A DNA stretch of 64,000 nt from Aureibaculum algae (GTDB lineage Bacteria > Bacteroidota > Bacteroidia > Flavobacteriales > Flavobacteriaceae), in the NCBI RefSeq assembly GCF_006065315.1, contig NZ_CP040749.1:2060501-2124500 (forward strand). Direction: 5' to 3'. Positions 1 through 64,000 of the stretch are shown one piece after another; positions within the stretch are counted from its first letter, which is position 1, and each line of letters starts with the position of its first letter. The translations under genes and the position numbers were made by a program. The notes beneath the pieces are model-generated. The model was not told the DNA's origin. It made no database searches and worked only from the letters and a program-made list of their open reading frames with translations.

Positions 1-322
1 ATGAGTATTTAGAAATTACTCCAAAGAGCTTACGTATGCGTAAAATTACTTTTAAAGCGTAATTTCTATACTATAGATAAAACAATGATGTTAACCGTAA
101 GGTTACTCATGTATAATTAAGTATTGTTTTTGTTGTGAATATTCATGGCAAAAGCAATACTTTTTTTTGTTTTGCACGATACTAATAAGATCCTTCAAAT
201 TTTTATGTTACCTATTATGGAGTGTTCTGAAAAGGAATTCATTCACTAAAAGTTTTTCATTATATGATGAATATCATTTTTTTAAGATAAGAGAAAAGTT
301 AGTTTTGATAAAGACTTAAAAT
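1..322. other. Upstream intergenic stretch, no gene seen
   Basis: No convincing coding frame covers this AT-rich stretch; any gene before it ended outside the window. A small inverted repeat AAATTAC / GTAATTT lies at 43-49 and 59-65 without a clear T-tract. The last 25 bases hold a candidate -7 promoter box for the cytochrome gene that follows. Confidence 0.6.
300..307 (+). promoter_or_regulatory. Candidate -7 promoter box (TAGTTTTG)
   Basis: TAGTTTTG fits the Bacteroidota housekeeping -7 consensus TAnnTTTG and ends 15 bases before the ATG at 323. No clear TTG -33 element is visible at the expected distance, so this is only a partial match. Confidence 0.3.
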
Positions 323-811
323 ATGAAAAATCCAATTTTATTCACTTTATTATTATTTGCGTTGGTTAGCTGTAATAATGAGAAAAAATCATCAACACAA
401 GCTACACTTTCTAATACGAAGACCGCAGAACAACAAGAAGAAGCCTATACCTTGTTTAAAAACACGTGTTATGCTTGCCATAGTATTACCAGTAAATCTC
501 ATGATGAAATTATCGCACCTCCAATGATTGCGGTAAAGAAAAGATACTTAATGGCTAATCCGCAAAAAGAAGATTTTGTAAATGCTATTGTTAATTTCTC
601 TAAAGAGCCAACTGAGCAAAAAGCGTTAATGTTTGGTGCGGTGCAACAATTTAAGGTAATGACAAATCTTAATTATAAAGAGGAAGACTTAAAAAAAATA
701 GCAACTTATATTTATGAAAATGATATTGAAAAACCAGTTTGGTTTGATGCTCATTTTAATGAACAACGTGGTGGTAGAATGGGAGCAGGAAGACAAGGGA
801 ATAACAATTAG
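323..811 (+). CDS. Monoheme cytochrome c-like lipoprotein
   Basis: A 162-residue exported lipoprotein: signal peptide with lipobox LVSC (Cys17), then a low-complexity linker, then one c-type heme motif CYACH (Cys49, Cys52, His53). Met113, after a helical stretch, is a candidate sixth heme ligand. The size and single CxxCH suit a small class I-type cytochrome that carries electrons in the periplasm, anchored to a membrane. The acidic surface-export signature after the lipid Cys is missing (CNNEKK), so a periplasm-facing position is likelier than the cell surface. The C-terminal tail is Gly/Arg/Asn-rich. It stands alone, with no oxidase or dehydrogenase beside it, so its partner is unknown. Confidence 0.85.
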   Translation: MKNPILFTLLLFALVSCNNEKKSSTQATLSNTKTAEQQEEAYTLFKNTCYACHSITSKSHDEIIAPPMIAVKKRYLMANPQKEDFVNAIVNFSKEPTEQKALMFGAVQQFKVMTNLNYKEEDLKKIATYIYENDIEKPVWFDAHFNEQRGGRMGAGRQGNNN

Positions 812-949
812 TTTTTAATATTAGAATGTCGTACTTTCTTATATAAACAGCAGATTTATGAGCTGTCTTTATAATTTTTTGTTAAATGTAGTTTACTTAT
901 ATGTATTTTAGAAAATAGATGTAAATTGCAGGCTCAAAAAAAATAACAG

Positions 950-1813
950 ATGAAATTGAAATTTAACGCTATATTTTACATTTTTATATTAGGATTAGTA
1001 CTGGTTTCTTGTAAAAAGGACGACGATGACGATACAATACCACATGACCCTGAAGCACAGGCCTTAATAGATGATGATTTATTAGTAGATTATTTACAAA
1101 CACATTATTATATTCCACCTACAACAGATGAATCTTTTGGTGTTATTGATACAATACTAAACGGAGAAGCTTCTTTATATTCAATGGTGCAAACCGAAAA
1201 TATAACTTATAATGAAATTAACTATAAGTTGTATTATCTTATAAGCCAAGATGGAGTTGTTGAAGTACACCCGAGTAAAACGGATCGTGTACTTGTAAAA
1301 TACAGTGGTTTTGACTTGGATAGTACAAATTTTGACAAGTCAACTAGATTTAGCTGGTTTGGTTTATCTAATACAGTGCCTGGTTGGGGGTATGGAATTC
1401 CTTTATTTAAAGGAGGAACAGAGGATACTCAAGATGATGAGCCTTTAAGTTTTAAAGATACAGGAAAAGGTGTTCTATTTATTCCTTCAGGATTGGGTTA
1501 TGCGGAGTTTGGATCTGGGGCAATTGCGGCTAATGAATCCTTAATTTTTCATGTTGAGTTAGCGTTGTTTGAAAGAACAGATACAGATGAAGATGGTATA
1601 TATGATTTATACGAAGACTTAAATGGTAATAATGATTATATAGATGATGATACAGATGAGGATGCTATACCTAATTATGGAGATACAGATGACGATGGTG
1701 ACGGTATTTTAACTATTGATGAGAATGCTGATCCTAATGGAGATGGTAACCCAGTAGATGCTCTTGATTCAGATGGAGACGGTACAAAAGATTATTTGGA
1801 TTCTGATAGCTAA
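950..1813 (+). CDS. FKBP-type peptidyl-prolyl isomerase lipoprotein with Asp-rich (TSP3-like) tail
   Basis: A 287-residue lipoprotein. The lipobox Cys21 is followed at once by KKDDDDD, a textbook Bacteroidota lipoprotein export signal, so surface display is likely. Residues about 100-210 look like an FKBP fold: VLVKYSGF, the VPGWGYGIPLF segment, GVLFIPSGLGYAEFG and the closing strand LIFHVELALF. The proline isomerase active site is therefore probably present, but not every residue was checked. Residues about 215-287 are repeated D-x-D-x-D-G calcium-binding motifs (DTDEDGIYD, DTDDDGDGI, DSDGDGTKD) like thrombospondin type 3 repeats. It has its own promoter region and ends at a strong terminator. 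Related flavobacterial proteins include GldI, but this one has no gliding genes beside it. Confidence 0.8.
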   Translation: MKLKFNAIFYIFILGLVLVSCKKDDDDDTIPHDPEAQALIDDDLLVDYLQTHYYIPPTTDESFGVIDTILNGEASLYSMVQTENITYNEINYKLYYLISQDGVVEVHPSKTDRVLVKYSGFDLDSTNFDKSTRFSWFGLSNTVPGWGYGIPLFKGGTEDTQDDEPLSFKDTGKGVLFIPSGLGYAEFGSGAIAANESLIFHVELALFERTDTDEDGIYDLYEDLNGNNDYIDDDTDEDAIPNYGDTDDDGDGILTIDENADPNGDGNPVDALDSDGDGTKDYLDSDS

Positions 1814-1881
1814 AAATTAGTATTCAGGTGGCAGTAACAGTCGGCAGTATTTTAAGTTTTATACTCAATTAAGACAACAAC

Positions 1882-1918
1882 AAAAAAGCACCAAATTCAT
1901 CGAATTTGGTGCTTTTTT
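1882..1918. terminator. Bidirectional intrinsic terminator
   Basis: A perfect 17-bp inverted repeat (1882-1898 with 1902-1918) around a 3-base ATC loop, with A-tract and T-tract at the ends. It sits between two convergent genes and can stop transcription from both sides. Confidence 0.9.
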
Positions 1919-1960
1919 ACATATTATTGATTTACTGAAGCGTATTACGGCTACTGTAAA

Positions 1961-2605
1961 TTACCTTCTATTATCATTAAATCGATAAGAAAGACCAAAT
2001 ATAATTTGATTGGGTCTATTGTCAACTTCAATACCAGTGTTTAGAATACCATTATCTAAATCACCTTTTAAATCGTTTGAAAATCCTTTTTCCCAACGTA
2101 CATCAAGACCAAATCTTCCAAGTTCTAGTCCTGTTCCAATTTGAAGTCCAACACTAAAATCGTTGGTTGTAATATTTTCAAATTCACTTTGACTAAAGTC
2201 AGATTTTGTAATGTACTGAATTGATGGGCCAACAAAAACATGTACGGGACCAATAATTTTAGTACCCAATAAAATAGGAATGTCTATTTTTTTGGTTTTA
2301 AAATCGGTATTCACATTTTCATCGGGATTGCTATACGAGTTATTTAACTGTGTATAATTAATCTCTGGACGTAAATACAATCCTAAAAAATGAATACGCG
2401 ACCATAAGCCAAGATGGAATCCAGCTTTGTTATCAGCTCCTGAAATTAAATTTTCGGCATTGCTACCGACTTCAGAAACGACTTCATAGAGATCGCCACC
2501 AAAATTGTAATTGAGTCCGCCTTTTAATCCGAAATCAATTTTCTGTGCAAATACTAAACTTGAGGTTAAGGTAAGGGTTAGTAGTGTTAATACTAATTTT
2601 CTCAT
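1961..2605 (-). CDS. PorT-like outer-membrane beta-barrel protein
   Basis: A 214-residue protein with a cleavable signal peptide ending SSLVFAQ, followed by alternating beta-strand patterns with Gly and aromatic residues (FGLKGGLNYNFGG, FHLGLWSR, LYLRPEINYTQ, FVGPSIQYI, FSVGLQIGTGLE) and a final strand IIFGLSYRFN. This is typical of the eight-stranded outer-membrane beta-barrel domain (PorT family) that is common in Bacteroidota. Family members are mostly of unknown function; the T9SS PorT protein is only one branch and there is no reason to assign that role here. It is a single gene transcribed toward the shared terminator. Confidence 0.8.
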   Translation of the reverse strand: MRKLVLTLLTLTLTSSLVFAQKIDFGLKGGLNYNFGGDLYEVVSEVGSNAENLISGADNKAGFHLGLWSRIHFLGLYLRPEINYTQLNNSYSNPDENVNTDFKTKKIDIPILLGTKIIGPVHVFVGPSIQYITKSDFSQSEFENITTNDFSVGLQIGTGLELGRFGLDVRWEKGFSNDLKGDLDNGILNTGIEVDNRPNQIIFGLSYRFNDNRR

Positions 2606-2966
2606 AATAATTAATTTTAGTTAAATGTATTCATAGAACTCATCATAACTTTTTCTATTTCCTAAAAAATAACTGAAATTTGTCCATATTTTGTTACTTT
2701 TCTCGTATGTAGCGATGCTATATCCTATAAAAAGTGCCTCATCTGGTTAAATTTCAACTTATTTTCGGTTAAAAACAATAAGTCAAGATAAGTTCTTTAC
2801 TAAAACGCAAAATTCGAGCCAATATGCAGAATGTTGATAACTCCTAAATGTTAAAATTATTGTACACTAGTAAAATTCCCCATAAAAAAAGGTAGTAACG
2901 CGTTTCGAAACGTTCAAATAAAATAAAATAATTAACTAATCGAATACGAATTACAACTTTTTAGAC
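2606..2966. other. 361-base gene-free stretch with a 12-bp palindrome
   Basis: No coding frame found. It must hold the promoter of the barrel gene at 1961-2605. CGTTTCGAAACG at 2901-2912 is a perfect palindrome in otherwise AT-rich DNA, near the end of the smpB-ubiA-maf operon. No T-tract follows it directly, so it is not a typical terminator. Confidence 0.5.
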
Positions 2967-3548
2967 TTATAATTTCATCATTTCTGTGTAAAACTTATGG
3001 ATGGGAAACCCCATAACATTATAAAAACTTCCTTCTATTTTTTCTACCGCAACATAGCCTAACCATTCTTGGATACCATAGGCTCCAGCCTTATCAAAGG
3101 GTTTGTAATTATCGATATAAAAATCGATTTCCTCATCAGTCAATTTTTTAAAATGAACCGTCGTGGTATCACTTATAATTGTTTTTTTACTATTTGTTTT
3201 TAAACAAATAGAGCTGATAGCTTCATGTTGTTTTTCAGATAATAAATTCAGCATTTCTCTAGCCTCCTCTGAATTCTTAGGCTTCCCTAACACCTTTCCA
3301 GAAACTCTTACTAAGGTATCTGCCGTTATTAGAATGTCATTTTCTTCTAATGTGCCATCATAAGCATCGGCTTTTAATTCAGCCAAATAACTGGTAATTT
3401 CATTTCCATGTAAATATTTAGGATAATCTTCATCAACATCAATAGAAACGGTGGTAAATGGGATTCTTAAATCTCTAAGAAATTGTTTTCTTCTCGAGGA
3501 TTGAGATCCTAATAAGATATTGTAATTTTTTAATTTATCGGTCAGCAT
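2967..3548 (-). CDS. maf: Maf-like nucleoside triphosphate pyrophosphatase
   Basis: At 193 residues it is close to the usual Maf length. It carries the N-terminal LLGSQSSRRKQFL loop that binds phosphate, ITADTLV with the catalytic Asp, GKVLGKPKN, and KAGAYGIQEW near the end. Maf proteins hydrolyse non-canonical or surplus NTPs to NMP and pyrophosphate; the GAYGIQ type is usually dTTP/UTP pyrophosphatase (YhdE-like). It is cytoplasmic. The start overlaps the end of the prenyltransferase gene by 14 bases, so the two are translationally coupled in an smpB-ubiA-maf operon. Confidence 0.92.
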   Translation of the reverse strand: MLTDKLKNYNILLGSQSSRRKQFLRDLRIPFTTVSIDVDEDYPKYLHGNEITSYLAELKADAYDGTLEENDILITADTLVRVSGKVLGKPKNSEEAREMLNLLSEKQHEAISSICLKTNSKKTIISDTTTVHFKKLTDEEIDFYIDNYKPFDKAGAYGIQEWLGYVAVEKIEGSFYNVMGFPIHKFYTEMMKL

Positions 3549-4467
3549 AATAAATAGTTAAGGAGAGAATTACTATAGAAAAAATTCCTAATAGCATAAT
3601 TAATTTTAATAGTCTACTTGCTCTAATATAGTCTTTTTTAGACTTAGCATATAATATTTTTGTCATAAAATAGAGCAGAGGCATAAGTACTACAATTAGC
3701 ATATAGGCCAAAACAAACGGTACATTAGAAAAGCTATTAAAACTATAGAATGTAATTATGATTAAAGGAAAAAAACTGAGGGCAAAAATGACAGTATTGG
3801 CTCTTTTCCTACCTAAAATAATAGGTAGTGTTTTCATGTTCATGTATTTGTCACCATTTACATCTTCTGCATCCTTTACCATTTCGCGTAACAGCATAAA
3901 TATAAAAGCAAAAACAGCATAATCTATCAATACTCTAAAAGCATAATACTGGTTGATATCGTTTTCTTCAGTAACCATTGGGATGATGTCAAAAACGCCA
4001 ACAATTAGGATACTCATGGAAACTAATAATGAAACAATTACATTACCAATTATAGGTCTTTTTTTTAAGTCTGAGTTATATACTTTTAATAATAATATGG
4101 TAATTACAAAAATGGCTACAAAAGAAAGTTTATCAACAGTGTGAGCCACATATAAGCCACACAACAGTCCTAAGCTGTTAAATATGTTATAGAGAAAGTT
4201 TGCTTGTTTTTTACTTATTTTTCGACTTACTAAAACTTTGGTAGGTTTGTTAATTTTGTCGGCTTCAACATCATAAATATCATTCATAATATAACCCGCA
4301 GCTGCAATTATAAGTGTAGTAAAAACTAATATTGCAAAAGTAAAATTGGATAATGCTGTATCAACTGAAAAGGAGGGGAAATAAACATACTTAAATAGAA
4401 TTTGAATAAGAGCTATCATAACCAAGTTCTTCCACCGAACAAGTTGAAAAAAAGAGCTCAATGTCAT
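3535..4467 (-). CDS. UbiA-family prenyltransferase, geranylgeranylglycerol-phosphate geranylgeranyltransferase-like
   Basis: A 310-residue integral membrane protein with about eight or nine hydrophobic helices. Both Asp-rich motifs of the UbiA superfamily are present: NDIYDVEADKINKP in the first cytoplasmic loop and KDAEDVNGD in the second. The D-x-E-D-x-x-G-D form of the second motif is that of archaeal digeranylgeranylglyceryl phosphate synthase rather than UbiA or MenA. The likely reaction is transfer of a polyprenyl chain to a lipid or glycerol-phosphate acceptor; the true substrate in Flavobacteria is not settled. Its ATG overlaps the smpB stop (ATGA), and its end overlaps maf. Confidence 0.85.
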   Translation of the reverse strand: MTLSSFFQLVRWKNLVMIALIQILFKYVYFPSFSVDTALSNFTFAILVFTTLIIAAAGYIMNDIYDVEADKINKPTKVLVSRKISKKQANFLYNIFNSLGLLCGLYVAHTVDKLSFVAIFVITILLLKVYNSDLKKRPIIGNVIVSLLVSMSILIVGVFDIIPMVTEENDINQYYAFRVLIDYAVFAFIFMLLREMVKDAEDVNGDKYMNMKTLPIILGRKRANTVIFALSFFPLIIITFYSFNSFSNVPFVLAYMLIVVLMPLLYFMTKILYAKSKKDYIRASRLLKLIMLLGIFSIVILSLTIYYADR

Positions 4468-4922
4468 TTATAGATTTTTTTTATCCTATCTAAATTTCTT
4501 TTACTGTCTCTATCCTTTAAAGTTTCTCGTTTGTCATAGAGTTTTTTACCCTTTGCCAATCCTATTTCTAGCTTTGCCCAACCTTTATCCGTTAGAAATA
4601 ATTTCAGTGGGATGATGGTAAGTCCAACATTCTGTACTTCTTTTTGAAGTTTTTTTAATTCACGCTTATTAAGAAGTAAACGTCGTTCACTTTTGGGTTT
4701 ATGATTGTATATATTTCCATTAATGTATTCTTCAATGAACATATTAATAGCGAAAAGTTCACCTTTATCATTAAACTCACAAAAGCTCTCCGTAATACGA
4801 GCTTTACTAGCTCTAATTGATTTTATTTCAGTACCCGTTAGTTGAATTCCGGCCACGTACGTGTCTAAAATTTCATACTCAAAACGAGCCTTTTTGTTCC
4901 TTATGTTAATCTTTGGTTGCAT
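4464..4922 (-). CDS. smpB: SsrA-binding protein SmpB
   Basis: At 152 residues it has the standard SmpB length. The core signatures are present: NKKARFEYEI, GIQLTGTEIKSIR, FNDKGELFAIN, NHKPKSERRLLLNK, and the basic C-terminal tail KLYDKRETLKDRDSKR that enters the mRNA channel. It binds tmRNA and delivers it to stalled ribosomes for trans-translation. It is the first gene of a three-gene operon with a 4-base overlap to the prenyltransferase. The tmRNA gene (ssrA) itself is not in this window. Confidence 0.97.
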   Translation of the reverse strand: MQPKINIRNKKARFEYEILDTYVAGIQLTGTEIKSIRASKARITESFCEFNDKGELFAINMFIEEYINGNIYNHKPKSERRLLLNKRELKKLQKEVQNVGLTIIPLKLFLTDKGWAKLEIGLAKGKKLYDKRETLKDRDSKRNLDRIKKIYK

Positions 4923-5089
4923 TACTACAAAATTAACTAAAATTGGAAGATTAAAAAGATTAAAGCTTTAAAATAATTATTGGCATGGGAATAAGATTCT
5001 AATTTTTTAAAAAATAATTAAATTATTCTGGAATAATAGCTAACTCTTTTTTTCCTGTATTTAAATTATTCTAAATATTAACCTTATGT

Positions 5090-5332
5090 TTACTTTGAAA
5101 AGGTAGTCTTATATAGACCATAACAAGTAATAATGCCCCAAACAAAATTGATGAAAACGACAGCCCAAGCAGAATAATATAACCCATTGATTACAAACAA
5201 TACACTACCTATTATATTATACCAATGAAAAATTTTCTGAGTAGCCTGCCATTTTCCTTGTATGAGCATAAAATAAGACCATAAAAAACAAAAGGTACCT
5301 AACCAACCTAAGGATTCAAAGAATACTTTCAT
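5090..5332 (-). CDS. Small membrane protein, CBU_0592-like family
   Basis: An 80-residue protein with three hydrophobic segments: LGWLGTFCFLWSYFML, IIGSVLFVINGLYY and WAVVFINFVWGIITCYGL. The pattern G-W-x-G, a central NxxG-type turn, then A-W-x-x-x-x-x-N-x-x-W-x-x-I fits the small CBU_0592-like membrane family of unknown function. Its ATG overlaps the end of the upstream TetR gene by 4 bases, so it is co-transcribed with and perhaps controlled by that regulator. No transport motif is visible. Confidence 0.7.
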   Translation of the reverse strand: MKVFFESLGWLGTFCFLWSYFMLIQGKWQATQKIFHWYNIIGSVLFVINGLYYSAWAVVFINFVWGIITCYGLYKTTFSK

Positions 5333-5934
5333 TCGTTAGTATATTTAAAAAGACTTAAGCAGTGCTTAATATAAATAGTTAGTTGTTTTTGATGAGCTTC
5401 ATTATTTAAGTCGAACATTCCCATATAATAATAGGACCCATCGATGAGGGCAAAGATTATTTCCGAAAGATTTTTTATATCATTATTATATATAACCTTA
5501 TTGTCGTAAGCTTCTATTAGCTTTGAATTTAATACACTATGTAATTGTAATAAATAGTGTTTAAAACTGTCGTTAAATGCTTTATTTCTATATATTAAGG
5601 CATAGCAACTATAAAAGACTCCATCGTCAAAATATTGGTTCCATTTTCTAGAAAATAAATTATTAATGAGACTTTCTAAATCTGATTTACACTTTATAAT
5701 TTTGCTGTTGCTCGATGTCATTACATGTAGATGTTGATTTAAAATATATTCATTTAAACCAATTAGTAATTCATCTTTCGTATTAAAATAGTGCATCACA
5801 AGTCCATTACTTATTCCCATTGCATCAGCCACTTTTGCTATAGAGGCATTTTCCAATCCGTTCTTTTTAGCGACTAAATAGAAGGATTTAATAATTTCAA
5901 GTTTTCTAGTTTCACCTAATTTTTTTCTGCCCAT
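5329..5934 (-). CDS. TetR/AcrR-family transcriptional regulator
   Basis: A 201-residue repressor-type protein. The N-terminal three-helix DNA-binding domain is clear: TRKLEIIKSFYLVAKKNG, then the helix-turn-helix IAKVADAMGISNGLVMHYF (about residues 38-56) and the NTKDELL helix start. The C-terminal ligand-binding half is helical and not recognisable; the N-terminal half most resembles BetI-type TetR proteins. It is divergent from a phosphatase-SusC-SusD operon with 188 bases between the start codons. That gap holds three palindromic sites, so control of both the regulator and the operon is likely. It heads an operon with the small membrane protein that follows it. Confidence 0.9.
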   Translation of the reverse strand: MGRKKLGETRKLEIIKSFYLVAKKNGLENASIAKVADAMGISNGLVMHYFNTKDELLIGLNEYILNQHLHVMTSSNSKIIKCKSDLESLINNLFSRKWNQYFDDGVFYSCYALIYRNKAFNDSFKHYLLQLHSVLNSKLIEAYDNKVIYNNDIKNLSEIIFALIDGSYYYMGMFDLNNEAHQKQLTIYIKHCLSLFKYTNE

Positions 5935-5947
5935 GCCTATATATTTA

Positions 5948-5968
5948 TTTCAATAATAAGTATTGAAA
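5948..5968. promoter_or_regulatory. Inverted repeat just upstream of tetR, candidate operator
   Basis: TTTCAATA (5948-5955) and TATTGAAA (5961-5968) form perfect 8-bp arms around ATAAG. The site starts 13 bases before the tetR ATG, a position suited to autorepression. Its half-site differs from the two GTTCA-type sites further upstream. Confidence 0.45.
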
Positions 5969-6006
5969 TACAATGTTAATACTTTTTTTTAATACAAATA
6001 AATAAA

Positions 6007-6022
6007 CCGAACGTTCATTCAA
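6007..6022. promoter_or_regulatory. Candidate TetR operator, site 1
   Basis: CCGAACGTTCATTCAA contains the perfect palindrome GAACGTTC (6009-6016). It aligns without gaps to site 2 at 6066-6081, sharing GA..GTTCA.TCAA. The two-copy arrangement in a TetR divergon supports an operator role. This is inferred, not shown. Confidence 0.5.
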
Positions 6023-6065
6023 TTTATTTTAATGTTTTCATAACTTAAAGTTAAAGATTTATTAA

Positions 6066-6081
6066 TTGAGTGTTCAGTCAA
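6066..6081. promoter_or_regulatory. Candidate TetR operator, site 2
   Basis: TTGAGTGTTCAGTCAA is an interrupted palindrome (TTGAnTGnnCAnTCAA) matching site 1. It lies 41 bases before the phosphatase ATG at 6123, where a bound repressor would block the promoter of the phosphatase-SusC-SusD operon. A TTG here opens a frame into the gene, but that frame is better read as operator DNA. Confidence 0.5.
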
Positions 6082-6122
6082 TTAATTTTTATTTGTCATG
6101 TAACTATTTAACCAATTTAGCA

Positions 6123-7370
6123 ATGAAAAAAACAACACTATTGACATTTTTTATTTTTTTAAACTCTGTACCACAATTTATCTATTCACAAAATTCAGAT
6201 GCAACTAAGAAAAAAGTAATATTCGTAATTATAGATGGAATTTCGGCAGATCAATTAAAAGCCGCTAAAACACCCTATTTGGATAGTATAGGAACAATCG
6301 GAGGCTATAGTAATGCCTATGTGGGTGGTATAAAGGACACTTATGCAGAAACACCCACTATTTCGGCCGTTGGTTACAACAGTTTGCTTACAGGTACATG
6401 GGCAAATAAGCATAACGTATATGGCAATGGTATAAAAGAACCAAATTACAATTATCCTACAATTTTTAGACTGTTTAAAGATGAATATCCAAATGGCACC
6501 ACGGCAATATTTTCATCATGGTTAGATAACCGTACCAAGCTTGTTGGTGATGGACTAAAAGCTACCAATAATTTAAAGGTTGATTTTGCTTTTGATGGGT
6601 ATGAACATGACACCATTAATTACCCACACGATAAGCAACGCAATTTTATGAAATTAATTGACATTTCTGTTGCTGATAATACAGCTAAAACAATTGTAAA
6701 TAATGCACCTGATATTTCATGGGTTTATTTAGAGTACACAGATGATATGGGACACGGTTTTGGTGATGGTGATCGTTTTACTGCTGCTATAAACTTTGAA
6801 GATGAGCAAATTGGTAAAATTTGGAACGCCATTAAAATACGTCAAAAGCAATTTAATGAAGATTGGCTATTTATAATTACTACAGACCATGGAAGAAACA
6901 AAGAAAATGGGAAAGGACACGGTGGTCAAAGCGAACGCGAACGCAGTACTTGGATAGTTACTAATGCTTCAAACACCAATAGCTATTTTAAAAATAATAC
7001 AGTTTCAATTGTTGATATACTACCAACAGTAATTAATTTTTTAGGTATTGATGTTTCTCCTTCAATAAAAAGAGAATGGGATGGCGTTCCGCTAATCGGA
7101 ACAGTAGATGCTACTAACTTAAGAACTAAAATTGAAAACAAAAACTTAATTATTTCTTGGAATAGTTTGTCAACTACAGAGGCTAAGTTGTACCTAAGTG
7201 ACAGTAATCATTTTAAATCTGGAAAAACGGATAATTACAATCTTTTAAAATCAGTAAACACAAAAGACAGGATGGTGAAAATTCCTTTACGAAAATTACC
7301 TAAAGGGTTTTTCAAACTAACTCTAGAAACATCGAATACAATTTTAAACACCTGGATAACCAGAAACTAA
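6123..7370 (+). CDS. Secreted alkaline phosphatase-superfamily phosphodiesterase
   Basis: A 415-residue exported enzyme starting at the ATG at 6123, which gives a clean signal peptide (MKKTTLLTFFIFLNSV...YSQ). The frame stays open to a TTG at 6066, but the added residues do not form an export signal. Metal-site motifs of the type I phosphodiesterase/nucleotide pyrophosphatase fold are in order: VIFVIIDGI, TPTISAVGYNSLLTG with the Thr/Ser nucleophile region, YTDDMGHGFG, TTDHGR and GKGHGG. It hydrolyses phosphate esters or phosphodiesters in the periplasm or at the surface. It is the first gene of an operon with SusC and SusD (40-base gap). The link suggests that the imported molecule is a phosphorylated compound. 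Confidence 0.85.
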   Translation: MKKTTLLTFFIFLNSVPQFIYSQNSDATKKKVIFVIIDGISADQLKAAKTPYLDSIGTIGGYSNAYVGGIKDTYAETPTISAVGYNSLLTGTWANKHNVYGNGIKEPNYNYPTIFRLFKDEYPNGTTAIFSSWLDNRTKLVGDGLKATNNLKVDFAFDGYEHDTINYPHDKQRNFMKLIDISVADNTAKTIVNNAPDISWVYLEYTDDMGHGFGDGDRFTAAINFEDEQIGKIWNAIKIRQKQFNEDWLFIITTDHGRNKENGKGHGGQSERERSTWIVTNASNTNSYFKNNTVSIVDILPTVINFLGIDVSPSIKREWDGVPLIGTVDATNLRTKIENKNLIISWNSLSTTEAKLYLSDSNHFKSGKTDNYNLLKSVNTKDRMVKIPLRKLPKGFFKLTLETSNTILNTWITRN

Positions 7371-7410
7371 ACATATTTAATAAGAAAATAATCAAACCCA
7401 ATAATTAATT

Positions 7411-10400
7411 ATGAAACATAAATTACTCTTTTTAATATTTTCAACTCTTTTGACGTTTAGTTATGGCCAAAAGGAAATTAAAGGTTTAGTAACAAATACT
7501 TCCAACGAGCCACTTGTTGGTGTTACCATACAAGAAGTTGGCACAGCAAATGGAGTGGTAACTGATTTCGATGGCAATTTTAGCATTAAAGTAGCAGAAG
7601 GTAAAAGTCTGACTTTTTCATACTTGGGTTTTTTAACTAAAAAGATGATTGTTGGAAAAATAACAATTATTAATGTAGTATTAGAAGAAGATTTAAAGGC
7701 CTTAAACGAAGTTATAGTAGTAGGTTTCAGTTCTGAAAAAAAAATCAATTTATCAGGGGCAGTAAGTAGTGTTTCTACTGATGATTTAGCAACGAGACCC
7801 ATAAGCAATATTACACAGGGTTTACAAGGTATTTCTCCAGGTTTAAATATTGACTTTAATAGTGGAGCCCCAGGTTCAAATCCCACAATAAACATTCGTG
7901 GGTTTACATCAATTAATGGTGGAGACCCATTGATTATTATTGATGGAGTGCCCTCAGAAGTGTCATTATTAAACTTATTGGCTCCTGAAGATGTAGCAAG
8001 TATTTCGGTACTAAAAGACGCGTCATCTGCCGCAATATATGGTGCTAGGGCAGCCTTTGGTGTAGTATTAGTTACAACAAAAATGGGTAACCAAGACAAA
8101 ATGGTTATAAATTATAATGCCTCTGCTACCTCGGGTACTCCAACTGTAGTGCCAAATAAAACAACAGATCCTTATATTTATTTGGCGTTGCAGAAATTAG
8201 CTGAAGACAATACACCGTGGACAGGTATAGGCACAAGTGATCAACGTTTAAACTGGGCACGTGAACGAAGTGATGATCCTAATGGAACGGTTGGCGTAAG
8301 AGAAAGTACCACGGGTTCTGGATTATGGGAATATATGGGCAATCAAAATTGGACTGATTATTTTCTGTCAAATGCGACCTTTTCTCAAAATCATAATTTA
8401 AGTGTATCTGGAGGTTCAGAAAAAGTAAACTTTTTTATGTCCGCGTCGCATAATAAACACAATGGTTCTTTAAAAATTGCCGAAGACTATTTTACAAGAA
8501 CAGGAATGCGAGCGAGAGTTAATGCAAACATTACAGATTGGTTAAGAATAGGGAATAATACTTCGTATTTGCTTTCAAAACGCAAAAACCCTTCGTATTT
8601 CAATATACAGACCTTATACGATTTTGCTCCAACCGATTGGGATAAAAACCCTGATGGAAGTTGGTCTAATAATGGCGTGGGATTGATGGGAGCACAATTG
8701 ACAGATGGAGGTGATGAAGTAGATAAAAACAATACTTTTCAAACAACATTTACTACAGAGATTTCACTTCTTAAAGATATCTTAAAAGTCAACGCTGAAT
8801 ATACATTTCAAAAAGAAAATAGAAATTACGATGCCTATTATTCCAAATATAATATTGGATACGGACCAGCTGACATCAGAGAAGAAGGTGTAAATGAAGT
8901 ATGGAAGTATTTTCGAGATAAACAATATCAAGTTTTTAATATTTACGGTACGGTTGACAAAACCTATGGAAACCATGCAGTAAAACTAATAGGAGGTTAC
9001 AACAAAGAGGAATTTAGAGATGATTATGTGACCATAAATAGAGAAGGAGTAATTTCTTCATCGTTACCAACATTACAATTAGCAACGGGTAATTTACAAG
9101 CAAATCAATATATAGACTCTTGGGCTTTAGAAGGGGTTTTCTTTAGAGCTAATTATATTTTTAAAGATAAATACATCGTAGAGTTTAATGGACGTTATGA
9201 TGGTTCTTCAAAATTCCCTATAGACAAACGTTATGGTTTCTTTCCTTCGGTATCTGGGGCATGGAATATTTCTAATGAAGGATTTATGCAAAATTTAAAT
9301 CCGACTTTAAACCTATTAAAAATAAGAGCTTCTTTTGGTACTTTAGGAAATCAAGATGTCGGATCATTTGACTATATACCTTCAATGGGTTCAGGTTTGG
9401 CAAACTATATTATAAATGGAGAACAACCGTTGCAAATTACATCACCAGGAATTGTTTCAAATAATTATACATGGGAAGAGGTAACTTCTAAAAATTTCGG
9501 ATTAGACCTCGGTTTGTTTCAAAATAAATTTAATGCCTCTTTTGATTATTTTATTAGAGATACGAAAGGAATGTTAACCTTAGGAAAAGATTTGCCTTCG
9601 GTTTTGGGGGCTAGTGAACCTAAAGAAAATGCAGGAGACTTACGTACAAAAGGTTGGGAGTTAGCTTTAACATATAAAAATAACTTTGGAAGTACTGACA
9701 ACCCATTAAGGTTTAGTGCTCGATTTAATATAAGTGATAGTAAATCTATCATAACGAGATTTGATAATCCTAATAAAAGCCTTCTTCAATATTATGAAGG
9801 TATGGAAATTGGTGAAATCTGGGGATTAACCTCCGATGGTTTATTTCAATCACAAGATGAAATTGATGCTTTAGATGAGTCAAGTTTAATTCCCTGGGGA
9901 GCTCTAGACATTGTAGAAGGTTGGCCAAAATATGTTGATCTAGATGGTAATCAAAAAATTGAAAAAGGATTAACAGTTGATGATTCAAAGGACTTGAAGG
10001 TAATTGGAAACATGTTACCAAGATTCCGATTTGGGTTAAACCTAGATTTTAATTGGAAGAATATTGATTTAGGTATTTTCTTTCAAGGTGTAGGTAAAAG
10101 AGATTTTTATCCACGAGATTATTTGTATTGGGGCTTTTATCAACAACCTTATGCCGGCGGTTATGAACATCTTCAAGATTTTTACAGAGCTACTGATGAT
10201 TCTGCTGACCAAATGGCCAATCACTCACAATCATACATCAATGCAGGTTTAGCAAGTAGTAATACAGATTCAAAATACCCAGTATATCAATCTTGGTTAG
10301 CAGACCGGAACTTAGGAGAACGGATTGATCAAGCTCAAGGTTTATCTGTACCTCAGACCGCTTATTTATTGGATGGTTCTTATGTAAGGTTAAAGAATAT

Positions 10401-10644
10401 TACGGTAGGGTACACCATTAAATCTCAACTTGTTAAAAAAATAGGGATCTCTTCATTTCGTGTTTATTTTAGTGGAGATAACCTACACGAATGGTCTAAA
10501 ATCGCAAAATTCTTTGACCCTGAAGCTATATCAGATATTGGAAATCGTATTAATCCTAGTGTTTCAATTGGAAGGGGACAAAATAGTGGTTATCAATATC
10601 CATATCAAAGAAAGTATTCTTTTGGAATTAATGTGAGTTTTTAA
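7411..10644 (+). CDS. SusC/RagA-family TonB-dependent outer-membrane transporter
   Basis: A 1077-residue protein with a signal peptide ending TFSYGQ. Domains in order: a carboxypeptidase D regulatory-like beta-sandwich (about residues 20-110, GVVTDFDGNFSI), a plug domain (about 115-230, with IRGFTSINGGDPLIIIDGVP and VLKDASSAAIYGARAAFGVV), and a long 22-strand barrel ending YSFGINVSF with the C-terminal Phe. It pairs with the SusD lipoprotein 4 bases downstream to bind and import a ligand across the outer membrane using TonB energy. No STN signalling domain is present, so direct control of an ECF sigma factor is unlikely. That agrees with the TetR gene beside it. The ligand is unknown. Confidence 0.96.
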   Translation: MKHKLLFLIFSTLLTFSYGQKEIKGLVTNTSNEPLVGVTIQEVGTANGVVTDFDGNFSIKVAEGKSLTFSYLGFLTKKMIVGKITIINVVLEEDLKALNEVIVVGFSSEKKINLSGAVSSVSTDDLATRPISNITQGLQGISPGLNIDFNSGAPGSNPTINIRGFTSINGGDPLIIIDGVPSEVSLLNLLAPEDVASISVLKDASSAAIYGARAAFGVVLVTTKMGNQDKMVINYNASATSGTPTVVPNKTTDPYIYLALQKLAEDNTPWTGIGTSDQRLNWARERSDDPNGTVGVRESTTGSGLWEYMGNQNWTDYFLSNATFSQNHNLSVSGGSEKVNFFMSASHNKHNGSLKIAEDYFTRTGMRARVNANITDWLRIGNNTSYLLSKRKNPSYFNIQTLYDFAPTDWDKNPDGSWSNNGVGLMGAQLTDGGDEVDKNNTFQTTFTTEISLLKDILKVNAEYTFQKENRNYDAYYSKYNIGYGPADIREEGVNEVWKYFRDKQYQVFNIYGTVDKTYGNHAVKLIGGYNKEEFRDDYVTINREGVISSSLPTLQLATGNLQANQYIDSWALEGVFFRANYIFKDKYIVEFNGRYDGSSKFPIDKRYGFFPSVSGAWNISNEGFMQNLNPTLNLLKIRASFGTLGNQDVGSFDYIPSMGSGLANYIINGEQPLQITSPGIVSNNYTWEEVTSKNFGLDLGLFQNKFNASFDYFIRDTKGMLTLGKDLPSVLGASEPKENAGDLRTKGWELALTYKNNFGSTDNPLRFSARFNISDSKSIITRFDNPNKSLLQYYEGMEIGEIWGLTSDGLFQSQDEIDALDESSLIPWGALDIVEGWPKYVDLDGNQKIEKGLTVDDSKDLKVIGNMLPRFRFGLNLDFNWKNIDLGIFFQGVGKRDFYPRDYLYWGFYQQPYAGGYEHLQDFYRATDDSADQMANHSQSYINAGLASSNTDSKYPVYQSWLADRNLGERIDQAQGLSVPQTAYLLDGSYVRLKNITVGYTIKSQLVKKIGISSFRVYFSGDNLHEWSKIAKFFDPEAISDIGNRINPSVSIGRGQNSGYQYPYQRKYSFGINVSF

Positions 10645-10648
10645 TAAA

Positions 10649-12472
10649 ATGAAAAAAATGAATCAAAATATAACTTTAATCATGAAAAACGTATTCAAAT
10701 TAAGTTTACTAGTACTAATTTTTACACTATTATCTTGTAATGATGATTTTTTAGAACGCGTACCAGAAACTGAAATAGCCGTTGATAATTTTTTCAGTAC
10801 CGAGGAAGATTTATCTATCTATATTAACAGTCTTTATAGTTTTCCTGGTTTTGGGATGTATTATGACGATGAAGCGTCAGATAACACTGCTACAACGGGT
10901 AATCGAGAAATTAAAACAATAATGACCACAGATGCCAATGCCACAACGATTACATCGGGTTGGGATTGGGGTACACTCAGAAGTATAAATCTTTTTCTAG
11001 CCAATTCAGATAGAGCAAATGTCAGTGAAGAAATTAGAAGCCATTATAATGGAGTAGCACGATTTTTTAGAGCACAGTTTTATATGGATAAAGTAAAGCG
11101 TTTTTCTAATGTACCATGGTATGAAGATGTTTTAACTACAACTTCTGAAGATCTCTATAAAGAGAGTGATTCACGAGAGTATGTTATTGAAAAAATATTT
11201 GAGGACTATGAATTTGCTGTTAATCATATACTAGAGAACCAACCTACTGGTGCCATTAATAAATGGGTGTCATTAGCTTATGCAAGTAGAAATGCCTTGT
11301 ATGAAGGTACCTTTAGAAAATATCACCATGAGTTAAAGCTTGAAGATTCTGCCAATACTTACCTTCAATTAGCTTCTGATTATGCAAAACAAATAATGGA
11401 TAGCGGCAATTTTTCAATTCATAAAACGGGAAATGTAAATACTGGTTATTCCTCATTATTTAATAGTCAAGACCTTACTTCAAACGCTGAAATTATTTTT
11501 GCTAATATCCATATTGCTAATTTGAAAAATAGTGGGACAGGAGCTACTGTGTTTGGAAACTATGAAATGTCTCCTTCAAGAGATTTAGTAGCAAGTTACC
11601 TAATGGCAGATGGAACTTATTTTAGCGGTCAATCAAATTATCAAATTAAGACTTTTGTCGAAGAGTTTATGAATAGAGATCCCAGGTTGAGACAAACATA
11701 TGCTTTCCCTGGTTGGGAGCTGAATTATGTATCTAACTATTCATCGGGTAGCACAAATTATGTTCAACAATTAAATAAGAATTTTACGGGCTATCATCAA
11801 ATTAAAGGGTTTATTAATAACAATGATCCAGATTACAGAAACGAAATCGACGTTCCTGTGCTCCGATATGCAGAAGTTCTCCTAAATTATGCAGAATCTC
11901 AAGCTGAGTTAGGAGGTATTTCTCAAACTATTTTAGATATAACGATTAATGAACTTAGAGATAGAGTTGGTATGCCTTTTTTAACGACCACAGTTATTAC
12001 AGACCCTGTTCAAGCAGCACGTTATCCCGATGTAAATAATCCATTATTACTAGAGATAAGAAGAGAAAGAAGAGTTGAATTGGCATTTGAAGGAAGAAGA
12101 TTAGATGATTTGAATAGATGGAAATCAGGTGAAATTTTAGAAAAAGAACCTCTAGGATTGTATTTTCCTAACTTGGGCAAATTCGACCTTACTGGAGATG
12201 CTATAAATGATATAATTTTGTTAGATGCCAGTCAAAGTATTCCAGATATTACGAATAGAGAAAAAAATAGTCTCGGTATAACTCTAGTTTATTATCGAGT
12301 AGGTAATGTAGGTGAGAGTGTTGATGTTTATCTTACTAATGGAACAAGTGGTTATGTTGTGGCTACACCAGAACGAGGTGCTTTTGAAGATCCTAAACAT
12401 TATTACAGACCCATTCCTGCTTCAGAAGTAACTTTAAATTCTAAATTAGTTCAATTATTTGGATGGAATTAG
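10649..12472 (+). CDS. SusD/RagB-family nutrient-binding outer-membrane lipoprotein
   Basis: Up to 607 residues. The first ATG is at 10649, but the ATG at 10682 gives a more normal lipoprotein signal (lipid Cys at residue 19 rather than 30). The Cys is followed by NDDFLE, the usual surface-export signature of SusD proteins. Helical tetratricopeptide-like N-terminal half; typical C-terminal RagB/SusD motifs include VLRYAEVLLNYAESQAELG, LLLEIRRERRVELAFEG, RLDDLNRWK and the ending YYRPIPASEV...QLFGWN. It acts as the lid and binding protein over the SusC barrel. It is the last gene of the operon, followed by a strong terminator. Confidence 0.96.
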   Translation: MKKMNQNITLIMKNVFKLSLLVLIFTLLSCNDDFLERVPETEIAVDNFFSTEEDLSIYINSLYSFPGFGMYYDDEASDNTATTGNREIKTIMTTDANATTITSGWDWGTLRSINLFLANSDRANVSEEIRSHYNGVARFFRAQFYMDKVKRFSNVPWYEDVLTTTSEDLYKESDSREYVIEKIFEDYEFAVNHILENQPTGAINKWVSLAYASRNALYEGTFRKYHHELKLEDSANTYLQLASDYAKQIMDSGNFSIHKTGNVNTGYSSLFNSQDLTSNAEIIFANIHIANLKNSGTGATVFGNYEMSPSRDLVASYLMADGTYFSGQSNYQIKTFVEEFMNRDPRLRQTYAFPGWELNYVSNYSSGSTNYVQQLNKNFTGYHQIKGFINNNDPDYRNEIDVPVLRYAEVLLNYAESQAELGGISQTILDITINELRDRVGMPFLTTTVITDPVQAARYPDVNNPLLLEIRRERRVELAFEGRRLDDLNRWKSGEILEKEPLGLYFPNLGKFDLTGDAINDIILLDASQSIPDITNREKNSLGITLVYYRVGNVGESVDVYLTNGTSGYVVATPERGAFEDPKHYYRPIPASEVTLNSKLVQLFGWN

Positions 12473-12495
12473 CGACTAATTATTTTTAAAAGTAT

Positions 12496-12531
12496 AAAAA
12501 AACCTAAAATTAGTAGATTTTAGGTTTTTTT
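12496..12531. terminator. Bidirectional intrinsic terminator
   Basis: A 15-bp inverted repeat (12496-12510 with 12517-12531), loop TAGTAG, with A- and T-tracts. It ends the phosphatase-SusC-SusD operon and faces the convergent histidine phosphatase gene. Confidence 0.88.
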
Positions 12532-12602
12532 ATTTGCTCGTAAATTTGATATTTTTATAAAAATACATTGACACTATTTATCTCTTATGTTTAAATTTGT
12601 TG

Positions 12603-13100
12603 TTATTCCACATCAATCATCACATGCTCAATTAAATCCCCTTCTATAGTTACCAAATATAAATTATCATTATCGGTTTCATCTATATTTAAATATTCAC
12701 CATTACCAATAAGTTTATTAGCAAAACTAGGTATCGTATTACTGTGACCTACAATTAGAATAGCTTTTCCTTTCGTATCTTTTAAAAATTGATCAACATC
12801 TAAATTGTTGGGATGGTATTTCTGAACTGTCAGTTTTTTAGATTTAGCAATTGGAGCAACGGTTTGAAGCGTGCGATGATAATCGGTAGAATATATGGCA
12901 TCTATTTTTAATTCATCAAAAATATTTTTCCATGATTTTGCTCTCTCTTTTCCTATTTTGTTGAGCTCTGGATTTTTATCAGTGGCATCAGTCTTCACTT
13001 TTTCGGCATGCCGTATGAGATAATAGGTAGTTTTTTCTTTTTGAGAAAATGCAGTAACTGTTATTGAAAACAGCAAAATGGCGATGAGATACTTTTTCAT
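12603..13100 (-). CDS. Secreted histidine phosphatase (SixA/phosphoglycerate mutase-like)
   Basis: A 165-residue protein with a signal peptide (MKKYLIAILLFSITVTAFSQ). The family motif YLIRHAEK carries the phospho-accepting His. IYSTDYHRTLQTVAPIA supplies the conserved Arg, and VGHSNTIP the second catalytic His. The small size fits the SixA branch, but SixA is cytoplasmic while this one is exported, so a periplasmic phosphomonoesterase is more likely. It is a single gene. Confidence 0.87.
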   Translation of the reverse strand: MKKYLIAILLFSITVTAFSQKEKTTYYLIRHAEKVKTDATDKNPELNKIGKERAKSWKNIFDELKIDAIYSTDYHRTLQTVAPIAKSKKLTVQKYHPNNLDVDQFLKDTKGKAILIVGHSNTIPSFANKLIGNGEYLNIDETDNDNLYLVTIEGDLIEHVMIDVE

Positions 13101-13240
13101 TTAGTTGGTTAATTAGATCTTAAATATTAGATATAAGTTGGTTAGCTATAGCATAAACGTATTTATAACAGTTTTCTTATATATGAAGTAATAATTAGGA
13201 GCGAAGCTAAAGACAAATTTTCAAGATCTATTTTATAACC

Positions 13241-13265
13241 AAAAAAAAACTGCCAAGGTAGGCAG
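13241..13265 (-). terminator. Intrinsic terminator of the 13276-13737 gene
   Basis: CTGCC (13250-13254) pairs with GGCAG (13261-13265). On the minus strand the hairpin is followed by nine T residues (13249-13241). It lies 10 bases after the stop codon. Confidence 0.85.
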
Positions 13266-13275
13266 CTTACATACA

Positions 13276-13737
13276 TTAAATTTCTTTTTTCAAATCATCT
13301 TCGTTTTTTAAATAATACCTATTCTTAATAGAATCCATTTTTTTGAAGATTTCATCTACAGCATTATCATTGATTCTAAATCGTTTACTAAAGAAATCTT
13401 GATTGTAGAAATCTTGCATTTTAAACATATCTTCATTAAAGAAATCGTTAGCCATTATGCTATCTATATGGTTAAAATTATCATCAAATCCTATTTTAAA
13501 TTTTTTGAAAAATTTTTGTTCTAAAATTGAATCATCTTTTATATTAGAATAAAAATAAGAGTATGTAGAATCAACACTAATGAGATTTCCATCTTCATCA
13601 TATTCTTTATGAACACTACTATTTACAATTGGTTCAATACTATCTAACTTAGTTTCTGTTTTATCAGTCTGTTTTTGACCAGTACAACTTGTTAACGAAA
13701 AAGTTAACAACATTGTGATTATTATTAAGTTTTTCAT
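13276..13737 (-). CDS. Lipoprotein of unknown function
   Basis: A 153-residue protein. Signal peptide with lipobox LTSC, then TGQKQTDKTETK, a linker of the periplasm-facing type. The remainder is rich in Lys, Asp, Phe and Asn (repeated FFNEDMF, FYNQDFFSKRF) and is probably helical. I recognise no domain. It lies between the exported histidine phosphatase and hsp20 with terminators on both sides, so it is probably expressed alone. Confidence 0.7.
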   Translation of the reverse strand: MKNLIIITMLLTFSLTSCTGQKQTDKTETKLDSIEPIVNSSVHKEYDEDGNLISVDSTYSYFYSNIKDDSILEQKFFKKFKIGFDDNFNHIDSIMANDFFNEDMFKMQDFYNQDFFSKRFRINDNAVDEIFKKMDSIKNRYYLKNEDDLKKEI

Positions 13738-13792
13738 TTTTATATAATTTAAATTAAATAAAAAAGGATAATTGTGTTTTGATAATAAAAAA

Positions 13793-13815
13793 ATGGGCGA
13801 ATACTATTCGCCCAT
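13793..13815 (-). terminator. Intrinsic terminator of hsp20
   Basis: ATGGGCGAAT (13793-13802) and ATTCGCCCAT (13806-13815) form a perfect 10-bp stem around ACT. On the minus strand a T-rich run (13792-13784) follows. It starts 8 bases after the hsp20 stop. Confidence 0.9.
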
Positions 13816-13823
13816 ATTAATCA

Positions 13824-14252
13824 TTATTTTACCTCAATCAATCGAGCTGGTTTTGGTTTTGCTTCTTCACGTTTAGGAATTGCAATACTCAATTCTCCAT
13901 TAGTGTAAGTTGCTTTAATTTTATCATTATCTACAATGTTTTTTGGTAAATTAAAACTTCTTTTAAAAGATTGATAACTGTACTCTCTTCGTGTATAATT
14001 ATCTTTTTTCTCTTCATTTTCTTCATTTTTCTCTGAAGAAATTGTCAATACGTCATTATTTAAATCAATATTGAAATCTTTTTTGTCCATTCCTGGAGCT
14101 GCTAAATTTACTGTAAATCCGTCTTCATCTTCTTTGATATTTACAGCAGGTAAACTTGTATTGGTTTCTGAAAAATTAGTTGAAGACCAATCTCTAAATA
14201 AATTGTCAAATACTGTTGGTATTACAGGAACACCATTGCTTTTTACTAACAT
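13824..14252 (-). CDS. Small heat-shock protein, Hsp20/alpha-crystallin family
   Basis: At 142 residues it has the usual size of bacterial Hsp20. The alpha-crystallin domain spans about residues 35-130, with VNIKEDEDGFTVNLAAPGM, DFNIDLNNDVLTI, the RRE-YSYQSFKRSFNLP segment and NGELSIAIPKRE. A C-terminal tail with basic and Pro residues follows. It is an ATP-independent holdase that keeps unfolding cytoplasmic proteins soluble. It is a single gene with its own terminator. Its upstream region carries two GACATTTTGTC-type boxes 31 bp apart, an arrangement shared with clpB. Confidence 0.95.
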   Translation of the reverse strand: MLVKSNGVPVIPTVFDNLFRDWSSTNFSETNTSLPAVNIKEDEDGFTVNLAAPGMDKKDFNIDLNNDVLTISSEKNEENEEKKDNYTRREYSYQSFKRSFNLPKNIVDNDKIKATYTNGELSIAIPKREEAKPKPARLIEVK

Positions 14253-14614
14253 AATAATTTATTTTTAAATTAAACTTTTTTTATTTGTTAGGTGTAAAGC
14301 AAATTAAATACCAATTGGTGATTTATGATATTTTGTCACTTTTTTATTTACGGTAAAGACATTTTGTCTCTTGATAGCTAGGTGTTTATGACTTTTTTTC
14401 AGGTTTTTAAAAAAAATGAGGGCATCTGTATTTGATATTGCAGATATATAATTGCCAATCAAAAACAAGATGAATGAATTCTATGTATCGTCAATCGGTA
14501 ATTAATAATAATATCGAAAAATGTATTTCATAATTGTTTGAGCATCTCAATTTAATAGGAGTGCCTCATAATGTTTCAATGCGAACAATTGTTTTTTAAG
14601 TATGTAGTTAAATT
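14253..14614. other. 362-base intergenic region upstream of hsp20
   Basis: No gene seen. The part nearest hsp20 holds the two boxes described at 14327-14368 and must hold its promoter. The rest is AT-rich trailing DNA after the S9 peptidase stop at 14615. Confidence 0.6.
14327..14368. promoter_or_regulatory. Paired heat-shock box upstream of hsp20
   Basis: GATATTTTGTC (14327-14337) and the perfect interrupted palindrome GACATTTTGTC (14358-14368) have starts exactly 31 bp apart; the near copy begins 75 bases before the hsp20 ATG. The clpB promoter region carries the same pair at the same spacing (24911-24952). B here and the distal clpB copy share 14 identical bases, GACATTTTGTCTCT. A shared transcription-factor site is the likely reading. 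Confidence 0.6.
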
Positions 14615-16987
14615 TTAATTATTAAGAGTTTCTTGAAATAGTTTGAAAATTCTACGGTATTCATCCCTCCAACTTGAAGCTTCTACAAATCCGTGACTTT
14701 CAACTGGAAATACTGCCATTTCCCAATTTTCTTTTTTAAGTTCAATAAGTCGTTGTGATAATTGTACAACATCTTGAAAATGAACGTTCGTATCTACCAT
14801 CCCATGTAAAATAAGTAAATTTCCTTTTAATCCTTCCGCAAATTTTATAGGCGAACTTCTGTTGTAAGCAATACTATCTTCTACAGGAGTATTTAAAATA
14901 GGGGCGGTATAACCATAATTATAATTAGACCAATCTGCTACCGAACGTATTGCAGCTCCACTTTTAAATGTATCAGGGTATTTGAACATTGCCATTAAGG
15001 TTATAAAACCACCATATGATCCACCATAAATACCAATTTTATCTTTATTCACTCCTTGATTTTCTATAAGATATTTGGCTCCATCAATTTGATCATCTAA
15101 ATCTTTACCGCCCATATGTCTATAAATACTGGTACGCCAATCGCTACCATAGCCTGAACTTGCTCTAAAATCAATTGCTAGTACAGTATAGCCATTATCT
15201 ACTAGCATATTATGAAACATATATTCTCTAAAATAAGAAGACCACCATTGGTGTACATTTTGTAAATAACCAGCACCATGAACAAATATTACGGCAGCAC
15301 CATTGTTTTTTTCGGCGGTTGGTTTTAATAGGGTAGCGGGTACATCAGTACCATCGCTACTTTTAAAACGTATAATTTCTGGTTGTTTCCAATTGTAGTC
15401 TTTAAAGTCTTGAGTTACAGATTGTGTCAATTGCGTTATTTTACCATTCATTTTATTTGGCATTACATAAAGCTCCCAAGGTGTTCTACTATTAGAATAA
15501 CGAATAGCCAATTGCTTTTCATCTGGAGAAATGGTTACTTCATGACCACCTTTTAGTGTTGTAATTTGGGTCATTTTACCCGTTTTAATTGAAAGGTGGT
15601 AAAAATGCTGTTCAAATGGACTTACTTTATTAGTAATTAAATAAAATGATTTTTTGTCTTTACTTAATGTTGTTTCTAAAACTTCGTAACTACCAGAGGT
15701 TACTGGGGTAACTTTACCTGTGTTTACATTCGCAATATAGATATGAGCATATCCCGTTTTTTCAGATTTAAACCATATTCTATTAGCGTCTAACCATTCT
15801 ATTCTGCCTTGTGAAAACCATCCCACTTCAGGGCCACCAATCCACGCGTCATCATGTTGTCTGTCAATTAAAGATAAGTTACCCGTTGATACATCTAGGC
15901 TCATTATCCACCTGTCTTTATTATCTTCTGAAGTAATATTAACGACAGCTTTATTGTCATCAGAAAAAACGGGCGAGCTAATAGTTACATTTCGTGGGTT
16001 TTTGTATGTTGGATTAAATACAGAATCTTTGGGCGTATAATCTTTTAAAAATATTGGCTTGTCAAAAACACCTTCAATTTTATCCGTTTTAACTTGATAA
16101 ATAGTGTCTTTTAGTATGTTGTAAATCCAAGTTTCTGAAGTTGCTTGTTTGACACCAACTTTAGATCTAGTTGTAATATCTGTAGTATAACCAGAGGTTG
16201 TAACAAAATTTGGAACTACCGTATTTTTATTCTTTACTGGTGAATATAGACTATATACTACATAATTTAAATTGGGTGATATCTTTAAACCTCTCAATCT
16301 TTTGCCTTCTAAATAAATTGATCTTGGCCTTTTAACTTTAGTTAATTCTCTTCTGTATTTTGAGGCTTTTTGTACGTTTTCTCTATCTCCTAAAACTTGA
16401 AAATTTTGTAATTGCTGGTCTTTCAACCATTGATCCTGTTCTGAAAGCTTTTTATCTTCTTTTGGTTTTTTACCAGTATTAAAATTGGTTATTTGAGTAG
16501 TGGTTCCTTCTGCAATATTCCATTTAAAAAAGTTTGAATTACTTTGAAATATAATATCATTTTCGTCTCCAGAAAACAAGGGGTTGGTTTCATATGCTAA
16601 GGTATTCGTAACCTGTGTAACTTTGAAATTTTTAGTGTTTAGTAAATAAATGTCTCCCTTTTTTTCAAAGACTTTCCAAAGGTTATCACGATTATAAATA
16701 CCATTACTAGTTTGGGTATGTAATTCTTCTGTGCTTAATTTTTTAATAGCCTTCGTATTAATAGCTACTTTGTACCGAGATGAGATGGTGTCAGCTTCAG
16801 GATTCCAGCTAAAATAGATAGATTGGCTATCGTCTGACCAACTGATGCGTTCAGGTAAGTGTCCTACAAAAGCATCACCTTTCATTATTTGATCTAAAGA
16901 TAATGTTGATTCATTTTTTACTTGACTAATACCGGATAAACCTGAAAACAAACAGGTTAATAAAAGTAATTTATTTAAAAAATTCAT
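14615..16987 (-). CDS. Secreted S9-family peptidase (dipeptidyl peptidase IV/prolyl oligopeptidase type)
   Basis: A 790-residue enzyme with a signal peptide ending SGISQ. The N-terminal part (about 50-540) is a beta-propeller with repeated WD-like blades (VTQVTNTLAYETNPLFSGDE, KMTQITTLKGGHEVTISPDE). The C-terminal part is an alpha/beta hydrolase with the triad Ser657 in GIYGGSYGGF, Asp732 in HGMVDTNVHF and His765 in VESHGF. It cleaves short peptides in the periplasm, probably supplying amino acids. Its exact specificity, whether X-Pro or broader, cannot be read from sequence alone. It is a single gene. Confidence 0.93.
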   Translation of the reverse strand: MNFLNKLLLLTCLFSGLSGISQVKNESTLSLDQIMKGDAFVGHLPERISWSDDSQSIYFSWNPEADTISSRYKVAINTKAIKKLSTEELHTQTSNGIYNRDNLWKVFEKKGDIYLLNTKNFKVTQVTNTLAYETNPLFSGDENDIIFQSNSNFFKWNIAEGTTTQITNFNTGKKPKEDKKLSEQDQWLKDQQLQNFQVLGDRENVQKASKYRRELTKVKRPRSIYLEGKRLRGLKISPNLNYVVYSLYSPVKNKNTVVPNFVTTSGYTTDITTRSKVGVKQATSETWIYNILKDTIYQVKTDKIEGVFDKPIFLKDYTPKDSVFNPTYKNPRNVTISSPVFSDDNKAVVNITSEDNKDRWIMSLDVSTGNLSLIDRQHDDAWIGGPEVGWFSQGRIEWLDANRIWFKSEKTGYAHIYIANVNTGKVTPVTSGSYEVLETTLSKDKKSFYLITNKVSPFEQHFYHLSIKTGKMTQITTLKGGHEVTISPDEKQLAIRYSNSRTPWELYVMPNKMNGKITQLTQSVTQDFKDYNWKQPEIIRFKSSDGTDVPATLLKPTAEKNNGAAVIFVHGAGYLQNVHQWWSSYFREYMFHNMLVDNGYTVLAIDFRASSGYGSDWRTSIYRHMGGKDLDDQIDGAKYLIENQGVNKDKIGIYGGSYGGFITLMAMFKYPDTFKSGAAIRSVADWSNYNYGYTAPILNTPVEDSIAYNRSSPIKFAEGLKGNLLILHGMVDTNVHFQDVVQLSQRLIELKKENWEMAVFPVESHGFVEASSWRDEYRRIFKLFQETLNN

Positions 16988-17056
16988 TATAAAAAAAAGA
17001 TTGATTTGATTCCAAAGGTAAGTTTTAATTTTCTAGTTGTTCATGAAACTTAATTA

Positions 17057-18259
17057 CTATTCAATGTTTTCTAATGGAATATGTACATTAAATGAAGCTC
17101 CATCTTGTCTTGGATTAATGTTAACTATTGAACTAGCAGCGTATAAAACTTTTGGATTCCCATCTTCATCTATCAATAATTGAGGGCGTTCGAGTCTATT
17201 TACTTTTATAGTGTCATTAGAATTTAAAATAACTTCTTTTTTCATAAAAAATGGATGTGTTGGCTTAGTCCATTTTATACCATCTATTGATTCTAGTAAT
17301 GCTAATCCTGGCATTCCTTCCGTAATCAATCCGGAAAAATCTTTTACTACACTATAGAACTTTTTATGTTTAGAATGGTACCAGACATATGGATCTTCTG
17401 CAGAAGCAATTTTACCTTCGGCATCTTTAAAGTCAAAAACAAAATTCTCAGTGGTCGTAAATGGGCCATTTGGTTTATCCGAAATAGCAATACCATGAAC
17501 GCCTCGCCAATGTGGATTGTAAAAATTACCTTTAAAATAAAGTAAGAATTTACCATCAGATGGTCGCTGAACAACTGACGGGTTTACAACAATTATATTG
17601 TCAGGTTTTGGTGTTGTTCCTTCTGAAGATGGGTTAATAATATTATTAGGTTTTACACGAGTACGTGGACTTAATAGCGGAGTATCGGGCCTTTTAAATT
17701 TTCCAGAAACTAAGTCATCAAAACTATCAAATTCTATGACACCAATTTTTTGATTCTGTTGAACACGATTGCGTTTGTTTAGCTTTTCTCCCTTCGAACC
17801 TTTTGGTTGTTTACCAGGATCTTTAGAGCCTACATAGTATAAATAGTATTTATTATCAAAATATTTGACGTGTGGATTGGTCACCACTTGTGCATCCCAT
17901 GCCAACGAATCACCATCGAAACGTTTTCCCTTCAGTACAATTTTTTGAAATTTAAAGTTTCTATCTGGCTCATCAGAAACTGCATAAGCAATCTTTGAAT
18001 GTAATACCCAGGAATCTGTGAATACAGGAATGGAATCACCACATTCCCAAGTATTATAGAGCATGTGATATTTGTTATCTTTTCCTTTAATTACAGAAGC
18101 TCCCCAAACAAATCGATCAGGATCGTTTAAAACAGAAGGTCCACTTAATATTTCACCATCCACTTGAGCATCAATTGATTTTGCCTTTATTTTCAATGTT
18201 AAACTGTTGTTTTTACTACAACTTAATAGAAGTAAACAGCAAAAAAAAAGTATTCTCAT
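17057..18259 (-). CDS. GH43/GH117-like five-bladed beta-propeller lipoprotein
   Basis: A 400-residue lipoprotein (lipobox LLSC at the end of a short signal; CSKNN after it, so probably periplasm-facing). Recurring blades are typical of the furanosidase/GH43 superfamily: WGASVIKGKDNKYHMLYNTW, WDAQVVTNPHVKYFDNKYYL, NPSVVQRPSDGKFLLYFKG, AEDPYVWYHSKHKKFYSVV and ERPQLLIDEDGNPKVLYAA. Acidic residues in the blade cores (for example D in AEDPYVW) may be catalytic, but the usual Asp-Asp-Glu triad was not confirmed. It probably acts on an oligosaccharide in the periplasm. It lies between the VWA protein and the S9 peptidase, and no SusCD pair is adjacent. Confidence 0.7.
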   Translation of the reverse strand: MRILFFCCLLLLSCSKNNSLTLKIKAKSIDAQVDGEILSGPSVLNDPDRFVWGASVIKGKDNKYHMLYNTWECGDSIPVFTDSWVLHSKIAYAVSDEPDRNFKFQKIVLKGKRFDGDSLAWDAQVVTNPHVKYFDNKYYLYYVGSKDPGKQPKGSKGEKLNKRNRVQQNQKIGVIEFDSFDDLVSGKFKRPDTPLLSPRTRVKPNNIINPSSEGTTPKPDNIIVVNPSVVQRPSDGKFLLYFKGNFYNPHWRGVHGIAISDKPNGPFTTTENFVFDFKDAEGKIASAEDPYVWYHSKHKKFYSVVKDFSGLITEGMPGLALLESIDGIKWTKPTHPFFMKKEVILNSNDTIKVNRLERPQLLIDEDGNPKVLYAASSIVNINPRQDGASFNVHIPLENIE

Positions 18260-18310
18260 TTTAATCTGTATTTGATTATTCTCAAAAGTACCTAATTGAT
18301 TAAAATAAAA

Positions 18311-18338
18311 AAAATCAGACCGAGTGTGATCTGATTTT
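18311..18338 (-). terminator. Intrinsic terminator of the VWA gene
   Basis: AAAATCAGA (18311-18319) and TCTGATTTT (18330-18338) form a 9-bp stem with a 10-base loop, and a minus-strand T-rich run continues into 18310-18301. It lies 20 bases after the stop at 18358. Confidence 0.8.
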
Positions 18339-18357
18339 AATTGTACAAATTATGTGT

Positions 18358-20409
18358 TTAATCTTCTAGTATTGTCATATCAACCAATCTAGTAAACTCT
18401 GACCTATAGCCAAACTTATCCTTACCTTTTGCATTTTCAGCGATTTTAATAATATCATCAAGACTTATTTCTTTGCTTATTTGTGATGCTCTTAGTTTCA
18501 TACCAAACAGGGCAACTGCGGAAGCAAACCTTAAATCGTTACTTGCGTTATCAAATTCAATAGTATTATCCTTTACGACATGCACCATTTCAATACTTTT
18601 GGTACCTTTTGGTTTTTTGTATCTAAATTTGATAGTGACCAATTCATCCTTAAACTTATCTTTAGAAGTGTTATCTGAATATTTTAAATCGCCAATTTCT
18701 TTTAAAAACTTACTAGTTTTGCCTTTCGGGATAATTTCATATAAAGCTGTAACACTATGATTACTTCCTAATTCACCAGCATCTTTTTTATCATCAATAA
18801 AATCTTCATCAGCTAAAAGTCTATTTTCATAACCTATCAATCGATACGCTTCTATTTTATTTGGATTAAATTCAACTTGAATCTTAACATCTTTTGCTAT
18901 GGTAAATAAAGTTCCCCCAAATTCTGTAACTAGCACACGTTTGGCTTCTTGCATTGTATCAATATAAGCATGATTTCCATTGCCTTTATCAGCTAACGTT
19001 TCTAATTTAGAGTCTTGGTAATTACCCATTCCAAAACCAAGTGCTGTTAAGAAAATACCTGATTTTCGTTTTTCTTTGATTAATTCTTCCATTGCATCAT
19101 CACTTGAAGCACCTATATTGAAGTCACCGTCAGTAGCTAAAATAACTCTGTTATTACCTTTTTTCTTAAAATTTTGCTCTGCAATTTTGTATGCTAAATT
19201 AATTCCTTCACCACCCGCTGTAGAACCTCCGGCACTTAAATTTTCTAAAGCTTCAATAATTTTTGTTTTATTACTACCAGAAGTAGGTTTTAAAACCACA
19301 CCTGCGGCACCGGCATAAACAACAATAGATACTTTGTCTTCATCTCTTAATTGATTGACTAATAATTTAAAAGCAGATTTCAACAAGGGTAATTTATTAG
19401 CGTTGCTCATAGACCCTGAAACATCTATTAAAAAAACCAAGTTTGAAGGTGGTATGTTTTTATTTAGTATTTCCTTACCTTGTAATCCTATTTTTAAGAT
19501 TTTTGAATCTTTAGACCATGGGCTACTCGCTAATTCTGTGTTGATCGCAAAAGGATGCTCATCAACAGGTTGGGGATAATCATAATCAAAATAATTAATC
19601 ATTTCTTCAATTTTAACAGCATCTGCAGGAACAGAAGAACCATTGTTCAAAAGTCTTCTAACATTGCTATATCCAGCTTTATCAACATCAATGGAAAAGG
19701 TTGAAAGTGGTGAAAATGAAACATGTTTAAATTCATTTTCTTTTATTTTTTTATAAGACTCACTTTCATAATTGTTCTGTTTTGTACTAATTATTATAGC
19801 CCCATTTGTAGCTCTATTTCCATAAATTGATGCTGCAGTATTATTCTTTAAGACACTTACATTTTTAATTTGATTCGGATTTAGTTTTTTGAATTCTTTC
19901 GAGTCCACACTTACAGGGTTTCCATCAATAATATACAGTGGTTGGTTTTTATTAGAAAGGGAAGATGTGCCTCGAATTTTTATATTATTAGTGTTTGTAA
20001 TTTGAACACCAGTAATTTTTCCTTTTAAGGCTTTATCTGCAGTACCTATTGTCGATACACTGTATGATAAAGATTTACTTTTTCTTGAAATTCCATATCC
20101 AACCACTACAACTTCTTCTAAAACATTATCAGCTTCTAATACCACATCAATGACTTCATTTTTACCCACCATTTTTTGCTCACTTTTCATACCAACAAAT
20201 GAATATATGAGTATATCTCCAAGATTCGCTTTTATGGAATACTTACCATCAAAGTCAGTTTGTGTTCCGTTGCTAGTTCCTTTAACGAGTACTGAAACAC
20301 CTGGTAATGGTCCAGTTTCATCTGATACCTTTCCTGTGATAAGTTTTTCTTGACCAGTAGCGGTTAATGCAACAAGTGCTACAAAAACCAAAATAATTAC
20401 TTTTTTCAT
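18358..20409 (-). CDS. VWA protein with SusC-like N-terminal domains (YfbK-type)
   Basis: A 683-residue exported protein, signal peptide ending LTATGQ. Domains in order: a CarboxypepD regulatory-like sandwich (about 20-105, GTQTDFDGKYSIK), a plug-like segment resembling TonB receptors (about 110-210, IKIRGTSSLSNKNQPLYIID and VLKNNTAASIYGNRATNGAI), then a YfbK-type region with a von Willebrand A domain. The MIDAS metal site is intact: DVSGSMS (Asp329), the GGSTAGGEG Thr loop and ILATDGDFN. A DUF3520-like tail follows. There is no barrel, so it cannot transport. It is likely a surface or periplasmic metal-dependent adhesion or assembly protein. No Mg-chelatase-like partner is adjacent. Confidence 0.85.
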   Translation of the reverse strand: MKKVIILVFVALVALTATGQEKLITGKVSDETGPLPGVSVLVKGTSNGTQTDFDGKYSIKANLGDILIYSFVGMKSEQKMVGKNEVIDVVLEADNVLEEVVVVGYGISRKSKSLSYSVSTIGTADKALKGKITGVQITNTNNIKIRGTSSLSNKNQPLYIIDGNPVSVDSKEFKKLNPNQIKNVSVLKNNTAASIYGNRATNGAIIISTKQNNYESESYKKIKENEFKHVSFSPLSTFSIDVDKAGYSNVRRLLNNGSSVPADAVKIEEMINYFDYDYPQPVDEHPFAINTELASSPWSKDSKILKIGLQGKEILNKNIPPSNLVFLIDVSGSMSNANKLPLLKSAFKLLVNQLRDEDKVSIVVYAGAAGVVLKPTSGSNKTKIIEALENLSAGGSTAGGEGINLAYKIAEQNFKKKGNNRVILATDGDFNIGASSDDAMEELIKEKRKSGIFLTALGFGMGNYQDSKLETLADKGNGNHAYIDTMQEAKRVLVTEFGGTLFTIAKDVKIQVEFNPNKIEAYRLIGYENRLLADEDFIDDKKDAGELGSNHSVTALYEIIPKGKTSKFLKEIGDLKYSDNTSKDKFKDELVTIKFRYKKPKGTKSIEMVHVVKDNTIEFDNASNDLRFASAVALFGMKLRASQISKEISLDDIIKIAENAKGKDKFGYRSEFTRLVDMTILED

Positions 20410-20529
20410 AATAGGTTAGATTTTAAATTCGATATAAACCTACTATCATTGTTATAGTTATAAAACTCTAGATGTGTTAACGATACCTTTTAATGAGTGA
20501 AGTATTATTTTGGATGCGTAAAGAAGAAA

Positions 20530-22176
20530 TTAATTAAAACTTTCTTTCTCCGTTTTTCTGGCATCAGCAATTATTTCTGGCGGATAATCATATAGTTCTA
20601 AAACCTTAATGGCGTTTCTTGTTTTTAATTTTCCACTTTTTAATTTATGGTCAAACAAGAGTTCTTCATTTTCAATTTGTTCACTAAAATGATATAATTC
20701 GTAATTTTCTTTTTTTAATAATTCAGTTAGTTCAATATCGTGTGTCGAAACTAAAACAATATGATTTTTTTGATTTAGATAGGCTAAAATGGCTTTTCCC
20801 CCTGAAATTCGCTCAACAGTATTGGTGCCTTTAAAAATCTCATCCAATACAAAAAGGCAAGGCTCTGCTGCTTTTGAAGCTTTTAATAACGCTTTTATAG
20901 TGAGTACTTCTTGCAGATAATAGCTTGTGTTTTCCTGTAAATCGTCCGTAATTCTAATGGAACTGTGTACTTTTAAAAATGGTGCGGTAAAGGTTTTTGC
21001 AAAGCAAATATTTAGTGTTTGTGCTAAAATACTATTGACAGCAATGGTTCTAATAAATGTTGTTTTTCCTGACATATTTGAACCAGTCAACAACATGCTT
21101 TTATCAATTAGATTTAAATTGTTTACAACACAATTTTCAATTAAAGGATGGTAAATTTCCTGAGTTTCAATTTGTTTTTTATCCGTAAAGTTAGGCCTAC
21201 ATGTTAATTCTTTCCCGGCCTTTAAAGAAGCAATGGAAATAGCGGCATCAATTTCTCCAATAAATAAATAGAGTTGTTCAATGCTTTTTTGCTCTTTAGA
21301 GATGGTGTCAATAAAGCTAAAAAACACAATTTGCTCTATATTAAATTGAATTTTTATTAATTCTGTCACTAACCAGAAAAAGGCAGCAAATTCTCCTCCT
21401 ATATGTTTCTCGAAACCTATAAATTTAGTTTTATAACGGATGGAATCTAATTTTTTAACAAAATCAACATTCTTAAAATGCGACTTTACTTTTTCAATCT
21501 TAATCAGTTCTTTACTTACTGTCAGGCCTTTATTCAGTTGTGTTACACCATCTAAATAATAGGTTATATTTTCTTTATTTTTATAATGAGAGACAGTGTT
21601 TATGGCAAAAATGGGAATTAATAGTAATAAAAAAAGTGGATGAACAAATACTAAGAAAATTGATGAAATAGCCGTTATGGTTAATGCATAAATCCATTTT
21701 ATATTTTTAGGTTTTTCTATCGTTTTATCATTTATTAATTTTTCTAATTCATAAGATGCGTTAGAATTTAGGTTAGATAGCAGTAATTGACATTTGAGTC
21801 TTAAATCATCATCATTACTAAAAACTTGACTAAAAGCACTAAACTTTTTTAGCTTTTCAAGAGTTCCAATGGTTCTTAATTTGTAGTATAAATATTGTTG
21901 ACCAATTTTTGAAGAGGTACGGTCAATAAATTGAAAAACAGCATCAATGTCTAAATCTGATTTAACCCGGTCTGATATTAAATGATAGGCATCTTTTTTG
22001 TGAAAATTATTATAGTAATATTGACCAATAGATCGAAAGTGAAATCGTGTCGATTTTGGTTTGCCCCAATTGTCAATAAAATATTTTTTGAGTTTAGCTA
22101 ATCTTTTTTTTCTGTTGTAATTACTTACCAAATAAATAACAATTAGTATAAAAAGTGTCGCTAAAATCCAGTTCAT
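20530..22176 (-). CDS. Membrane-anchored MutS-family ATPase
   Basis: A 548-residue protein. The C-terminal half is a MutS domain V ATPase: Walker A GSNMSGKT (365-372), Walker B LFVLDEIFKGTN, the conserved ERISGGKAIL and STHDIELTELL. The N-terminal mismatch-recognition and connector domains of true MutS are absent. Instead there is a hydrophobic N-terminus (WILATLFILIVIYLVSNY) and a second hydrophobic hairpin near residue 160-195. It belongs to the MutS-related group common in Bacteroidota, whose role is unknown; mismatch repair should not be assumed. It is a single gene after clpB and its terminator. Confidence 0.85.
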   Translation of the reverse strand: MNWILATLFILIVIYLVSNYNRKKRLAKLKKYFIDNWGKPKSTRFHFRSIGQYYYNNFHKKDAYHLISDRVKSDLDIDAVFQFIDRTSSKIGQQYLYYKLRTIGTLEKLKKFSAFSQVFSNDDDLRLKCQLLLSNLNSNASYELEKLINDKTIEKPKNIKWIYALTITAISSIFLVFVHPLFLLLLIPIFAINTVSHYKNKENITYYLDGVTQLNKGLTVSKELIKIEKVKSHFKNVDFVKKLDSIRYKTKFIGFEKHIGGEFAAFFWLVTELIKIQFNIEQIVFFSFIDTISKEQKSIEQLYLFIGEIDAAISIASLKAGKELTCRPNFTDKKQIETQEIYHPLIENCVVNNLNLIDKSMLLTGSNMSGKTTFIRTIAVNSILAQTLNICFAKTFTAPFLKVHSSIRITDDLQENTSYYLQEVLTIKALLKASKAAEPCLFVLDEIFKGTNTVERISGGKAILAYLNQKNHIVLVSTHDIELTELLKKENYELYHFSEQIENEELLFDHKLKSGKLKTRNAIKVLELYDYPPEIIADARKTEKESFN

Positions 22177-22201
22177 TGTGGTTTTGTTAGTTATGGAAAA
22201 T

Positions 22202-22233
22202 AAAAAATCAGGTCAGTTATGACCTGATTTTTT
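22202..22233 (-). terminator. Intrinsic terminator of clpB
   Basis: A perfect 14-bp stem (22202-22215 with 22220-22233) around GTTA, with T-tract on the minus strand. It lies 28 bases after the clpB stop and is symmetric enough to work in both directions. Confidence 0.9.
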
Positions 22234-22260
22234 AAGATTAAGGTTTAAAGTTTCTCGAAA

Positions 22261-24849
22261 TTATTTATTTCTAAAAACCAATTCGTCATCAAAAGCATCG
22301 AGAAGTATGGAGCTATTATCAACTACTTTACCCGCTAAAATTTCTTTAGATAATTCGTTTAACACTTTACGTTGTATCACCCTTTTTATTGGTCTTGCAC
22401 CAAATTGTGGATCAAATCCTTGGCGTGAAAGACTTTCAACAGCTTCATCTGTGGTGCTTAATGCAATTCCCTTATCAGCTAACATTTTTATTAAACCATT
22501 CAATTGTAATTTTACAATTTGAGTAACTTCAGCTTTGTTTAAAGGCGTAAACATCACTATTTCATCAATCCTATTGATAAATTCAGGTCGAATTGTTTTA
22601 CGTAAAAGGCCTAATACATCTACTTTTGTAGCTTCAGTTACCTGTTCGCGTTTATTCATGTCAAACTCTTTAAAATTCTCTTGTATAATGTCAGAACCCA
22701 TGTTTGAGGTCATAATTATTATAGAGTTTTTAAAATCAGCTACACGACCTTTGTTATCAGTAAGTCGTCCTTCATCTAATACCTGTAATAAGATATTAAA
22801 GGTATCAGGGTGTGCTTTTTCAATCTCATCCAACAGAATAACTGAATAAGGTTTACGTCTAACAGCTTCAGTCAATTGTCCACCTTCTTCATATCCAACA
22901 TATCCCGGAGGTGCTCCAACCAATCGGCTTACCGCATGACGCTCTTGATATTCACTCATATCTATTCTAGTCATGGCACTTTCATCGTTAAATAAATATT
23001 CTGCCAACGCTTTTGCTAATTCTGTTTTACCAACCCCTGTGGTTCCTAAAAACAAGAAACTACCCACTGGTCTTTTGCTATCTTGTAATCCGGCTTTTGA
23101 ACGTCTTACCGCATCAGCTACCGCTTCAATAGCCTCATTTTGACCAATTACACGGTGGTGCAATTCATCTTCTAAGTGTAGCAATTTTTCACGTTCGCTT
23201 TGTAGCATTTTCTGAACTGGAATACCCGTCCATTTTGCAACAACTTCTGCAATATCTTCAGCCGTAACTTCCTCTTTTATTAAAGCGTTATCTTGATTAC
23301 TCAATACATCTTTTTGAAGTACCGCTAACTTTTCTTCTTCTTCTTTTATTTTACCATAACGAATCTCTGCAACTTTACCATAGTCACCATTACGCTCTGC
23401 CTTATCGGCCTCAGTTTTATAATCATCAATTGCTTTTTTAGCAGCCTGAATTTGATCTACAACTTCTTTTTCGCTTTTCCATTTTGCATAGATACCTTCA
23501 CGATCTTCTTTTAAATTAGCAACTTCTTCTTTTAAGCTTTTCAGTTTTTTCTCGTCCTTTTCACGTTTTATGGCTTCAATTTCAATTTCTAATTGCATTA
23601 TTTTACGATCTAATGCATCTAACTCTTCAGGTTTAGAATTGATTTCCATACGTAATTTTGCCGCAGCCTCATCCATTAAATCAATCGCTTTATCTGGTAA
23701 AAATCGATCTGTGATATACCGTTGCGAAAGTTCAACTGCAGCAATAATAGCATCATCTTTAATTTGTACTTTATGATGCGTTTCATATTTATCTTTAATA
23801 CCACGTAAAATTGAAATAGCACTTTCAGTATCAGGTTCATTAACCACTACTTTTTGGAAACGACGTTCTAACGCTTTGTCTTTTTCAAAATGTTTTTGGT
23901 ATTCATCTAAAGTGGTTGCTCCAATGGCACGTAATTCACCTCTTGCCAATGCAGGTTTTAAAATGTTTGCAGCATCCATTGCTCCTTGTCCACCACCAGC
24001 ACCAACTAGCGTATGAATTTCATCTATAAACAATACAATTTGTCCATCAGCACCAATTACTTCTTTTACAACTGATTTTAATCTTTCTTCAAATTCACCT
24101 TTATATTTTGCACCCGCAATAAGGGCACCCATATCTAAGGAATAAATAATTTTATCTGCTAGGTTTTCAGGTACATCACCTTTTACAATTCGATGAGCTA
24201 AACCTTCTGCAATGGCTGTTTTACCTACGCCAGGTTCACCAATTAATATTGGATTATTTTTTGTTCTTCGCGATAAGATTTGTAGAATTCTACGAATTTC
24301 TTCATCACGACCAATAACAGGATCTAACTTCCCATCACTAGCCAATTGATTTAGGTTTTTACCATATTTACTTAAAGCGTTATAAGTATCTTCAGCACCT
24401 TGACTTGTTACTTTACTACCTTTACGGAGTTCGGCAATAGCCGCTTTTAAATCCTTCTCTGTTACTCCATTATCTTTAAATAATTGAGTAGTGTCACCCT
24501 TAGATTTTGTTATGGCTAATAAAATATGTTCAATTGAGATATACTCATCTGACATTTTCTTCGCAATATTTGCGGCATCAGAAAGCATTGTTCCCGCAAC
24601 TCTTGAAAGCATTAATTCGCCTCCAGAAACTTTGGGGAAACTAGCAATTATATTATCTAATGTTTGTTTGAAAATATCAACATTTACGCCTAACTTATTA
24701 AGCAAAAAAGGTATTACATTCTCATCAACCTCAAAAATACCTTTTAAGATATGTGCATTCTCTATTTGTTGATGTCCTAAGCCTTGTGCAATTTGCTGAG
24801 CTTGTTGCACTGCTTCCTGCGATTTTATTGTATAATTATTTAGATTCAT
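22261..24849 (-). CDS. clpB: ATP-dependent disaggregase ClpB
   Basis: At 862 residues it has the standard ClpB length. Order: Clp N-terminal repeat domain (1-150), first AAA+ domain with Walker A GEPGVGKT and sensor [11 protein letters not shown], the long middle coiled coil (about 400-525, rich in Lys/Glu, absent from ClpA), and a second AAA+ domain with GTTGVGKT and [13 protein letters not shown]. It works with DnaK to pull proteins out of aggregates. No ClpP-binding loop is expected. It is a single heat-inducible-type gene. The divergent region to ytxJ carries two boxes of the GACATTTTGTC type that also precede hsp20. Confidence 0.98.
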
Positions 24850-24910
24850 CTTTCTTTTTTATTACAGCAGATGCAATTAGTGTTCCATTCGTAACAAAAA
24901 TTAGTTAAGC

Positions 24911-24952
24911 GACAAAATGGCTGCAAGGCCCTTGTTTTAGAGACAAAATGTC
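24911..24952. promoter_or_regulatory. Paired heat-shock box upstream of clpB
   Basis: GACAAAATGGC (24911-24921) and GACAAAATGTC (24942-24952) have starts 31 bp apart, exactly as upstream of hsp20. The near copy begins 62 bases before the clpB ATG. The distal copy is the perfect palindrome in both genes. The directional core ATTTTGTCnCT runs with clpB here but against hsp20 there, which a symmetric site would tolerate. Confidence 0.6.
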
Positions 24953-25004
24953 ATTTTTTAATGAATTTATGAAAATATTGAGAGTCATTTAGGCACAACG
25001 TTTT

Positions 25005-25031
25005 TTGTCAGAAATAAAATAGCTAAATTTG
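25005..25031 (+). promoter_or_regulatory. Candidate promoter of ytxJ
   Basis: TTG (25005-25007) and TAAATTTG (25024-25031), 16 bases apart, resemble the Bacteroidota -33 TTG / -7 TAnnTTTG pair, though the spacing is slightly short. The ATG follows at 25060. Confidence 0.5.
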
Positions 25032-25059
25032 AAACTGAAATTGAAAACGAAATGTTAAC

Positions 25060-25431
25060 ATGGGAATATTAAAAAGTTTGTTTGGTAGTTCTGAGGCTTC
25101 AAAACCCAAAAATAATTTGAATTGGATTGCTTTAAATTCAATAGAACAACTGGATGAAATCGAGCAAAAGTCGAACTCAAAATATCAAGCTATATTTAAA
25201 CACAGCACGAGATGTGGAATTAGTAGTGGTGTACTTCGTCAGTTTGAGCGTCAAGAGGATACTGGAGAGGTAGATTTTTACTTACTGGATTTGTTAAGTT
25301 TTCGGCAAATTTCAGAAGAAATTACATCAAAATTTGGAGTGATGCACCAATCACCACAATTAATAGTATTAAAAGATGGAGCCGTCGTTGCACATGGTTC
25401 GCATTACGATATTATGAGTGTAAAAATTTAG
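25060..25431 (+). CDS. ytxJ: Bacillithiol-system redox-active protein YtxJ-like (monothiol bacilliredoxin)
   Basis: A 123-residue cytoplasmic protein of thioredoxin-like fold. The motif KHSTRCGIS has one Cys (Cys52), where thioredoxins would have CxxC; this is the YtxJ signature. A cis-Pro region QSPQLIVLKDG follows. In Firmicutes such proteins are linked to removal of bacillithiol from oxidised proteins, and some Bacteroidota also make bacillithiol. It is divergent from clpB, which suggests a stress role. It is convergent with the following lipoprotein, with only 13 bases between the stops and no hairpin seen. Confidence 0.85.
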   Translation: MGILKSLFGSSEASKPKNNLNWIALNSIEQLDEIEQKSNSKYQAIFKHSTRCGISSGVLRQFERQEDTGEVDFYLLDLLSFRQISEEITSKFGVMHQSPQLIVLKDGAVVAHGSHYDIMSVKI

Positions 25432-25444
25432 ATATTTTTTTACC

Positions 25445-26650
25445 CTAATTGAACTTATAGGCCTTTACTATATTTTTTATTTTGAGTTTAAGGTCTTCAC
25501 CTGAATCATAAATCATTTGTTCACTTGTTGGAAAAGGAACTGCCTTTTGTGAAGAGAAACCTAAGTATTCAGAATCTAAAGATCTTTTATCTCCACTGTA
25601 ATTACCATATATATGTTCAAAAACAAACCCTGAAGTTATAGGGTACGCGTTAATTAATTGATTTGTTTGTAGATCAAAATAACTTACTTTGGCTGTTATA
25701 TTTGCCTCTTTATGCTGTGTTAGTTTATTAAAAACACTTTTAACTTTTATAAATTTATCTTCCTTTAAATCGTTACCAAGACTATCTTTAGTTACATTGC
25801 CGTTGGTGTCTAAGACATATTTCCAACCATCCTTAATTTGCTTTTCTTTGATAATCTGTTTTTCATTTATGGCTTCGGGACTAATGTTTATGCTTACAAA
25901 CTCTAATACCATCTCATAATTATAATTAATATTTTTTTGAGGGTTCGTATGATATGTTGTCCATAAATCATTTAAACCATAAGTATTAAAATTTAACAAT
26001 TCATTTTCTAAATCTTCAGGAATTATCTTGTCACTTGCATTGTATGATTTCACCTTCACGTAATCTATCCCTTTTACATAAACATCTTCAATTCTTTGCT
26101 TTGTGTCTTTATAACCTGGGCTTAATTCTTCTAAATAGGTAAAGTCATTATATGCTTTTCTATAGTCATATTTTGTACTGGCTGATTTAGCTAAACCAGA
26201 GGCATTTGAATAGAGATAAGATGCTAGTTTTTCTTTAGAAGTTAATATTTTATTGGTGTAATCACTAAATGAAAATTTTGCTTTTCTACCTTCTTCAGAC
26301 AAGTATAATGGAAGTAACGGATTTATTCTTTCTTGAATAGACTCCAATTCTAAATATCTATTATAAACTTTTTCATAATTAGCTTCATTCCCTTCTTTCA
26401 ATAAAAAATTAATTTCTTTATTTTCTCTTTTTGTATTCTTAGCAAAGGCATCTTCAAGCATTGTAATATACTTCTGATTTCCTTTTTTAGTTTTGTTCGC
26501 AGATAATTTAGCGATTGACGCATTAATTGCACTGTAATAATTTCCACTATTTAAAGCTTCTTGTGTTCTTTTAGTACCGCTACAAGACACTAAACCTATA
26601 GTTAATAGTAATAATATTAGCGATTTATATTTTTTAATTACGAAATTCAT
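25445..26650 (-). CDS. Lipoprotein of unknown function with repeat-like helical N-terminus
   Basis: A 401-residue protein. Lipobox LVSC then SGTKRT, so probably periplasm-facing. The N-terminal half (about 30-210) is helical with TPR-like spacing (ALNSGNYYSAINASIAKLSA, YDYRKAYNDFTYLEELSPG). The C-terminal half is more beta-rich (VLEFVSINISPEAI, NITAKVSYFDLQT, FVFEHIYGNYSG). I recognise no named family with confidence. It lies directly upstream of an OmpA-like gene on the same strand, but a terminator separates them. Confidence 0.7.
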   Translation of the reverse strand: MNFVIKKYKSLILLLLTIGLVSCSGTKRTQEALNSGNYYSAINASIAKLSANKTKKGNQKYITMLEDAFAKNTKRENKEINFLLKEGNEANYEKVYNRYLELESIQERINPLLPLYLSEEGRKAKFSFSDYTNKILTSKEKLASYLYSNASGLAKSASTKYDYRKAYNDFTYLEELSPGYKDTKQRIEDVYVKGIDYVKVKSYNASDKIIPEDLENELLNFNTYGLNDLWTTYHTNPQKNINYNYEMVLEFVSINISPEAINEKQIIKEKQIKDGWKYVLDTNGNVTKDSLGNDLKEDKFIKVKSVFNKLTQHKEANITAKVSYFDLQTNQLINAYPITSGFVFEHIYGNYSGDKRSLDSEYLGFSSQKAVPFPTSEQMIYDSGEDLKLKIKNIVKAYKFN

Positions 26651-26762
26651 AATGGTTAGTTAAACTTTAATAATGGTTCGAATAAATAACGGTTAGTTTT
26701 TTGAAATATTGCAATTCTGTATTACACTCAATTTTATAATTTAGTAGGTTTAGATAAAAAAC

Positions 26763-26797
26763 AAAACTCCTGAAATAGTTAATATTTCAGGAGTTTT
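26763..26797 (-). terminator. Intrinsic terminator of the OmpA-like gene
   Basis: A perfect 15-bp stem (26763-26777 with 26783-26797) around GTTAA, with T-rich flanks. It ends 28 bases before the stop of the OmpA-like gene on the minus strand. Confidence 0.9.
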
Positions 26798-26824
26798 AAA
26801 ATGTTTTAAGTTTAACGTAAAATA

Positions 26825-27805
26825 TTATCTAATTATGAGTTCTACCCTTCGTGCAAACTCAAATGAAGATTTGACTTTGTCAGCATCTTTACCTCTGAAT
26901 TCTAAATTTATTCTACCAGCTGAGATACCTAATTCCGAAAGTTTTTCAAAAATAACTTGTGCTCTTTTTTCTGAAAGAGCGTTATCATAATCAACAGTTG
27001 TATTATCCGTATTAGAGGCATAACCAATTAAAGTTACTTCTTTTTCAGGATATGCCTTTAAGTAATTAACTATTTTGCTTATTGCATTTAAACCAGTTGC
27101 TTTTATTTCTGATTCGTTATTGTCGAAAAATACGTATTCATTTTGGCTATAATTACTATCCGTTTCTTTGGTAATATAATTATTGATAACCGGTTTTTCA
27201 ATGATAGTTTTAGTGCTGTCAATTATTATTGGGTCCATATTCTTAACTGACCAATCAATATGATCCTTTTTCCCTAGAGTATATGAAACACCTAAATTGA
27301 TACCGAAAGAATTGGTAGTATAAAGCTCACTTTCTTGTAAATCGTTAATACCTGTAACCACATTTAAAGATGCTTTTAGAGCCAATTTATTATTAATTTT
27401 ATACAAATTATCAATACTGGTCATTAAATGAAAGTTGCTATTTTCTCTAAATATTTTAGGGTTGTGTATTTTATGTAAATAGGTATAATCTCCACCTACT
27501 CCCAATAATATCGTATAGACCTTGGTAAACTCCTCAAAATTTAATACCCTGCCTACATTTATTATACCTTGAATATTGGCTGAATAATAGTTTTCTATAT
27601 TGTCAGTGTATGTAGCGGATACTCGAACTCCAAATTTATTATTAAGCATATATCGACCACCGACATTGTAATTTGCAAAAGCGAATGAGGCCACATCTTG
27701 TATCTGTGTGATGCCTATGGAGGGCTCAATTGTTATTCTGGAATATTCTTGCGAATAAATTAGGGATGTCAACATTAAAAATGTTGTTAAAATGGCATTT
27801 TTCAT
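26825..27805 (-). CDS. OmpA-family outer-membrane protein
   Basis: A 326-residue protein with a signal peptide (ending SLIYSQ). An N-terminal barrel-like domain (about 20-180) is followed by a short linker and a C-terminal OmpA domain (about 225-326): YVFFDNNESEIKATGLNAI, VTLIGYASNTDNTTVDYDNA, LSEKRAQVIFEKL and the closing FARRVELII. The OmpA domain should bind peptidoglycan and tie the outer membrane to the wall. The canonical Asp and Arg of the binding loop appear in this region but were not aligned in detail. Confidence 0.9.
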   Translation of the reverse strand: MKNAILTTFLMLTSLIYSQEYSRITIEPSIGITQIQDVASFAFANYNVGGRYMLNNKFGVRVSATYTDNIENYYSANIQGIINVGRVLNFEEFTKVYTILLGVGGDYTYLHKIHNPKIFRENSNFHLMTSIDNLYKINNKLALKASLNVVTGINDLQESELYTTNSFGINLGVSYTLGKKDHIDWSVKNMDPIIIDSTKTIIEKPVINNYITKETDSNYSQNEYVFFDNNESEIKATGLNAISKIVNYLKAYPEKEVTLIGYASNTDNTTVDYDNALSEKRAQVIFEKLSELGISAGRINLEFRGKDADKVKSSFEFARRVELIIR

Positions 27806-28193
27806 AAGGGGAAATATTAGTTTATATTAATAAATTATTTTTTGTAGTATATATTCTATGAGGAAATATATAATACAGTTATATACTATTAGACATCATG
27901 GATTACTCACATGAATGAAATAGTATGTGTTAGGTTTAGGTAGTTGTTAATAGAACACTTTAAGAGCCCTAATTCCTACCTGTTTTATTAAATTTTTTTT
28001 AAATAAAGAGAAATTAAATCAGAGAGGCGTTTAACGTATTAACGATCAGTTGTTTGTGTATTTTAATTGTTTTATTACATTTATGATAAATTACTATGAA
28101 GTAGTTATTCTTGTGAGAAGCTTAAGATCGAAAATAAAAATAGCTAGTACAGCTAATTTTTTATCTATAATTGTTATTAAAGAAAGAGTTCAC
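27806..28193. other. 388-base gene-free stretch
   Basis: No coding frame supported. The part next to 27805 must hold the OmpA-gene promoter. A terminator for the DUF2752 operon lies at 28130-28156. The middle is AT-rich and without visible structure. Confidence 0.6.
28130..28156 (-). terminator. Intrinsic terminator of the DUF2752 cluster
   Basis: On the minus strand TAGCT-GTACT-AGCTA (28155-28141) forms a 5-bp stem, followed by a T-rich run (28140-28130). It lies 38 bases after the last stop of the cluster. Confidence 0.6.
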
Positions 28194-28592
28194 CTAATTT
28201 ATTGGTGCCAATAATGAAAAGGGATAAGTATTTATATTTCTTAAAATCCAAAAAAGTATAAATAATGCTAAAACTAAAAACCATATCTTTTTATTGCTAA
28301 AGATGCTTTTAGCACTTGTTTTAAAAAAATGGTTGCTCATTTGTATTCCGTAATGGTATATCAAGGCGATTATACCTAACAGTAACATTATATTATTCCG
28401 CAGTGCTTCTAAGAAATTACCATCTAACAAACTGTGAAAAGCACGCTGACTTCCACAACCAGGACAGTAAATGCCAGTGGTATTGTAGAGGGGGCATTTA
28501 AGTAGAAAATTGAATTGATTTGGAGTATTACTAAAATAAAATAATGCTACTACCAATAGAAGTAATAGCATTATTAATTTATTATATTTCAC
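28194..28592 (-). CDS. DUF2752 membrane protein (second copy)
   Basis: A 132-residue protein. The family motif YCPGCGSQRAFHSLLDG carries two Cys and the conserved Gln-Arg, followed by two or three hydrophobic helices and an N-terminal one. DUF2752 proteins are small membrane proteins of unknown role; the Cys pair may bind metal. It is the last gene of a cluster with a DUF4190-like protein and another DUF2752 protein. Confidence 0.85.
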   Translation of the reverse strand: MKYNKLIMLLLLLVVALFYFSNTPNQFNFLLKCPLYNTTGIYCPGCGSQRAFHSLLDGNFLEALRNNIMLLLGIIALIYHYGIQMSNHFFKTSAKSIFSNKKIWFLVLALFILFWILRNINTYPFSLLAPIN

Positions 28593-28596
28593 AATA

Positions 28597-28935
28597 TTAA
28601 GAATATTGGCTTCGTAATTCCTCTAATCTTTCTTGCATTAATTCTGGATCTTGTAATGCATCCCATCCAATTAATGATAATATATATATGACAGATACTA
28701 TCATAAAAAGGCTAAGTATTATACCAATGATAGCCATTATTTTTCCTGCTTGTACATTACCATAATTTGAGTAATTTTCAGGAGTTTGTTTATAGGTTTT
28801 GGTGTCTTTTACTCCGACAATAAGTCCAATTAGTCCAAAAATAAGTCCTGGTAGGCCATAGCAACATGCTCCTACAATAGAAAGAATACCCATTATTAGC
28901 ACTAAGTTTGCATTTGGTAATTTTTGTTGTTCCAT
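28597..28935 (-). CDS. Small two-helix membrane protein, DUF4190/CCC-motif-like
   Basis: A 112-residue protein with Lys-Leu-Pro-Asn-rich start, then a first hydrophobic segment with a Cys pair (GACCYGLPGLIFGLIGLIVGV) typed here only in part, and a second (IMAIIGIILSLFMIVSVIYI). The pattern fits the DUF4190 or CCC-motif membrane families. The acidic C-terminal tail is cytoplasmic or periplasmic. It sits between two DUF2752 genes with 4- and 18-base gaps, so all three are one unit. Confidence 0.75.
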   Translation of the reverse strand: MEQQKLPNANLVLIMGILSIVGACCYGLPGLIFGLIGLIVGVKDTKTYKQTPENYSNYGNVQAGKIMAIIGIILSLFMIVSVIYILSLIGWDALQDPELMQERLEELRSQYS

Positions 28936-28953
28936 TTTATTGAGTTTAGTTAA

Positions 28954-29241
28954 TTAATAAAATTTTAAAATATAGTTCGTTAGCATAATTAAAACATTAC
29001 TCACAAATAAAAACAAGAGTATTTTAGGTCCGTTTTTAAAAGCAAATTTTAAGTGAAATCCTAAGTATACAAACATTCCAATAAGACTATAAATAGCGGG
29101 GTACATATAAAATGCAGCAATAAAATCTCCTTTTAAAAGATAAATTAATGAGCGTTGCATACCACAACCCATACATTCTACTCCCATTTGTTTCCACTGG
29201 CAAGACAGCATATGTTCTTCCAAAAAAGATATTACGTCCAT
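28954..29241 (-). CDS. DUF2752 membrane protein (first copy)
   Basis: A 95-residue protein with CMGCGMQRSLIYLLKGDF, the DUF2752 signature, and two further hydrophobic segments (YSLIGMFVYLGFH, LLFLFVSNVLIMLTNYIL). It is shorter than the downstream copy because it lacks the first helix. Its start codon lies directly after the stop of the Asp-rich lipoprotein gene (29242), so the four genes are probably co-transcribed. Confidence 0.85.
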   Translation of the reverse strand: MDVISFLEEHMLSCQWKQMGVECMGCGMQRSLIYLLKGDFIAAFYMYPAIYSLIGMFVYLGFHLKFAFKNGPKILLFLFVSNVLIMLTNYILKFY

Positions 29242-30075
29242 TTATTCCGGTATTATCGTTTTAGAAGTTTCTATGGTACCAAATTCATAAGAATCATAAT
29301 TAATCGGTTCACCATTTTCATTTACTAGTTTTAAAGGTGATATCGTTATGGTCGTTTTATAGGTCTCTACGTAACTATTTTGTAGGTTTCTTTGCTCTGT
29401 TATAGTACTAGAGGTATCCGGGTCTAAATAATCAACAATATCATTTCCGTTCGCATCAAGGGTAGTAGATTCATTTATAGTGTCTACACTATCACCATCA
29501 TCATTCGCATCTAAATAATTGGGGATGCCATCACCGTCGGTATCATCGTTGGTAGGATCTCCATCACCATCAATATCCTCATTTTTGGTGGTTATATCAT
29601 CACCGTCATCATCAGAGTCAATATAATTGGGTATACCATCCCCATCTGTATCAAGCAATAAATCATCAGTTTCATCAACTCCATCATTATCATCTTCTGA
29701 AAATTCTGTATTTACCAAAACAGTCCCTGTTCCTGTCCACTCTTGGGTAACCGTAGGAGAAGTTGGTGGTATATTTTGACAAAAATAACTAGACGTTGGT
29801 GCCTCAGACATTGTTCTATAGGCAATACTATTTGTTCCGCTTCCTGAAACGGTAAATGTTTCTTCCTCCCATTTATAGGTTAAGAAAGTTTCATCATCAT
29901 TTAAATCAGAATCCAATTCGATAACAAAAGTTTCGTTTTCATTAATTTTAAACAGGACAACCTCTCCACAAGTTTCAATATCTATAGAGGAAAAGTCAAA
30001 CTCAGGAATGTCTAGGCTACCATCATCACATGACAATACAAGTATCAGTAAAAAAAATAAATATATTCTGCTCAT
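29242..30075 (-). CDS. Lipoprotein with Asp-rich calcium-binding (TSP3-like) repeats
   Basis: A 277-residue protein, lipobox LVLSC followed by DDGSLDIPEFDF, an acidic stretch that fits surface export. Residues about 30-125 are beta-rich and unassigned. Residues about 125-215 are tandem D-x-D-G-D-G-I-P-N-Y calcium-binding repeats (DTDGDGIPNYIDSDDDGDD, DTDGDGIPNYLDANDDGD). A small C-terminal domain follows. The tail resembles that of the FKBP lipoprotein at 950-1813, but the N-terminal halves differ. It leads the DUF2752 cluster. Confidence 0.75.
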   Translation of the reverse strand: MSRIYLFFLLILVLSCDDGSLDIPEFDFSSIDIETCGEVVLFKINENETFVIELDSDLNDDETFLTYKWEEETFTVSGSGTNSIAYRTMSEAPTSSYFCQNIPPTSPTVTQEWTGTGTVLVNTEFSEDDNDGVDETDDLLLDTDGDGIPNYIDSDDDGDDITTKNEDIDGDGDPTNDDTDGDGIPNYLDANDDGDSVDTINESTTLDANGNDIVDYLDPDTSSTITEQRNLQNSYVETYKTTITISPLKLVNENGEPINYDSYEFGTIETSKTIIPE

Positions 30076-30156
30076 TTATAAACTTTAAAAATCTGTTCAT
30101 TGACAAAAATAGGCGAAATACGTAACAAAGTAAAAATACTTGCTGTTAAATTTGAT

Positions 30157-30164
30157 TACTTTTG
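30157..30164 (+). promoter_or_regulatory. Candidate -7 promoter box (TACTTTTG)
   Basis: TACTTTTG fits TAnnTTTG. A TTG lies at 30140-30142, but the 14-base spacing is short. It would give the cysteine desulfurase gene a 5' leader of roughly 90 bases. Confidence 0.35.
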
Positions 30165-30260
30165 TGCTCATAGAGCTCATAATGGGCATTTAGTTTTAAA
30201 ACACGGTACACGAACCTAATAAGTGATTGAAAACAAGTGGGTTAGTGAAAATTTATTTAG

Positions 30261-31394
30261 ATGAGTATAATTTATTTAGACAATGCAGCAACTACACCGA
30301 TAGATTCTAAGGTAATAGAACGAATTACTGAAGTGATGACTAATGTTCATGGCAATCCGTCTTCAACACATCAAGTTGGTAGGAAAGCTAAATCAGTGGT
30401 TGAAGCAGCCAGAAAAAGCATTGCAAAACATTTTAATGTTACTGCTGGAGAGGTTGTGTTTACAGCAGGAGGAAGTGAAGCTGATAATTTAATATTGCGT
30501 AATGCGGTTGTACATTTGGGAGTAAAAAGAATAATTACGACTAAAATTGAACACCATGCCGTATTGCATACTATTCAAGCCTTGGCAGATGAGTTTAATA
30601 TCAGCATAGATTTTTTAGAATTAGACGAACGGGGAGTGGTAAATTATAGTGAAATTGAGGCTCTTTTTAATTCAAATAAAGTTAAAACCTTGGTGAGTTT
30701 AATGTCCGTAAATAATGAATTGGGAAACTTATTAGAGAGTAGGAAAGTTGCTGATTTATGTATTACCAATAATGCCTTGTTTCATTCTGATACAGTTCAG
30801 GCTATTGGTCATTATACAATGGATTTACGGGCAGTACCTATAGATTTTATAACAGCAAGTGCTCACAAATTCCATGGACCAAAAGGTGTAGGGTTTGCCA
30901 TTTTTAAAAAAGGTTCTGGTATAAAACCCATGTTAATAGGAGGAGAGCAGGAGCGAGGTGCCAGAGCAGGAACAGAAAATGTACCGCAAATAGCAGGAAT
31001 GCAAATGGCATTAGATATCGCGTTGGAAAATGAGGAAATTGATAAAAGATACATCACCAATTTAAAAAAGCATTTTATTAATCAAATTAAAACTGAATTA
31101 CCAACATTAGAATTTAACGGTTGTTCAGCAGATTTAGAACAAAGTAGCTATACTATTTTAAATGTACGTTTTCCGAAAGAATTACCAATGTTATTGTTCC
31201 AACTAGACTTAAAAGGGATTGCAGCTTCAGGTGGTAGTGCTTGTCAAAGTGGAAGTGCAAAAGGCTCACATGTGTTAGAAGCTATTTTACCAGAAAGTAA
31301 GGCCAAATCAACTTCGGTTCGATTTTCTTTTAGTAAATACAACACAAAAGAAGAGATTGATTACGTTATTGAAGTGTTGAAAGGTTTGGTTTAA
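30261..31394 (+). CDS. Cysteine desulfurase (NifS/IscS-like)
   Basis: A 377-residue PLP enzyme of fold type I. Conserved landmarks: YLDNAATTP at the N-terminus, HSDTVQAIGH, the cofactor Lys203 in SAHKFHGPKG, and the persulfide Cys328 in GGSACQSGSAKG. It takes sulfur from cysteine for Fe-S clusters or thio-modification of tRNA. The loop around Cys328 and the length favour the NifS/IscS class rather than SufS. No scaffold gene (iscU) or Fe-S regulator is adjacent, so which pathway it serves is open. Confidence 0.93.
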   Translation: MSIIYLDNAATTPIDSKVIERITEVMTNVHGNPSSTHQVGRKAKSVVEAARKSIAKHFNVTAGEVVFTAGGSEADNLILRNAVVHLGVKRIITTKIEHHAVLHTIQALADEFNISIDFLELDERGVVNYSEIEALFNSNKVKTLVSLMSVNNELGNLLESRKVADLCITNNALFHSDTVQAIGHYTMDLRAVPIDFITASAHKFHGPKGVGFAIFKKGSGIKPMLIGGEQERGARAGTENVPQIAGMQMALDIALENEEIDKRYITNLKKHFINQIKTELPTLEFNGCSADLEQSSYTILNVRFPKELPMLLFQLDLKGIAASGGSACQSGSAKGSHVLEAILPESKAKSTSVRFSFSKYNTKEEIDYVIEVLKGLV

Positions 31395-31462
31395 GTTTTT
31401 TAGAAGTTGATAACTAGTAATCAAGTTAATTAGTGATAAATCTTTTTTTTCTTGTTTTTAAT

Positions 31463-31506
31463 TAAACCATTTGATCAAACAGTAGTCAAAGTGCTAAACC
31501 ATTTGA
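31463..31506. repeat. Two TAAACCATTTGA direct repeats with a TTTGATCAAA palindrome
   Basis: TAAACCATTTGA occurs at 31463-31474 and 31495-31506; the second ends one base before the FG-GAP gene ATG. TTTGATCAAA (31470-31479) overlaps the first. The same 10-bp palindrome recurs after that gene at 32859-32868. A regulatory site is possible. Confidence 0.4.
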
Positions 31507-31507
31507 A

Positions 31508-32794
31508 ATGATAAGAAAAATAGGAGTGCTTTTAATTAGTTTAGTATGCATCAATTGTAGCAAAGAAGATAATATAACAGCAAAAATACCTATATCTACA
31601 TTATCATATTTACCAGAAGGTTTTATCACAATTAACGAAGGTTCAGCAGGTTTTTCTGCTAATTTAGAGAGCGGAGATCGATTTGGACGAGATCATGATA
31701 AAATTGGTGATGTTAATGGTGATGGTGTCATAGATTTTGTATTAGGAGCACGCTCAGATGATGATGGAGCAACAGATGCGGGGGCCGTTTATATTTTATT
31801 TATGAATAGTGATGGTTCTGTACAATCAAACCAAAAAATTTCCGTGTTAGAAGGTGGATTTTCGGATACTTTGAATACAGGAAACTTTTTTGGCTATGGA
31901 GTAGCAGGTATCGGAGACTATGATGCTGATGGTATTCCTGATATTGCTGTAGCTTCACCCGTGCCTCCAAACAATGCATTATATGTTATTCACTTAAATT
32001 CAGATGGAACAGTAAAGGATTATGTTAAAAATGAAAACATTATAGCCAATGGATTATCAGCGATTGGTGATTTAAATGGAGATGGTCGTATAGATTTAGT
32101 CGCATGTAATCCAGGTTCAGATAATGGCGGTAGCAACCGAGGGGCGATAGATATTTTATTTTTGAACAGTGCCTCTCAAGTTGAATATTCAAATACGATA
32201 ACCATTAGTTCTACCCAAGGTGGTTTTGGAGTTGGACTCGAAGATGGTGATCAATTTGGCGGTAGAGAAGTAGCCATGCTTGGTGACCTTGATAATGATG
32301 GGAATAAAGAATTGGCTGTAGGAGCTTTTATGTCCGATGGAGGGAAAGGAGCCGTTTGGATCCTTTCGTTGGATAATATCACCTACAATGTGGTGTCTAA
32401 AGTGAAAATTGCGGAAGGTATCAATGGTTTTACAGATACTTTGGTGTCCGACGAAAACCCTAATGGAACTTTTGGTGCAAATTTTGGGCATGCCATGTGT
32501 GCAGCAGGTGATATTGATGGTGACGGAATACCTGATTTAATTACGGGAGCCAATCAACAATATGAAGGTTGGGGCTATGTGCTTTATCTTAATGAAGATA
32601 AGACCGTAAAGGCATACGATAAGATTAATAATACTGAAGGTGGTTTCAATATAAACTTACCAGAGGAGGGACGTTTTTCTCGTTCTATTTCTTACGTGGG
32701 AGATTTAAAGGGAGACGGCTCTGTAGCAATTAATTTTGGTGGTGGTGCTGGTGGAACAGGAACCTTATATACACTTTTTTTAAGACCTCAGTAA
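31508..32794 (+). CDS. FG-GAP (integrin-alpha-like) repeat lipoprotein
   Basis: A 428-residue protein. Lipobox INC followed by SKEDN, close to the C-x-K-(D/E)2 surface-export consensus. The rest is a seven-bladed FG-GAP propeller: blades such as GDRFGRDHDKIGDVNGDG, FFGYGVAGIGDYDADGIPD, QFGGREVAMLGDLDNDGN and NFGHAMCAAGDIDGDG each carry a D-x-N/D-x-D-G calcium loop. Such proteins act as surface adhesins or scaffolds. It is probably a single gene on the surface. Confidence 0.85.
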   Translation: MIRKIGVLLISLVCINCSKEDNITAKIPISTLSYLPEGFITINEGSAGFSANLESGDRFGRDHDKIGDVNGDGVIDFVLGARSDDDGATDAGAVYILFMNSDGSVQSNQKISVLEGGFSDTLNTGNFFGYGVAGIGDYDADGIPDIAVASPVPPNNALYVIHLNSDGTVKDYVKNENIIANGLSAIGDLNGDGRIDLVACNPGSDNGGSNRGAIDILFLNSASQVEYSNTITISSTQGGFGVGLEDGDQFGGREVAMLGDLDNDGNKELAVGAFMSDGGKGAVWILSLDNITYNVVSKVKIAEGINGFTDTLVSDENPNGTFGANFGHAMCAAGDIDGDGIPDLITGANQQYEGWGYVLYLNEDKTVKAYDKINNTEGGFNINLPEEGRFSRSISYVGDLKGDGSVAINFGGGAGGTGTLYTLFLRPQ

Positions 32795-32836
32795 TCCGCG
32801 AAATGTGGTAGTAATCGCATATATTAAAGTGTAATT

Positions 32837-32890
32837 AACCCATTGTGTAATATAACTTTTTGATCAAATAGATACAATACACAACGGGTT
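32837..32890. terminator. Possible terminator between convergent genes
   Basis: AACCCATTGTGTA (32837-32849) pairs with TACACAACGGGTT (32878-32890) with one mismatch and a 28-base loop. A T-rich run follows on the plus strand at 32901-32909. The long loop makes it less sure than the other terminators. Confidence 0.35.
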
Positions 32891-32904
32891 ATTATTGCAG
32901 TTTT

Positions 32905-34182
32905 TTATTTTAGAACATCTTTTAACTCTTCTAACTTCCCGTCAATAGTATTGGGAATATCCAATCCTAACAATTTACAAAGTATTGGGTAGATGTGTAT
33001 ATTTTTGAATGAAGCGGTCTCATATCCGTTCTTAAAACCGGGACCATTCGCATAAAAGATACCATGCACATCTTTGTACTTCGGATCAGGTCCGTGGATA
33101 CCTATTTTATCAATATTTTTCTCTTTTAGCGAAGCTATGCGTGATTTAGAACTAAAATAATAGCCCACATCTGGTATTAATTGAATACTGCCCCAGTCTT
33201 TATTTTGTGGGGTATATTCAAAACCCGGAGTATTTTCAGTCTTATAAACCTTAAAGTGGGCTTCTTTTTGTTTTAAATTCTTAAGTAAAACATCAATATC
33301 TACGTTTTTCTTTGGATGAATATTTACAATGGCTCCATTATCAATGGTTACATACAGGCTATCATTTTTAATAGTCTCTCTGGGAATCAAATTTTCAGTC
33401 TTTAACTCCATCATACCATGATCAGAAACAATAACAATATTTATAGGTAGTCCCGTTGCTGCTGTACCCTTGAATAAATCACCTAAGTTTTTATCTAGTT
33501 CAAACAATGTTTTTTTTATTTCCGTATCATTATTGGGTCCAAAATCATGACCTGTATCATCCATGTCAGAAAAATACATGGTAATTAAATGTGGTCTTTT
33601 TTCTTTGGGTAATGCTAACCAATTGAGAGCCTGAGTTACTCGGGTTTCATTTTTTATACTGCCATCATAAATTTTATAATAGGTAGGGTGTTTACCTTGA
33701 ATGTCGGCTTCAGAGCCAACGAAGAAATAACTTGCAGAAACCATCTGATTTTTATCAGCGAGTATCCAAATTGGTGTACCTCCATAAAAAGTGCCATCTT
33801 CAACGGTTTCACGGTTTCCTAATTTATACGTGGTATTTTTTTTGTAACTAAAAAATGAATTCCCAATAATACCATGTTTATCCGGATACATTCCTGTGGC
33901 AATGGTATAATGATTTGGAAATGTCTTAGATGGAAATGATGGGATAAGTGACTCCGCTTTTACACCGTTTTTAATAAAATTAGATAAATGAGGCGGTTTA
34001 TATTTTTCAACATAATCCCAACGGAAACCATCCAAGGAAATTAAGATTACATATGGTTTTTCAAGAGAAGCTTTTGAATTGGTAGTTGGTGTTGAACTTC
34101 CTAAATTTGAAGAAGATTTACAAGATAATACGATTGCAATTAGGATCGATGCAAGTGCATATATAAAATTTTTTCTTAACAT
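32905..34182 (-). CDS. Ectonucleotide pyrophosphatase/phosphodiesterase-type lipoprotein
   Basis: A 425-residue protein; lipobox VLSC then KSSSNLGSS, so probably periplasm-facing. NPP-family motifs: VILISLDGFRWDY with a metal Asp, PSFPSKTFPNHYTIATG with the Thr nucleophile, SDMDDTGHDFGP, VIVSDHGMM and GIHGPDP with a late His. It hydrolyses phosphodiester or pyrophosphate bonds of nucleotides or similar compounds. It lies beside the PhoX-like gene on the same strand, which suggests joint use in phosphate supply, but 190 bases lie between them. Confidence 0.9.
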   Translation of the reverse strand: MLRKNFIYALASILIAIVLSCKSSSNLGSSTPTTNSKASLEKPYVILISLDGFRWDYVEKYKPPHLSNFIKNGVKAESLIPSFPSKTFPNHYTIATGMYPDKHGIIGNSFFSYKKNTTYKLGNRETVEDGTFYGGTPIWILADKNQMVSASYFFVGSEADIQGKHPTYYKIYDGSIKNETRVTQALNWLALPKEKRPHLITMYFSDMDDTGHDFGPNNDTEIKKTLFELDKNLGDLFKGTAATGLPINIVIVSDHGMMELKTENLIPRETIKNDSLYVTIDNGAIVNIHPKKNVDIDVLLKNLKQKEAHFKVYKTENTPGFEYTPQNKDWGSIQLIPDVGYYFSSKSRIASLKEKNIDKIGIHGPDPKYKDVHGIFYANGPGFKNGYETASFKNIHIYPILCKLLGLDIPNTIDGKLEELKDVLK

Positions 34183-34372
34183 TTAGCTTTGATTTAGGTT
34201 AGGGGTAAGGTACTATATTATTGTAAATTTAATGTTAAATGAAATTCGTATTTTAAATAAAAAAGAAAGTTAATAAAATAGAAGCATAAAAAAAGCCGGA
34301 GTTAAATATAGTTTGGTACTATTTATTTTTAATTCGATTTTATAGGGGTTGGGTTTGAGTCTTAATTCTAAG

Positions 34373-35932
34373 TTAATCTTTAACAATTTTATAATTACCT
34401 AATGATTTTCCTTCAGAAAATACATTCAAAAAATAGATACCGGTATCAAAATGAGAGACATCAATTTGAACGTAATCAGTTGAGCCAAGTTCTTTTTCAA
34501 TTAAACGTTGTCCAAACTGATTGTAAAATGAAATTCTCACCGCATTGCGTACACTTTCAAAATCCATATTTACTATTTTTTTAAACGGATTTGGATATAT
34601 TCTCGGTCTTATTTTAGAATGAGATTCATCAATTGAAAGCGTTGTACCTAAATTTCCATTTAACGCAATGACCAACGAAATATCCTTGTGGAACCCTATG
34701 GAGTTGCCGGCTACATCAGTTTGAAATGTGCTGTTATTTTTGTCATCTGGGTGTTGAATTGACATAAATAGAAAACGATAATCCGGCGAAAAAGTTATAC
34801 CAGTTGGTTCTGAGCCAGCAGGAGTTCGTCCAAAAATTTTAACTTTAGGAGAAGATTGTGTATGCCCATTTTCAACTACCCATATATAATTATTTTCTCC
34901 ATCTTGCAGTACCCAAAGATTGCCATCACTATCAAAAGCTAAATTATCATTTCCTCTTCCCCAATTAACTGGAGAAGTACCATTTTCATGATTTATAGTA
35001 TAAGACATATTGCCTACATAGGTTTCCATTTGAGTTACTGCGGTTCCTATAATGGGATCTGAATCTTGAAATTTATAAACTCTATCTTCATTTTTAACCG
35101 CAAAATAGACCCATCCATCGGGCCCAATTTCTACATCTTCAATTCCTTTAAAAACTGTGGCATCAAGGGCATCACTTTGAGCTAATGTAGAATTTCTTTC
35201 CGATTTGGTTGTGTTATTTATCAATATCCAACTACCAGAACCTTCTTTTGAACCTTTGTAAATATATAATTTTCCAGCACTAAGGTCTTTTGTATTGTCC
35301 GCTACAAATTTATATAAGTAGCCGGGATCAGAATCTGCACCTTGATAAACGGTTCTAAGATTGTTGTGTATGGCAATATTTTCGTGTTTAAAATTACCTA
35401 AGGCCCACCTTTTGTCTATAAGCAGTTTAGTAGCAGGGTCTATCTCGACACACCAACCTGTATCATTATATCCATCGTTATTAGCATCTGTTGTAAATAT
35501 TGTTTCTTCACAAGAAATAACTGTATTCCATGGTGTCACAGTACCTGAACAGTTAGCTATGGTACCAACCAAACTTGAAAAATCTATAGCTTTAGATAAG
35601 GATTTTTCCCATAGTTTTGAGATAGTGTTAAAATTTATATCTAAAACGGTTACTGCACCAGGTGCTGACTCAGAATTTATGCTTAAGTACCCATTTTCAT
35701 TACTTCCGTTTATGGGTACATAACCTGTAAAATCTGTGTTATCTGGTAAAAAGCCACCTTCGGTTAACGCGTCGCCTTCTTCAATTATTTTATGAAAAAC
35801 ATGGGTTGAAGGAATTACAAAATTGCTATTTTGAGTTAGTGGTTCTAAGGATGTAAAATCAGCAATTTTAGATTGTGCAATACTGTAATATTGGAAAATT
35901 AGTAAAATCAAAAAGAGAACCGTACGTTTCAT
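34373..35932 (-). CDS. phoX: PhoX-like phosphatase (DUF839) with a type IX secretion signal
   Basis: A 519-residue secreted protein with a signal peptide ending YSIAQ. A PhoX-type propeller (about residues 25-440) shows ENGYLSINSE, GTVTPWNTVISCEE, NFKHENIAIH and GPDGWVYFAVKNEDRVYKF with the conserved Glu (CEE) that binds Ca2+/Fe3+ in this family. The C-terminal 75 residues are a T9SS type A sorting domain (IYPNPF, VRISFYNQFGQ, FDTGIYFL, final YKIVKD). It should cross the outer membrane through T9SS and release phosphate from organic esters. The active-site ligands were not all traced. Confidence 0.85.
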   Translation of the reverse strand: MKRTVLFLILLIFQYYSIAQSKIADFTSLEPLTQNSNFVIPSTHVFHKIIEEGDALTEGGFLPDNTDFTGYVPINGSNENGYLSINSESAPGAVTVLDINFNTISKLWEKSLSKAIDFSSLVGTIANCSGTVTPWNTVISCEETIFTTDANNDGYNDTGWCVEIDPATKLLIDKRWALGNFKHENIAIHNNLRTVYQGADSDPGYLYKFVADNTKDLSAGKLYIYKGSKEGSGSWILINNTTKSERNSTLAQSDALDATVFKGIEDVEIGPDGWVYFAVKNEDRVYKFQDSDPIIGTAVTQMETYVGNMSYTINHENGTSPVNWGRGNDNLAFDSDGNLWVLQDGENNYIWVVENGHTQSSPKVKIFGRTPAGSEPTGITFSPDYRFLFMSIQHPDDKNNSTFQTDVAGNSIGFHKDISLVIALNGNLGTTLSIDESHSKIRPRIYPNPFKKIVNMDFESVRNAVRISFYNQFGQRLIEKELGSTDYVQIDVSHFDTGIYFLNVFSEGKSLGNYKIVKD

Positions 35933-36004
35933 AGCAACATGATTAGGTAGAATTGAATCCTATTGGTTACTAATTTAGATATTTATAACGTCAATAACAA
36001 ATAA

Positions 36005-36031
36005 AAAACCGAAGCTATTAACTTCGGTTTT
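36005..36031 (-). terminator. Intrinsic terminator of yidC
   Basis: AAAACCGAAG (36005-36014) and CTTCGGTTTT (36022-36031) form a 10-bp stem with a 7-base loop. A T-tract continues on the minus strand. It ends 26 bases before the yidC stop. Confidence 0.9.
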
Positions 36032-36057
36032 GAATTTTTAACAATAATTAAAATAAA

Positions 36058-37968
36058 TTATTTGTTTTTCTTTTTTTGTTCTTGTTGCACTTGTGCTTGC
36101 TTCATAGCGTCATCTAAACGTTGTTTAAACTTGCTTTTTTTCTTTTCAGGCTTGGCTTTGTTTTCTTGTATTTGAGCGTGAATTTTATCTTCGTCGATAA
36201 TAAAATTCTTAATAACCAACATAATTACAATAGTAAGTAAGTTAGATACAAAATAGTATAAACTCAAACTACTTGCATAATTATTAAAAAAGAAAAGCAT
36301 CATAAGAGGAGAGAAGTACATCATGTATTTCATCATTTTACTCATATCAGGCATACCTTCTTGAGTGGGCTGCTGCATATTCATTTGTTGACTTTGCGTC
36401 ATACGCATATAAAAGAATATAGCTATAGATGCTAAGATTGGAAATAAACTCACGTGATCTCCATAAAACCAAATTTTAAAGGGTAATTGAGCAACCATAT
36501 CATAAGAAGATAAATCATCTGCCCATAAAAAGCTTTTTTGACGTAAACCTATTTCTGATGGGAAAAATCTAAATAAGGCAAAGAATACTGGCATTTGAAT
36601 TAACGCGGGTATACAACCGGCTAGTGGGCTAACACCTGCTTTACGTTGTAAGGCCATTGTTTCTTGTTGACGCTTCATTGCGTTTTCCTTACCTTTAAGT
36701 CTTTCATTTATCGCTTGCATTTCGGGTCTTAACACCTTCATTTTTGCACTAGATAAATAAGATTTGTATACTACAGGCGACATAATTATCCGAACAATTA
36801 TGGTCATTAAAATAATTATTAATCCATAATTTGTCATGTACGTACTTAAAAAAGTAAATACCGGGATAAAAATAATTCTGTTAATCCAACCAAAAATACC
36901 CCAACCTAGGTCAGCCACATCTTTAATGTCTGTGCCTTTATATTTTTTAAATATTTTATAATCTGTAGGCCCATAATACCAGTTCATGGCATAATTAAGC
37001 TCACCATTTTTCATATCTAATGGTGCTTTCAAAGTAAACAGCTTTGTAAAGACGGTGTCCTTTTCTTCATCTTTTACTAAATCTGTAGAAGAAACATTTG
37101 CAGAACTGAAAGGAGTCTCGGTTTTTAATAAAGAAGTAAAAAAGTGTTGTTTGTAGGCAACCCAGTTTACATCTTTTAATTCATCTTCATCTGTAAAGCT
37201 TAAGTAACTTACATCATCATCAGCTTTATAGTAGAAATAACCGTACATGTTTTCGGTCTTTATACTTTTTTCTTGACGGTAGGCTTTAAAGTCCCAATTT
37301 AATTGTAAAGGTTGTGTGGTATTTATTGCCCTATCCATACCTTGAGATTTTATAGCAAAATCGAGCATGTAATCTCCTGGCTTAATCTCGTAACGATATT
37401 CTAAATATTGGTCAGCCGATACTTTCAGTTTCATAGAAAGTACTTGGTTTTCGCCATTTTTAGATAAGGTTGGTTCAAAAAATAGATCTTTTGTATTTAA
37501 AGTTCTATTATCTGTTGTCGCAAAGTTGATATTAAAAAGAGCATTATTATCTTTAACAAGATGTAATGGTTTTTGAGCGTTTGTTTTAAATTCTTTGAGC
37601 TCAACATCTGTTATTTGACCCCCTTTATTAGAAACTTTAATTTTTAATAATTCGTTTTCAATAACAGTTTCATTAGCCGATGCAGAGGGTAAAGTGGCAC
37701 TATATGCAAAAGCACCTAATTGGCTTTGAGCATTAGAAAGAGCCACAGAGTCTGTAGGGCTTACAGTTGTAATTGCTGAGTCAACGGTCTTTGTAGACGG
37801 TTGAGTTATTTGGTCTTGAACGCTTTGTATTGAATCTTGTATTTGCTCAGTTCTTTGCTTTTCAAGTTCTTCAGGTGTTGGTTGATTGGTATACATATAC
37901 CAAACCATAATAGCACCTAATAATAAAAAACCTATGAGCGAATTGACATCAAATTTCTTTTCTTCCAT
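36058..37968 (-). CDS. yidC: Membrane protein insertase YidC
   Basis: 636 residues from the ATG at 37968 (MEEKKFDVNS), the usual flavobacterial start; a frame open to 37983 adds five unlikely residues. It has the two-part YidC form: an N-terminal TM, a large periplasmic beta domain (about 45-360), then the conserved 60KD insertase core with IIRIIMSPVVYKSYLSSAKM, GVSPLAGCIPALIQMPVFFA and ASSLSLYYFVSNLL. The C-terminal tail is strongly basic (KKKSKFKQ), as expected for ribosome contact. It inserts inner-membrane proteins alone or with SecYEG. Confidence 0.97.
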   Translation of the reverse strand: MEEKKFDVNSLIGFLLLGAIMVWYMYTNQPTPEELEKQRTEQIQDSIQSVQDQITQPSTKTVDSAITTVSPTDSVALSNAQSQLGAFAYSATLPSASANETVIENELLKIKVSNKGGQITDVELKEFKTNAQKPLHLVKDNNALFNINFATTDNRTLNTKDLFFEPTLSKNGENQVLSMKLKVSADQYLEYRYEIKPGDYMLDFAIKSQGMDRAINTTQPLQLNWDFKAYRQEKSIKTENMYGYFYYKADDDVSYLSFTDEDELKDVNWVAYKQHFFTSLLKTETPFSSANVSSTDLVKDEEKDTVFTKLFTLKAPLDMKNGELNYAMNWYYGPTDYKIFKKYKGTDIKDVADLGWGIFGWINRIIFIPVFTFLSTYMTNYGLIIILMTIIVRIIMSPVVYKSYLSSAKMKVLRPEMQAINERLKGKENAMKRQQETMALQRKAGVSPLAGCIPALIQMPVFFALFRFFPSEIGLRQKSFLWADDLSSYDMVAQLPFKIWFYGDHVSLFPILASIAIFFYMRMTQSQQMNMQQPTQEGMPDMSKMMKYMMYFSPLMMLFFFNNYASSLSLYYFVSNLLTIVIMLVIKNFIIDEDKIHAQIQENKAKPEKKKSKFKQRLDDAMKQAQVQQEQKKKNK

Positions 37969-38183
37969 AATGTATAAAATCAACCCAACTATAGTATCAA
38001 GTTTTAAAGTAAAAAACAGATGGGTTTTTGAGACTGCGAAAATATAAAAAACTGTTGAGAAATATCAATATTCAAGCACCAAAAGAGAAATAATAATCAA
38101 TTATTAAATAACAAAACACAATTACTGCCTTTTTTGGGTTTAAAATGGTGTTCTTAATTGGAAAATATAATTTATAATGTACT

Positions 38184-39896
38184 TTAAAATCCTTCTGCAC
38201 TATCGTCACCTCTAGGGTCGGCACCACCTTCTAATTTACCATTGGGTAAAACTAAAATAGCATCTACTTTACCTATAATTCGAGAATTGCTTTGATCAAT
38301 ATTATAACCTTTATTTCGTAAAGCAGGAAATATGATACTATCAAAGGTAGTTTCAAATTTAATATCATCTGGATACCATTGATGATGGAATCTAGGTTGC
38401 GATACTGACTCTTGCATGGTCATATCGTATTCTAATACATTTAAAATGTTTTGCATTACCGAGGTGATAATTGTTGAACCACCAGGCGTGCCAATCACCA
38501 TTTTAAGTTTCCCCTCTTTTTCTACAATGGTAGGCGTCATAGCACTTAACATTCTTTTTTGAGGGGCAATCGCATTAGCTTCCGCACCTAATAATCCAAA
38601 CATATTGGGCTCACCGGGTTTAGAACTAAAGTCGTCCATTTCATTATTTAGAAAGAATCCTGCATCCTTAACATACACTTTAGATCCATAAGCTCCATTT
38701 ATTGTAGTGGTAACTGCTACGGCATTTCCAAACTGATCAATAATAGAATAGTGTGTTGTTTCGTCACTTTCTGGTAAGGTGATTTCGCCATACGTAATAT
38801 CGGTAGATTTGGTGGCCTTATCCCAATTAAAATCAGACATTCTTTGCGATAAGTAATAGGGGGAAAGTAAGGTGTCAATAGGCACATGTACAAAATCAGG
38901 GTCGCCTAAAAATTCAGATCGATCGGCATAAGTTCTTCGTTCTGCTTCTGTTATTAATTGAACATATTCTAAAGAGTTATGAGCATATTGATTGATGTTA
39001 TAGGGCTCAATACTTTTTAAAATTTGACCAATACAAATTCCACCACTAGATGGTGGAGACATAGAAATAATCTTATTACCTTTATAGTCAAATGTTATTG
39101 GTTTTCTCCATTGTGCTTCATAGCTTGCTAAATCTTCTTTTGTTATAATTCCACCTAAACTTTGAACATATTCCACCAACATATCAGCTGTTTTTCCTTT
39201 ATAGAATTCATCTCTGCCATTATCTTTTATTCTTGTTAATGTTAACGCTAGTGCGGGATATTTTATAGTATCACCAACCTGCCATTCTTTATCTAAAAGG
39301 ATAGTCCGTTTGTTTGCTTTCTCAAAAAGAGGGCGGTATGCATTCAACATTCTCGCTTGGTGTTTGGTAACAACAACACCGTTCGTAGCTAAATCTATGG
39401 CAGGTTGCATAAGTTTTTCAATGGGTAGGGTACCAAATTTTTTATGAACTTCAAATAACCCAGCCACAGTGCCAGGCACGCCAACTGCCATAGCTCCCAA
39501 GGTGCTTTTATTGGGAATTACATTCCCTTTTTTATCTAAATACATATCTCTCGAGGCTTTGAGAGGAGCTTTTTCACGATAATCAATACTTCCTGTTTTA
39601 CCATCCTTTAATCGATAAACCATAAAACCACCACCTCCAATATTGCCTGCAAATGGATAGGAAACGAGCAATGATAAATCAGTGGCAACCATAGCGTCAA
39701 AAGCATTGCCACCCTGTTTCATAATAGCTAATCCAATTTTGGAAGCCTCTTCTCTCGCAGATACCACCATGGCAGAATCGGCAAGAATACCATAGGTTCT
39801 ATGATCTTCGGTTTCAAGTATTGTAGTTTTTGGGGCACTTTTTTTACATTGTATGACAAGGAAGCAAATGCTTAAAATAAGTAGGATTTTTTTCAT
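38184..39896 (-). CDS. ggt: Gamma-glutamyltransferase (glutathione hydrolase), lipoprotein
   Basis: A 570-residue enzyme with lipobox VIQC and CKKSAPK after it, so probably periplasm-facing. Family motifs: GGNAFDAMVA near the N-terminus, GNIGGGGFMVYR, KEDLASYEAQWR, and the autocatalytic site ETTHYSIID, where Thr380 becomes the N-terminal nucleophile of the small subunit. MVIGTPGGSTIITSV follows. It cleaves gamma-glutamyl bonds such as those in glutathione or gamma-glutamyl peptides. It is a single gene. Confidence 0.95.
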   Translation of the reverse strand: MKKILLILSICFLVIQCKKSAPKTTILETEDHRTYGILADSAMVVSAREEASKIGLAIMKQGGNAFDAMVATDLSLLVSYPFAGNIGGGGFMVYRLKDGKTGSIDYREKAPLKASRDMYLDKKGNVIPNKSTLGAMAVGVPGTVAGLFEVHKKFGTLPIEKLMQPAIDLATNGVVVTKHQARMLNAYRPLFEKANKRTILLDKEWQVGDTIKYPALALTLTRIKDNGRDEFYKGKTADMLVEYVQSLGGIITKEDLASYEAQWRKPITFDYKGNKIISMSPPSSGGICIGQILKSIEPYNINQYAHNSLEYVQLITEAERRTYADRSEFLGDPDFVHVPIDTLLSPYYLSQRMSDFNWDKATKSTDITYGEITLPESDETTHYSIIDQFGNAVAVTTTINGAYGSKVYVKDAGFFLNNEMDDFSSKPGEPNMFGLLGAEANAIAPQKRMLSAMTPTIVEKEGKLKMVIGTPGGSTIITSVMQNILNVLEYDMTMQESVSQPRFHHQWYPDDIKFETTFDSIIFPALRNKGYNIDQSNSRIIGKVDAILVLPNGKLEGGADPRGDDSAEGF

Positions 39897-40004
39897 TTAA
39901 ATAAAATTATACGAACCTTTTTACTTATGGTTATTTAGATAAGTTATTGTAAGATATATTATTAATTGCTGTTTCAATCAGAAAACAATTAGACTAATAT
40001 GCCT

Positions 40005-40598
40005 TTATTTATTAAGTATTATTTTTGTTTGTTCAGATGATAAGTTACGTAAATCTTCAAAGAAGGTTGTAAAGTCATCTTCAAAATCAGTATAATAAAG
40101 TTGTAAATCTTCAATGGCTAAATTCATTTTAGAGATATTTTTTGTTCTTTTATTCATACCTATTAATACCGTTTCTATCCCTTCAATAGTTCTATAATTG
40201 TACAACCAATTGTCTTTTATCATATAAGGCAATAGCTTTTTAATTTTTTCAGGAAGAATTTCATGATTGTCCGTTAATAGTGTATAAAACTGTTGTGCAT
40301 ACGTATTCAGTTCTATATCGCTGTATTTTGACCAATTTTTGGCCAAATAGTGATCATATAAAATATCAATAATTACGCCATTATAATGTCGGTATCTTGG
40401 ATGAAGTCTTTTTTTACTCTTACGAACAATTGGGTGTGTATCTGTAAATGAATCAATTTTTCGATGAAGTTTAATCCCTTTTTGAACAGTAATAGGAAGG
40501 TGTTTATATTTATTTCCAACAATTCCATCAGCAATAAAATTACCAATTTTAAGTTCATCGTTATTACCAGAGAGATAAATATGTGCTAAAAAGTTCAT
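40005..40598 (-). CDS. acpH: Acyl carrier protein phosphodiesterase-like protein (AcpH family)
   Basis: 197 residues from the ATG at 40598 (MNFLAHIYLS), the typical AcpH start; the longer frame from 40640 is unlikely. Motifs: NFIADGIVGN, GIKLHRKIDSFTDTHPIVR and DILYDHYLAKNW, which resemble the HD-like metal-binding His/Asp residues of the family. The enzyme removes 4'-phosphopantetheine from holo-ACP. It is cytoplasmic. Whether it has this activity in Bacteroidota or another phosphodiesterase function is less certain. Confidence 0.85.
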   Translation of the reverse strand: MNFLAHIYLSGNNDELKIGNFIADGIVGNKYKHLPITVQKGIKLHRKIDSFTDTHPIVRKSKKRLHPRYRHYNGVIIDILYDHYLAKNWSKYSDIELNTYAQQFYTLLTDNHEILPEKIKKLLPYMIKDNWLYNYRTIEGIETVLIGMNKRTKNISKMNLAIEDLQLYYTDFEDDFTTFFEDLRNLSSEQTKIILNK

Positions 40599-40682
40599 TC
40601 TCGAAAGGTAGGAAAAAAAGTCTTCAGTCGGCGTCAGCAACAGGTAGTTTTTCTGTATTATTTAATTGCTAATAATTGGAGC

Positions 40683-40799
40683 TTGAAGTTGAAAACAAGT
40701 GCTCTTTTGATTACTTATTATAACACGAAAGATTACGATGAACTGAACGAATTAGATCTGTACTATGCAACTAAAAGTAAAATGAGTATAGCGTATTAA
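40683..40799 (+). pseudogene. Short frame, possibly a degraded gene remnant
   Basis: A 38-codon plus-strand frame from a TTG, reading KTSALLITYYNTKDYDELNE near the start. The first part looks like the N-terminus of a family-2 glycosyltransferase (K-x-S-A-L-L-I-T-x-Y-N), but nothing of the rest of such a protein follows. It may be a relic or chance. It lies in the 224-base gap between acpH and the first secreted paralogue. Confidence 0.2.
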
Positions 40800-40822
40800 T
40801 AAGAATTTAAGTTGCCTTTTTC

Positions 40823-41521
40823 CTATTTTACAGGTTTTTCAAATGACCAGTCCATTTTTTGGAAAGCAGCTACAAGGCTAGATTTTTGGCTTGTTTTACA
40901 AACAAAAAAGTCATAATTGGCTATCATTGCTGTTAGTCCTTTCGTATTAATACCTGCATTAGCAGAACTTAAATAGTAACTTGGCCAATCATTAGCTCTA
41001 ATAGATCTGAATTTATATTTTTCTGTATGCAACATGTTGGCTAATGCCTTTTTTACACCTTTTGCATCTTCACTGTATCCCATTAATTTATAAAAGGTGA
41101 GTAATTGCCCAACGGCATCTTTAAAATATAAAATGTCATTTTGAGCTTTGGTCCATTTAGCTAAAAAAGGATTGGGTTCTATAACAATTTCACCTTTAAA
41201 ATTCTTTTTATCCCAATTAGGAATAGATTGAACAGCAATATCTTTAAAGACGTAATCAAATTTCTTAGGATCTAAAAGTGCCAGCCAAATTTTTTCAGTA
41301 ATATCTATAACTTCATCGTCGTTGTAAAAAGAACTTCCTAATAATGATACGATATTTTGAATATCAGCTTTTTTAAAATTAGCCTCTTTTAAGTTAGGTT
41401 TTTCTTTTTTATATTCCTTTATAGTACTGTGAAAACGTATTGCAGAATAATCTGGTTGAGCAAAAAGATCAACATTAAATGTAATTAACGCTAAACAGAT
41501 AAGTATGATGTTTTTCATCAT
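40823..41521 (-). CDS. Secreted protein of unknown function, tandem paralogue A
   Basis: A 232-residue protein with a signal peptide ending VDLFAQ. It shares length and collinear motifs with the neighbour at 41632-42330: FDYVFKDIAVQSIPNW, KGEIVIEPNP, a Trp-rich DWPSYYL segment, SANAGINTKGL and a final Trp. I recognise no family. No catalytic motif is visible, so binding or structural function is as likely as an enzyme. Confidence 0.75.
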   Translation of the reverse strand: MMKNIILICLALITFNVDLFAQPDYSAIRFHSTIKEYKKEKPNLKEANFKKADIQNIVSLLGSSFYNDDEVIDITEKIWLALLDPKKFDYVFKDIAVQSIPNWDKKNFKGEIVIEPNPFLAKWTKAQNDILYFKDAVGQLLTFYKLMGYSEDAKGVKKALANMLHTEKYKFRSIRANDWPSYYLSSANAGINTKGLTAMIANYDFFVCKTSQKSSLVAAFQKMDWSFEKPVK

Positions 41522-41569
41522 GTTGTCATTAGTTTTTATTTATTAATAGCTGGTTCGGCGTTGCATGGA

Positions 41570-41600
41570 AAAAAACCGCTCCCTTAAAGAACGGTTTTTT
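41570..41600 (-). terminator. Intrinsic terminator between the tandem paralogues
   Basis: AAAAAACCG (41570-41578) pairs with CGGTTTTTT (41592-41600) around a 13-base loop, with T-tract on the minus strand. It ends paralogue B before paralogue A, so the two are expressed separately. Confidence 0.75.
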
Positions 41601-41631
41601 AATTACTTGAGTATAATTTTTTTTATAAAAT

Positions 41632-42330
41632 TTAGGGTTGAATAAAATCCCATTCAATTTTTTTGAAAAGTTCTGTTATTTCGTCCTTCTTTTCAAGTTT
41701 ACAAACGATGATGTTATAATATCCTTTCGTAACCAATGCTACTAATCCTTTTGGTGCTAAATCGGCATTTACAGTTTCTAAATAAGAATATGCCCAATCG
41801 TCATCTTTAGGATCTTGAAAGTTAATATTTTTTGTGATTAGTAATTCATTAAACGATGATTTCACACCTTCAGCATCATCACCATAAGTAATTAATTCAT
41901 AGTGACTTAATATTTTGCTTAATGCCAATTGAAAATAGGGAAACTCGTCGCTATTGATAGTCCATTCAGTAAGGTATGGGTTAGGTTCTAAAACTAGTTC
42001 ACCTTTAGCATTTACTTGGCCCCAATTATTAATTGTTTTTACGGCAAAATCCTTAAAAACAAAATCAAATAGTTTAGGGTTAGAAAAAGCCAGCCATGCT
42101 TTATCTACGATGTCTTTTTTTTCTTTCTCTGAATAAAGGGAATCGCCAAGATTATCAATAATACTTGATAATAGTTCTTTGTCGATACCTAATTCTTGAG
42201 TTCTGGGTTCGTCGTTTTTGTATTCATATATTTTACTACTGAAAATAACCTTAGAGTAGTCAGTTGTTTGAGAAACTGCTGCATAGGTGAATACCAGGAA
42301 TGTTAAAATAGAGAGTAGTGTTCTTTTCAT
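41632..42330 (-). CDS. Secreted protein of unknown function, tandem paralogue B
   Basis: Also 232 residues, with a signal peptide ending AAVSQ. It matches paralogue A in order: LFDFVFKDFAVKTINNW, KGELVLEPNPY, YGDDAEGVKSSF, DDWAYSYL, NADLAPKGLVALVTKG and a C-terminal WDF. The equal length and conserved order show that one gene duplicated. Divergence is high enough that the copies probably bind different partners. Confidence 0.75.
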   Translation of the reverse strand: MKRTLLSILTFLVFTYAAVSQTTDYSKVIFSSKIYEYKNDEPRTQELGIDKELLSSIIDNLGDSLYSEKEKKDIVDKAWLAFSNPKLFDFVFKDFAVKTINNWGQVNAKGELVLEPNPYLTEWTINSDEFPYFQLALSKILSHYELITYGDDAEGVKSSFNELLITKNINFQDPKDDDWAYSYLETVNADLAPKGLVALVTKGYYNIIVCKLEKKDEITELFKKIEWDFIQP

Positions 42331-42634
42331 AGAGTTACTTTAATTACACTTCGCTTTTACACACGAAAATTAATAATATTTTAGTGAAATAATATTAATT
42401 TTATAAATACAATAAATTGGTAATAAATAGAATTTAGGGGTTCTATAAGACTGCTAAAGTAACGAATATTTCATTACATTACAATAAAATCAATATAAAG
42501 TATGGTTTTCTATTTAAATGGTAAGAAAATGATAGTATTCTGTTTATTTAATAATAAAACATACCGATTGGTCTTAAAATAAACCTTAAAAACAGTAATT
42601 AAAATAATAAAATAAAGGGGTCTTAATAGACTTT
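42331..42634. other. 304-base gene-free stretch after dnaN
   Basis: It lies between the dnaN stop (42635) and the start of paralogue B (42330). Very AT-rich; the end nearest 42330 must contain the promoter of paralogue B. I see no hairpin terminator for dnaN. Confidence 0.5.
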
Positions 42635-43753
42635 TTAACCATTTAACATTACAGGCATAACAAGCATTGTAATATGCTCACCTTCTTCTAAACCATCAAT
42701 AGGTGTCAAAATTCCAGCTCTATTGGGTAATGACATTTCTAATAAAATTTCATTTGATTCTAAATTGTTTAACATCTCTGATAAAAATTTAGAATTAAAA
42801 CCTATTTGCATATCATCACCTTCATAGTTACATTTTAAGCGTTCGTCTGCTTTATTTGAAAAGTCAATATCTTCTGCAGAGATATTTAATTCAGTGCCTG
42901 CCATTTTTAAACGTATTTGATGTGTCGTTTTGCTTGAGAATATAGAAACACGACGAACAGAATTTAAAAATGAACTTCTTTCTAAGGTTAACTTATTTGG
43001 GTTCTCTTTAGGAATAACCGCTTCGTAATTTGGATACTTACCATCAATTAGACGACAAACTAAAACTGTTTTGTCTATAGTAAATTTGGCATTCGCATCG
43101 TTATATTCAACACTAACGTCTTCTTGCGAACCTGATAGAATGTTCTTTAATAAGTTCAATGGTTTTTTAGGCATAATAAACTCAGCGACTTCACTTGCAC
43201 TAACATCATTACGTGTATATTTAACCAGTTTATGAGCATCTGTAGCTACAAAAGTTAAATTTTCTTTAGAAAATTGAAAGAAAACACCACTCATTACAGG
43301 ACGTAAATCGTCGTTACCAGAAGCAAAAATAGTTTTAGATATTGCAGTTGCTAATATATCTCCTGTAATTACAGTTTTACTAGGTTCTTCTAATTCAACT
43401 GCTTTCGGAAATTCTTCACCATCAGCATATGCTAAGGCATACTTACCACTTTCAGAGCTGATTTCAAGCGTATTATTTTCTTCAACAACAAAGGTTAAGG
43501 GTTGTTCTGGAAAAGTTTTTAAAGTATCTAATAATAATCTTGCATTGATGGCAACTTTACCATCTTCGTCAGCCTCAGCTTCAATAATTGTAGTCATTGT
43601 AGTTTCTAAATCTGATGCAGAAACTTTTAACTGATTATTTGACAATTCAAATAAGAAATTGTCTAAAATTGGTAATGTATTGCTATTATTGATAACACCT
43701 CCTAAAACTTGAAGTTGCTTTAATAATTGATTACTTGAAACTATAAATTTCAT
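42635..43753 (-). CDS. dnaN: DNA polymerase III beta subunit (sliding clamp)
   Basis: 372 residues from the ATG at 43753 (MKFIVSSNQLLKQLQVLGGV), the normal clamp length; the frame open to 43780 adds nine residues unlike clamp N-termini. Three clamp domains are visible, with the pattern LSASD-type strands LKVSASDLETTM, FVATDAHKLV and YEGDDMQIGFNSKFL. It ends with VMPVMLNG, which matches the conserved VMPM-type terminus that lines the hydrophobic groove. It forms a ring on DNA that holds the replicase. dnaA is not adjacent, unlike in many bacteria. Confidence 0.97.
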   Translation of the reverse strand: MKFIVSSNQLLKQLQVLGGVINNSNTLPILDNFLFELSNNQLKVSASDLETTMTTIIEAEADEDGKVAINARLLLDTLKTFPEQPLTFVVEENNTLEISSESGKYALAYADGEEFPKAVELEEPSKTVITGDILATAISKTIFASGNDDLRPVMSGVFFQFSKENLTFVATDAHKLVKYTRNDVSASEVAEFIMPKKPLNLLKNILSGSQEDVSVEYNDANAKFTIDKTVLVCRLIDGKYPNYEAVIPKENPNKLTLERSSFLNSVRRVSIFSSKTTHQIRLKMAGTELNISAEDIDFSNKADERLKCNYEGDDMQIGFNSKFLSEMLNNLESNEILLEMSLPNRAGILTPIDGLEEGEHITMLVMPVMLNG

Positions 43754-43925
43754 CTCTGTATAATAGGTTAAAATGTTCAATGTTTAGTCACTACCTTTTG
43801 CAGTAATTAAACGAGTTATATCAAAGCTCACAATGAAGTCTTCTAATATATTTACAAATATAGATTAATATATAGGAGCTAAAAAAATAAATTTTACTGT
43901 TTTATTCACAATCGTAAATTTTAAG

Positions 43926-43933
43926 TAGATTTG
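43926..43933 (+). promoter_or_regulatory. Candidate -7 promoter box of the PIG-L operon (TAGATTTG)
   Basis: TAGATTTG matches TAnnTTTG and lies 34 bases before the ATG at 43968. No good TTG is visible 17-23 bases upstream. Confidence 0.4.
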
Positions 43934-43967
43934 TGAGCCTAAGATTTAATTAGACTGATTAAAATTT

Positions 43968-46472
43968 ATGAAAAAAATACTATTATTACTGGTAATTCTT
44001 GTTTTTGTTTTGCCAATTAATGCTCAAAAGCCTAATAAACCCAGTACTTCTGAGATTTACGAATCGATACAGAAATTAAACTTTTTAGGAACAGTACTAT
44101 ATGTAGCCGCACATCCTGATGATGAAAATACACGATTAATCTCCTATTTTTCGAATCATATTAAAGCCAGAACCGGATATTTGTCAATAACTAGAGGTGA
44201 TGGTGGACAAAATTTAATAGGTTCTGAATTACAAGAACTTTTAGGAGTTATAAGAACACAAGAGTTATTAGCTGCACGAAGAACAGATGGTGGTGAGCAA
44301 TTTTTTTCAAGAGCCAAAGACTTTGGGTATTCTAAGCATCCTGATGAGACCTTATCTATATGGAATAAAGAGGAAGTTTTAAAAGATGTGGTTTCCATTA
44401 TTAGAAAATTCAAACCAGATGTTATTATTAATCGTTTCAATCATAGAACACCAGGTACTACACATGGACATCATACGTCATCTGCAATGTTAAGTGTAGA
44501 GGCATTTGATTTAGTTGGGGATAAAAATTTTAAAAGTCACAATCTATATGGAACGTGGCAACCAAAGAATTTATTTTTTAATACCTCTTGGTGGTTTTAT
44601 GGAAGTCAAGAAAAATTTGATAAAGCTGATAAAACAAATTTATTAAGTTTTGATATGGGAGTTTATTATCCTTCTAAAGGATTGTCTAACCCTGAAATTG
44701 CGTCATTAAGTAGAAGTCAACATAGATCTCAAGGTTTTGGTAGCACAGGTTCAAGAGGTTCTGAATTAGAATATATAGAACTATTAAAAGGTACAATGCC
44801 AAAAAGTGGAAATATCTTTGAAGGGGTTGACACATCTTGGAACAGAGTAGTGGGAGGGAAAGTAATTGCTGATATTTTGGGTAAAGTGCAACAAGAATTC
44901 GATTTTAAGAATCCAGACCATAGCATACCTGAATTAATGAAGGCCTATCAATTGATTGATAATTTACCTGAGGGGCATTGGAAATCTTTAAAATTACCTG
45001 AAATTAAAAGTGTTATCGCAGCCTGTGCGGGATTGTATTTAGAGGCTAAAGCAGAAAGTTCATATAGTGCTTTAAATGAAAAGGTGAATATTGACATTGA
45101 AGCCATTAATAGGAGTGATGTACCTATTAAATTAACTGGTGTTAATTTGATGACTTCTTTCGAAAGTCCTATAAAAGGTCAAGAGTTTGCACACGTAAAA
45201 GATTTGGACAATAATCAATCATATACGTATACAGATCAACTTTACATTTCTGACAAAGAACAATTTACGGCTCCTTATTGGTTGACTGATGTGAGTACGT
45301 TGGGGATGTATAAAGTTAAAGATCATACCTTAATAGGTAACCCAGAAACACCACATAAAGCCACTGCAGTTTTCAGTTTGGTTATTGATGGTTTTCCTAT
45401 TGACATAAAAAAGCCTATTGTTTATAAATATAACGATCCTGTAAAGGGTGAAGTGTATCAACCTTTTGAAATTTTACCAGTAGTAACGGCCAAAATTTCG
45501 AATAAAGTAAATATTTTTTCTGATAATTCAGTGAAAGAAATACCAGTAGTCATAAAATCTTCAAAAGATAATTTATCAGGTTCAGTTAATTTATGTTATC
45601 CTTCTGATTGGAAAGTAAATCCCGAAAAGATTGACTTTACCATCGCTAATAAAGGTGGAGAAAAAACAGTTATTTTTACGGTAACACCACCAAAAAATCA
45701 AAGTGAAGGATTAATGTCACCTATGGTAACTATCGGCGATAGTGTTTATACCAAAGAATTGATAAACATCGATTATGACCATATTCCTAAACAAACAATT
45801 TTAATGCCGTCAGAAGCTAAATTGGTGCGATTAGATATTAAAAAGAAGGGGAATTTAATAGGATATATTCAAGGTGCAGGAGATCAAATTCCTACAAGTT
45901 TGGCACAAATTGGATTTAAAGTTGAGGAATTAAGCGAAGACAATATAAGTTTAAATACGTTGAACAAATACGATGCTGTTGTGTTGGGTATTAGAATCTA
46001 CAATGTAAGTGATAAAGCAAAATTCTACCAAGCCGCACTGCATAAATATGTAGAAAATGGAGGTACATTAATTGTTCAATACAATACGAACAGGGGGTTG
46101 AAAGTAGATACTGTGGCTCCTTATGAATTGAAATTATCGAGAGATAGGGTAGTAGAAGAAGATGCTACGGTAGGTTTTTTATCAGAAAATTACGGATTGT
46201 TAACTTCACCGAACACCATAGAACCAAAAGATTTTGAGGGGTGGATTCAAGAACGTGGGTTGTATTTTCCAAATGAATGGAGTAAAGATTTTACGCCAAT
46301 ATTATCAATGCATGATAAAGGAGAGTCGACTAAAAAAGGAAGCCTACTTATAGCAAAATACGGAAATGGGCATTTCATTTATACTGGTATTAGTTTTTTT
46401 AGAGAACTTCCTGCAGGTGTACCCGGAGCTTATAAATTATTCGCTAACATGATTTCAGTTGGTAAAAAATAA
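43968..46472 (+). CDS. PIG-L (LmbE) family deacetylase with C-terminal extension
   Basis: An 834-residue secreted protein, signal peptide ending LPINAQ. The first ~250 residues are a PIG-L deacetylase: VAAHPDDENTRL with the zinc ligands His and Asp, DVIINRFNHRTPG, and HGHHTSSAM with the third His. The long C-terminal part (about 350-834) has beta-sandwich and glutamine-amidotransferase-like features (VVLGIRIYNV, GGTLIVQYNT). It removes acetyl groups from N-acetyl sugars or similar. It is the first gene of an operon with a small membrane protein and a sodium:solute symporter, which suggests that the product is imported. Confidence 0.85.
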   Translation: MKKILLLLVILVFVLPINAQKPNKPSTSEIYESIQKLNFLGTVLYVAAHPDDENTRLISYFSNHIKARTGYLSITRGDGGQNLIGSELQELLGVIRTQELLAARRTDGGEQFFSRAKDFGYSKHPDETLSIWNKEEVLKDVVSIIRKFKPDVIINRFNHRTPGTTHGHHTSSAMLSVEAFDLVGDKNFKSHNLYGTWQPKNLFFNTSWWFYGSQEKFDKADKTNLLSFDMGVYYPSKGLSNPEIASLSRSQHRSQGFGSTGSRGSELEYIELLKGTMPKSGNIFEGVDTSWNRVVGGKVIADILGKVQQEFDFKNPDHSIPELMKAYQLIDNLPEGHWKSLKLPEIKSVIAACAGLYLEAKAESSYSALNEKVNIDIEAINRSDVPIKLTGVNLMTSFESPIKGQEFAHVKDLDNNQSYTYTDQLYISDKEQFTAPYWLTDVSTLGMYKVKDHTLIGNPETPHKATAVFSLVIDGFPIDIKKPIVYKYNDPVKGEVYQPFEILPVVTAKISNKVNIFSDNSVKEIPVVIKSSKDNLSGSVNLCYPSDWKVNPEKIDFTIANKGGEKTVIFTVTPPKNQSEGLMSPMVTIGDSVYTKELINIDYDHIPKQTILMPSEAKLVRLDIKKKGNLIGYIQGAGDQIPTSLAQIGFKVEELSEDNISLNTLNKYDAVVLGIRIYNVSDKAKFYQAALHKYVENGGTLIVQYNTNRGLKVDTVAPYELKLSRDRVVEEDATVGFLSENYGLLTSPNTIEPKDFEGWIQERGLYFPNEWSKDFTPILSMHDKGESTKKGSLLIAKYGNGHFIYTGISFFRELPAGVPGAYKLFANMISVGKK

Positions 46473-46483
46473 GAACAAATCTA

Positions 46484-46591
46484 ATGAACGAGGATAAGAA
46501 ATATACATGGCAAAAATTATATACATGGGTTTTAGTGGCCAATGCATTTTACGTGGTATTGTTTTATTTAATAATGAAATTATTTTCTTAA
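46484..46591 (+). CDS. 35-residue single-span membrane protein upstream of the symporter
   Basis: A short gene that begins MNEDKKYTWQKLYTWVLV and continues as one hydrophobic helix (about residues 13-33) ending LIMKLFS. It starts 11 bases after the PIG-L stop and ends 9 bases before the symporter ATG. Na+/solute symporters of this superfamily often have a small membrane partner (for example DUF485 with ActP, YhdT with PanF), so this is a likely accessory subunit. The assignment rests on position and topology. Confidence 0.6.
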   Translation: MNEDKKYTWQKLYTWVLVANAFYVVLFYLIMKLFS

Positions 46592-46600
46592 AAAATAGCT

Positions 46601-48325
46601 ATGCAGCAAATTGATTGGATAATTTTAATCTGTACTCTTATTTTTATAGTTGCCTATGGTGTTTACAAAACCAGAGGAAGTAAAAATGTACAAGATTTTA
46701 TTCGAGGAGGTAACGAATCTAAATGGTGGACTATTGGTTTGTCGGTTATGGCTACACAAGCGAGTGCCATTACATTTTTGTCCACTCCTGGCCAAGCATT
46801 TCATGACGGAATGGGCTTTGTGCAATTCTATTTCGGCGTACCTATTGCCATGGTTATTATTTGTTTGGTATTCATACCTATTTACCATCGTCTTAAAGTA
46901 TTTACCGCATATGAATATCTCGAAAGTCGATTTGATTTAAAAACGCGAAGTTTGGCAGCTATTTTATTTCTTATTCAAAGAGGTTTAGCTGCGGGAATAA
47001 CAATTTATGCACCTGCCATTATCTTATCAGCTGTACTGGGTTGGGATTTAATAACGCTGAATATCACCATAGGAATTTTAGTAATTATTTACACAGTTTC
47101 AGGTGGTACCAAAGCGGTGAGCGTAACTCAGAAAAGTCAAATGGCTGTTATTTTTACAGGTATGTTTATTGCTTTTTTTATGATTGTTAATGCCTTGCCA
47201 GCGGATGTTACTTTTACAAAGGCCTTAGATATTGCAGGAGCAAGTGATAAGATGAAAATATTAGATTTTTCATTCGATTTAGATAATAGATACACATTCT
47301 GGAGTGGTATTATTGGAGGTAGTTTTTTAGCATTGTCTTATTTTGGTACAGATCAAAGTCAGGTACAACGTTACCTTTCTGGGAAGTCCATAAAAGAAAT
47401 GCAATTGGGGTTGCTTTTTAATGGTTTGTTAAAAGTACCTATGCAGTTCTTTATATTGTTAGTTGGGGTTATGGTATTTGTTTTTTATCAATTTAATGCT
47501 ACCCCTTTAAACTTTAGTCCAATTGCTACTGAGACGGTATTAAACTCATCTTATTCTGATGAATATAAAGTGTTACAGGAAGAGCAAGATTTGATTTTCG
47601 ACAAGAAACAATTGTTAATCAATGAATTTGTAGAAACGGAGAATGAAGACTTAAGTAAACAAATATCTGTAATTAATAATACTGATAAGGCCAATAGAGA
47701 AGCAGCACGTGAATTGATTAAATTGGCCGCTAAGGAAAAAGATGTCAAAGTCGAGGCGAATGACAAGGATTATGTTTTCATCCATTTTATTTTAAACAAT
47801 TTACCCAGAGGTTTAATTGGTTTGTTATTGGCTGTAATTTTATCGGCGGCCATGTCTTCAACGGCATCAGAGCTGAATGCTTTAGGTTCTACAACAGCAT
47901 TAGATCTATACAAGCGGAATGTAGTTGGTGAGAAATCGGAAAAGCATTTTATGATCGCTTCAAAGTGGTTTACATTATTATGGGGTGTTATTGCGATTTT
48001 AATAGCCTGTGTTGCCAATTTATTTGATAATTTGATACAGCTTGTAAATATAATTGGTTCCATATTTTATGGGAATGTACTCGGAATGTTCTTGTTGGCC
48101 TTTTTCATAAAATTTGTGAAGAGTAATGCGGTATTTACCGCGGCACTTATTACACAAGTAATTGTTATAGCAATTTATTATTTTACAATGTTCTTACCGG
48201 AAAGTCAAGGCGAAAAAGCCATGTTAAGTTATCTATGGTTGAATTTAATTGGTTGTGGTTTGGTAATGGGTATCGCAATTATTATACAAGCTACATCAGG
48301 AACAAAAAATAGGCAATTGGCTTAA
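46601..48325 (+). CDS. Sodium:solute symporter (SSS family)
   Basis: A 574-residue transporter with about 13 hydrophobic helices. Family motifs: RGGNESKWWTIGLSVMATQA, AITFLSTPGQAFHDG near helix 2, VSGGTKAVSVTQKSQM and GLIGLLLAVILSAAMSSTAS. A charged helical insertion of about 85 residues (about 305-390) interrupts the C-terminal half and is not typical of short SSS proteins. It imports a sugar, amino acid, or similar solute with Na+. It follows PIG-L deacetylase and the small membrane protein in one unit. Confidence 0.92.
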   Translation: MQQIDWIILICTLIFIVAYGVYKTRGSKNVQDFIRGGNESKWWTIGLSVMATQASAITFLSTPGQAFHDGMGFVQFYFGVPIAMVIICLVFIPIYHRLKVFTAYEYLESRFDLKTRSLAAILFLIQRGLAAGITIYAPAIILSAVLGWDLITLNITIGILVIIYTVSGGTKAVSVTQKSQMAVIFTGMFIAFFMIVNALPADVTFTKALDIAGASDKMKILDFSFDLDNRYTFWSGIIGGSFLALSYFGTDQSQVQRYLSGKSIKEMQLGLLFNGLLKVPMQFFILLVGVMVFVFYQFNATPLNFSPIATETVLNSSYSDEYKVLQEEQDLIFDKKQLLINEFVETENEDLSKQISVINNTDKANREAARELIKLAAKEKDVKVEANDKDYVFIHFILNNLPRGLIGLLLAVILSAAMSSTASELNALGSTTALDLYKRNVVGEKSEKHFMIASKWFTLLWGVIAILIACVANLFDNLIQLVNIIGSIFYGNVLGMFLLAFFIKFVKSNAVFTAALITQVIVIAIYYFTMFLPESQGEKAMLSYLWLNLIGCGLVMGIAIIIQATSGTKNRQLA

Positions 48326-48340
48326 TAGTTTGATAGATAA

Positions 48341-48766
48341 TTAAATGGTAACCAAGATGTCAATAGGCATCCATACCTTGTTTTCTAATGAATACCATAC
48401 CTGAATCCATGATTGCTCATGTACCTTCCAAGAAGCTGCTGTGATTTCAATTTCATGGGTTAGATATTCTTTGTTAGGATACCGTTCTTTTATTAATTCT
48501 TCTAAATTAAAGGGAATATGATTTGCGGTTATTTTAATGATTTCTTTTTCTTGAGGCGTTCCATATTTTACTGTCGCTTCAGTTAAAGAGAGCATGTTTA
48601 ATTCTTTTGTTGTTTTTGAAATAAGCGACGCGTCTGTTTCATTTTTTGCAATAGCATCATGCGTTTCTTCTTTTGGATTGGCTACGGTATCCTTTTTATC
48701 TTCACAAGAAAATATAAGAATCCAGAAGAATACCAAAAATACAATATGTTTAAATTTTATCATCAT
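48341..48766 (-). CDS. Lipoprotein of unknown function, paralogue of the next gene
   Basis: A 141-residue lipoprotein (lipobox IFSC, then EDKKDTVANP, acidic). The C-terminal part shares YPNKEYLTHEIEITAASWK and the final IQVWYSLENKVWMPIDI pattern with the 48812-49183 protein. No known domain recognised. Probably periplasmic or surface; the Trp-rich ending suggests a binding fold. Confidence 0.7.
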   Translation of the reverse strand: MMIKFKHIVFLVFFWILIFSCEDKKDTVANPKEETHDAIAKNETDASLISKTTKELNMLSLTEATVKYGTPQEKEIIKITANHIPFNLEELIKERYPNKEYLTHEIEITAASWKVHEQSWIQVWYSLENKVWMPIDILVTI

Positions 48767-48811
48767 AGGTTAGCAAGTAGTATGTTAGGTAACGGAATGA
48801 AATTTAATAAA

Positions 48812-49183
48812 TTACGCATTTGTGCGAACTTCAATTGGTTTCCATTCATTTTCTATAAATAAATACCATACCGTAAGTTCTGTGCTTGTTGGTCTTTTCC
48901 ATTGAGCTTCAAGAAAAAATACTTTTTTAGACTTATATTCTTTATTTGGAAAATAGGTGTCTACAATGGCCAATTGTTCTTCAGAAAGATTTTTTGCTGC
49001 TACCTTTTTCTTATTACTGATTTGTGGCTCACCATAGACCTGAATGGCATTTGTGAATTTTACATGACTTAAATATAATTTTTCTTTTTGGATATCATCC
49101 GCTTTAGCATTGGTGTTCACTACTTCTTTAGTATTACAAGAAATTAATGATAGAACGATTAGTAGGGTTGCAAAAATTTTCAT
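48812..49183 (-). CDS. Lipoprotein of unknown function, paralogue of the preceding gene
   Basis: A 123-residue lipoprotein (lipobox LISC, then NTKEVVNTN). It carries YFPNKEYKSKKVFFLEAQWK and LTVWYLFIENEWKPIEV, collinear with 48341-48766. Its gene is 45 bases upstream of the paralogue on the same strand, so they may share a transcript. Confidence 0.7.
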   Translation of the reverse strand: MKIFATLLIVLSLISCNTKEVVNTNAKADDIQKEKLYLSHVKFTNAIQVYGEPQISNKKKVAAKNLSEEQLAIVDTYFPNKEYKSKKVFFLEAQWKRPTSTELTVWYLFIENEWKPIEVRTNA

Positions 49184-49348
49184 GATGTTTGTTTTTTATT
49201 ATTTAAAACAAAAGTATCTGAAAACCTAGGCGTGCAAAAGCTGGTTTTTGGTGAAAATGAGTACCCTGAATACAGGGGTGTTCTTTAGAAGTGGTTGTAA
49301 AATAGTAGTTTATAGAGGTGAAGCTAAATAAGAAGCACAAATTTTTTT

Positions 49349-50479
49349 TTATTCTTCTTTAATGAGATTGTATTTTTTCATAATATCTAGAATATCAGGA
49401 ATAGGCAGTGCCTTAATGGTGTGGTTATTTCTACCAGTCATATCTTTAGCGGCGAATAGTGAATTGATAATTGCTTCTTCTGTAGCTTCAATCGTTGCCA
49501 TAAATAGTGGCGTCGTTTTACTGTTTTTTAATTCTTTACGTTGATAAAAAGTGGAGTCATTTTTTGAATCAATTAAATTTTCTTTTGCTGTAGAAAGAGC
49601 AATCACATAATCACCACTTCCATTGGAGGCAATGCCACCTGTTTTTGCGAGTCCTAACATGGCTCTTTTAGCCATTCTTTCTAGGTTTCTTGAACCTATT
49701 GGAGCATCGGTAATTACAACAATCATACAGGAACCATCCGCTTCCATTTCATTTTTATAGGGGTAGCTATTGAGTTCTTTTGCAATGGGAGCACCATTGA
49801 TTTGTAATACGCCACCAAAATTAGTTTGTACTAATACTCCGACGGTATAGCCACCTAATGCTTCTGGTATCACTCTAGAGGAAGTTCCAATTCCACCTTT
49901 AAATCCAAAACAAACAGTACCAGTTCCAGCACCCACATTACCTTCTTCTACATTTGAAGTGCTTGCATTTTTAATAGCGTCTAACACATGCTTTTCTTTA
50001 ACATGCCTTCCTTGAATATCATTAAGATAACCATCATTGGTTTCTCCTACAACGGAATTTACCGATCTTACATTTCGATTTTCGGTTTGGTTTAAGGTAT
50101 ATGTAATCAATGCGTCAGAAGCTTTCGGAACACTTAAGGTGTTCGTTAAAATTATAGGGGTTTCTATATTTCCTAATTCTTTTACCTGACTATACCCTGC
50201 TAATTTTCCAAAACCATTACCTATATAAATAGCTGCTGGTACCTTTATTTGGAATATGTTTTTAGCGTGTGGTAAAATGGCGGTGACTCCGGTTCTAATG
50301 CTATCACCATCAATTAAAGTAGTGTGTCCTACTTTTACGCCATCCACATCAGTAATTGCGTTTTGTTTTCCCGTTTTCATAACGCCAATTTCAATACCAT
50401 AATCTCGGGCTCTTTTTTCTTGAGATGAGATGCTTTGAGAAATTAATACTGCAAAAAATAAAATATAGTTGAAGTTCAT
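49349..50479 (-). CDS. P1-family peptidase (DmpA/BapA-type aminopeptidase)
   Basis: A 376-residue protein with a signal peptide ending SISSQ. It carries VDGVKVGHTTL, RTGVTAILPH, NSVVGETNDGYLND, VGAGTGTVCFGFKGGIGTSS and SNGSGDYVIA. Ser288 in NGSGD fits the autocatalytic nucleophile Ser of DmpA-type enzymes. P1 enzymes cleave N-terminal residues, often with beta- or D-amino acids. It is exported here, so it likely works in the periplasm on peptides. Confidence 0.88.
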   Translation of the reverse strand: MNFNYILFFAVLISQSISSQEKRARDYGIEIGVMKTGKQNAITDVDGVKVGHTTLIDGDSIRTGVTAILPHAKNIFQIKVPAAIYIGNGFGKLAGYSQVKELGNIETPIILTNTLSVPKASDALITYTLNQTENRNVRSVNSVVGETNDGYLNDIQGRHVKEKHVLDAIKNASTSNVEEGNVGAGTGTVCFGFKGGIGTSSRVIPEALGGYTVGVLVQTNFGGVLQINGAPIAKELNSYPYKNEMEADGSCMIVVITDAPIGSRNLERMAKRAMLGLAKTGGIASNGSGDYVIALSTAKENLIDSKNDSTFYQRKELKNSKTTPLFMATIEATEEAIINSLFAAKDMTGRNNHTIKALPIPDILDIMKKYNLIKEE

Positions 50480-50512
50480 TTATGTATAGAATAATTTGAA
50501 TTTAAAGAGCTA

Positions 50513-51619
50513 TTACAACCACTTTTTCTTTTTAAAATAGAATAACAATCCAATTCCGATAGCTATAGAAATAGCCCAGAAATAATAATATCCATATTCC
50601 CATTTTAATTCAGGGATGGTTTCGAAATTCATTCCATAAATACCTGCAATAAAGGTTAGTGGAATAAAAATGGTAGCCATAATGGTAAGTACTTGCATTA
50701 CCTGATTCATTTTAAGACTCAAGCTAGACAGGTAACTATCTTTTAAACCTGAAACTACATCTCTATAAGATTCTAAGATGTCAATAATTTGAATGGTATG
50801 ATCATGAACATCATTAAAATATTTAATGTTTCTCGGGCTAATAAATTTGTCATTATCACGAAGTAATTTATTGACAGATTCCCGTAAAGGATAGATAGAC
50901 CTTCTCAATACTAATAAAACATTTTTATAGGCATGAATTTTCTGTAATGATTTTTGTGAGGGATCGTTAAAGATTTCATCCTCTAAATCTTCAAGGTCAT
51001 TACCAATGTTTTCAATGGCAATAAAGTAATTATCAACAATGGAATCTATGAGCGAATAAAATAGATAATCATTCTTTTTACTTCGTATTTGTCCTTTAGG
51101 AGCTTCAATCCGTTCTCTTATATGGCCAAAGACATCACCTGTTTTTTCTTGAAAACTAATGACATAATCTTTACTTAAAACCAGGCTAATTTGCTCACTA
51201 TCAATGGTTTTTTCCACTTCGTCGTAACGTAGCATCTTTAAAGATAAGAAGAGGTAATTCTCATATTCTTCCACTTTTGGTCTTTGATTGGTGTTGGAGA
51301 CATCTTCAAGTAATAAATTGTCAAGTTTAAAAATATCATGAAATTCATTAATGAGTTGGTAATTATGTATTCCATCAACATTAATCCAATTTACAGAATT
51401 GGGCTGCATGTATTTGTGAAGCTCTGCACAGGTGTCATATTTTACTTTAGAGAGCTCTTGAGGATTATAACTTATCATTTCTAATATAGCAGCTTCTGAT
51501 CTTTCTTTACCAATATAGGTAATGCTGCCAGGAGGCAAGCCCGCTTTTTTAGAGGCGTTTGATTTCCTGTGTCTGATAGGTTTTTTTTTCAAGAGGTTTA
51601 AATTAAGGTTCTGTTTCAA
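50513..51619 (-). CDS. corA: CorA-type magnesium/cobalt channel
   Basis: A 368-residue protein: a large N-terminal cytosolic alpha/beta domain, a long helical stalk (EDLEDEIFNDPSQKSLQKI, AYKNVLLVLRRSIYPLRE), and two C-terminal helices around IAGIYGMNFETIPELKW. The YGMN motif is the selectivity signature; the last residues are basic (YFKKKKWL). It forms a pentameric inner-membrane channel for Mg2+. Confidence 0.95.
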   Translation of the reverse strand: MKQNLNLNLLKKKPIRHRKSNASKKAGLPPGSITYIGKERSEAAILEMISYNPQELSKVKYDTCAELHKYMQPNSVNWINVDGIHNYQLINEFHDIFKLDNLLLEDVSNTNQRPKVEEYENYLFLSLKMLRYDEVEKTIDSEQISLVLSKDYVISFQEKTGDVFGHIRERIEAPKGQIRSKKNDYLFYSLIDSIVDNYFIAIENIGNDLEDLEDEIFNDPSQKSLQKIHAYKNVLLVLRRSIYPLRESVNKLLRDNDKFISPRNIKYFNDVHDHTIQIIDILESYRDVVSGLKDSYLSSLSLKMNQVMQVLTIMATIFIPLTFIAGIYGMNFETIPELKWEYGYYYFWAISIAIGIGLLFYFKKKKWL

Positions 51620-51738
51620 AGATACTAAATTAAATAATTAGATATAGTAGCACAATTGACTGTTCATAACTCACCTAGAATGAAATACTATTTAAATTAA
51701 ACTTCAATACTTTTAAAAAAGCACCATGTTACTTAGCA

Positions 51739-53142
51739 TTACCATTTGTAAGGTACCGTTCCGGTGGAATCAACTTGATGTCCCCATTTTTTAACATACG
51801 TTGGTCCTGTTAAAAACGCATCGTCTAATGAGTTGAGTTGTTCAGCAAGTAATGCTTCCAAGTTTTTGGAAATAGAATTATAATCCGGATTTCCGATCAG
51901 ATTGTTTAATTGATAGGGGTCTGCAATATTATCAAAAAGCAACCATTCGCCATTTAAGTCTTTAGCATAGGTATGTGTCTTTGTTACAATTCCTCTAAAC
52001 TCTTTACCTCCTCGGCTTCTGTTCCATTGACCAAAAGGCTGAATACATGCTACAAGTGATGCTTTTCTATCATCTTCTTTTTTACCAAGTATTACTTCAG
52101 TAATATTTTCTCCATCTAAATTTTCTGGTATAGAAGCCCCTGACATTCCCAATAGGGTAGGAAGTATATCTAAGGTATTTAATAAGAAATCACTTTTTTT
52201 GCCTTCTTTTCCAAGCAATGCTGGATATTTAACAATAAAAGGTACTTTAACCGACTCTTCATAGATGCGTTGTTTTTTCGTTTCGCCATGGCTATTAATC
52301 ATATCTCCATGATCAGAAGTAAACACGAAAATAGTGTTATCTTCAATATTACTTCGCTTTATGGCATCTTGTAATTGTTTAATGTAGCTATCAAGGGCAG
52401 AGCAATGTGCATAATATCCTTTTAATATGGCTTTTGTTTTCTCGGCAAGTTTTTCTGGTACATTTTGTCTTAGCTGTATATCAACATTTTCATATAAATC
52501 TTGAAATTCTTTAGGAGCCGTTGCATACGGAGCATGAGGTGGCCCCCAAGATAGCATTAAGGTAAAAGGTTTATCACTTTTAGACTGTTCTTCTATATAG
52601 GCAATAGCATCTTTTGTTTGAGCTTCAGCATCATAGCCATCCCAATTATGTAATTTATCATCGGTTCCCCAATAGGTAGAGTTATTGTAGCTGTGCGTAC
52701 ATTCTAACACTTTCCAATAATCAAAACCCTGTCTTCTTTCTTTCGGTATATAAGCAGAACGACCGTTACCATCTAAATGCCACTTTCCAATATAAGCTGT
52801 ATTATATCCTTCTTGCTTAAAGAGCTTGGCAAAACTATTGGATGCTGGATTAAGCCTAATATCATTCATAAACATGCCCGTTTTTAATGGATATTGGCCC
52901 GTTAAGAGCATGGCTCTATACGGCGTACAAACGGGACTTGTAGAAACGGTATTGGTAAAATAAACGCCCTCAGAAGCAAGCTGATCAAGGTTGGGTGTTT
53001 TTACATCTTTATTGCCGAGATAGCCCATAGATGCTGCTCTCCATTGATCTGCAAAAACAAATACGATATTTGGTTGTTGAACCTTTGTGCTACATGAAAT
53101 AAGTGTTGCAGTAATGCATAATATAAAAATAAGTTTTTTCAT
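51739..53142 (-). CDS. Sulfatase lipoprotein with formylglycine motif
   Basis: 467 residues from the ATG at 53142; the frame is open to 53166, but the later start gives a clean lipoprotein signal (lipobox LISC). The maturation motif CTPYR (Cys72-Arg76) fits C-x-P-x-R for formylglycine. Metal-binding NIVFVFADQWR near the N-terminus and VFTSDHGDMINSHGE. It probably hydrolyses sulfate esters of a polysaccharide in the periplasm. It needs an anaerobic or aerobic formylglycine maturase encoded elsewhere. No PUL is adjacent. Confidence 0.92.
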   Translation of the reverse strand: MKKLIFILCITATLISCSTKVQQPNIVFVFADQWRAASMGYLGNKDVKTPNLDQLASEGVYFTNTVSTSPVCTPYRAMLLTGQYPLKTGMFMNDIRLNPASNSFAKLFKQEGYNTAYIGKWHLDGNGRSAYIPKERRQGFDYWKVLECTHSYNNSTYWGTDDKLHNWDGYDAEAQTKDAIAYIEEQSKSDKPFTLMLSWGPPHAPYATAPKEFQDLYENVDIQLRQNVPEKLAEKTKAILKGYYAHCSALDSYIKQLQDAIKRSNIEDNTIFVFTSDHGDMINSHGETKKQRIYEESVKVPFIVKYPALLGKEGKKSDFLLNTLDILPTLLGMSGASIPENLDGENITEVILGKKEDDRKASLVACIQPFGQWNRSRGGKEFRGIVTKTHTYAKDLNGEWLLFDNIADPYQLNNLIGNPDYNSISKNLEALLAEQLNSLDDAFLTGPTYVKKWGHQVDSTGTVPYKW

Positions 53143-53243
53143 GATACGAATATAAAAATTTGTCACATTGTAAATGCAACAAAACCTTTGTTAAAGCACC
53201 AATACTCCCTGTTTTTGTTTTAAATTGTTGTGGTGCGTATTTT

Positions 53244-53438
53244 CTATTTGCTTTTCTTTGAAATTTTTAAAGATTTATTAATCCCATTAATTCCCCCAAT
53301 AATCCAAAAAATCCCAAAAACCAATAAAATTAATGGGTTAATGTGAATTTGTTTATAAGAGAAAAAAACGGTTACAATCCCTAATACCAGCATTAGTATT
53401 CCAGCAATTAAGAGTTTTTTAGGATTATTATGTTGCAT
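53244..53438 (-). CDS. Small two-helix membrane protein of unknown function
   Basis: 64 residues from the ATG at 53438 (MQHNNPKKLLIAGI), one base after the stop of the upstream gene. A TTG at 53450 would overlap that gene and is less likely. Two hydrophobic segments (LLIAGILMLVLGIVTVFF and PLILLVFGIFWIIGGI) with a basic end. No family assigned. Confidence 0.6.
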   Translation of the reverse strand: MQHNNPKKLLIAGILMLVLGIVTVFFSYKQIHINPLILLVFGIFWIIGGINGINKSLKISKKSK

Positions 53439-53439
53439 A

Positions 53440-53916
53440 TTAAAGATCAATTAAAGTATTTATTTCTTTGAAAGGAGTGAAAATGAAACTTTTGGGAGGC
53501 ATTCTAATAACATTTTCTTCAATTAATTTTCCATTACGATAAAGTTTGTAATTCTGAATATTTAAAACAATGGAGTCACCTTTTTTTACTGAACTAATAC
53601 TATTAAAAACTAAATTTGCTTTGTTGTTTTTTATTACGCCTAAATATCGCTTTAAACTTTTTCTCTCATCGTAATTTTGAATGTTTGATTCGGTTATTTC
53701 AATTACGATTATACCAAGGTTCTGCTCATAGGTTAAAGGTTTTACTTCTGTTATTTTACCTTTTAGTTTTAAATTAACCTCTTTATAATATTTATTATCC
53801 TCTTTGTATTCATTTGAGTCAATAATAATTGAAACCACAAAAATGGAAATCATTATGGATATTACTACAAAACTTCGTTTCAACCTCTTTTTATTTATTT
53901 TGTTCAAATTCACCAC
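53440..53916 (-). CDS. Membrane-anchored protein of unknown function
   Basis: A 158-residue protein. Basic N-terminus (NKINKKRLKRSF) then one hydrophobic helix (FVVISIMISIFVVSIII) and a beta-rich remainder (LKGKITEVKPLTYEQNLGII, KKGDSIVLNIQNYKLYRN), which could be an OB-like or SH3-like domain. It is directly upstream of the small two-helix protein. No family assigned. Confidence 0.6.
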   Translation of the reverse strand: MVNLNKINKKRLKRSFVVISIMISIFVVSIIIDSNEYKEDNKYYKEVNLKLKGKITEVKPLTYEQNLGIIVIEITESNIQNYDERKSLKRYLGVIKNNKANLVFNSISSVKKGDSIVLNIQNYKLYRNGKLIEENVIRMPPKSFIFTPFKEINTLIDL

Positions 53917-54038
53917 AATAATTGTACAACCACATCGCAGTTATATTATTTATAGTTGCAAGTTATAAATTTAATTAATTTTTAGGTGCTGAGATAAATT
54001 TTCTGAGTTAATAAAACTTTTGAAACTAAAGAACAGCG

Positions 54039-54656
54039 TTAGCCTTTTGTATCGGCAATAAAAGTAGGTAGACTAAGCTTAAATTTCACAGAAATTAACC
54101 GAATCAATATTACTATCAGAGAAGTAATAATATAGTTGATATTAACTGGTACATTAAATGTACTTAAGGCTAAAAATGTGATGGCTCCAACAATACAGGC
54201 ACTGGCATAAATTTCTTTATGAAAAATTACGGGTATTTCATTACAAAGAATATCTCTAATTACACCTCCAAAAGTTGCAGAAACCACTCCTAAAGCTACG
54301 CAGATAATAGGATGTAAATCTTGCTGTACGCCAATTTCAGTACCAATGATGGTAAAGATACCGAGTCCGATAGTATCAAATAAAAATAAGGAAGTGCTTA
54401 AGTAGTTTATCTTTTTTCTAATAATTATCGCAAAAATAGTAGCACCAATAATTGCATAGACATAGTTGAGGTCAAGCATCCAACCTACTGGAGTTCTTCC
54501 AATAAGCACATCACGTAAGGTTCCGCCACCAACGGCTGTTGCAAAAGCAATAATAAAAACACCAAAAGGATCAAACTTTTTATGGATAGCGGTTAATGTA
54601 CCAGATACAGCAAAGGCGATAGTTCCTAAAAGATCTAAAGAATAAAATATAGTCAT
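54039..54656 (-). CDS. TRIC-type channel family protein (YicG/UPF0126-like)
   Basis: 206 residues from the ATG at 54656 (MTIFYSLDLLGTIAFAVSG), which matches the family start; the longer frame adds an extra hydrophobic lead. Two repeated blocks: FAVSGTLTAIHKKFDPFG with AFATAVGGGTLRDVLIGR, and GIFTIIGTEIGV with GVVSATFGGVIRDILCNE. Each holds the GGxxRD signature of bacterial trimeric intracellular cation channels. Seven helices are expected. It is probably a K+-permeable inner-membrane channel. Confidence 0.88.
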   Translation of the reverse strand: MTIFYSLDLLGTIAFAVSGTLTAIHKKFDPFGVFIIAFATAVGGGTLRDVLIGRTPVGWMLDLNYVYAIIGATIFAIIIRKKINYLSTSLFLFDTIGLGIFTIIGTEIGVQQDLHPIICVALGVVSATFGGVIRDILCNEIPVIFHKEIYASACIVGAITFLALSTFNVPVNINYIITSLIVILIRLISVKFKLSLPTFIADTKG

Positions 54657-54788
54657 GGGTTCAATTAATAAACAAATTACAAGTACCAAATAACAACTAA
54701 TGTTCACATCTCAATAAAACAAAATAATTTAATTTTTTTAATTTTTGAGATTTATTTGGTTTTTGTTATCTGATTTTTTGTTGCTTTT

Positions 54789-55505
54789 TTATTGTTGTGT
54801 ATAATAGTTGTAATCTTTTATGACCAAATCAACAAAGTCAACGGCCATCATATCTGTTTTTATATCTGTTATTTCAATAATTTTTTTATGTAATTTAACG
54901 ATAACGCCATGATTTCCTTTTCTTTTAGCGGTTCTATATAACTCTTTAATCGATTGAATATCAGCATCAGAAAGCATGGTGACTTGAGGGTATGTTGGTA
55001 CATAATTATCAGGAATATCTGCTACTAACGTATCGTGAATTGTAACTCGTTTTTTTTCTGAAATAACCGTTGTAGATGCTGCAATATCTCCAAGACGTTG
55101 CCCTTTACCATTTAATAATAACGTTAGTAAAGCTATAGAGCCAGAAGCAATGTCTATATCAATTAAACGTAACATCCATCGTATTAGGTAACTGCCAAAA
55201 GTAGGTTTAGATCCATCTATTTTTACTACGCGTATTTTATTAGCATATTTTCCTGGTGTTTGTCCATTCATTAATACTTCAAAGATTAAGCTGTAAAAGA
55301 AAATAGGTAATCCCATAATAGTAAGGATGAGCCAAGAATCCATATTTTGTTCAATGCCAATAGCGTTTAATATCAAAAACATTATAATGTAATACCCAAC
55401 AATAATTAATAGATCTATAAGAAAAGAACCTATTCTGGTACTCACATTGGCAACATTTTGATTAATGCTTACATTTTGGGCGGTTTCTATTTGAAAATTA
55501 TCCAT
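54789..55505 (-). CDS. RDD-family membrane protein
   Basis: A 238-residue protein. NVSTRIGSFLIDLLIIVGYY carries the conserved Arg-Asp start of RDD proteins, followed by a second and third helix and RWMLRLIDIDIASGS. The C-terminal ~90 residues are soluble, with IQSIKELYRTAKRKGNHG, and not part of the family core. It is divergent from the SpoIIM-MoxR operon, which is its usual neighbour in Bacteroidota. Role unknown; linked to envelope or stress functions. Confidence 0.88.
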   Translation of the reverse strand: MDNFQIETAQNVSINQNVANVSTRIGSFLIDLLIIVGYYIIMFLILNAIGIEQNMDSWLILTIMGLPIFFYSLIFEVLMNGQTPGKYANKIRVVKIDGSKPTFGSYLIRWMLRLIDIDIASGSIALLTLLLNGKGQRLGDIAASTTVISEKKRVTIHDTLVADIPDNYVPTYPQVTMLSDADIQSIKELYRTAKRKGNHGVIVKLHKKIIEITDIKTDMMAVDFVDLVIKDYNYYTQQ

Positions 55506-55616
55506 TTTTACGTTTATTTGTACAAATAGTTTTGGAAACTAAAAACAGGCGAATATAAAAAGAATCTACAATTTAAAATATGATTTTTCTTTTTATAAAA
55601 GAATTAAAAAATAGCA

Positions 55617-56588
55617 ATGCGAGAAGCGGCTTTTGTAAAAAAACATAAGGAAAGATGGCAGTTATTTGAAAATGTGCTATCCAACCAACAACAAATTTCG
55701 CCCGATAAATTATCTGATTTATACATAGAAATTACAGATGATTTGAGTTATGCCAAAACCTTCTATCCTAAAAGTAATACTGTAAAATACTTAAATACAG
55801 TAGCGTCTACTGCTCATAGAAAGATTTACAAAACAAAAAAAGAAGGAAAGAATAGACTTGTTAGTTTCTTTAAAACGGAATTTCCTTTAGCGTTTTATGC
55901 CCATCGTAAACAATTATTAATTGCGTTTTTAGTATTTGCATTTTTTACCATAGTAGGTGCTTTTTCTGCTGCTAAAGATGGTGACTTTGTGAGGCTTATA
56001 CTTGGTGATTCTTATGTGAATATGACTCTAGAAAATATTGCCAAAGGTGATCCAATGGCTGTTTATAAGCAGGAAGGCGAAACGGCAATGGCGGTTTCAA
56101 TAACTATTAATAATATAAAAGTAGCCATGTATGCTTTTCTATTGGGGATGTTATTCTCTGTAGGTACGCTGTATATAATGATGCGAAATGGTATCATGTT
56201 AGGTTCCTTTTTGTATTTTTTTTACGACAATGATTTACTATGGGAATCAACCCGTACCATTTGGATCCACGGTACCATAGAAATTTCGGTGATAGTGATA
56301 GCCTCATGTGCGGGAATGGTATTAGGTAATGGTCTCCTTTTTCCGGGAACGTATACCCGATTAGATTCTTTTAAACGCAGTTTCAAGGCGGGGTTAAAAA
56401 TTATGGTTAGTACCATTCCGTTTTTTATTGTCGCAGGTTTTTTAGAAGGGTTTGTGACAAGACATACAGAAATGCCAGATTGGTTGGCTTTATTAATTAT
56501 AGCGGCCTCCTTATTTAGTATATTATATTATTACGTTTATTATCCAATCAAATTAACCAAACAAAATCTAGAATATGGAGAATCATAG
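55617..56588 (+). CDS. SpoIIM-family membrane protein
   Basis: A 323-residue protein. A soluble N-terminal region with basic stretches (FVKKHKERWQLFENVLSNQQ) is followed by an early helix (LLIAFLVFAFFTIVGAFSA) and a SpoIIM-type helical bundle with NNIKVAMYAFLLGMLFSVGT, WIHGTIEISVIVIASCAGM and GTYTRLDSFKRSFKAG. Outside sporulating bacteria these proteins accompany MoxR/DUF4129 clusters. It overlaps the next gene by 14 bases. Confidence 0.9.
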   Translation: MREAAFVKKHKERWQLFENVLSNQQQISPDKLSDLYIEITDDLSYAKTFYPKSNTVKYLNTVASTAHRKIYKTKKEGKNRLVSFFKTEFPLAFYAHRKQLLIAFLVFAFFTIVGAFSAAKDGDFVRLILGDSYVNMTLENIAKGDPMAVYKQEGETAMAVSITINNIKVAMYAFLLGMLFSVGTLYIMMRNGIMLGSFLYFFYDNDLLWESTRTIWIHGTIEISVIVIASCAGMVLGNGLLFPGTYTRLDSFKRSFKAGLKIMVSTIPFFIVAGFLEGFVTRHTEMPDWLALLIIAASLFSILYYYVYYPIKLTKQNLEYGES

Positions 56589-57465
56589 TTTTATTGAATT
56601 TAAAAAGGAAAGAGATTTGGGTGCCATAATTAATGACACTTTTGCCTTTATTAGAGAAAATTGGAAATCTTATTTTAGTGCCATAATTAAAATTGCAGGA
56701 CCATTTATTTTGGCGGGATCAATATTGATGGTTGTAATTTTAGGTTATTACCTAGGAGTTGCTGGTGAAATGGCGGGTATGGTAAATAGTTCAAATCCTA
56801 ATGATATGTTTGGATTAATGATACCTATGTTTGGGTGGATTGGCTTGATGGTAGTCGTATTTATGTTGGTCTTTATCATGGTGTCTTTAACATCGTTATA
56901 TTATATAAAATCTTATATAGAGAATAATGGAGAGGTCAACATTGAGGATGTAAAATCAAATACATATAAAAATATATTTAAATTTTTAGGTTTAGGGATT
57001 CTAATAGTGTTAATGATTGGTTTTGGAGCTGTTTTATGTTATTTACCCGGTATTTATTTATGGGTAGTATTATCCTTAGCTACTTCAATTATGGTATTTG
57101 AAGATAAAAGTGTTGGCGAAAGTATCTCACATTGCTTTGTTTTAATAAAAGAACAATGGTGGAACACTTTTGGGGTGTTACTTGTGGTAACTATTTTAGT
57201 TAATATATTAGGATATGCCTTTTCAATACCTGCAATGTTCTATGATTTGATAAGTGGAGGTACAACAATTGGAAGTAATGATCCCACAGAAATTGTAAAG
57301 GCACTTAATGATCCTATTAGTATGGGTTTAAATATAATTTCTTTTATAGGTAAATTTGTATTGTCTTCAATTACATTAATAGCATCTGTTTTTATCTATT
57401 ACGATTTAAATGAGCAAAAGAATTTAACAGGAACCATCGAAAAAATTGATAGTTTAGGTCAATAA
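56575..57465 (+). CDS. Multi-span membrane protein of the MoxR cluster
   Basis: A 296-residue protein with about six hydrophobic helices (AGPFILAGSILMVVILGYYL, WIGLMVVVFMLVFIMVSL, FLGLGILIVLMIGFGAVLCY). A short soluble N-terminus starts with FIEFKKERDLGAIINDTFAFI, a pattern seen in glycerophosphodiester phosphodiesterase membrane-domain or DUF4013-like proteins. It is translationally coupled to SpoIIM (14-base overlap) and 4 bases from DUF4129. Likely a structural partner of that system. Confidence 0.75.
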   Translation: MENHSFIEFKKERDLGAIINDTFAFIRENWKSYFSAIIKIAGPFILAGSILMVVILGYYLGVAGEMAGMVNSSNPNDMFGLMIPMFGWIGLMVVVFMLVFIMVSLTSLYYIKSYIENNGEVNIEDVKSNTYKNIFKFLGLGILIVLMIGFGAVLCYLPGIYLWVVLSLATSIMVFEDKSVGESISHCFVLIKEQWWNTFGVLLVVTILVNILGYAFSIPAMFYDLISGGTTIGSNDPTEIVKALNDPISMGLNIISFIGKFVLSSITLIASVFIYYDLNEQKNLTGTIEKIDSLGQ

Positions 57466-57469
57466 TCCT

Positions 57470-58195
57470 TTGAAAAAAATCTTATTTTACATATTCGTTT
57501 TAGTTACTTTAAACAGTAATGCTCAACAAGATTCGCTAAAGGTTCAGGTAGATAAGCAAGCCATTGAATTAAAAAAGTTTGATACGAACAACCTTGACGA
57601 CTATAATGCAGATAAAAATTTCAATTATAAAGTTGAAATAAGAGAGCCTTCTATGTTAGAGCGGGCACTCGATTGGTTGTATCGAGTGTTTTTGAATATA
57701 TTAAGAGCTATATTTGGTAATGAGGTTGCCACAGGTATTATGGGATTTTTGGTTAGAATTATACCTTATGCTATTGCAGCGGTTGTATTGTTTTTATTGA
57801 TAAAATTCTTTTTAAAAGTGAATACAAGTAGCCTTATTTCAGGCACTACAAATACATCAACAGTTCGATTAACTGATGATGAAGAATTGATAAAGAGTGA
57901 AGACTTACCCGAATTAATAAAAAATGCAATTGCTCAAAAAAATTACAGACTCGCAGTAAGATACTATTACCTTATGGTTTTACAAAAGCTGTCTAACTCA
58001 GAGATAATTGATTGGCAACAACAAAAAACAAATGAAGATTATATTAAAGAAATAACATCCGAAACTTTAAAACATAAGTTTGCGTCAGGTACCTATTTGT
58101 ATGATTTTGTTTGGTATGGAAATTTTGAATTGAATGAAACAGAGTTTGTAAAAGCAGAAAATCAATTAAACGAACTTACAAAATTGATAAAGTAA
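57470..58195 (+). CDS. DUF4129 membrane protein
   Basis: A 241-residue protein with a TTG start at 57470, which gives an exact signal peptide (KKILFYIFVLVTLNSNAQ); no in-frame ATG lies before it. One hydrophobic helix (about 95-115) divides a periplasmic part from a cytoplasmic DUF4129 domain with LPELIKNAIAQKNYRLAVRY, DWQQQKTNEDYIKEI and DFVWYGNFELNETEF. DUF4129 proteins often act with MoxR ATPases in the envelope. Confidence 0.85.
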   Translation: MKKILFYIFVLVTLNSNAQQDSLKVQVDKQAIELKKFDTNNLDDYNADKNFNYKVEIREPSMLERALDWLYRVFLNILRAIFGNEVATGIMGFLVRIIPYAIAAVVLFLLIKFFLKVNTSSLISGTTNTSTVRLTDDEELIKSEDLPELIKNAIAQKNYRLAVRYYYLMVLQKLSNSEIIDWQQQKTNEDYIKEITSETLKHKFASGTYLYDFVWYGNFELNETEFVKAENQLNELTKLIK

Positions 58196-58196
58196 T

Positions 58197-59390
58197 TTGA
58201 GTAAGAGATCTAAAATATTGTTAGGGGGTGCTATACTCGTGTTTATGGCTTTTATTTATTTGGAAAGCGTTAAGCCTAAGCCATTAAATTGGTTTCCTAC
58301 CTATGCTGCAAAGCACAAATTACCTTATGGTACTTATGTGTTGCGTAACGAATTAGAAACTATTTTCCCTGATACAGAAATTCAAGACATTACCACTCCT
58401 CCTTATGTTTTTTTGCAAGACACAACCAAAATGGGAACCTATTTTTTTGTTAATGATGGAGTAAATTTTGGTGAAGATGAGTTTAACAAGTTGTTGCAAT
58501 TTGTAGAGCGAGGTAACGATGTCTTTATATCAACGCACGGTACTAATATTGATACCTTACATCTAAAAACCGAGGGGATTTCTTCAGTTGAATATGAGCA
58601 AGATGTGTTTTTTAAGCTTTATAATAAGAATTTAAGTAAGAAAGAATTTAGTTTTGATAGAGGTTTTTATAACACTACTTTTTCTGAAATAGATACCTTA
58701 AAAGCAACAGTGTTGGGCATAACAGGCTATCTCAATTCGGATGGGGAAAGGGTTTCTGAAGGCATTAATTTCCTTAAAGAACCTTATGGAAAGGGGAATT
58801 TTTATTTTCATACTTTTCCTGAGGCATTTACCAATTATTATATTTTAAAATCGCCTAACCAGCAATATACCGCTTCAGTGTTGTCTTATTTAGATGCTTC
58901 AAAACCCATTCTTTGGGATGCTTATTATAAAACGGGAAAGAGCCAAATAACATCGCCAATGCAATATATATTAGGCTCAAAAAGTTTGAAATGGGCCTAT
59001 TATATCACCTTAATTGGGGTACTAATTTTTATTATTTTCGAAGGGAAACGCAAGCAACGTTATATTCCGATTATTACACCATTAAAAAATCAAACTTTGG
59101 CATTTACGCGTACCATAGCAAATATGTATTACGAAAAGTCAGAACATAAAAATATTGCAGAACATAAGATTACCTATTTGTTAGAGTATATTCGCACTAA
59201 ATTACATGTGCCAACGGTAACTATTAATGATAGTTTTTATACTTATGTAGCTTCAAGAAGTGGACATAAATTGGACGATGTAAAAAAGCTTTTTAAACTG
59301 ATAGACGTAATCCATCAAAAAAATACAATTACAAAGGAAGAATTGATTGGTCTTAATTCTTTAATAGAAAAATTTAAAAATCCTGTATAG
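58197..59390 (+). CDS. DUF4350 membrane protein
   Basis: A 397-residue protein, also from a TTG start (58197), one base after the previous stop. An N-terminal helix (ILLGGAILVFMAFIYLESV), then a large periplasmic domain of the DUF4350 type with KLPYGTYVLRNELETIFPDT, FFVNDGVNFGEDEFNKLLQ and GNFYFHTFPEAFTNYYIL. A second helix (WAYYITLIGVLIFIIFEG) precedes a cytoplasmic tail. The DUF4129-DUF4350-MoxR order is common in Bacteroidota. Confidence 0.85.
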   Translation: MSKRSKILLGGAILVFMAFIYLESVKPKPLNWFPTYAAKHKLPYGTYVLRNELETIFPDTEIQDITTPPYVFLQDTTKMGTYFFVNDGVNFGEDEFNKLLQFVERGNDVFISTHGTNIDTLHLKTEGISSVEYEQDVFFKLYNKNLSKKEFSFDRGFYNTTFSEIDTLKATVLGITGYLNSDGERVSEGINFLKEPYGKGNFYFHTFPEAFTNYYILKSPNQQYTASVLSYLDASKPILWDAYYKTGKSQITSPMQYILGSKSLKWAYYITLIGVLIFIIFEGKRKQRYIPIITPLKNQTLAFTRTIANMYYEKSEHKNIAEHKITYLLEYIRTKLHVPTVTINDSFYTYVASRSGHKLDDVKKLFKLIDVIHQKNTITKEELIGLNSLIEKFKNPV

Positions 59391-59392
59391 AC

Positions 59393-60394
59393 ATGGAAAA
59401 CACGGAACAAACCCCAGAAGAAGGCTTACATTTTAATAGCAGAATAGATTTAAGTAAGTTAAAAATTGCGGTAGAGCAAATAAAAGAACAATTGCATCAA
59501 GTAATTGTGGGGCAAGGAGAATTTATGGAATTGCTGTTGGTAGCACTCTTGGCAGATGGACATGTACTGATAGAAGGGGTCCCTGGAGTCGCAAAAACAG
59601 TTACGGCTAAGTTATTAGCAAAAACTATTGCTACAGATTTTAATAGAATTCAGTTTACACCCGATTTAATGCCATCAGACGTATTGGGTACGTCAGTATT
59701 AAATATGAAAACATCGGATTTTGAGTTTAAAAAAGGACCCATATTTTCTAATCTCGTACTGATAGATGAAATTAATCGTGCCCCTGCGAAGACACAAGCG
59801 GCGTTGTTTGAGGTAATGGAAGAACGCCAAATAACAATAGATGGTACTAAGTATTTGATGCCACCACCTTTTATGGTATTGGCCACGCAGAATCCAATAG
59901 AGCAAGAAGGTACCTATGCATTACCAGAAGCTCAATTAGACCGTTTTTTATTTAAAATTAATGTAGGTTATCCTAATTTAGAGGAAGAGGTGATGATCAT
60001 TCAATCACACAATAATCGTAAAGGAGCATCGCCACAATCACAAGTAAAATCAGTACTGTCTGAAAAAGATTTAGCGGAGTATAGAAGTAAGATTTATGAA
60101 ATTTTAGTAGAAGAAAAGATTATTAAATACATCGCAGAAATCATAATTAAAACAAGAAATCATCCACATTTATACTTAGGAGGTTCGCCAAGAGCAAGTA
60201 TTGCCGTGTTAATGGCATCTAAAGGTTTTGCAGCCATTAATGGTCGTGATTTTGTAATACCTGAAGATGTGAAAAAAGCCATGACTCCTGTGTTAAGGCA
60301 TAGAATTATTCTAACTCCAGAACGAGAAATGGAAGGAATGACGACGGATAAAGTAATAGAAATGATAGTTCAATCTGTAGAAGTACCGAGATAG
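59393..60394 (+). CDS. MoxR-family AAA+ ATPase
   Basis: A 333-residue cytoplasmic AAA+ protein. Walker A region EGVPGVAKTVTAKLLAKTI, FTPDLMPSDVLGT, Walker B LVLIDEINRAPAKTQAALFE, MVLATQNPIEQEGTYALPEA, and the C-terminal lid GGSPRASIAVLMASKGFAAI. MoxR proteins help mature or assemble other proteins, commonly with DUF58 and VWA proteins. The DUF58 gene that normally follows is missing here; hisA follows instead. Confidence 0.95.
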   Translation: MENTEQTPEEGLHFNSRIDLSKLKIAVEQIKEQLHQVIVGQGEFMELLLVALLADGHVLIEGVPGVAKTVTAKLLAKTIATDFNRIQFTPDLMPSDVLGTSVLNMKTSDFEFKKGPIFSNLVLIDEINRAPAKTQAALFEVMEERQITIDGTKYLMPPPFMVLATQNPIEQEGTYALPEAQLDRFLFKINVGYPNLEEEVMIIQSHNNRKGASPQSQVKSVLSEKDLAEYRSKIYEILVEEKIIKYIAEIIIKTRNHPHLYLGGSPRASIAVLMASKGFAAINGRDFVIPEDVKKAMTPVLRHRIILTPEREMEGMTTDKVIEMIVQSVEVPR

Positions 60395-60423
60395 TTTATA
60401 ATAGCAGAAGTTTAATTGTAAGA

Positions 60424-60462
60424 TTGTCCCCTTGAGGGAACTTTAGAGGTGTATGCCCTATT
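60424..60462. repeat. Short GC-richer element in the MoxR-hisA gap
   Basis: TGTCCCCTTGAGGGAACT followed by TTAGAGGTGTATGCCC contrasts with AT-rich flanks. It resembles the CCCCnTTnAGGGG-type intergenic repeats seen in flavobacterial genomes. I cannot test how often it occurs elsewhere in this genome. Confidence 0.35.
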
Positions 60463-60490
60463 TAAAATATATTTAATTTAATTAGAAAAA

Positions 60491-61213
60491 ATGAGAATTA
60501 TTCCCGCCATAGACATCATAGATGGTAAATGTGTACGATTATCGAAAGGTGATTATGCTACAAAAAAAATATATAATGAGAGTCCACTCGAAGTGGCTAA
60601 GCAATTTGAAGCACATGGCATCAAACATTTACATCTGGTAGATCTAGATGGGGCAAAAGCAAGTCATATTGTCAATTATAAGGTCTTAGAGAAAATTGCT
60701 TCTCAAACAAGTTTACATATTGACTTTGGTGGTGGATTAAAATCGGATGACGATCTTAAAATTGCTTTTGATAGTGGTGCAAATCAAATCACTGGTGGAA
60801 GTATTGCTGTAAAAAATCCGGAGACTTTTAAAGGTTGGATTCGTAAATATGGTGCAGATAAAATTATTTTGGGTGCAGATGCCTTAGGTGAAAAAATTGC
60901 GATAAGCGGATGGTTAGAAGAATCTGATAAAGAATTGATCCCTTTTGTGCATGGCTATCAAGAAGAAGGAATAAAATATGTTATTTGTACAGATATTAGT
61001 AAAGATGGGATGTTAGAAGGTCCGTCATTTGAATTGTATAAACGGCTGTTGTCAGAAGTACCAAAGATTAATTTAATAGCTTCTGGAGGTATTTCAACTT
61101 TTGATGAACTTCCGAAGCTAGCCGAGTTAGGATGTGAAGGTACTATTATAGGAAAAGCCATCTATGAAAATAGAATTAGTTTGAAACAATTGGAAGACTT
61201 TATATTAAAATAG
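60491..61213 (+). CDS. hisA: HisA, phosphoribosylformimino-AICAR ribotide isomerase
   Basis: A 240-residue TIM barrel, the usual HisA size. Motifs: [20 protein letters not shown] with catalytic Asp near the N-terminus, [22 protein letters not shown], and the second Asp in [17 protein letters not shown], ending with [14 protein letters not shown] and [10 protein letters not shown]. It performs the fourth step of histidine synthesis. The gene hisH that normally precedes it is not present before it here. Confidence 0.97.
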
Positions 61214-61220
61214 AGATAGG

Positions 61221-62564
61221 TTGAAAAAAATAATAATACTTACAGTGTTGCTTTTATTTCAAGCATTCATAACTAATGCTCAGAAAGTAGAAACTGTTGT
61301 TGAAGTTTCGGGAATTAGTGAATCTGTTAAAAAAGAAAAAGTAGTATTGCCTTCCGAATTAGAAGATCTTACCATTGAAACATTAAAATTATCATACAGG
61401 CATCTTAACAGTTTGCCAGATGGAATTTGGGAACTGAAAAAATTAAAAAAACTAGATGTATCACTTAATAACTTAACTGAAATTTCGGAATCAATTAAAA
61501 ATTTACAACAATTAGAATTTTTAGATTTACGACATAACACTCTAAAAACATTACCTAAAAGCATTGGTGATTTAAGTGCTCTAAAAGAATTAAATTTAAA
61601 TTTAAATAGAGGAATAGTATTACCAGAAGCTTTTGGTAATCTATCAAATTTAGAGAAATTAGATTTGGGAAGAATATTTCATAACAAGTTGCCAGCGTCT
61701 TTTGTAAAATTACAACATCTTAAGTCTTTAGATTTATCTGAAAATAAACTCACAAGTATACCTGCAACTATAAAGTCCTTACATAGTTTAGAAGAATTAT
61801 TCTTAGGCTATAATAATCTAAAGACGGTGCCTTATTGGTTGGGAGAAATGAAATCTATAAAAAAGGTGAATTTATGGAACAATCTAATTGAAGAATTACC
61901 AGCATCTTTATGTAATTCTAAAACGCTAGAAAAACTGCATATTCCGAATAATAAAATTAAAAAAATAGCTAATAGTATTGGAAAATTAAGCACACTAAAA
62001 GAATTAAACCTGAGTGGTAATGAATTAATTACAGTTCCTTTAAGTATGGGTAACCTTATTGCATTAGAAAAGTTAGATTTAGGTCATAATAAGTTAACAA
62101 GCCTTCCTGATACAATTTGTAAAATTCCTAATCTAGTAGATTTAAACCTTCGTCGTAATAAATTAACAGCATTACCGGAGGCTATCGATCAATTAAAATT
62201 AGAAGGAATTGACCTCGATAATAATTTAATTAAATCATTACCTGAGTCCATCGGAAATGTAAAATGGAAAGAGATAGACCTAAAGAATAATTTACTAGAG
62301 CATTTACCAAACTCTATTGGAAATATAACCGTTTTAACAGCCATAAGTTTATCAAATAATAAGCTTGTTGAACTGCCAGAAAGTTTTGGAAAACTAAGCA
62401 ATTTAAAATATCTAGATTTAGAATCTAATCAACTTACTAAAATGCCTGAGTCTATAGGTAATTTAAAAAAATTAATACGTCTAAATTTAAAGAATAATAA
62501 TTTTTCAGGAGAAGAACAATTAAGAATTAAAGAAGCTTTGCCTAATTGTAAAATAAATTTTTAG
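61221..62564 (+). CDS. Secreted leucine-rich-repeat protein inserted in the his operon
   Basis: A 447-residue exported protein from a TTG start (KKIIILTVLLLFQAFITNAQ is the signal peptide). About 17 leucine-rich repeats of 23 residues follow from about residue 50, with consensus LxxLDLxxNxLxxLPxSIGNL (for example LEFLDLRHNTLKTLPKSIGD). No other domain. It starts 7 bases after hisA and is followed 137 bases later by hisF, so it lies in the histidine operon without a biosynthetic role. Likely a periplasmic or surface protein-binding module. Confidence 0.85.
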   Translation: MKKIIILTVLLLFQAFITNAQKVETVVEVSGISESVKKEKVVLPSELEDLTIETLKLSYRHLNSLPDGIWELKKLKKLDVSLNNLTEISESIKNLQQLEFLDLRHNTLKTLPKSIGDLSALKELNLNLNRGIVLPEAFGNLSNLEKLDLGRIFHNKLPASFVKLQHLKSLDLSENKLTSIPATIKSLHSLEELFLGYNNLKTVPYWLGEMKSIKKVNLWNNLIEELPASLCNSKTLEKLHIPNNKIKKIANSIGKLSTLKELNLSGNELITVPLSMGNLIALEKLDLGHNKLTSLPDTICKIPNLVDLNLRRNKLTALPEAIDQLKLEGIDLDNNLIKSLPESIGNVKWKEIDLKNNLLEHLPNSIGNITVLTAISLSNNKLVELPESFGKLSNLKYLDLESNQLTKMPESIGNLKKLIRLNLKNNNFSGEEQLRIKEALPNCKINF

Positions 62565-62701
62565 TAATTGAGGTGCACAATCTGAGGAATTGAATAACAC
62601 AGTGTTGTTTTTTGAAGTTTCAAAGGGTTATTCTAAAACTGGAATTCAGAATATATAATTAATTTAAAAACATTCTCGCTGATGTGAGAGTAAAAGAAAT
62701 C

Positions 62702-63457
62702 ATGTTAACAAAAAGAATCATACCCTGTTTAGATATCAAGAACGGACGCACTGTGAAGGGTGTAAATTTTGTCGATTTAAGAGATGCTGGTGATCCAGTA
62801 GAATTGGCGGCTATTTATGCTGAAAACGGTGCCGATGAATTGGTATTCTTAGATATTTCAGCTACCGAAGAACGTAGAAAAACCTTGGCCGACTTAGTAT
62901 TACATGTTTCTGAAAAAGTAAACATACCTTTTACCGTTGGTGGTGGAATTTCTTCAGTTGAAGATGTTGATGTATTGTTAAAATGTGGAGCTGATAAAGT
63001 ATCTATTAACTCATCGGCCGTTAAAAATCCTGATTTAATTAATCAATTATCCGCTAAATTTGGCAGTCAGTGTATTGTAGTTGCCATAGATGCAAAACAA
63101 ATTGATGGAAAATGGACAGTGCATTTGGTAGGAGGAAAGGTACCTACAGAATTAGATTTGTTTGAATGGGCAAAAGAGGTAGAGCAAAGAGGAGCCGGTG
63201 AAATATTATTTACCTCGATGGATCATGATGGTACTAAAAACGGATTTGCAAATAAGGCATTGGCCAAATTATCAACGGAATTAAATATTCCGATAATTGC
63301 TTCGGGTGGAGCAGGTACTAATCAACATTTTATTGATACTTTTGTAGATGGAAAATCTGATGCAGCATTAGCAGCAAGTGTTTTTCATTTTAAAGAAATT
63401 GAAATTAACGAATTAAAAAAGGAATTGCAATCGCATAATATTCCTGTAAGGTTATAA
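62702..63457 (+). CDS. hisF: HisF, imidazole glycerol phosphate synthase cyclase subunit
   Basis: 251 residues from the ATG at 62702 ([20 protein letters not shown]), the normal start; the GTG at 62684 adds six unlikely residues. TIM barrel with catalytic Asp in CLDIKNGR and the second Asp in [13 protein letters not shown]. Also [20 protein letters not shown]. It works with HisH (glutaminase), which is not in this window. Confidence 0.97.
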
Positions 63458-63467
63458 TTAATAGAAC

Positions 63468-64000
63468 ATGAAGATCGATTTTAATAAAAATAGTGACGGA
63501 TTAGTACCCGCAATAATTCAAGATGCATTGACTAAAAATGTATTGATGTTGGGCTATATGAATGCCGAAGCTTATCAACAAACTATTGATAGTAAAAAAG
63601 TAACTTTTTTTAGTAGGACTAAAAATAGATTATGGACTAAAGGTGAAGAAAGTGGAAATTTTCTAAATTTAGTGGATATAAAGTTAGACTGCGATAATGA
63701 TACCTTATTGGTAAGTGTGGCACCAGTTGGGCCTACCTGTCATAAAGGAACGGATACCTGTTGGGGAGAAGATAACAAAACAACTTTCGGATTTTTATCA
63801 GAATTAGAATCGGTTATAACTGACAGAAAAGAAAATTCAGATGGAAAGAAAAGCTATGTGGCTTCCCTATTTGAAGATGGTATGAATAAAATAGCTCAAA
63901 AAGTTGGTGAGGAGGCTGTAGAAGTTGTTATAGAAGCAAAAGATGACAATGACGATTTGTTTTTAAATGAGTCAGCTGATTTACTTTTTCATTATCTTAT
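63468..64000 (+). CDS. hisIE: HisIE, bifunctional PR-AMP cyclohydrolase/PR-ATP pyrophosphatase (cut by window end)
   Basis: 177 codons are visible before the window ends, starting 10 bases after the hisF stop. The HisI half has VLMLGYMNAEAYQQTI, LWTKGEESGN, KLDCDNDTLLV and GPTCHKGTDTCW with the metal-binding Cys and Asp residues. The HisE half begins about residue 120 with VASLFEDGMNKIAQKVGEEA and VEVVIEAKDDND, an Asp/Glu-rich pyrophosphohydrolase site. It performs steps two and three of histidine synthesis. Confidence 0.96.
   Translation, partial: MKIDFNKNSDGLVPAIIQDALTKNVLMLGYMNAEAYQQTIDSKKVTFFSRTKNRLWTKGEESGNFLNLVDIKLDCDNDTLLVSVAPVGPTCHKGTDTCWGEDNKTTFGFLSELESVITDRKENSDGKKSYVASLFEDGMNKIAQKVGEEAVEVVIEAKDDNDDLFLNESADLLFHYL

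Follow-up and report, generated by a model that had tools for sequence, protein, structure and literature searches.

The question raised by this locus is what controls hsp20 and clpB of Aureibaculum algae, two heat-shock genes that each carry a pair of palindromic boxes upstream in the 64,000-nucleotide stretch of DNA analyzed here (the window). Bacteroidota form one of the major bacterial groups of the gut and the environment, and to our knowledge no clear cis-element and regulator have so far been assigned to the control of their heat-shock genes. A preliminary description of this DNA proposed that the pairs may be the missing heat-shock operator. The boxes indeed belong to a conserved element of heat-shock promoters, but they are not a free-standing operator and are most likely sigma-54 upstream activator sites. 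We consider it highly probable that the boxes serve sigma-54 heat-shock promoters as upstream activator sites, with a protein designated E3 as the likely activator.

Because hsp20 and clpB are both on the minus strand, both pairs lie upstream of their genes, with the perfect palindrome farther from the gene in each case (Table 1). The preliminary description correctly placed a two-copy box in the hsp20 promoter region, at 14327 and 14358 with a 31-bp offset, and a pair with the identical offset at clpB. It was also right that the distal copy is perfect and the proximal one degenerate at both genes (8/8 versus 7/8 palindrome positions). The 14-base agreement that it saw between the distal copies (GACATTTTGTCTCT) is real, but runs antisense to hsp20 and sense to clpB.

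Table 1. Features at the hsp20 and clpB promoters and the sigma-54 activators of A. algae. Positions are those of the window except for E1 to E3; letters of the paired boxes are in gene sense; gap, bases from box to TGG; centre, relative to the predicted start.
Feature	Position	Strand	Letters	Plus-strand letters	Description
hsp20 gene	13824..14252	-			small heat-shock protein, Pfam PF00011
hsp20 promoter	14299..14313	-	TGGTATTTAATTTGC		sigma-54 type -24/-12, GG-N10-GC, 13 bases past proximal box
hsp20 proximal box	14327..14337	-	GACAAAATATC	GATATTTTGTC	7/8; gap 13; centre about -45
hsp20 distal box	14358..14368	-	GACAAAATGTC	GACATTTTGTC	8/8; gap 44; centre about -76
hsp20 possible third, weak box	14390..14400	-	GAAAAAAAGTC		6/8; gap 76; centre about -108; in phase
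clpB gene	22261..24849	-			AAA+ disaggregase; ClpB_D2-small, Clp_N and AAA domains (Pfam)
clpB promoter	24873..24887	-	TGGAACACTAATTGC		sigma-54 type -24/-12, GG-N10-GC, 23 bases past proximal box
clpB proximal box	24911..24921	-	GCCATTTTGTC	GACAAAATGGC	7/8; gap 23; centre about -55
clpB distal box	24942..24952	-	GACATTTTGTC	GACAAAATGTC	8/8; gap 54; centre about -86
E1	L122:1081-2241 (G000)				REC-AAA response regulator, no HTH or other DNA-binding domain
E2	L123:1096-2457 (G000)				REC-AAA-Fis (receiver domain and Fis-type HTH)
E3	G000:C1:1261197-1262441 (L124:1465-2709)				415 aa; AAA+ PF00158 and Fis-type HTH (HTH_8), no sensor domain

As single words, the boxes are mildly unusual in the window, since at most one mismatch yields five matches where 1.7 are expected and only 3 of 100 shuffles reach five. 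Across the 5.17-Mb A. algae genome, GACA-N3-TGTC is found at 11 places and the reversed pattern at 28, so the box by itself is not enriched there. Nine of the 11 copies are in coding sequence, and the two that are intergenic by the ORF listing are those at hsp20 and clpB. Likewise, GACAAAATGTC showed no visible excess over its reversed control in 100 related genomes. On these grounds, the box by itself was rejected as a signal. The relaxed pair GANANNNTGTC-N20-GANANNNTGTC has a single match in the A. algae genome, at hsp20.

What the preliminary description missed is a TGG-N10-GC element that follows each pair in the gene-sense reading. Sigma-54 promoters carry a -24/-12 signature with the consensus TGGCAC-N5-TTGCA/T, and the TGG-N10-GC/GA element that marks a sigma-54-dependent promoter is present at both hsp20 and clpB. 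On both strands of the window, exactly two sites combine a sigma-54-like element with a box of 7/8 or better within 80 bp, namely, hsp20 and clpB. Transcription is predicted to start at about 14287 for hsp20 and about 24861 for clpB. A sigma-54-like element was present in 27 of 30 hsp20 upstream regions from A. algae and its relatives, and a near-box, by a looser rule, within 250 bp in 18 of the 30.

The box and the promoter taken together form a signal that recurs across the class. A strict pattern demanding perfect boxes, GACANNNTGTC-N8..38-TGGNAYNNNNWTTGM, matched 58 times in 47 of 100 relatives versus 2 reversed-control matches, and 70 times in 64 of 395 genomes of the class versus 1. The 128 distinct matched strings included 20 inside a same-strand ORF, which were left out of the gene tally. 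Six of the other 108 had no downstream ORF of at least 60 aa, leaving 102 matches in the tally; a few retained matches sit under an opposite-strand ORF. Core chaperone or protease genes follow in 90 of the 102. The matches should not be counted as fully independent, coming as they do from related genomes. Sequence signatures identified dnaK (38), htpG (29), groES (2), and clpB (2), and Pfam identified HSP20 (13), Lon (3), GrpE (1), a ClpC-type protein (1), and FtsH (1). The matches are therefore concentrated at chaperone and protease genes and not spread over random genes; a spread of that kind is what the preliminary description had named as refuting its reading. The remaining Pfam identifications were LemA (2), thioredoxin (2), and a Zn-peptidase, SecA, and Bax1-I (1 each), and five downstream ORFs had no Pfam match. 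In one or two genomes each, the box-plus-promoter arrangement thus also precedes genes for LemA, thioredoxin, zinc metallopeptidase, and Bax1-I, which suggests a wider stress regulon. The gap between box and TGG in the 108 matches was 12 to 14 in 79, 22 to 24 in 20, 32 to 35 in 4, 11 in 3, and 15 to 16 in 2. Fifteen of the 20 strings inside same-strand ORFs had a gap of 18, all of them in birA homologs. Words identical or close to GACATTTTGTC, with a sigma-54-like word after them, turn up repeatedly in birA coding sequence, a trap for motif scans. One other left-out string (L227) may be a real dnaK promoter beneath a spurious ORF.

The clpB upstream regions, anchored on the promoter only, revealed how boxes and promoter are arranged. 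We collected 129 such regions, 49 from the relatives and 80 from named records (Flavobacterium, Polaribacter, Aquimarina, Pedobacter, and others). Setting aside one region of less than 150 bp, 45 that lacked a promoter anchor, and one duplicate left 82 for analysis. With a box defined as at least 7/8 palindrome positions, the 82 distinct promoters contained 110 boxes in 74 promoters, whereas 100 dinucleotide shuffles yielded 2.3 on average and never more than 8. The gaps clustered at 12 to 14, 23 to 24, 33, 44 to 45, 53 to 56, 75 to 76, 86, and 95. The best period in the range of 9 to 12 bp was 10.5 bp, with a resultant length R of 0.95, and R was 0.93 when the nearest gap group was omitted. 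The earlier idea that the two copies occupy one face of the DNA is thus borne out, and the 31/32-bp pair, by its sequence spacing, is three helical turns, one of several in-phase spacings. The fixed 31-bp pair did not hold up as the hallmark, and we rejected the exact distance as diagnostic, because boxes also occur singly or in pairs spaced by other whole turns, gaps of 13, 23/24, 33, 45, 55, 76, and 86 bp are all found, and a pair at 30 to 33 bp is present in only 21 of 83 anchored clpB upstream regions. Which copy is the perfect one also differs among species. The closest named ClpB relatives of the A. algae protein are from Flavobacteriaceae, at 80% at best.

Conservation in related species, the other point on which the preliminary description had staked its reading, also came out in favor of that reading but is incomplete. 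The element at clpB and hsp20 is kept in many relatives, but 45 of 128 clpB upstream regions of at least 150 bp, including six listed ones from Chryseobacterium, had no promoter anchor by the rule used, and a near-box was limited to the 18 of 30 hsp20 regions given above. The unanchored clpB regions count against universality of the element, and it may have been lost at clpB in the Chryseobacterium lineage.

Within the A. algae genome, the strict pattern had no match because the proximal boxes are imperfect. A half-box plus promoter pattern matched 34 times versus 28 for its reversed form and is unusable by itself as evidence of enrichment. Thirty of the 34 had a locus and were classified, the four without one being left out. 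Six of the 30 lay outside ORFs of at least 100 aa, and four of the six had a gene start within 200 bp. Those four sites precede htpG (HSP90-like ATPase by Pfam), dnaK (HSP70), clpB, and a gene for a small membrane protein (Phage_holin_4_2). The htpG site has a 7/8 box at gap 13 from the promoter element, and the dnaK site has a 7/8 box at gap 44. A possible further member of the regulon is the small PF04020 membrane protein gene (G000:C1:797962-798003), whose sigma-54-like element has a TGTC half box at gap 23. Two further hsp20 paralogs in the genome do not have the box-plus-promoter arrangement. In the first codons of lon (LON domain), GACAATCTGTC was judged a chance occurrence, there being no box of at least 6/8 upstream of its promoter-like element. 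In other genomes lon does carry the box-plus-promoter, with three members having the LON domain.

A sigma-54 promoter requires RpoN and an activator, and candidates for both are widespread. RpoN (PF04552) is encoded at G000:C1:403858-404334 in A. algae and is found in 98 of 100 genomes, the two without it being 71% and 83% complete. A. algae encodes three sigma-54 activators (PF00158), designated E1, E2, and E3 (Table 1). An E3 ortholog is present in 98 of 100 genomes, the two without it being 68% and 86% complete, and E3 persists in single-contig genomes as small as 345, 624, and 630 kb. In A. algae its gene lies between a MiaB-type gene (miaB) and lptE. E3 has the features of an NtrC-class protein, namely, PF00158, a GAFTGA loop, and a Fis-type HTH. 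The loop reads GSFTGA in A. algae and GAFTGA in the consensus of 16 sequences, in which F90, T91, G92, and A93 are invariant. The HTH (ELGISERTLYRKIK) is near-invariant, and the linker preceding it varies except for a conserved helix around EREILYKVLFDM. That helix could be a docking site.

We surveyed the activators of 23 genomes, mostly picked for having few candidates and some of them incomplete (G051, 91%; G065, 88%). Eight had one activator, always E3, 11 had two, and four had three. In all 11 genomes with two, the second protein ends right after the AAA lid and lacks an HTH, as judged by inspection, Pfam having been run on the A. algae protein alone. In 19 of the 23 genomes, therefore, no activator other than E3 has a DNA-binding domain. 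Strict matches are present in seven of those 19, at hsp20, dnaK, or grpE, with one further match that has no downstream ORF. By elimination, E3 is likely the protein that binds the boxes. A. algae itself has a second DNA-binding activator, E2, so the argument by elimination works only in the other genomes. The HTH-less second activators of the 11 genomes are similar in length to E1.

The alternatives differ in what they take the boxes to be bound by, if anything. One would keep them as sigma-54 activator sites but assign them to E2, or to E1 with a partner, instead of E3. A. algae does have three PF00158 proteins to choose from, E2 combines a receiver domain with a Fis-type HTH, and an adjoining ORF, which resembles a sensor kinase by eye but whose available piece has no Pfam match, would supply a sensor. 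However, E1 has no HTH, E2 adjoins an outer-membrane efflux gene (PF02321) and has a GSFTDA loop that departs from the usual GAFTGA, and the distribution of HTH-bearing activators favors E3 in the 19 genomes described above, including the seven with strict matches. We therefore regard a binder other than E3 as improbable. We give still less weight to the boxes being operators of a repressor released by heat in the manner of HrcA, HspR, or CtsR, with the likeness to a -24/-12 promoter being secondary, and we consider this very unlikely. Perfect palindromes near chaperone promoters are typical of repressor operators, and the nearest boxes, at -45, are close to the polymerase. However, the 10.5-bp phasing to GG-N10-G and the position of the box upstream of the promoter, not over it, fit activation, and a sigma-54 promoter requires an activator in any case.

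The known repressor sites also do not account for the boxes. The CIRCE operator is TTAGCACTC-N9-GAGTGCTAA and the HAIR operator is CTTGAGT-N7-ACTCAAG. In the 64-kb window, CIRCE had no match with up to three mismatches, and HAIR had one, at 56011 with three mismatches, versus 2.6 expected, that is, at chance level and far from hsp20 and clpB. Neither was found at the two genes, and both were rejected as the identity of the boxes. HrcA/CIRCE and HspR/HAIR likewise place palindromic boxes at heat-shock genes, but their sequence and half-site spacing differ from those seen here. Least probable of all, to the point of being negligible, is that the pair is a repeat that arose by chance in an AT-rich genome or reflects ordinary coding or shared-ancestry conservation. 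In its favor, GACATTTTGTC by itself is not rare in the window and not enriched genome-wide, nine of the 11 genomic GACA-N3-TGTC copies are coding, and birA gives recurrent false matches (15 distinct strings). However, the box-plus-promoter is far above its reversed control (58 versus 2 and 70 versus 1), and the matches lie at nonhomologous genes of one function. Moreover, the ancestry of one site fails to explain the 10.5-bp periodicity, because the gaps found include 13, 23, 33, 45, 55, 76, and 86. By computation, at least, we judge this reading refuted.

An activator-site role of the boxes at sigma-54 heat-shock promoters is thus strongly supported by the sequence comparisons. The DNA itself shows the boxes (consensus TGACA-N3-TGTCA) and how they are phased, the -24/-12 element, the set of genes concerned, and that RpoN and E3 are encoded; from this we infer binding by E3, activation, and heat as the signal. 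In the proposed mechanism, one dimer of an NtrC-class activator, likely E3, would occupy each palindrome. Two or more boxes at whole turns from one another and from the -24/-12 element would allow the dimers to come together on the same DNA face and contact the RpoN polymerase across short, stiff DNA, from centres near -45/-55 and -76/-86. The phasing would be strict because the short DNA between box and promoter does not twist freely. Promoter opening would be driven by ATP hydrolysis of the activator, an ATP-driven remodeling of the RpoN polymerase that is expected from the protein class of E3. How E3 might sense stress is a guess; it could be titrated by a chaperone, perhaps via the conserved helix between the AAA+ lid and the HTH.

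Sigma-54 -24/-12 systems with NtrC-class enhancers include NtrC at glnA and PspF at pspA. The arrangement here resembles such enhancers in its GG-N10-GC promoter, in tandem palindromes about three turns apart, and in the pairing of RpoN with an AAA+/Fis activator, and the dyad-symmetric site is repeated at whole turns, at 31/32 bp and other in-phase spacings. It differs in that the targets are core heat-shock genes and in that the boxes are much closer to the promoter. Known enhancers are typically, not obligatorily, about 80 to 150 bp upstream of the start, and the centres at about -45/-76 (hsp20) and -55/-86 (clpB) do not conform to that distance. E3 is like PspF in joining AAA+ to a Fis-type HTH with no sensor domain of its own, but it falls below the NCBIfam PspF cut-offs (270.9 versus 443.55 bits for TIGR02974; 224.7 versus 529 bits for NF008622), carries a long insertion ahead of the HTH that includes a conserved helix, and has cytosolic chaperones as inferred targets. 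The gene set is nearly that of the RpoH (sigma-32) regulon of Proteobacteria (dnaK, grpE, groES, htpG, clpB, ibp/hsp20, lon, ftsH, and trx), but sigma-54 is a different class of sigma factor and needs an ATP-driven activator.

Sigma-54 control of these genes has been predicted before. Sigma-54 promoters were predicted to be enriched at genes for GroEL, IbpA/Hsp20, GroES, GrpE, DnaJ, and DnaK, with the chaperone-gene enrichment peaking in Flavobacteriia, and were also predicted at the proteases COG0542, COG0466, and COG1066 in Flavobacteriia and Bacteroidia (Carrera-Reyna et al. 2025; PMC12316311). A term search of the main text of that article found no mention of activator sites or enhancers, and the parts seen describe no activator box, phasing, or cognate activator. 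Among the matches listed in the open-access literature, taken by titles and abstract openings and including few subscription papers, no such box or activator was described in Bacteroidota. Thus, sigma-54 control of Bacteroidota heat-shock genes is an existing prediction, and the box, its phasing, and the likely binder appear to be new.

A broader proposal, toward which we lean only slightly, is that in Bacteroidia the core heat-shock regulon is under RpoN and a dedicated E3 instead of sigma-32, with E3 acting on face-locked boxes, restrained by chaperones, and kept in endosymbiont-size genomes (345 and 624 to 630 kb). Sigma-54 is usually linked to nitrogen, motility, and envelope stress. If the proposal is true, sigma-54 would run core protein quality control, from activator sites unusually near the promoter and in strict helical phase, and the system of RpoN and E3 would be so basic that even genomes of that size keep both. 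For Bacteroidota heat shock, the analysis offers a box, a promoter class, a gene list near the sigma-32 regulon, and one candidate activator. Two gene neighborhoods may be recorded in addition. The E1 gene sits between a gene for an MscS-type channel and genes for a peroxiredoxin and a thioredoxin. In the window, a bacilliredoxin gene (PF11009; 25060-25431) is divergent from clpB, and the two share a common upstream region.
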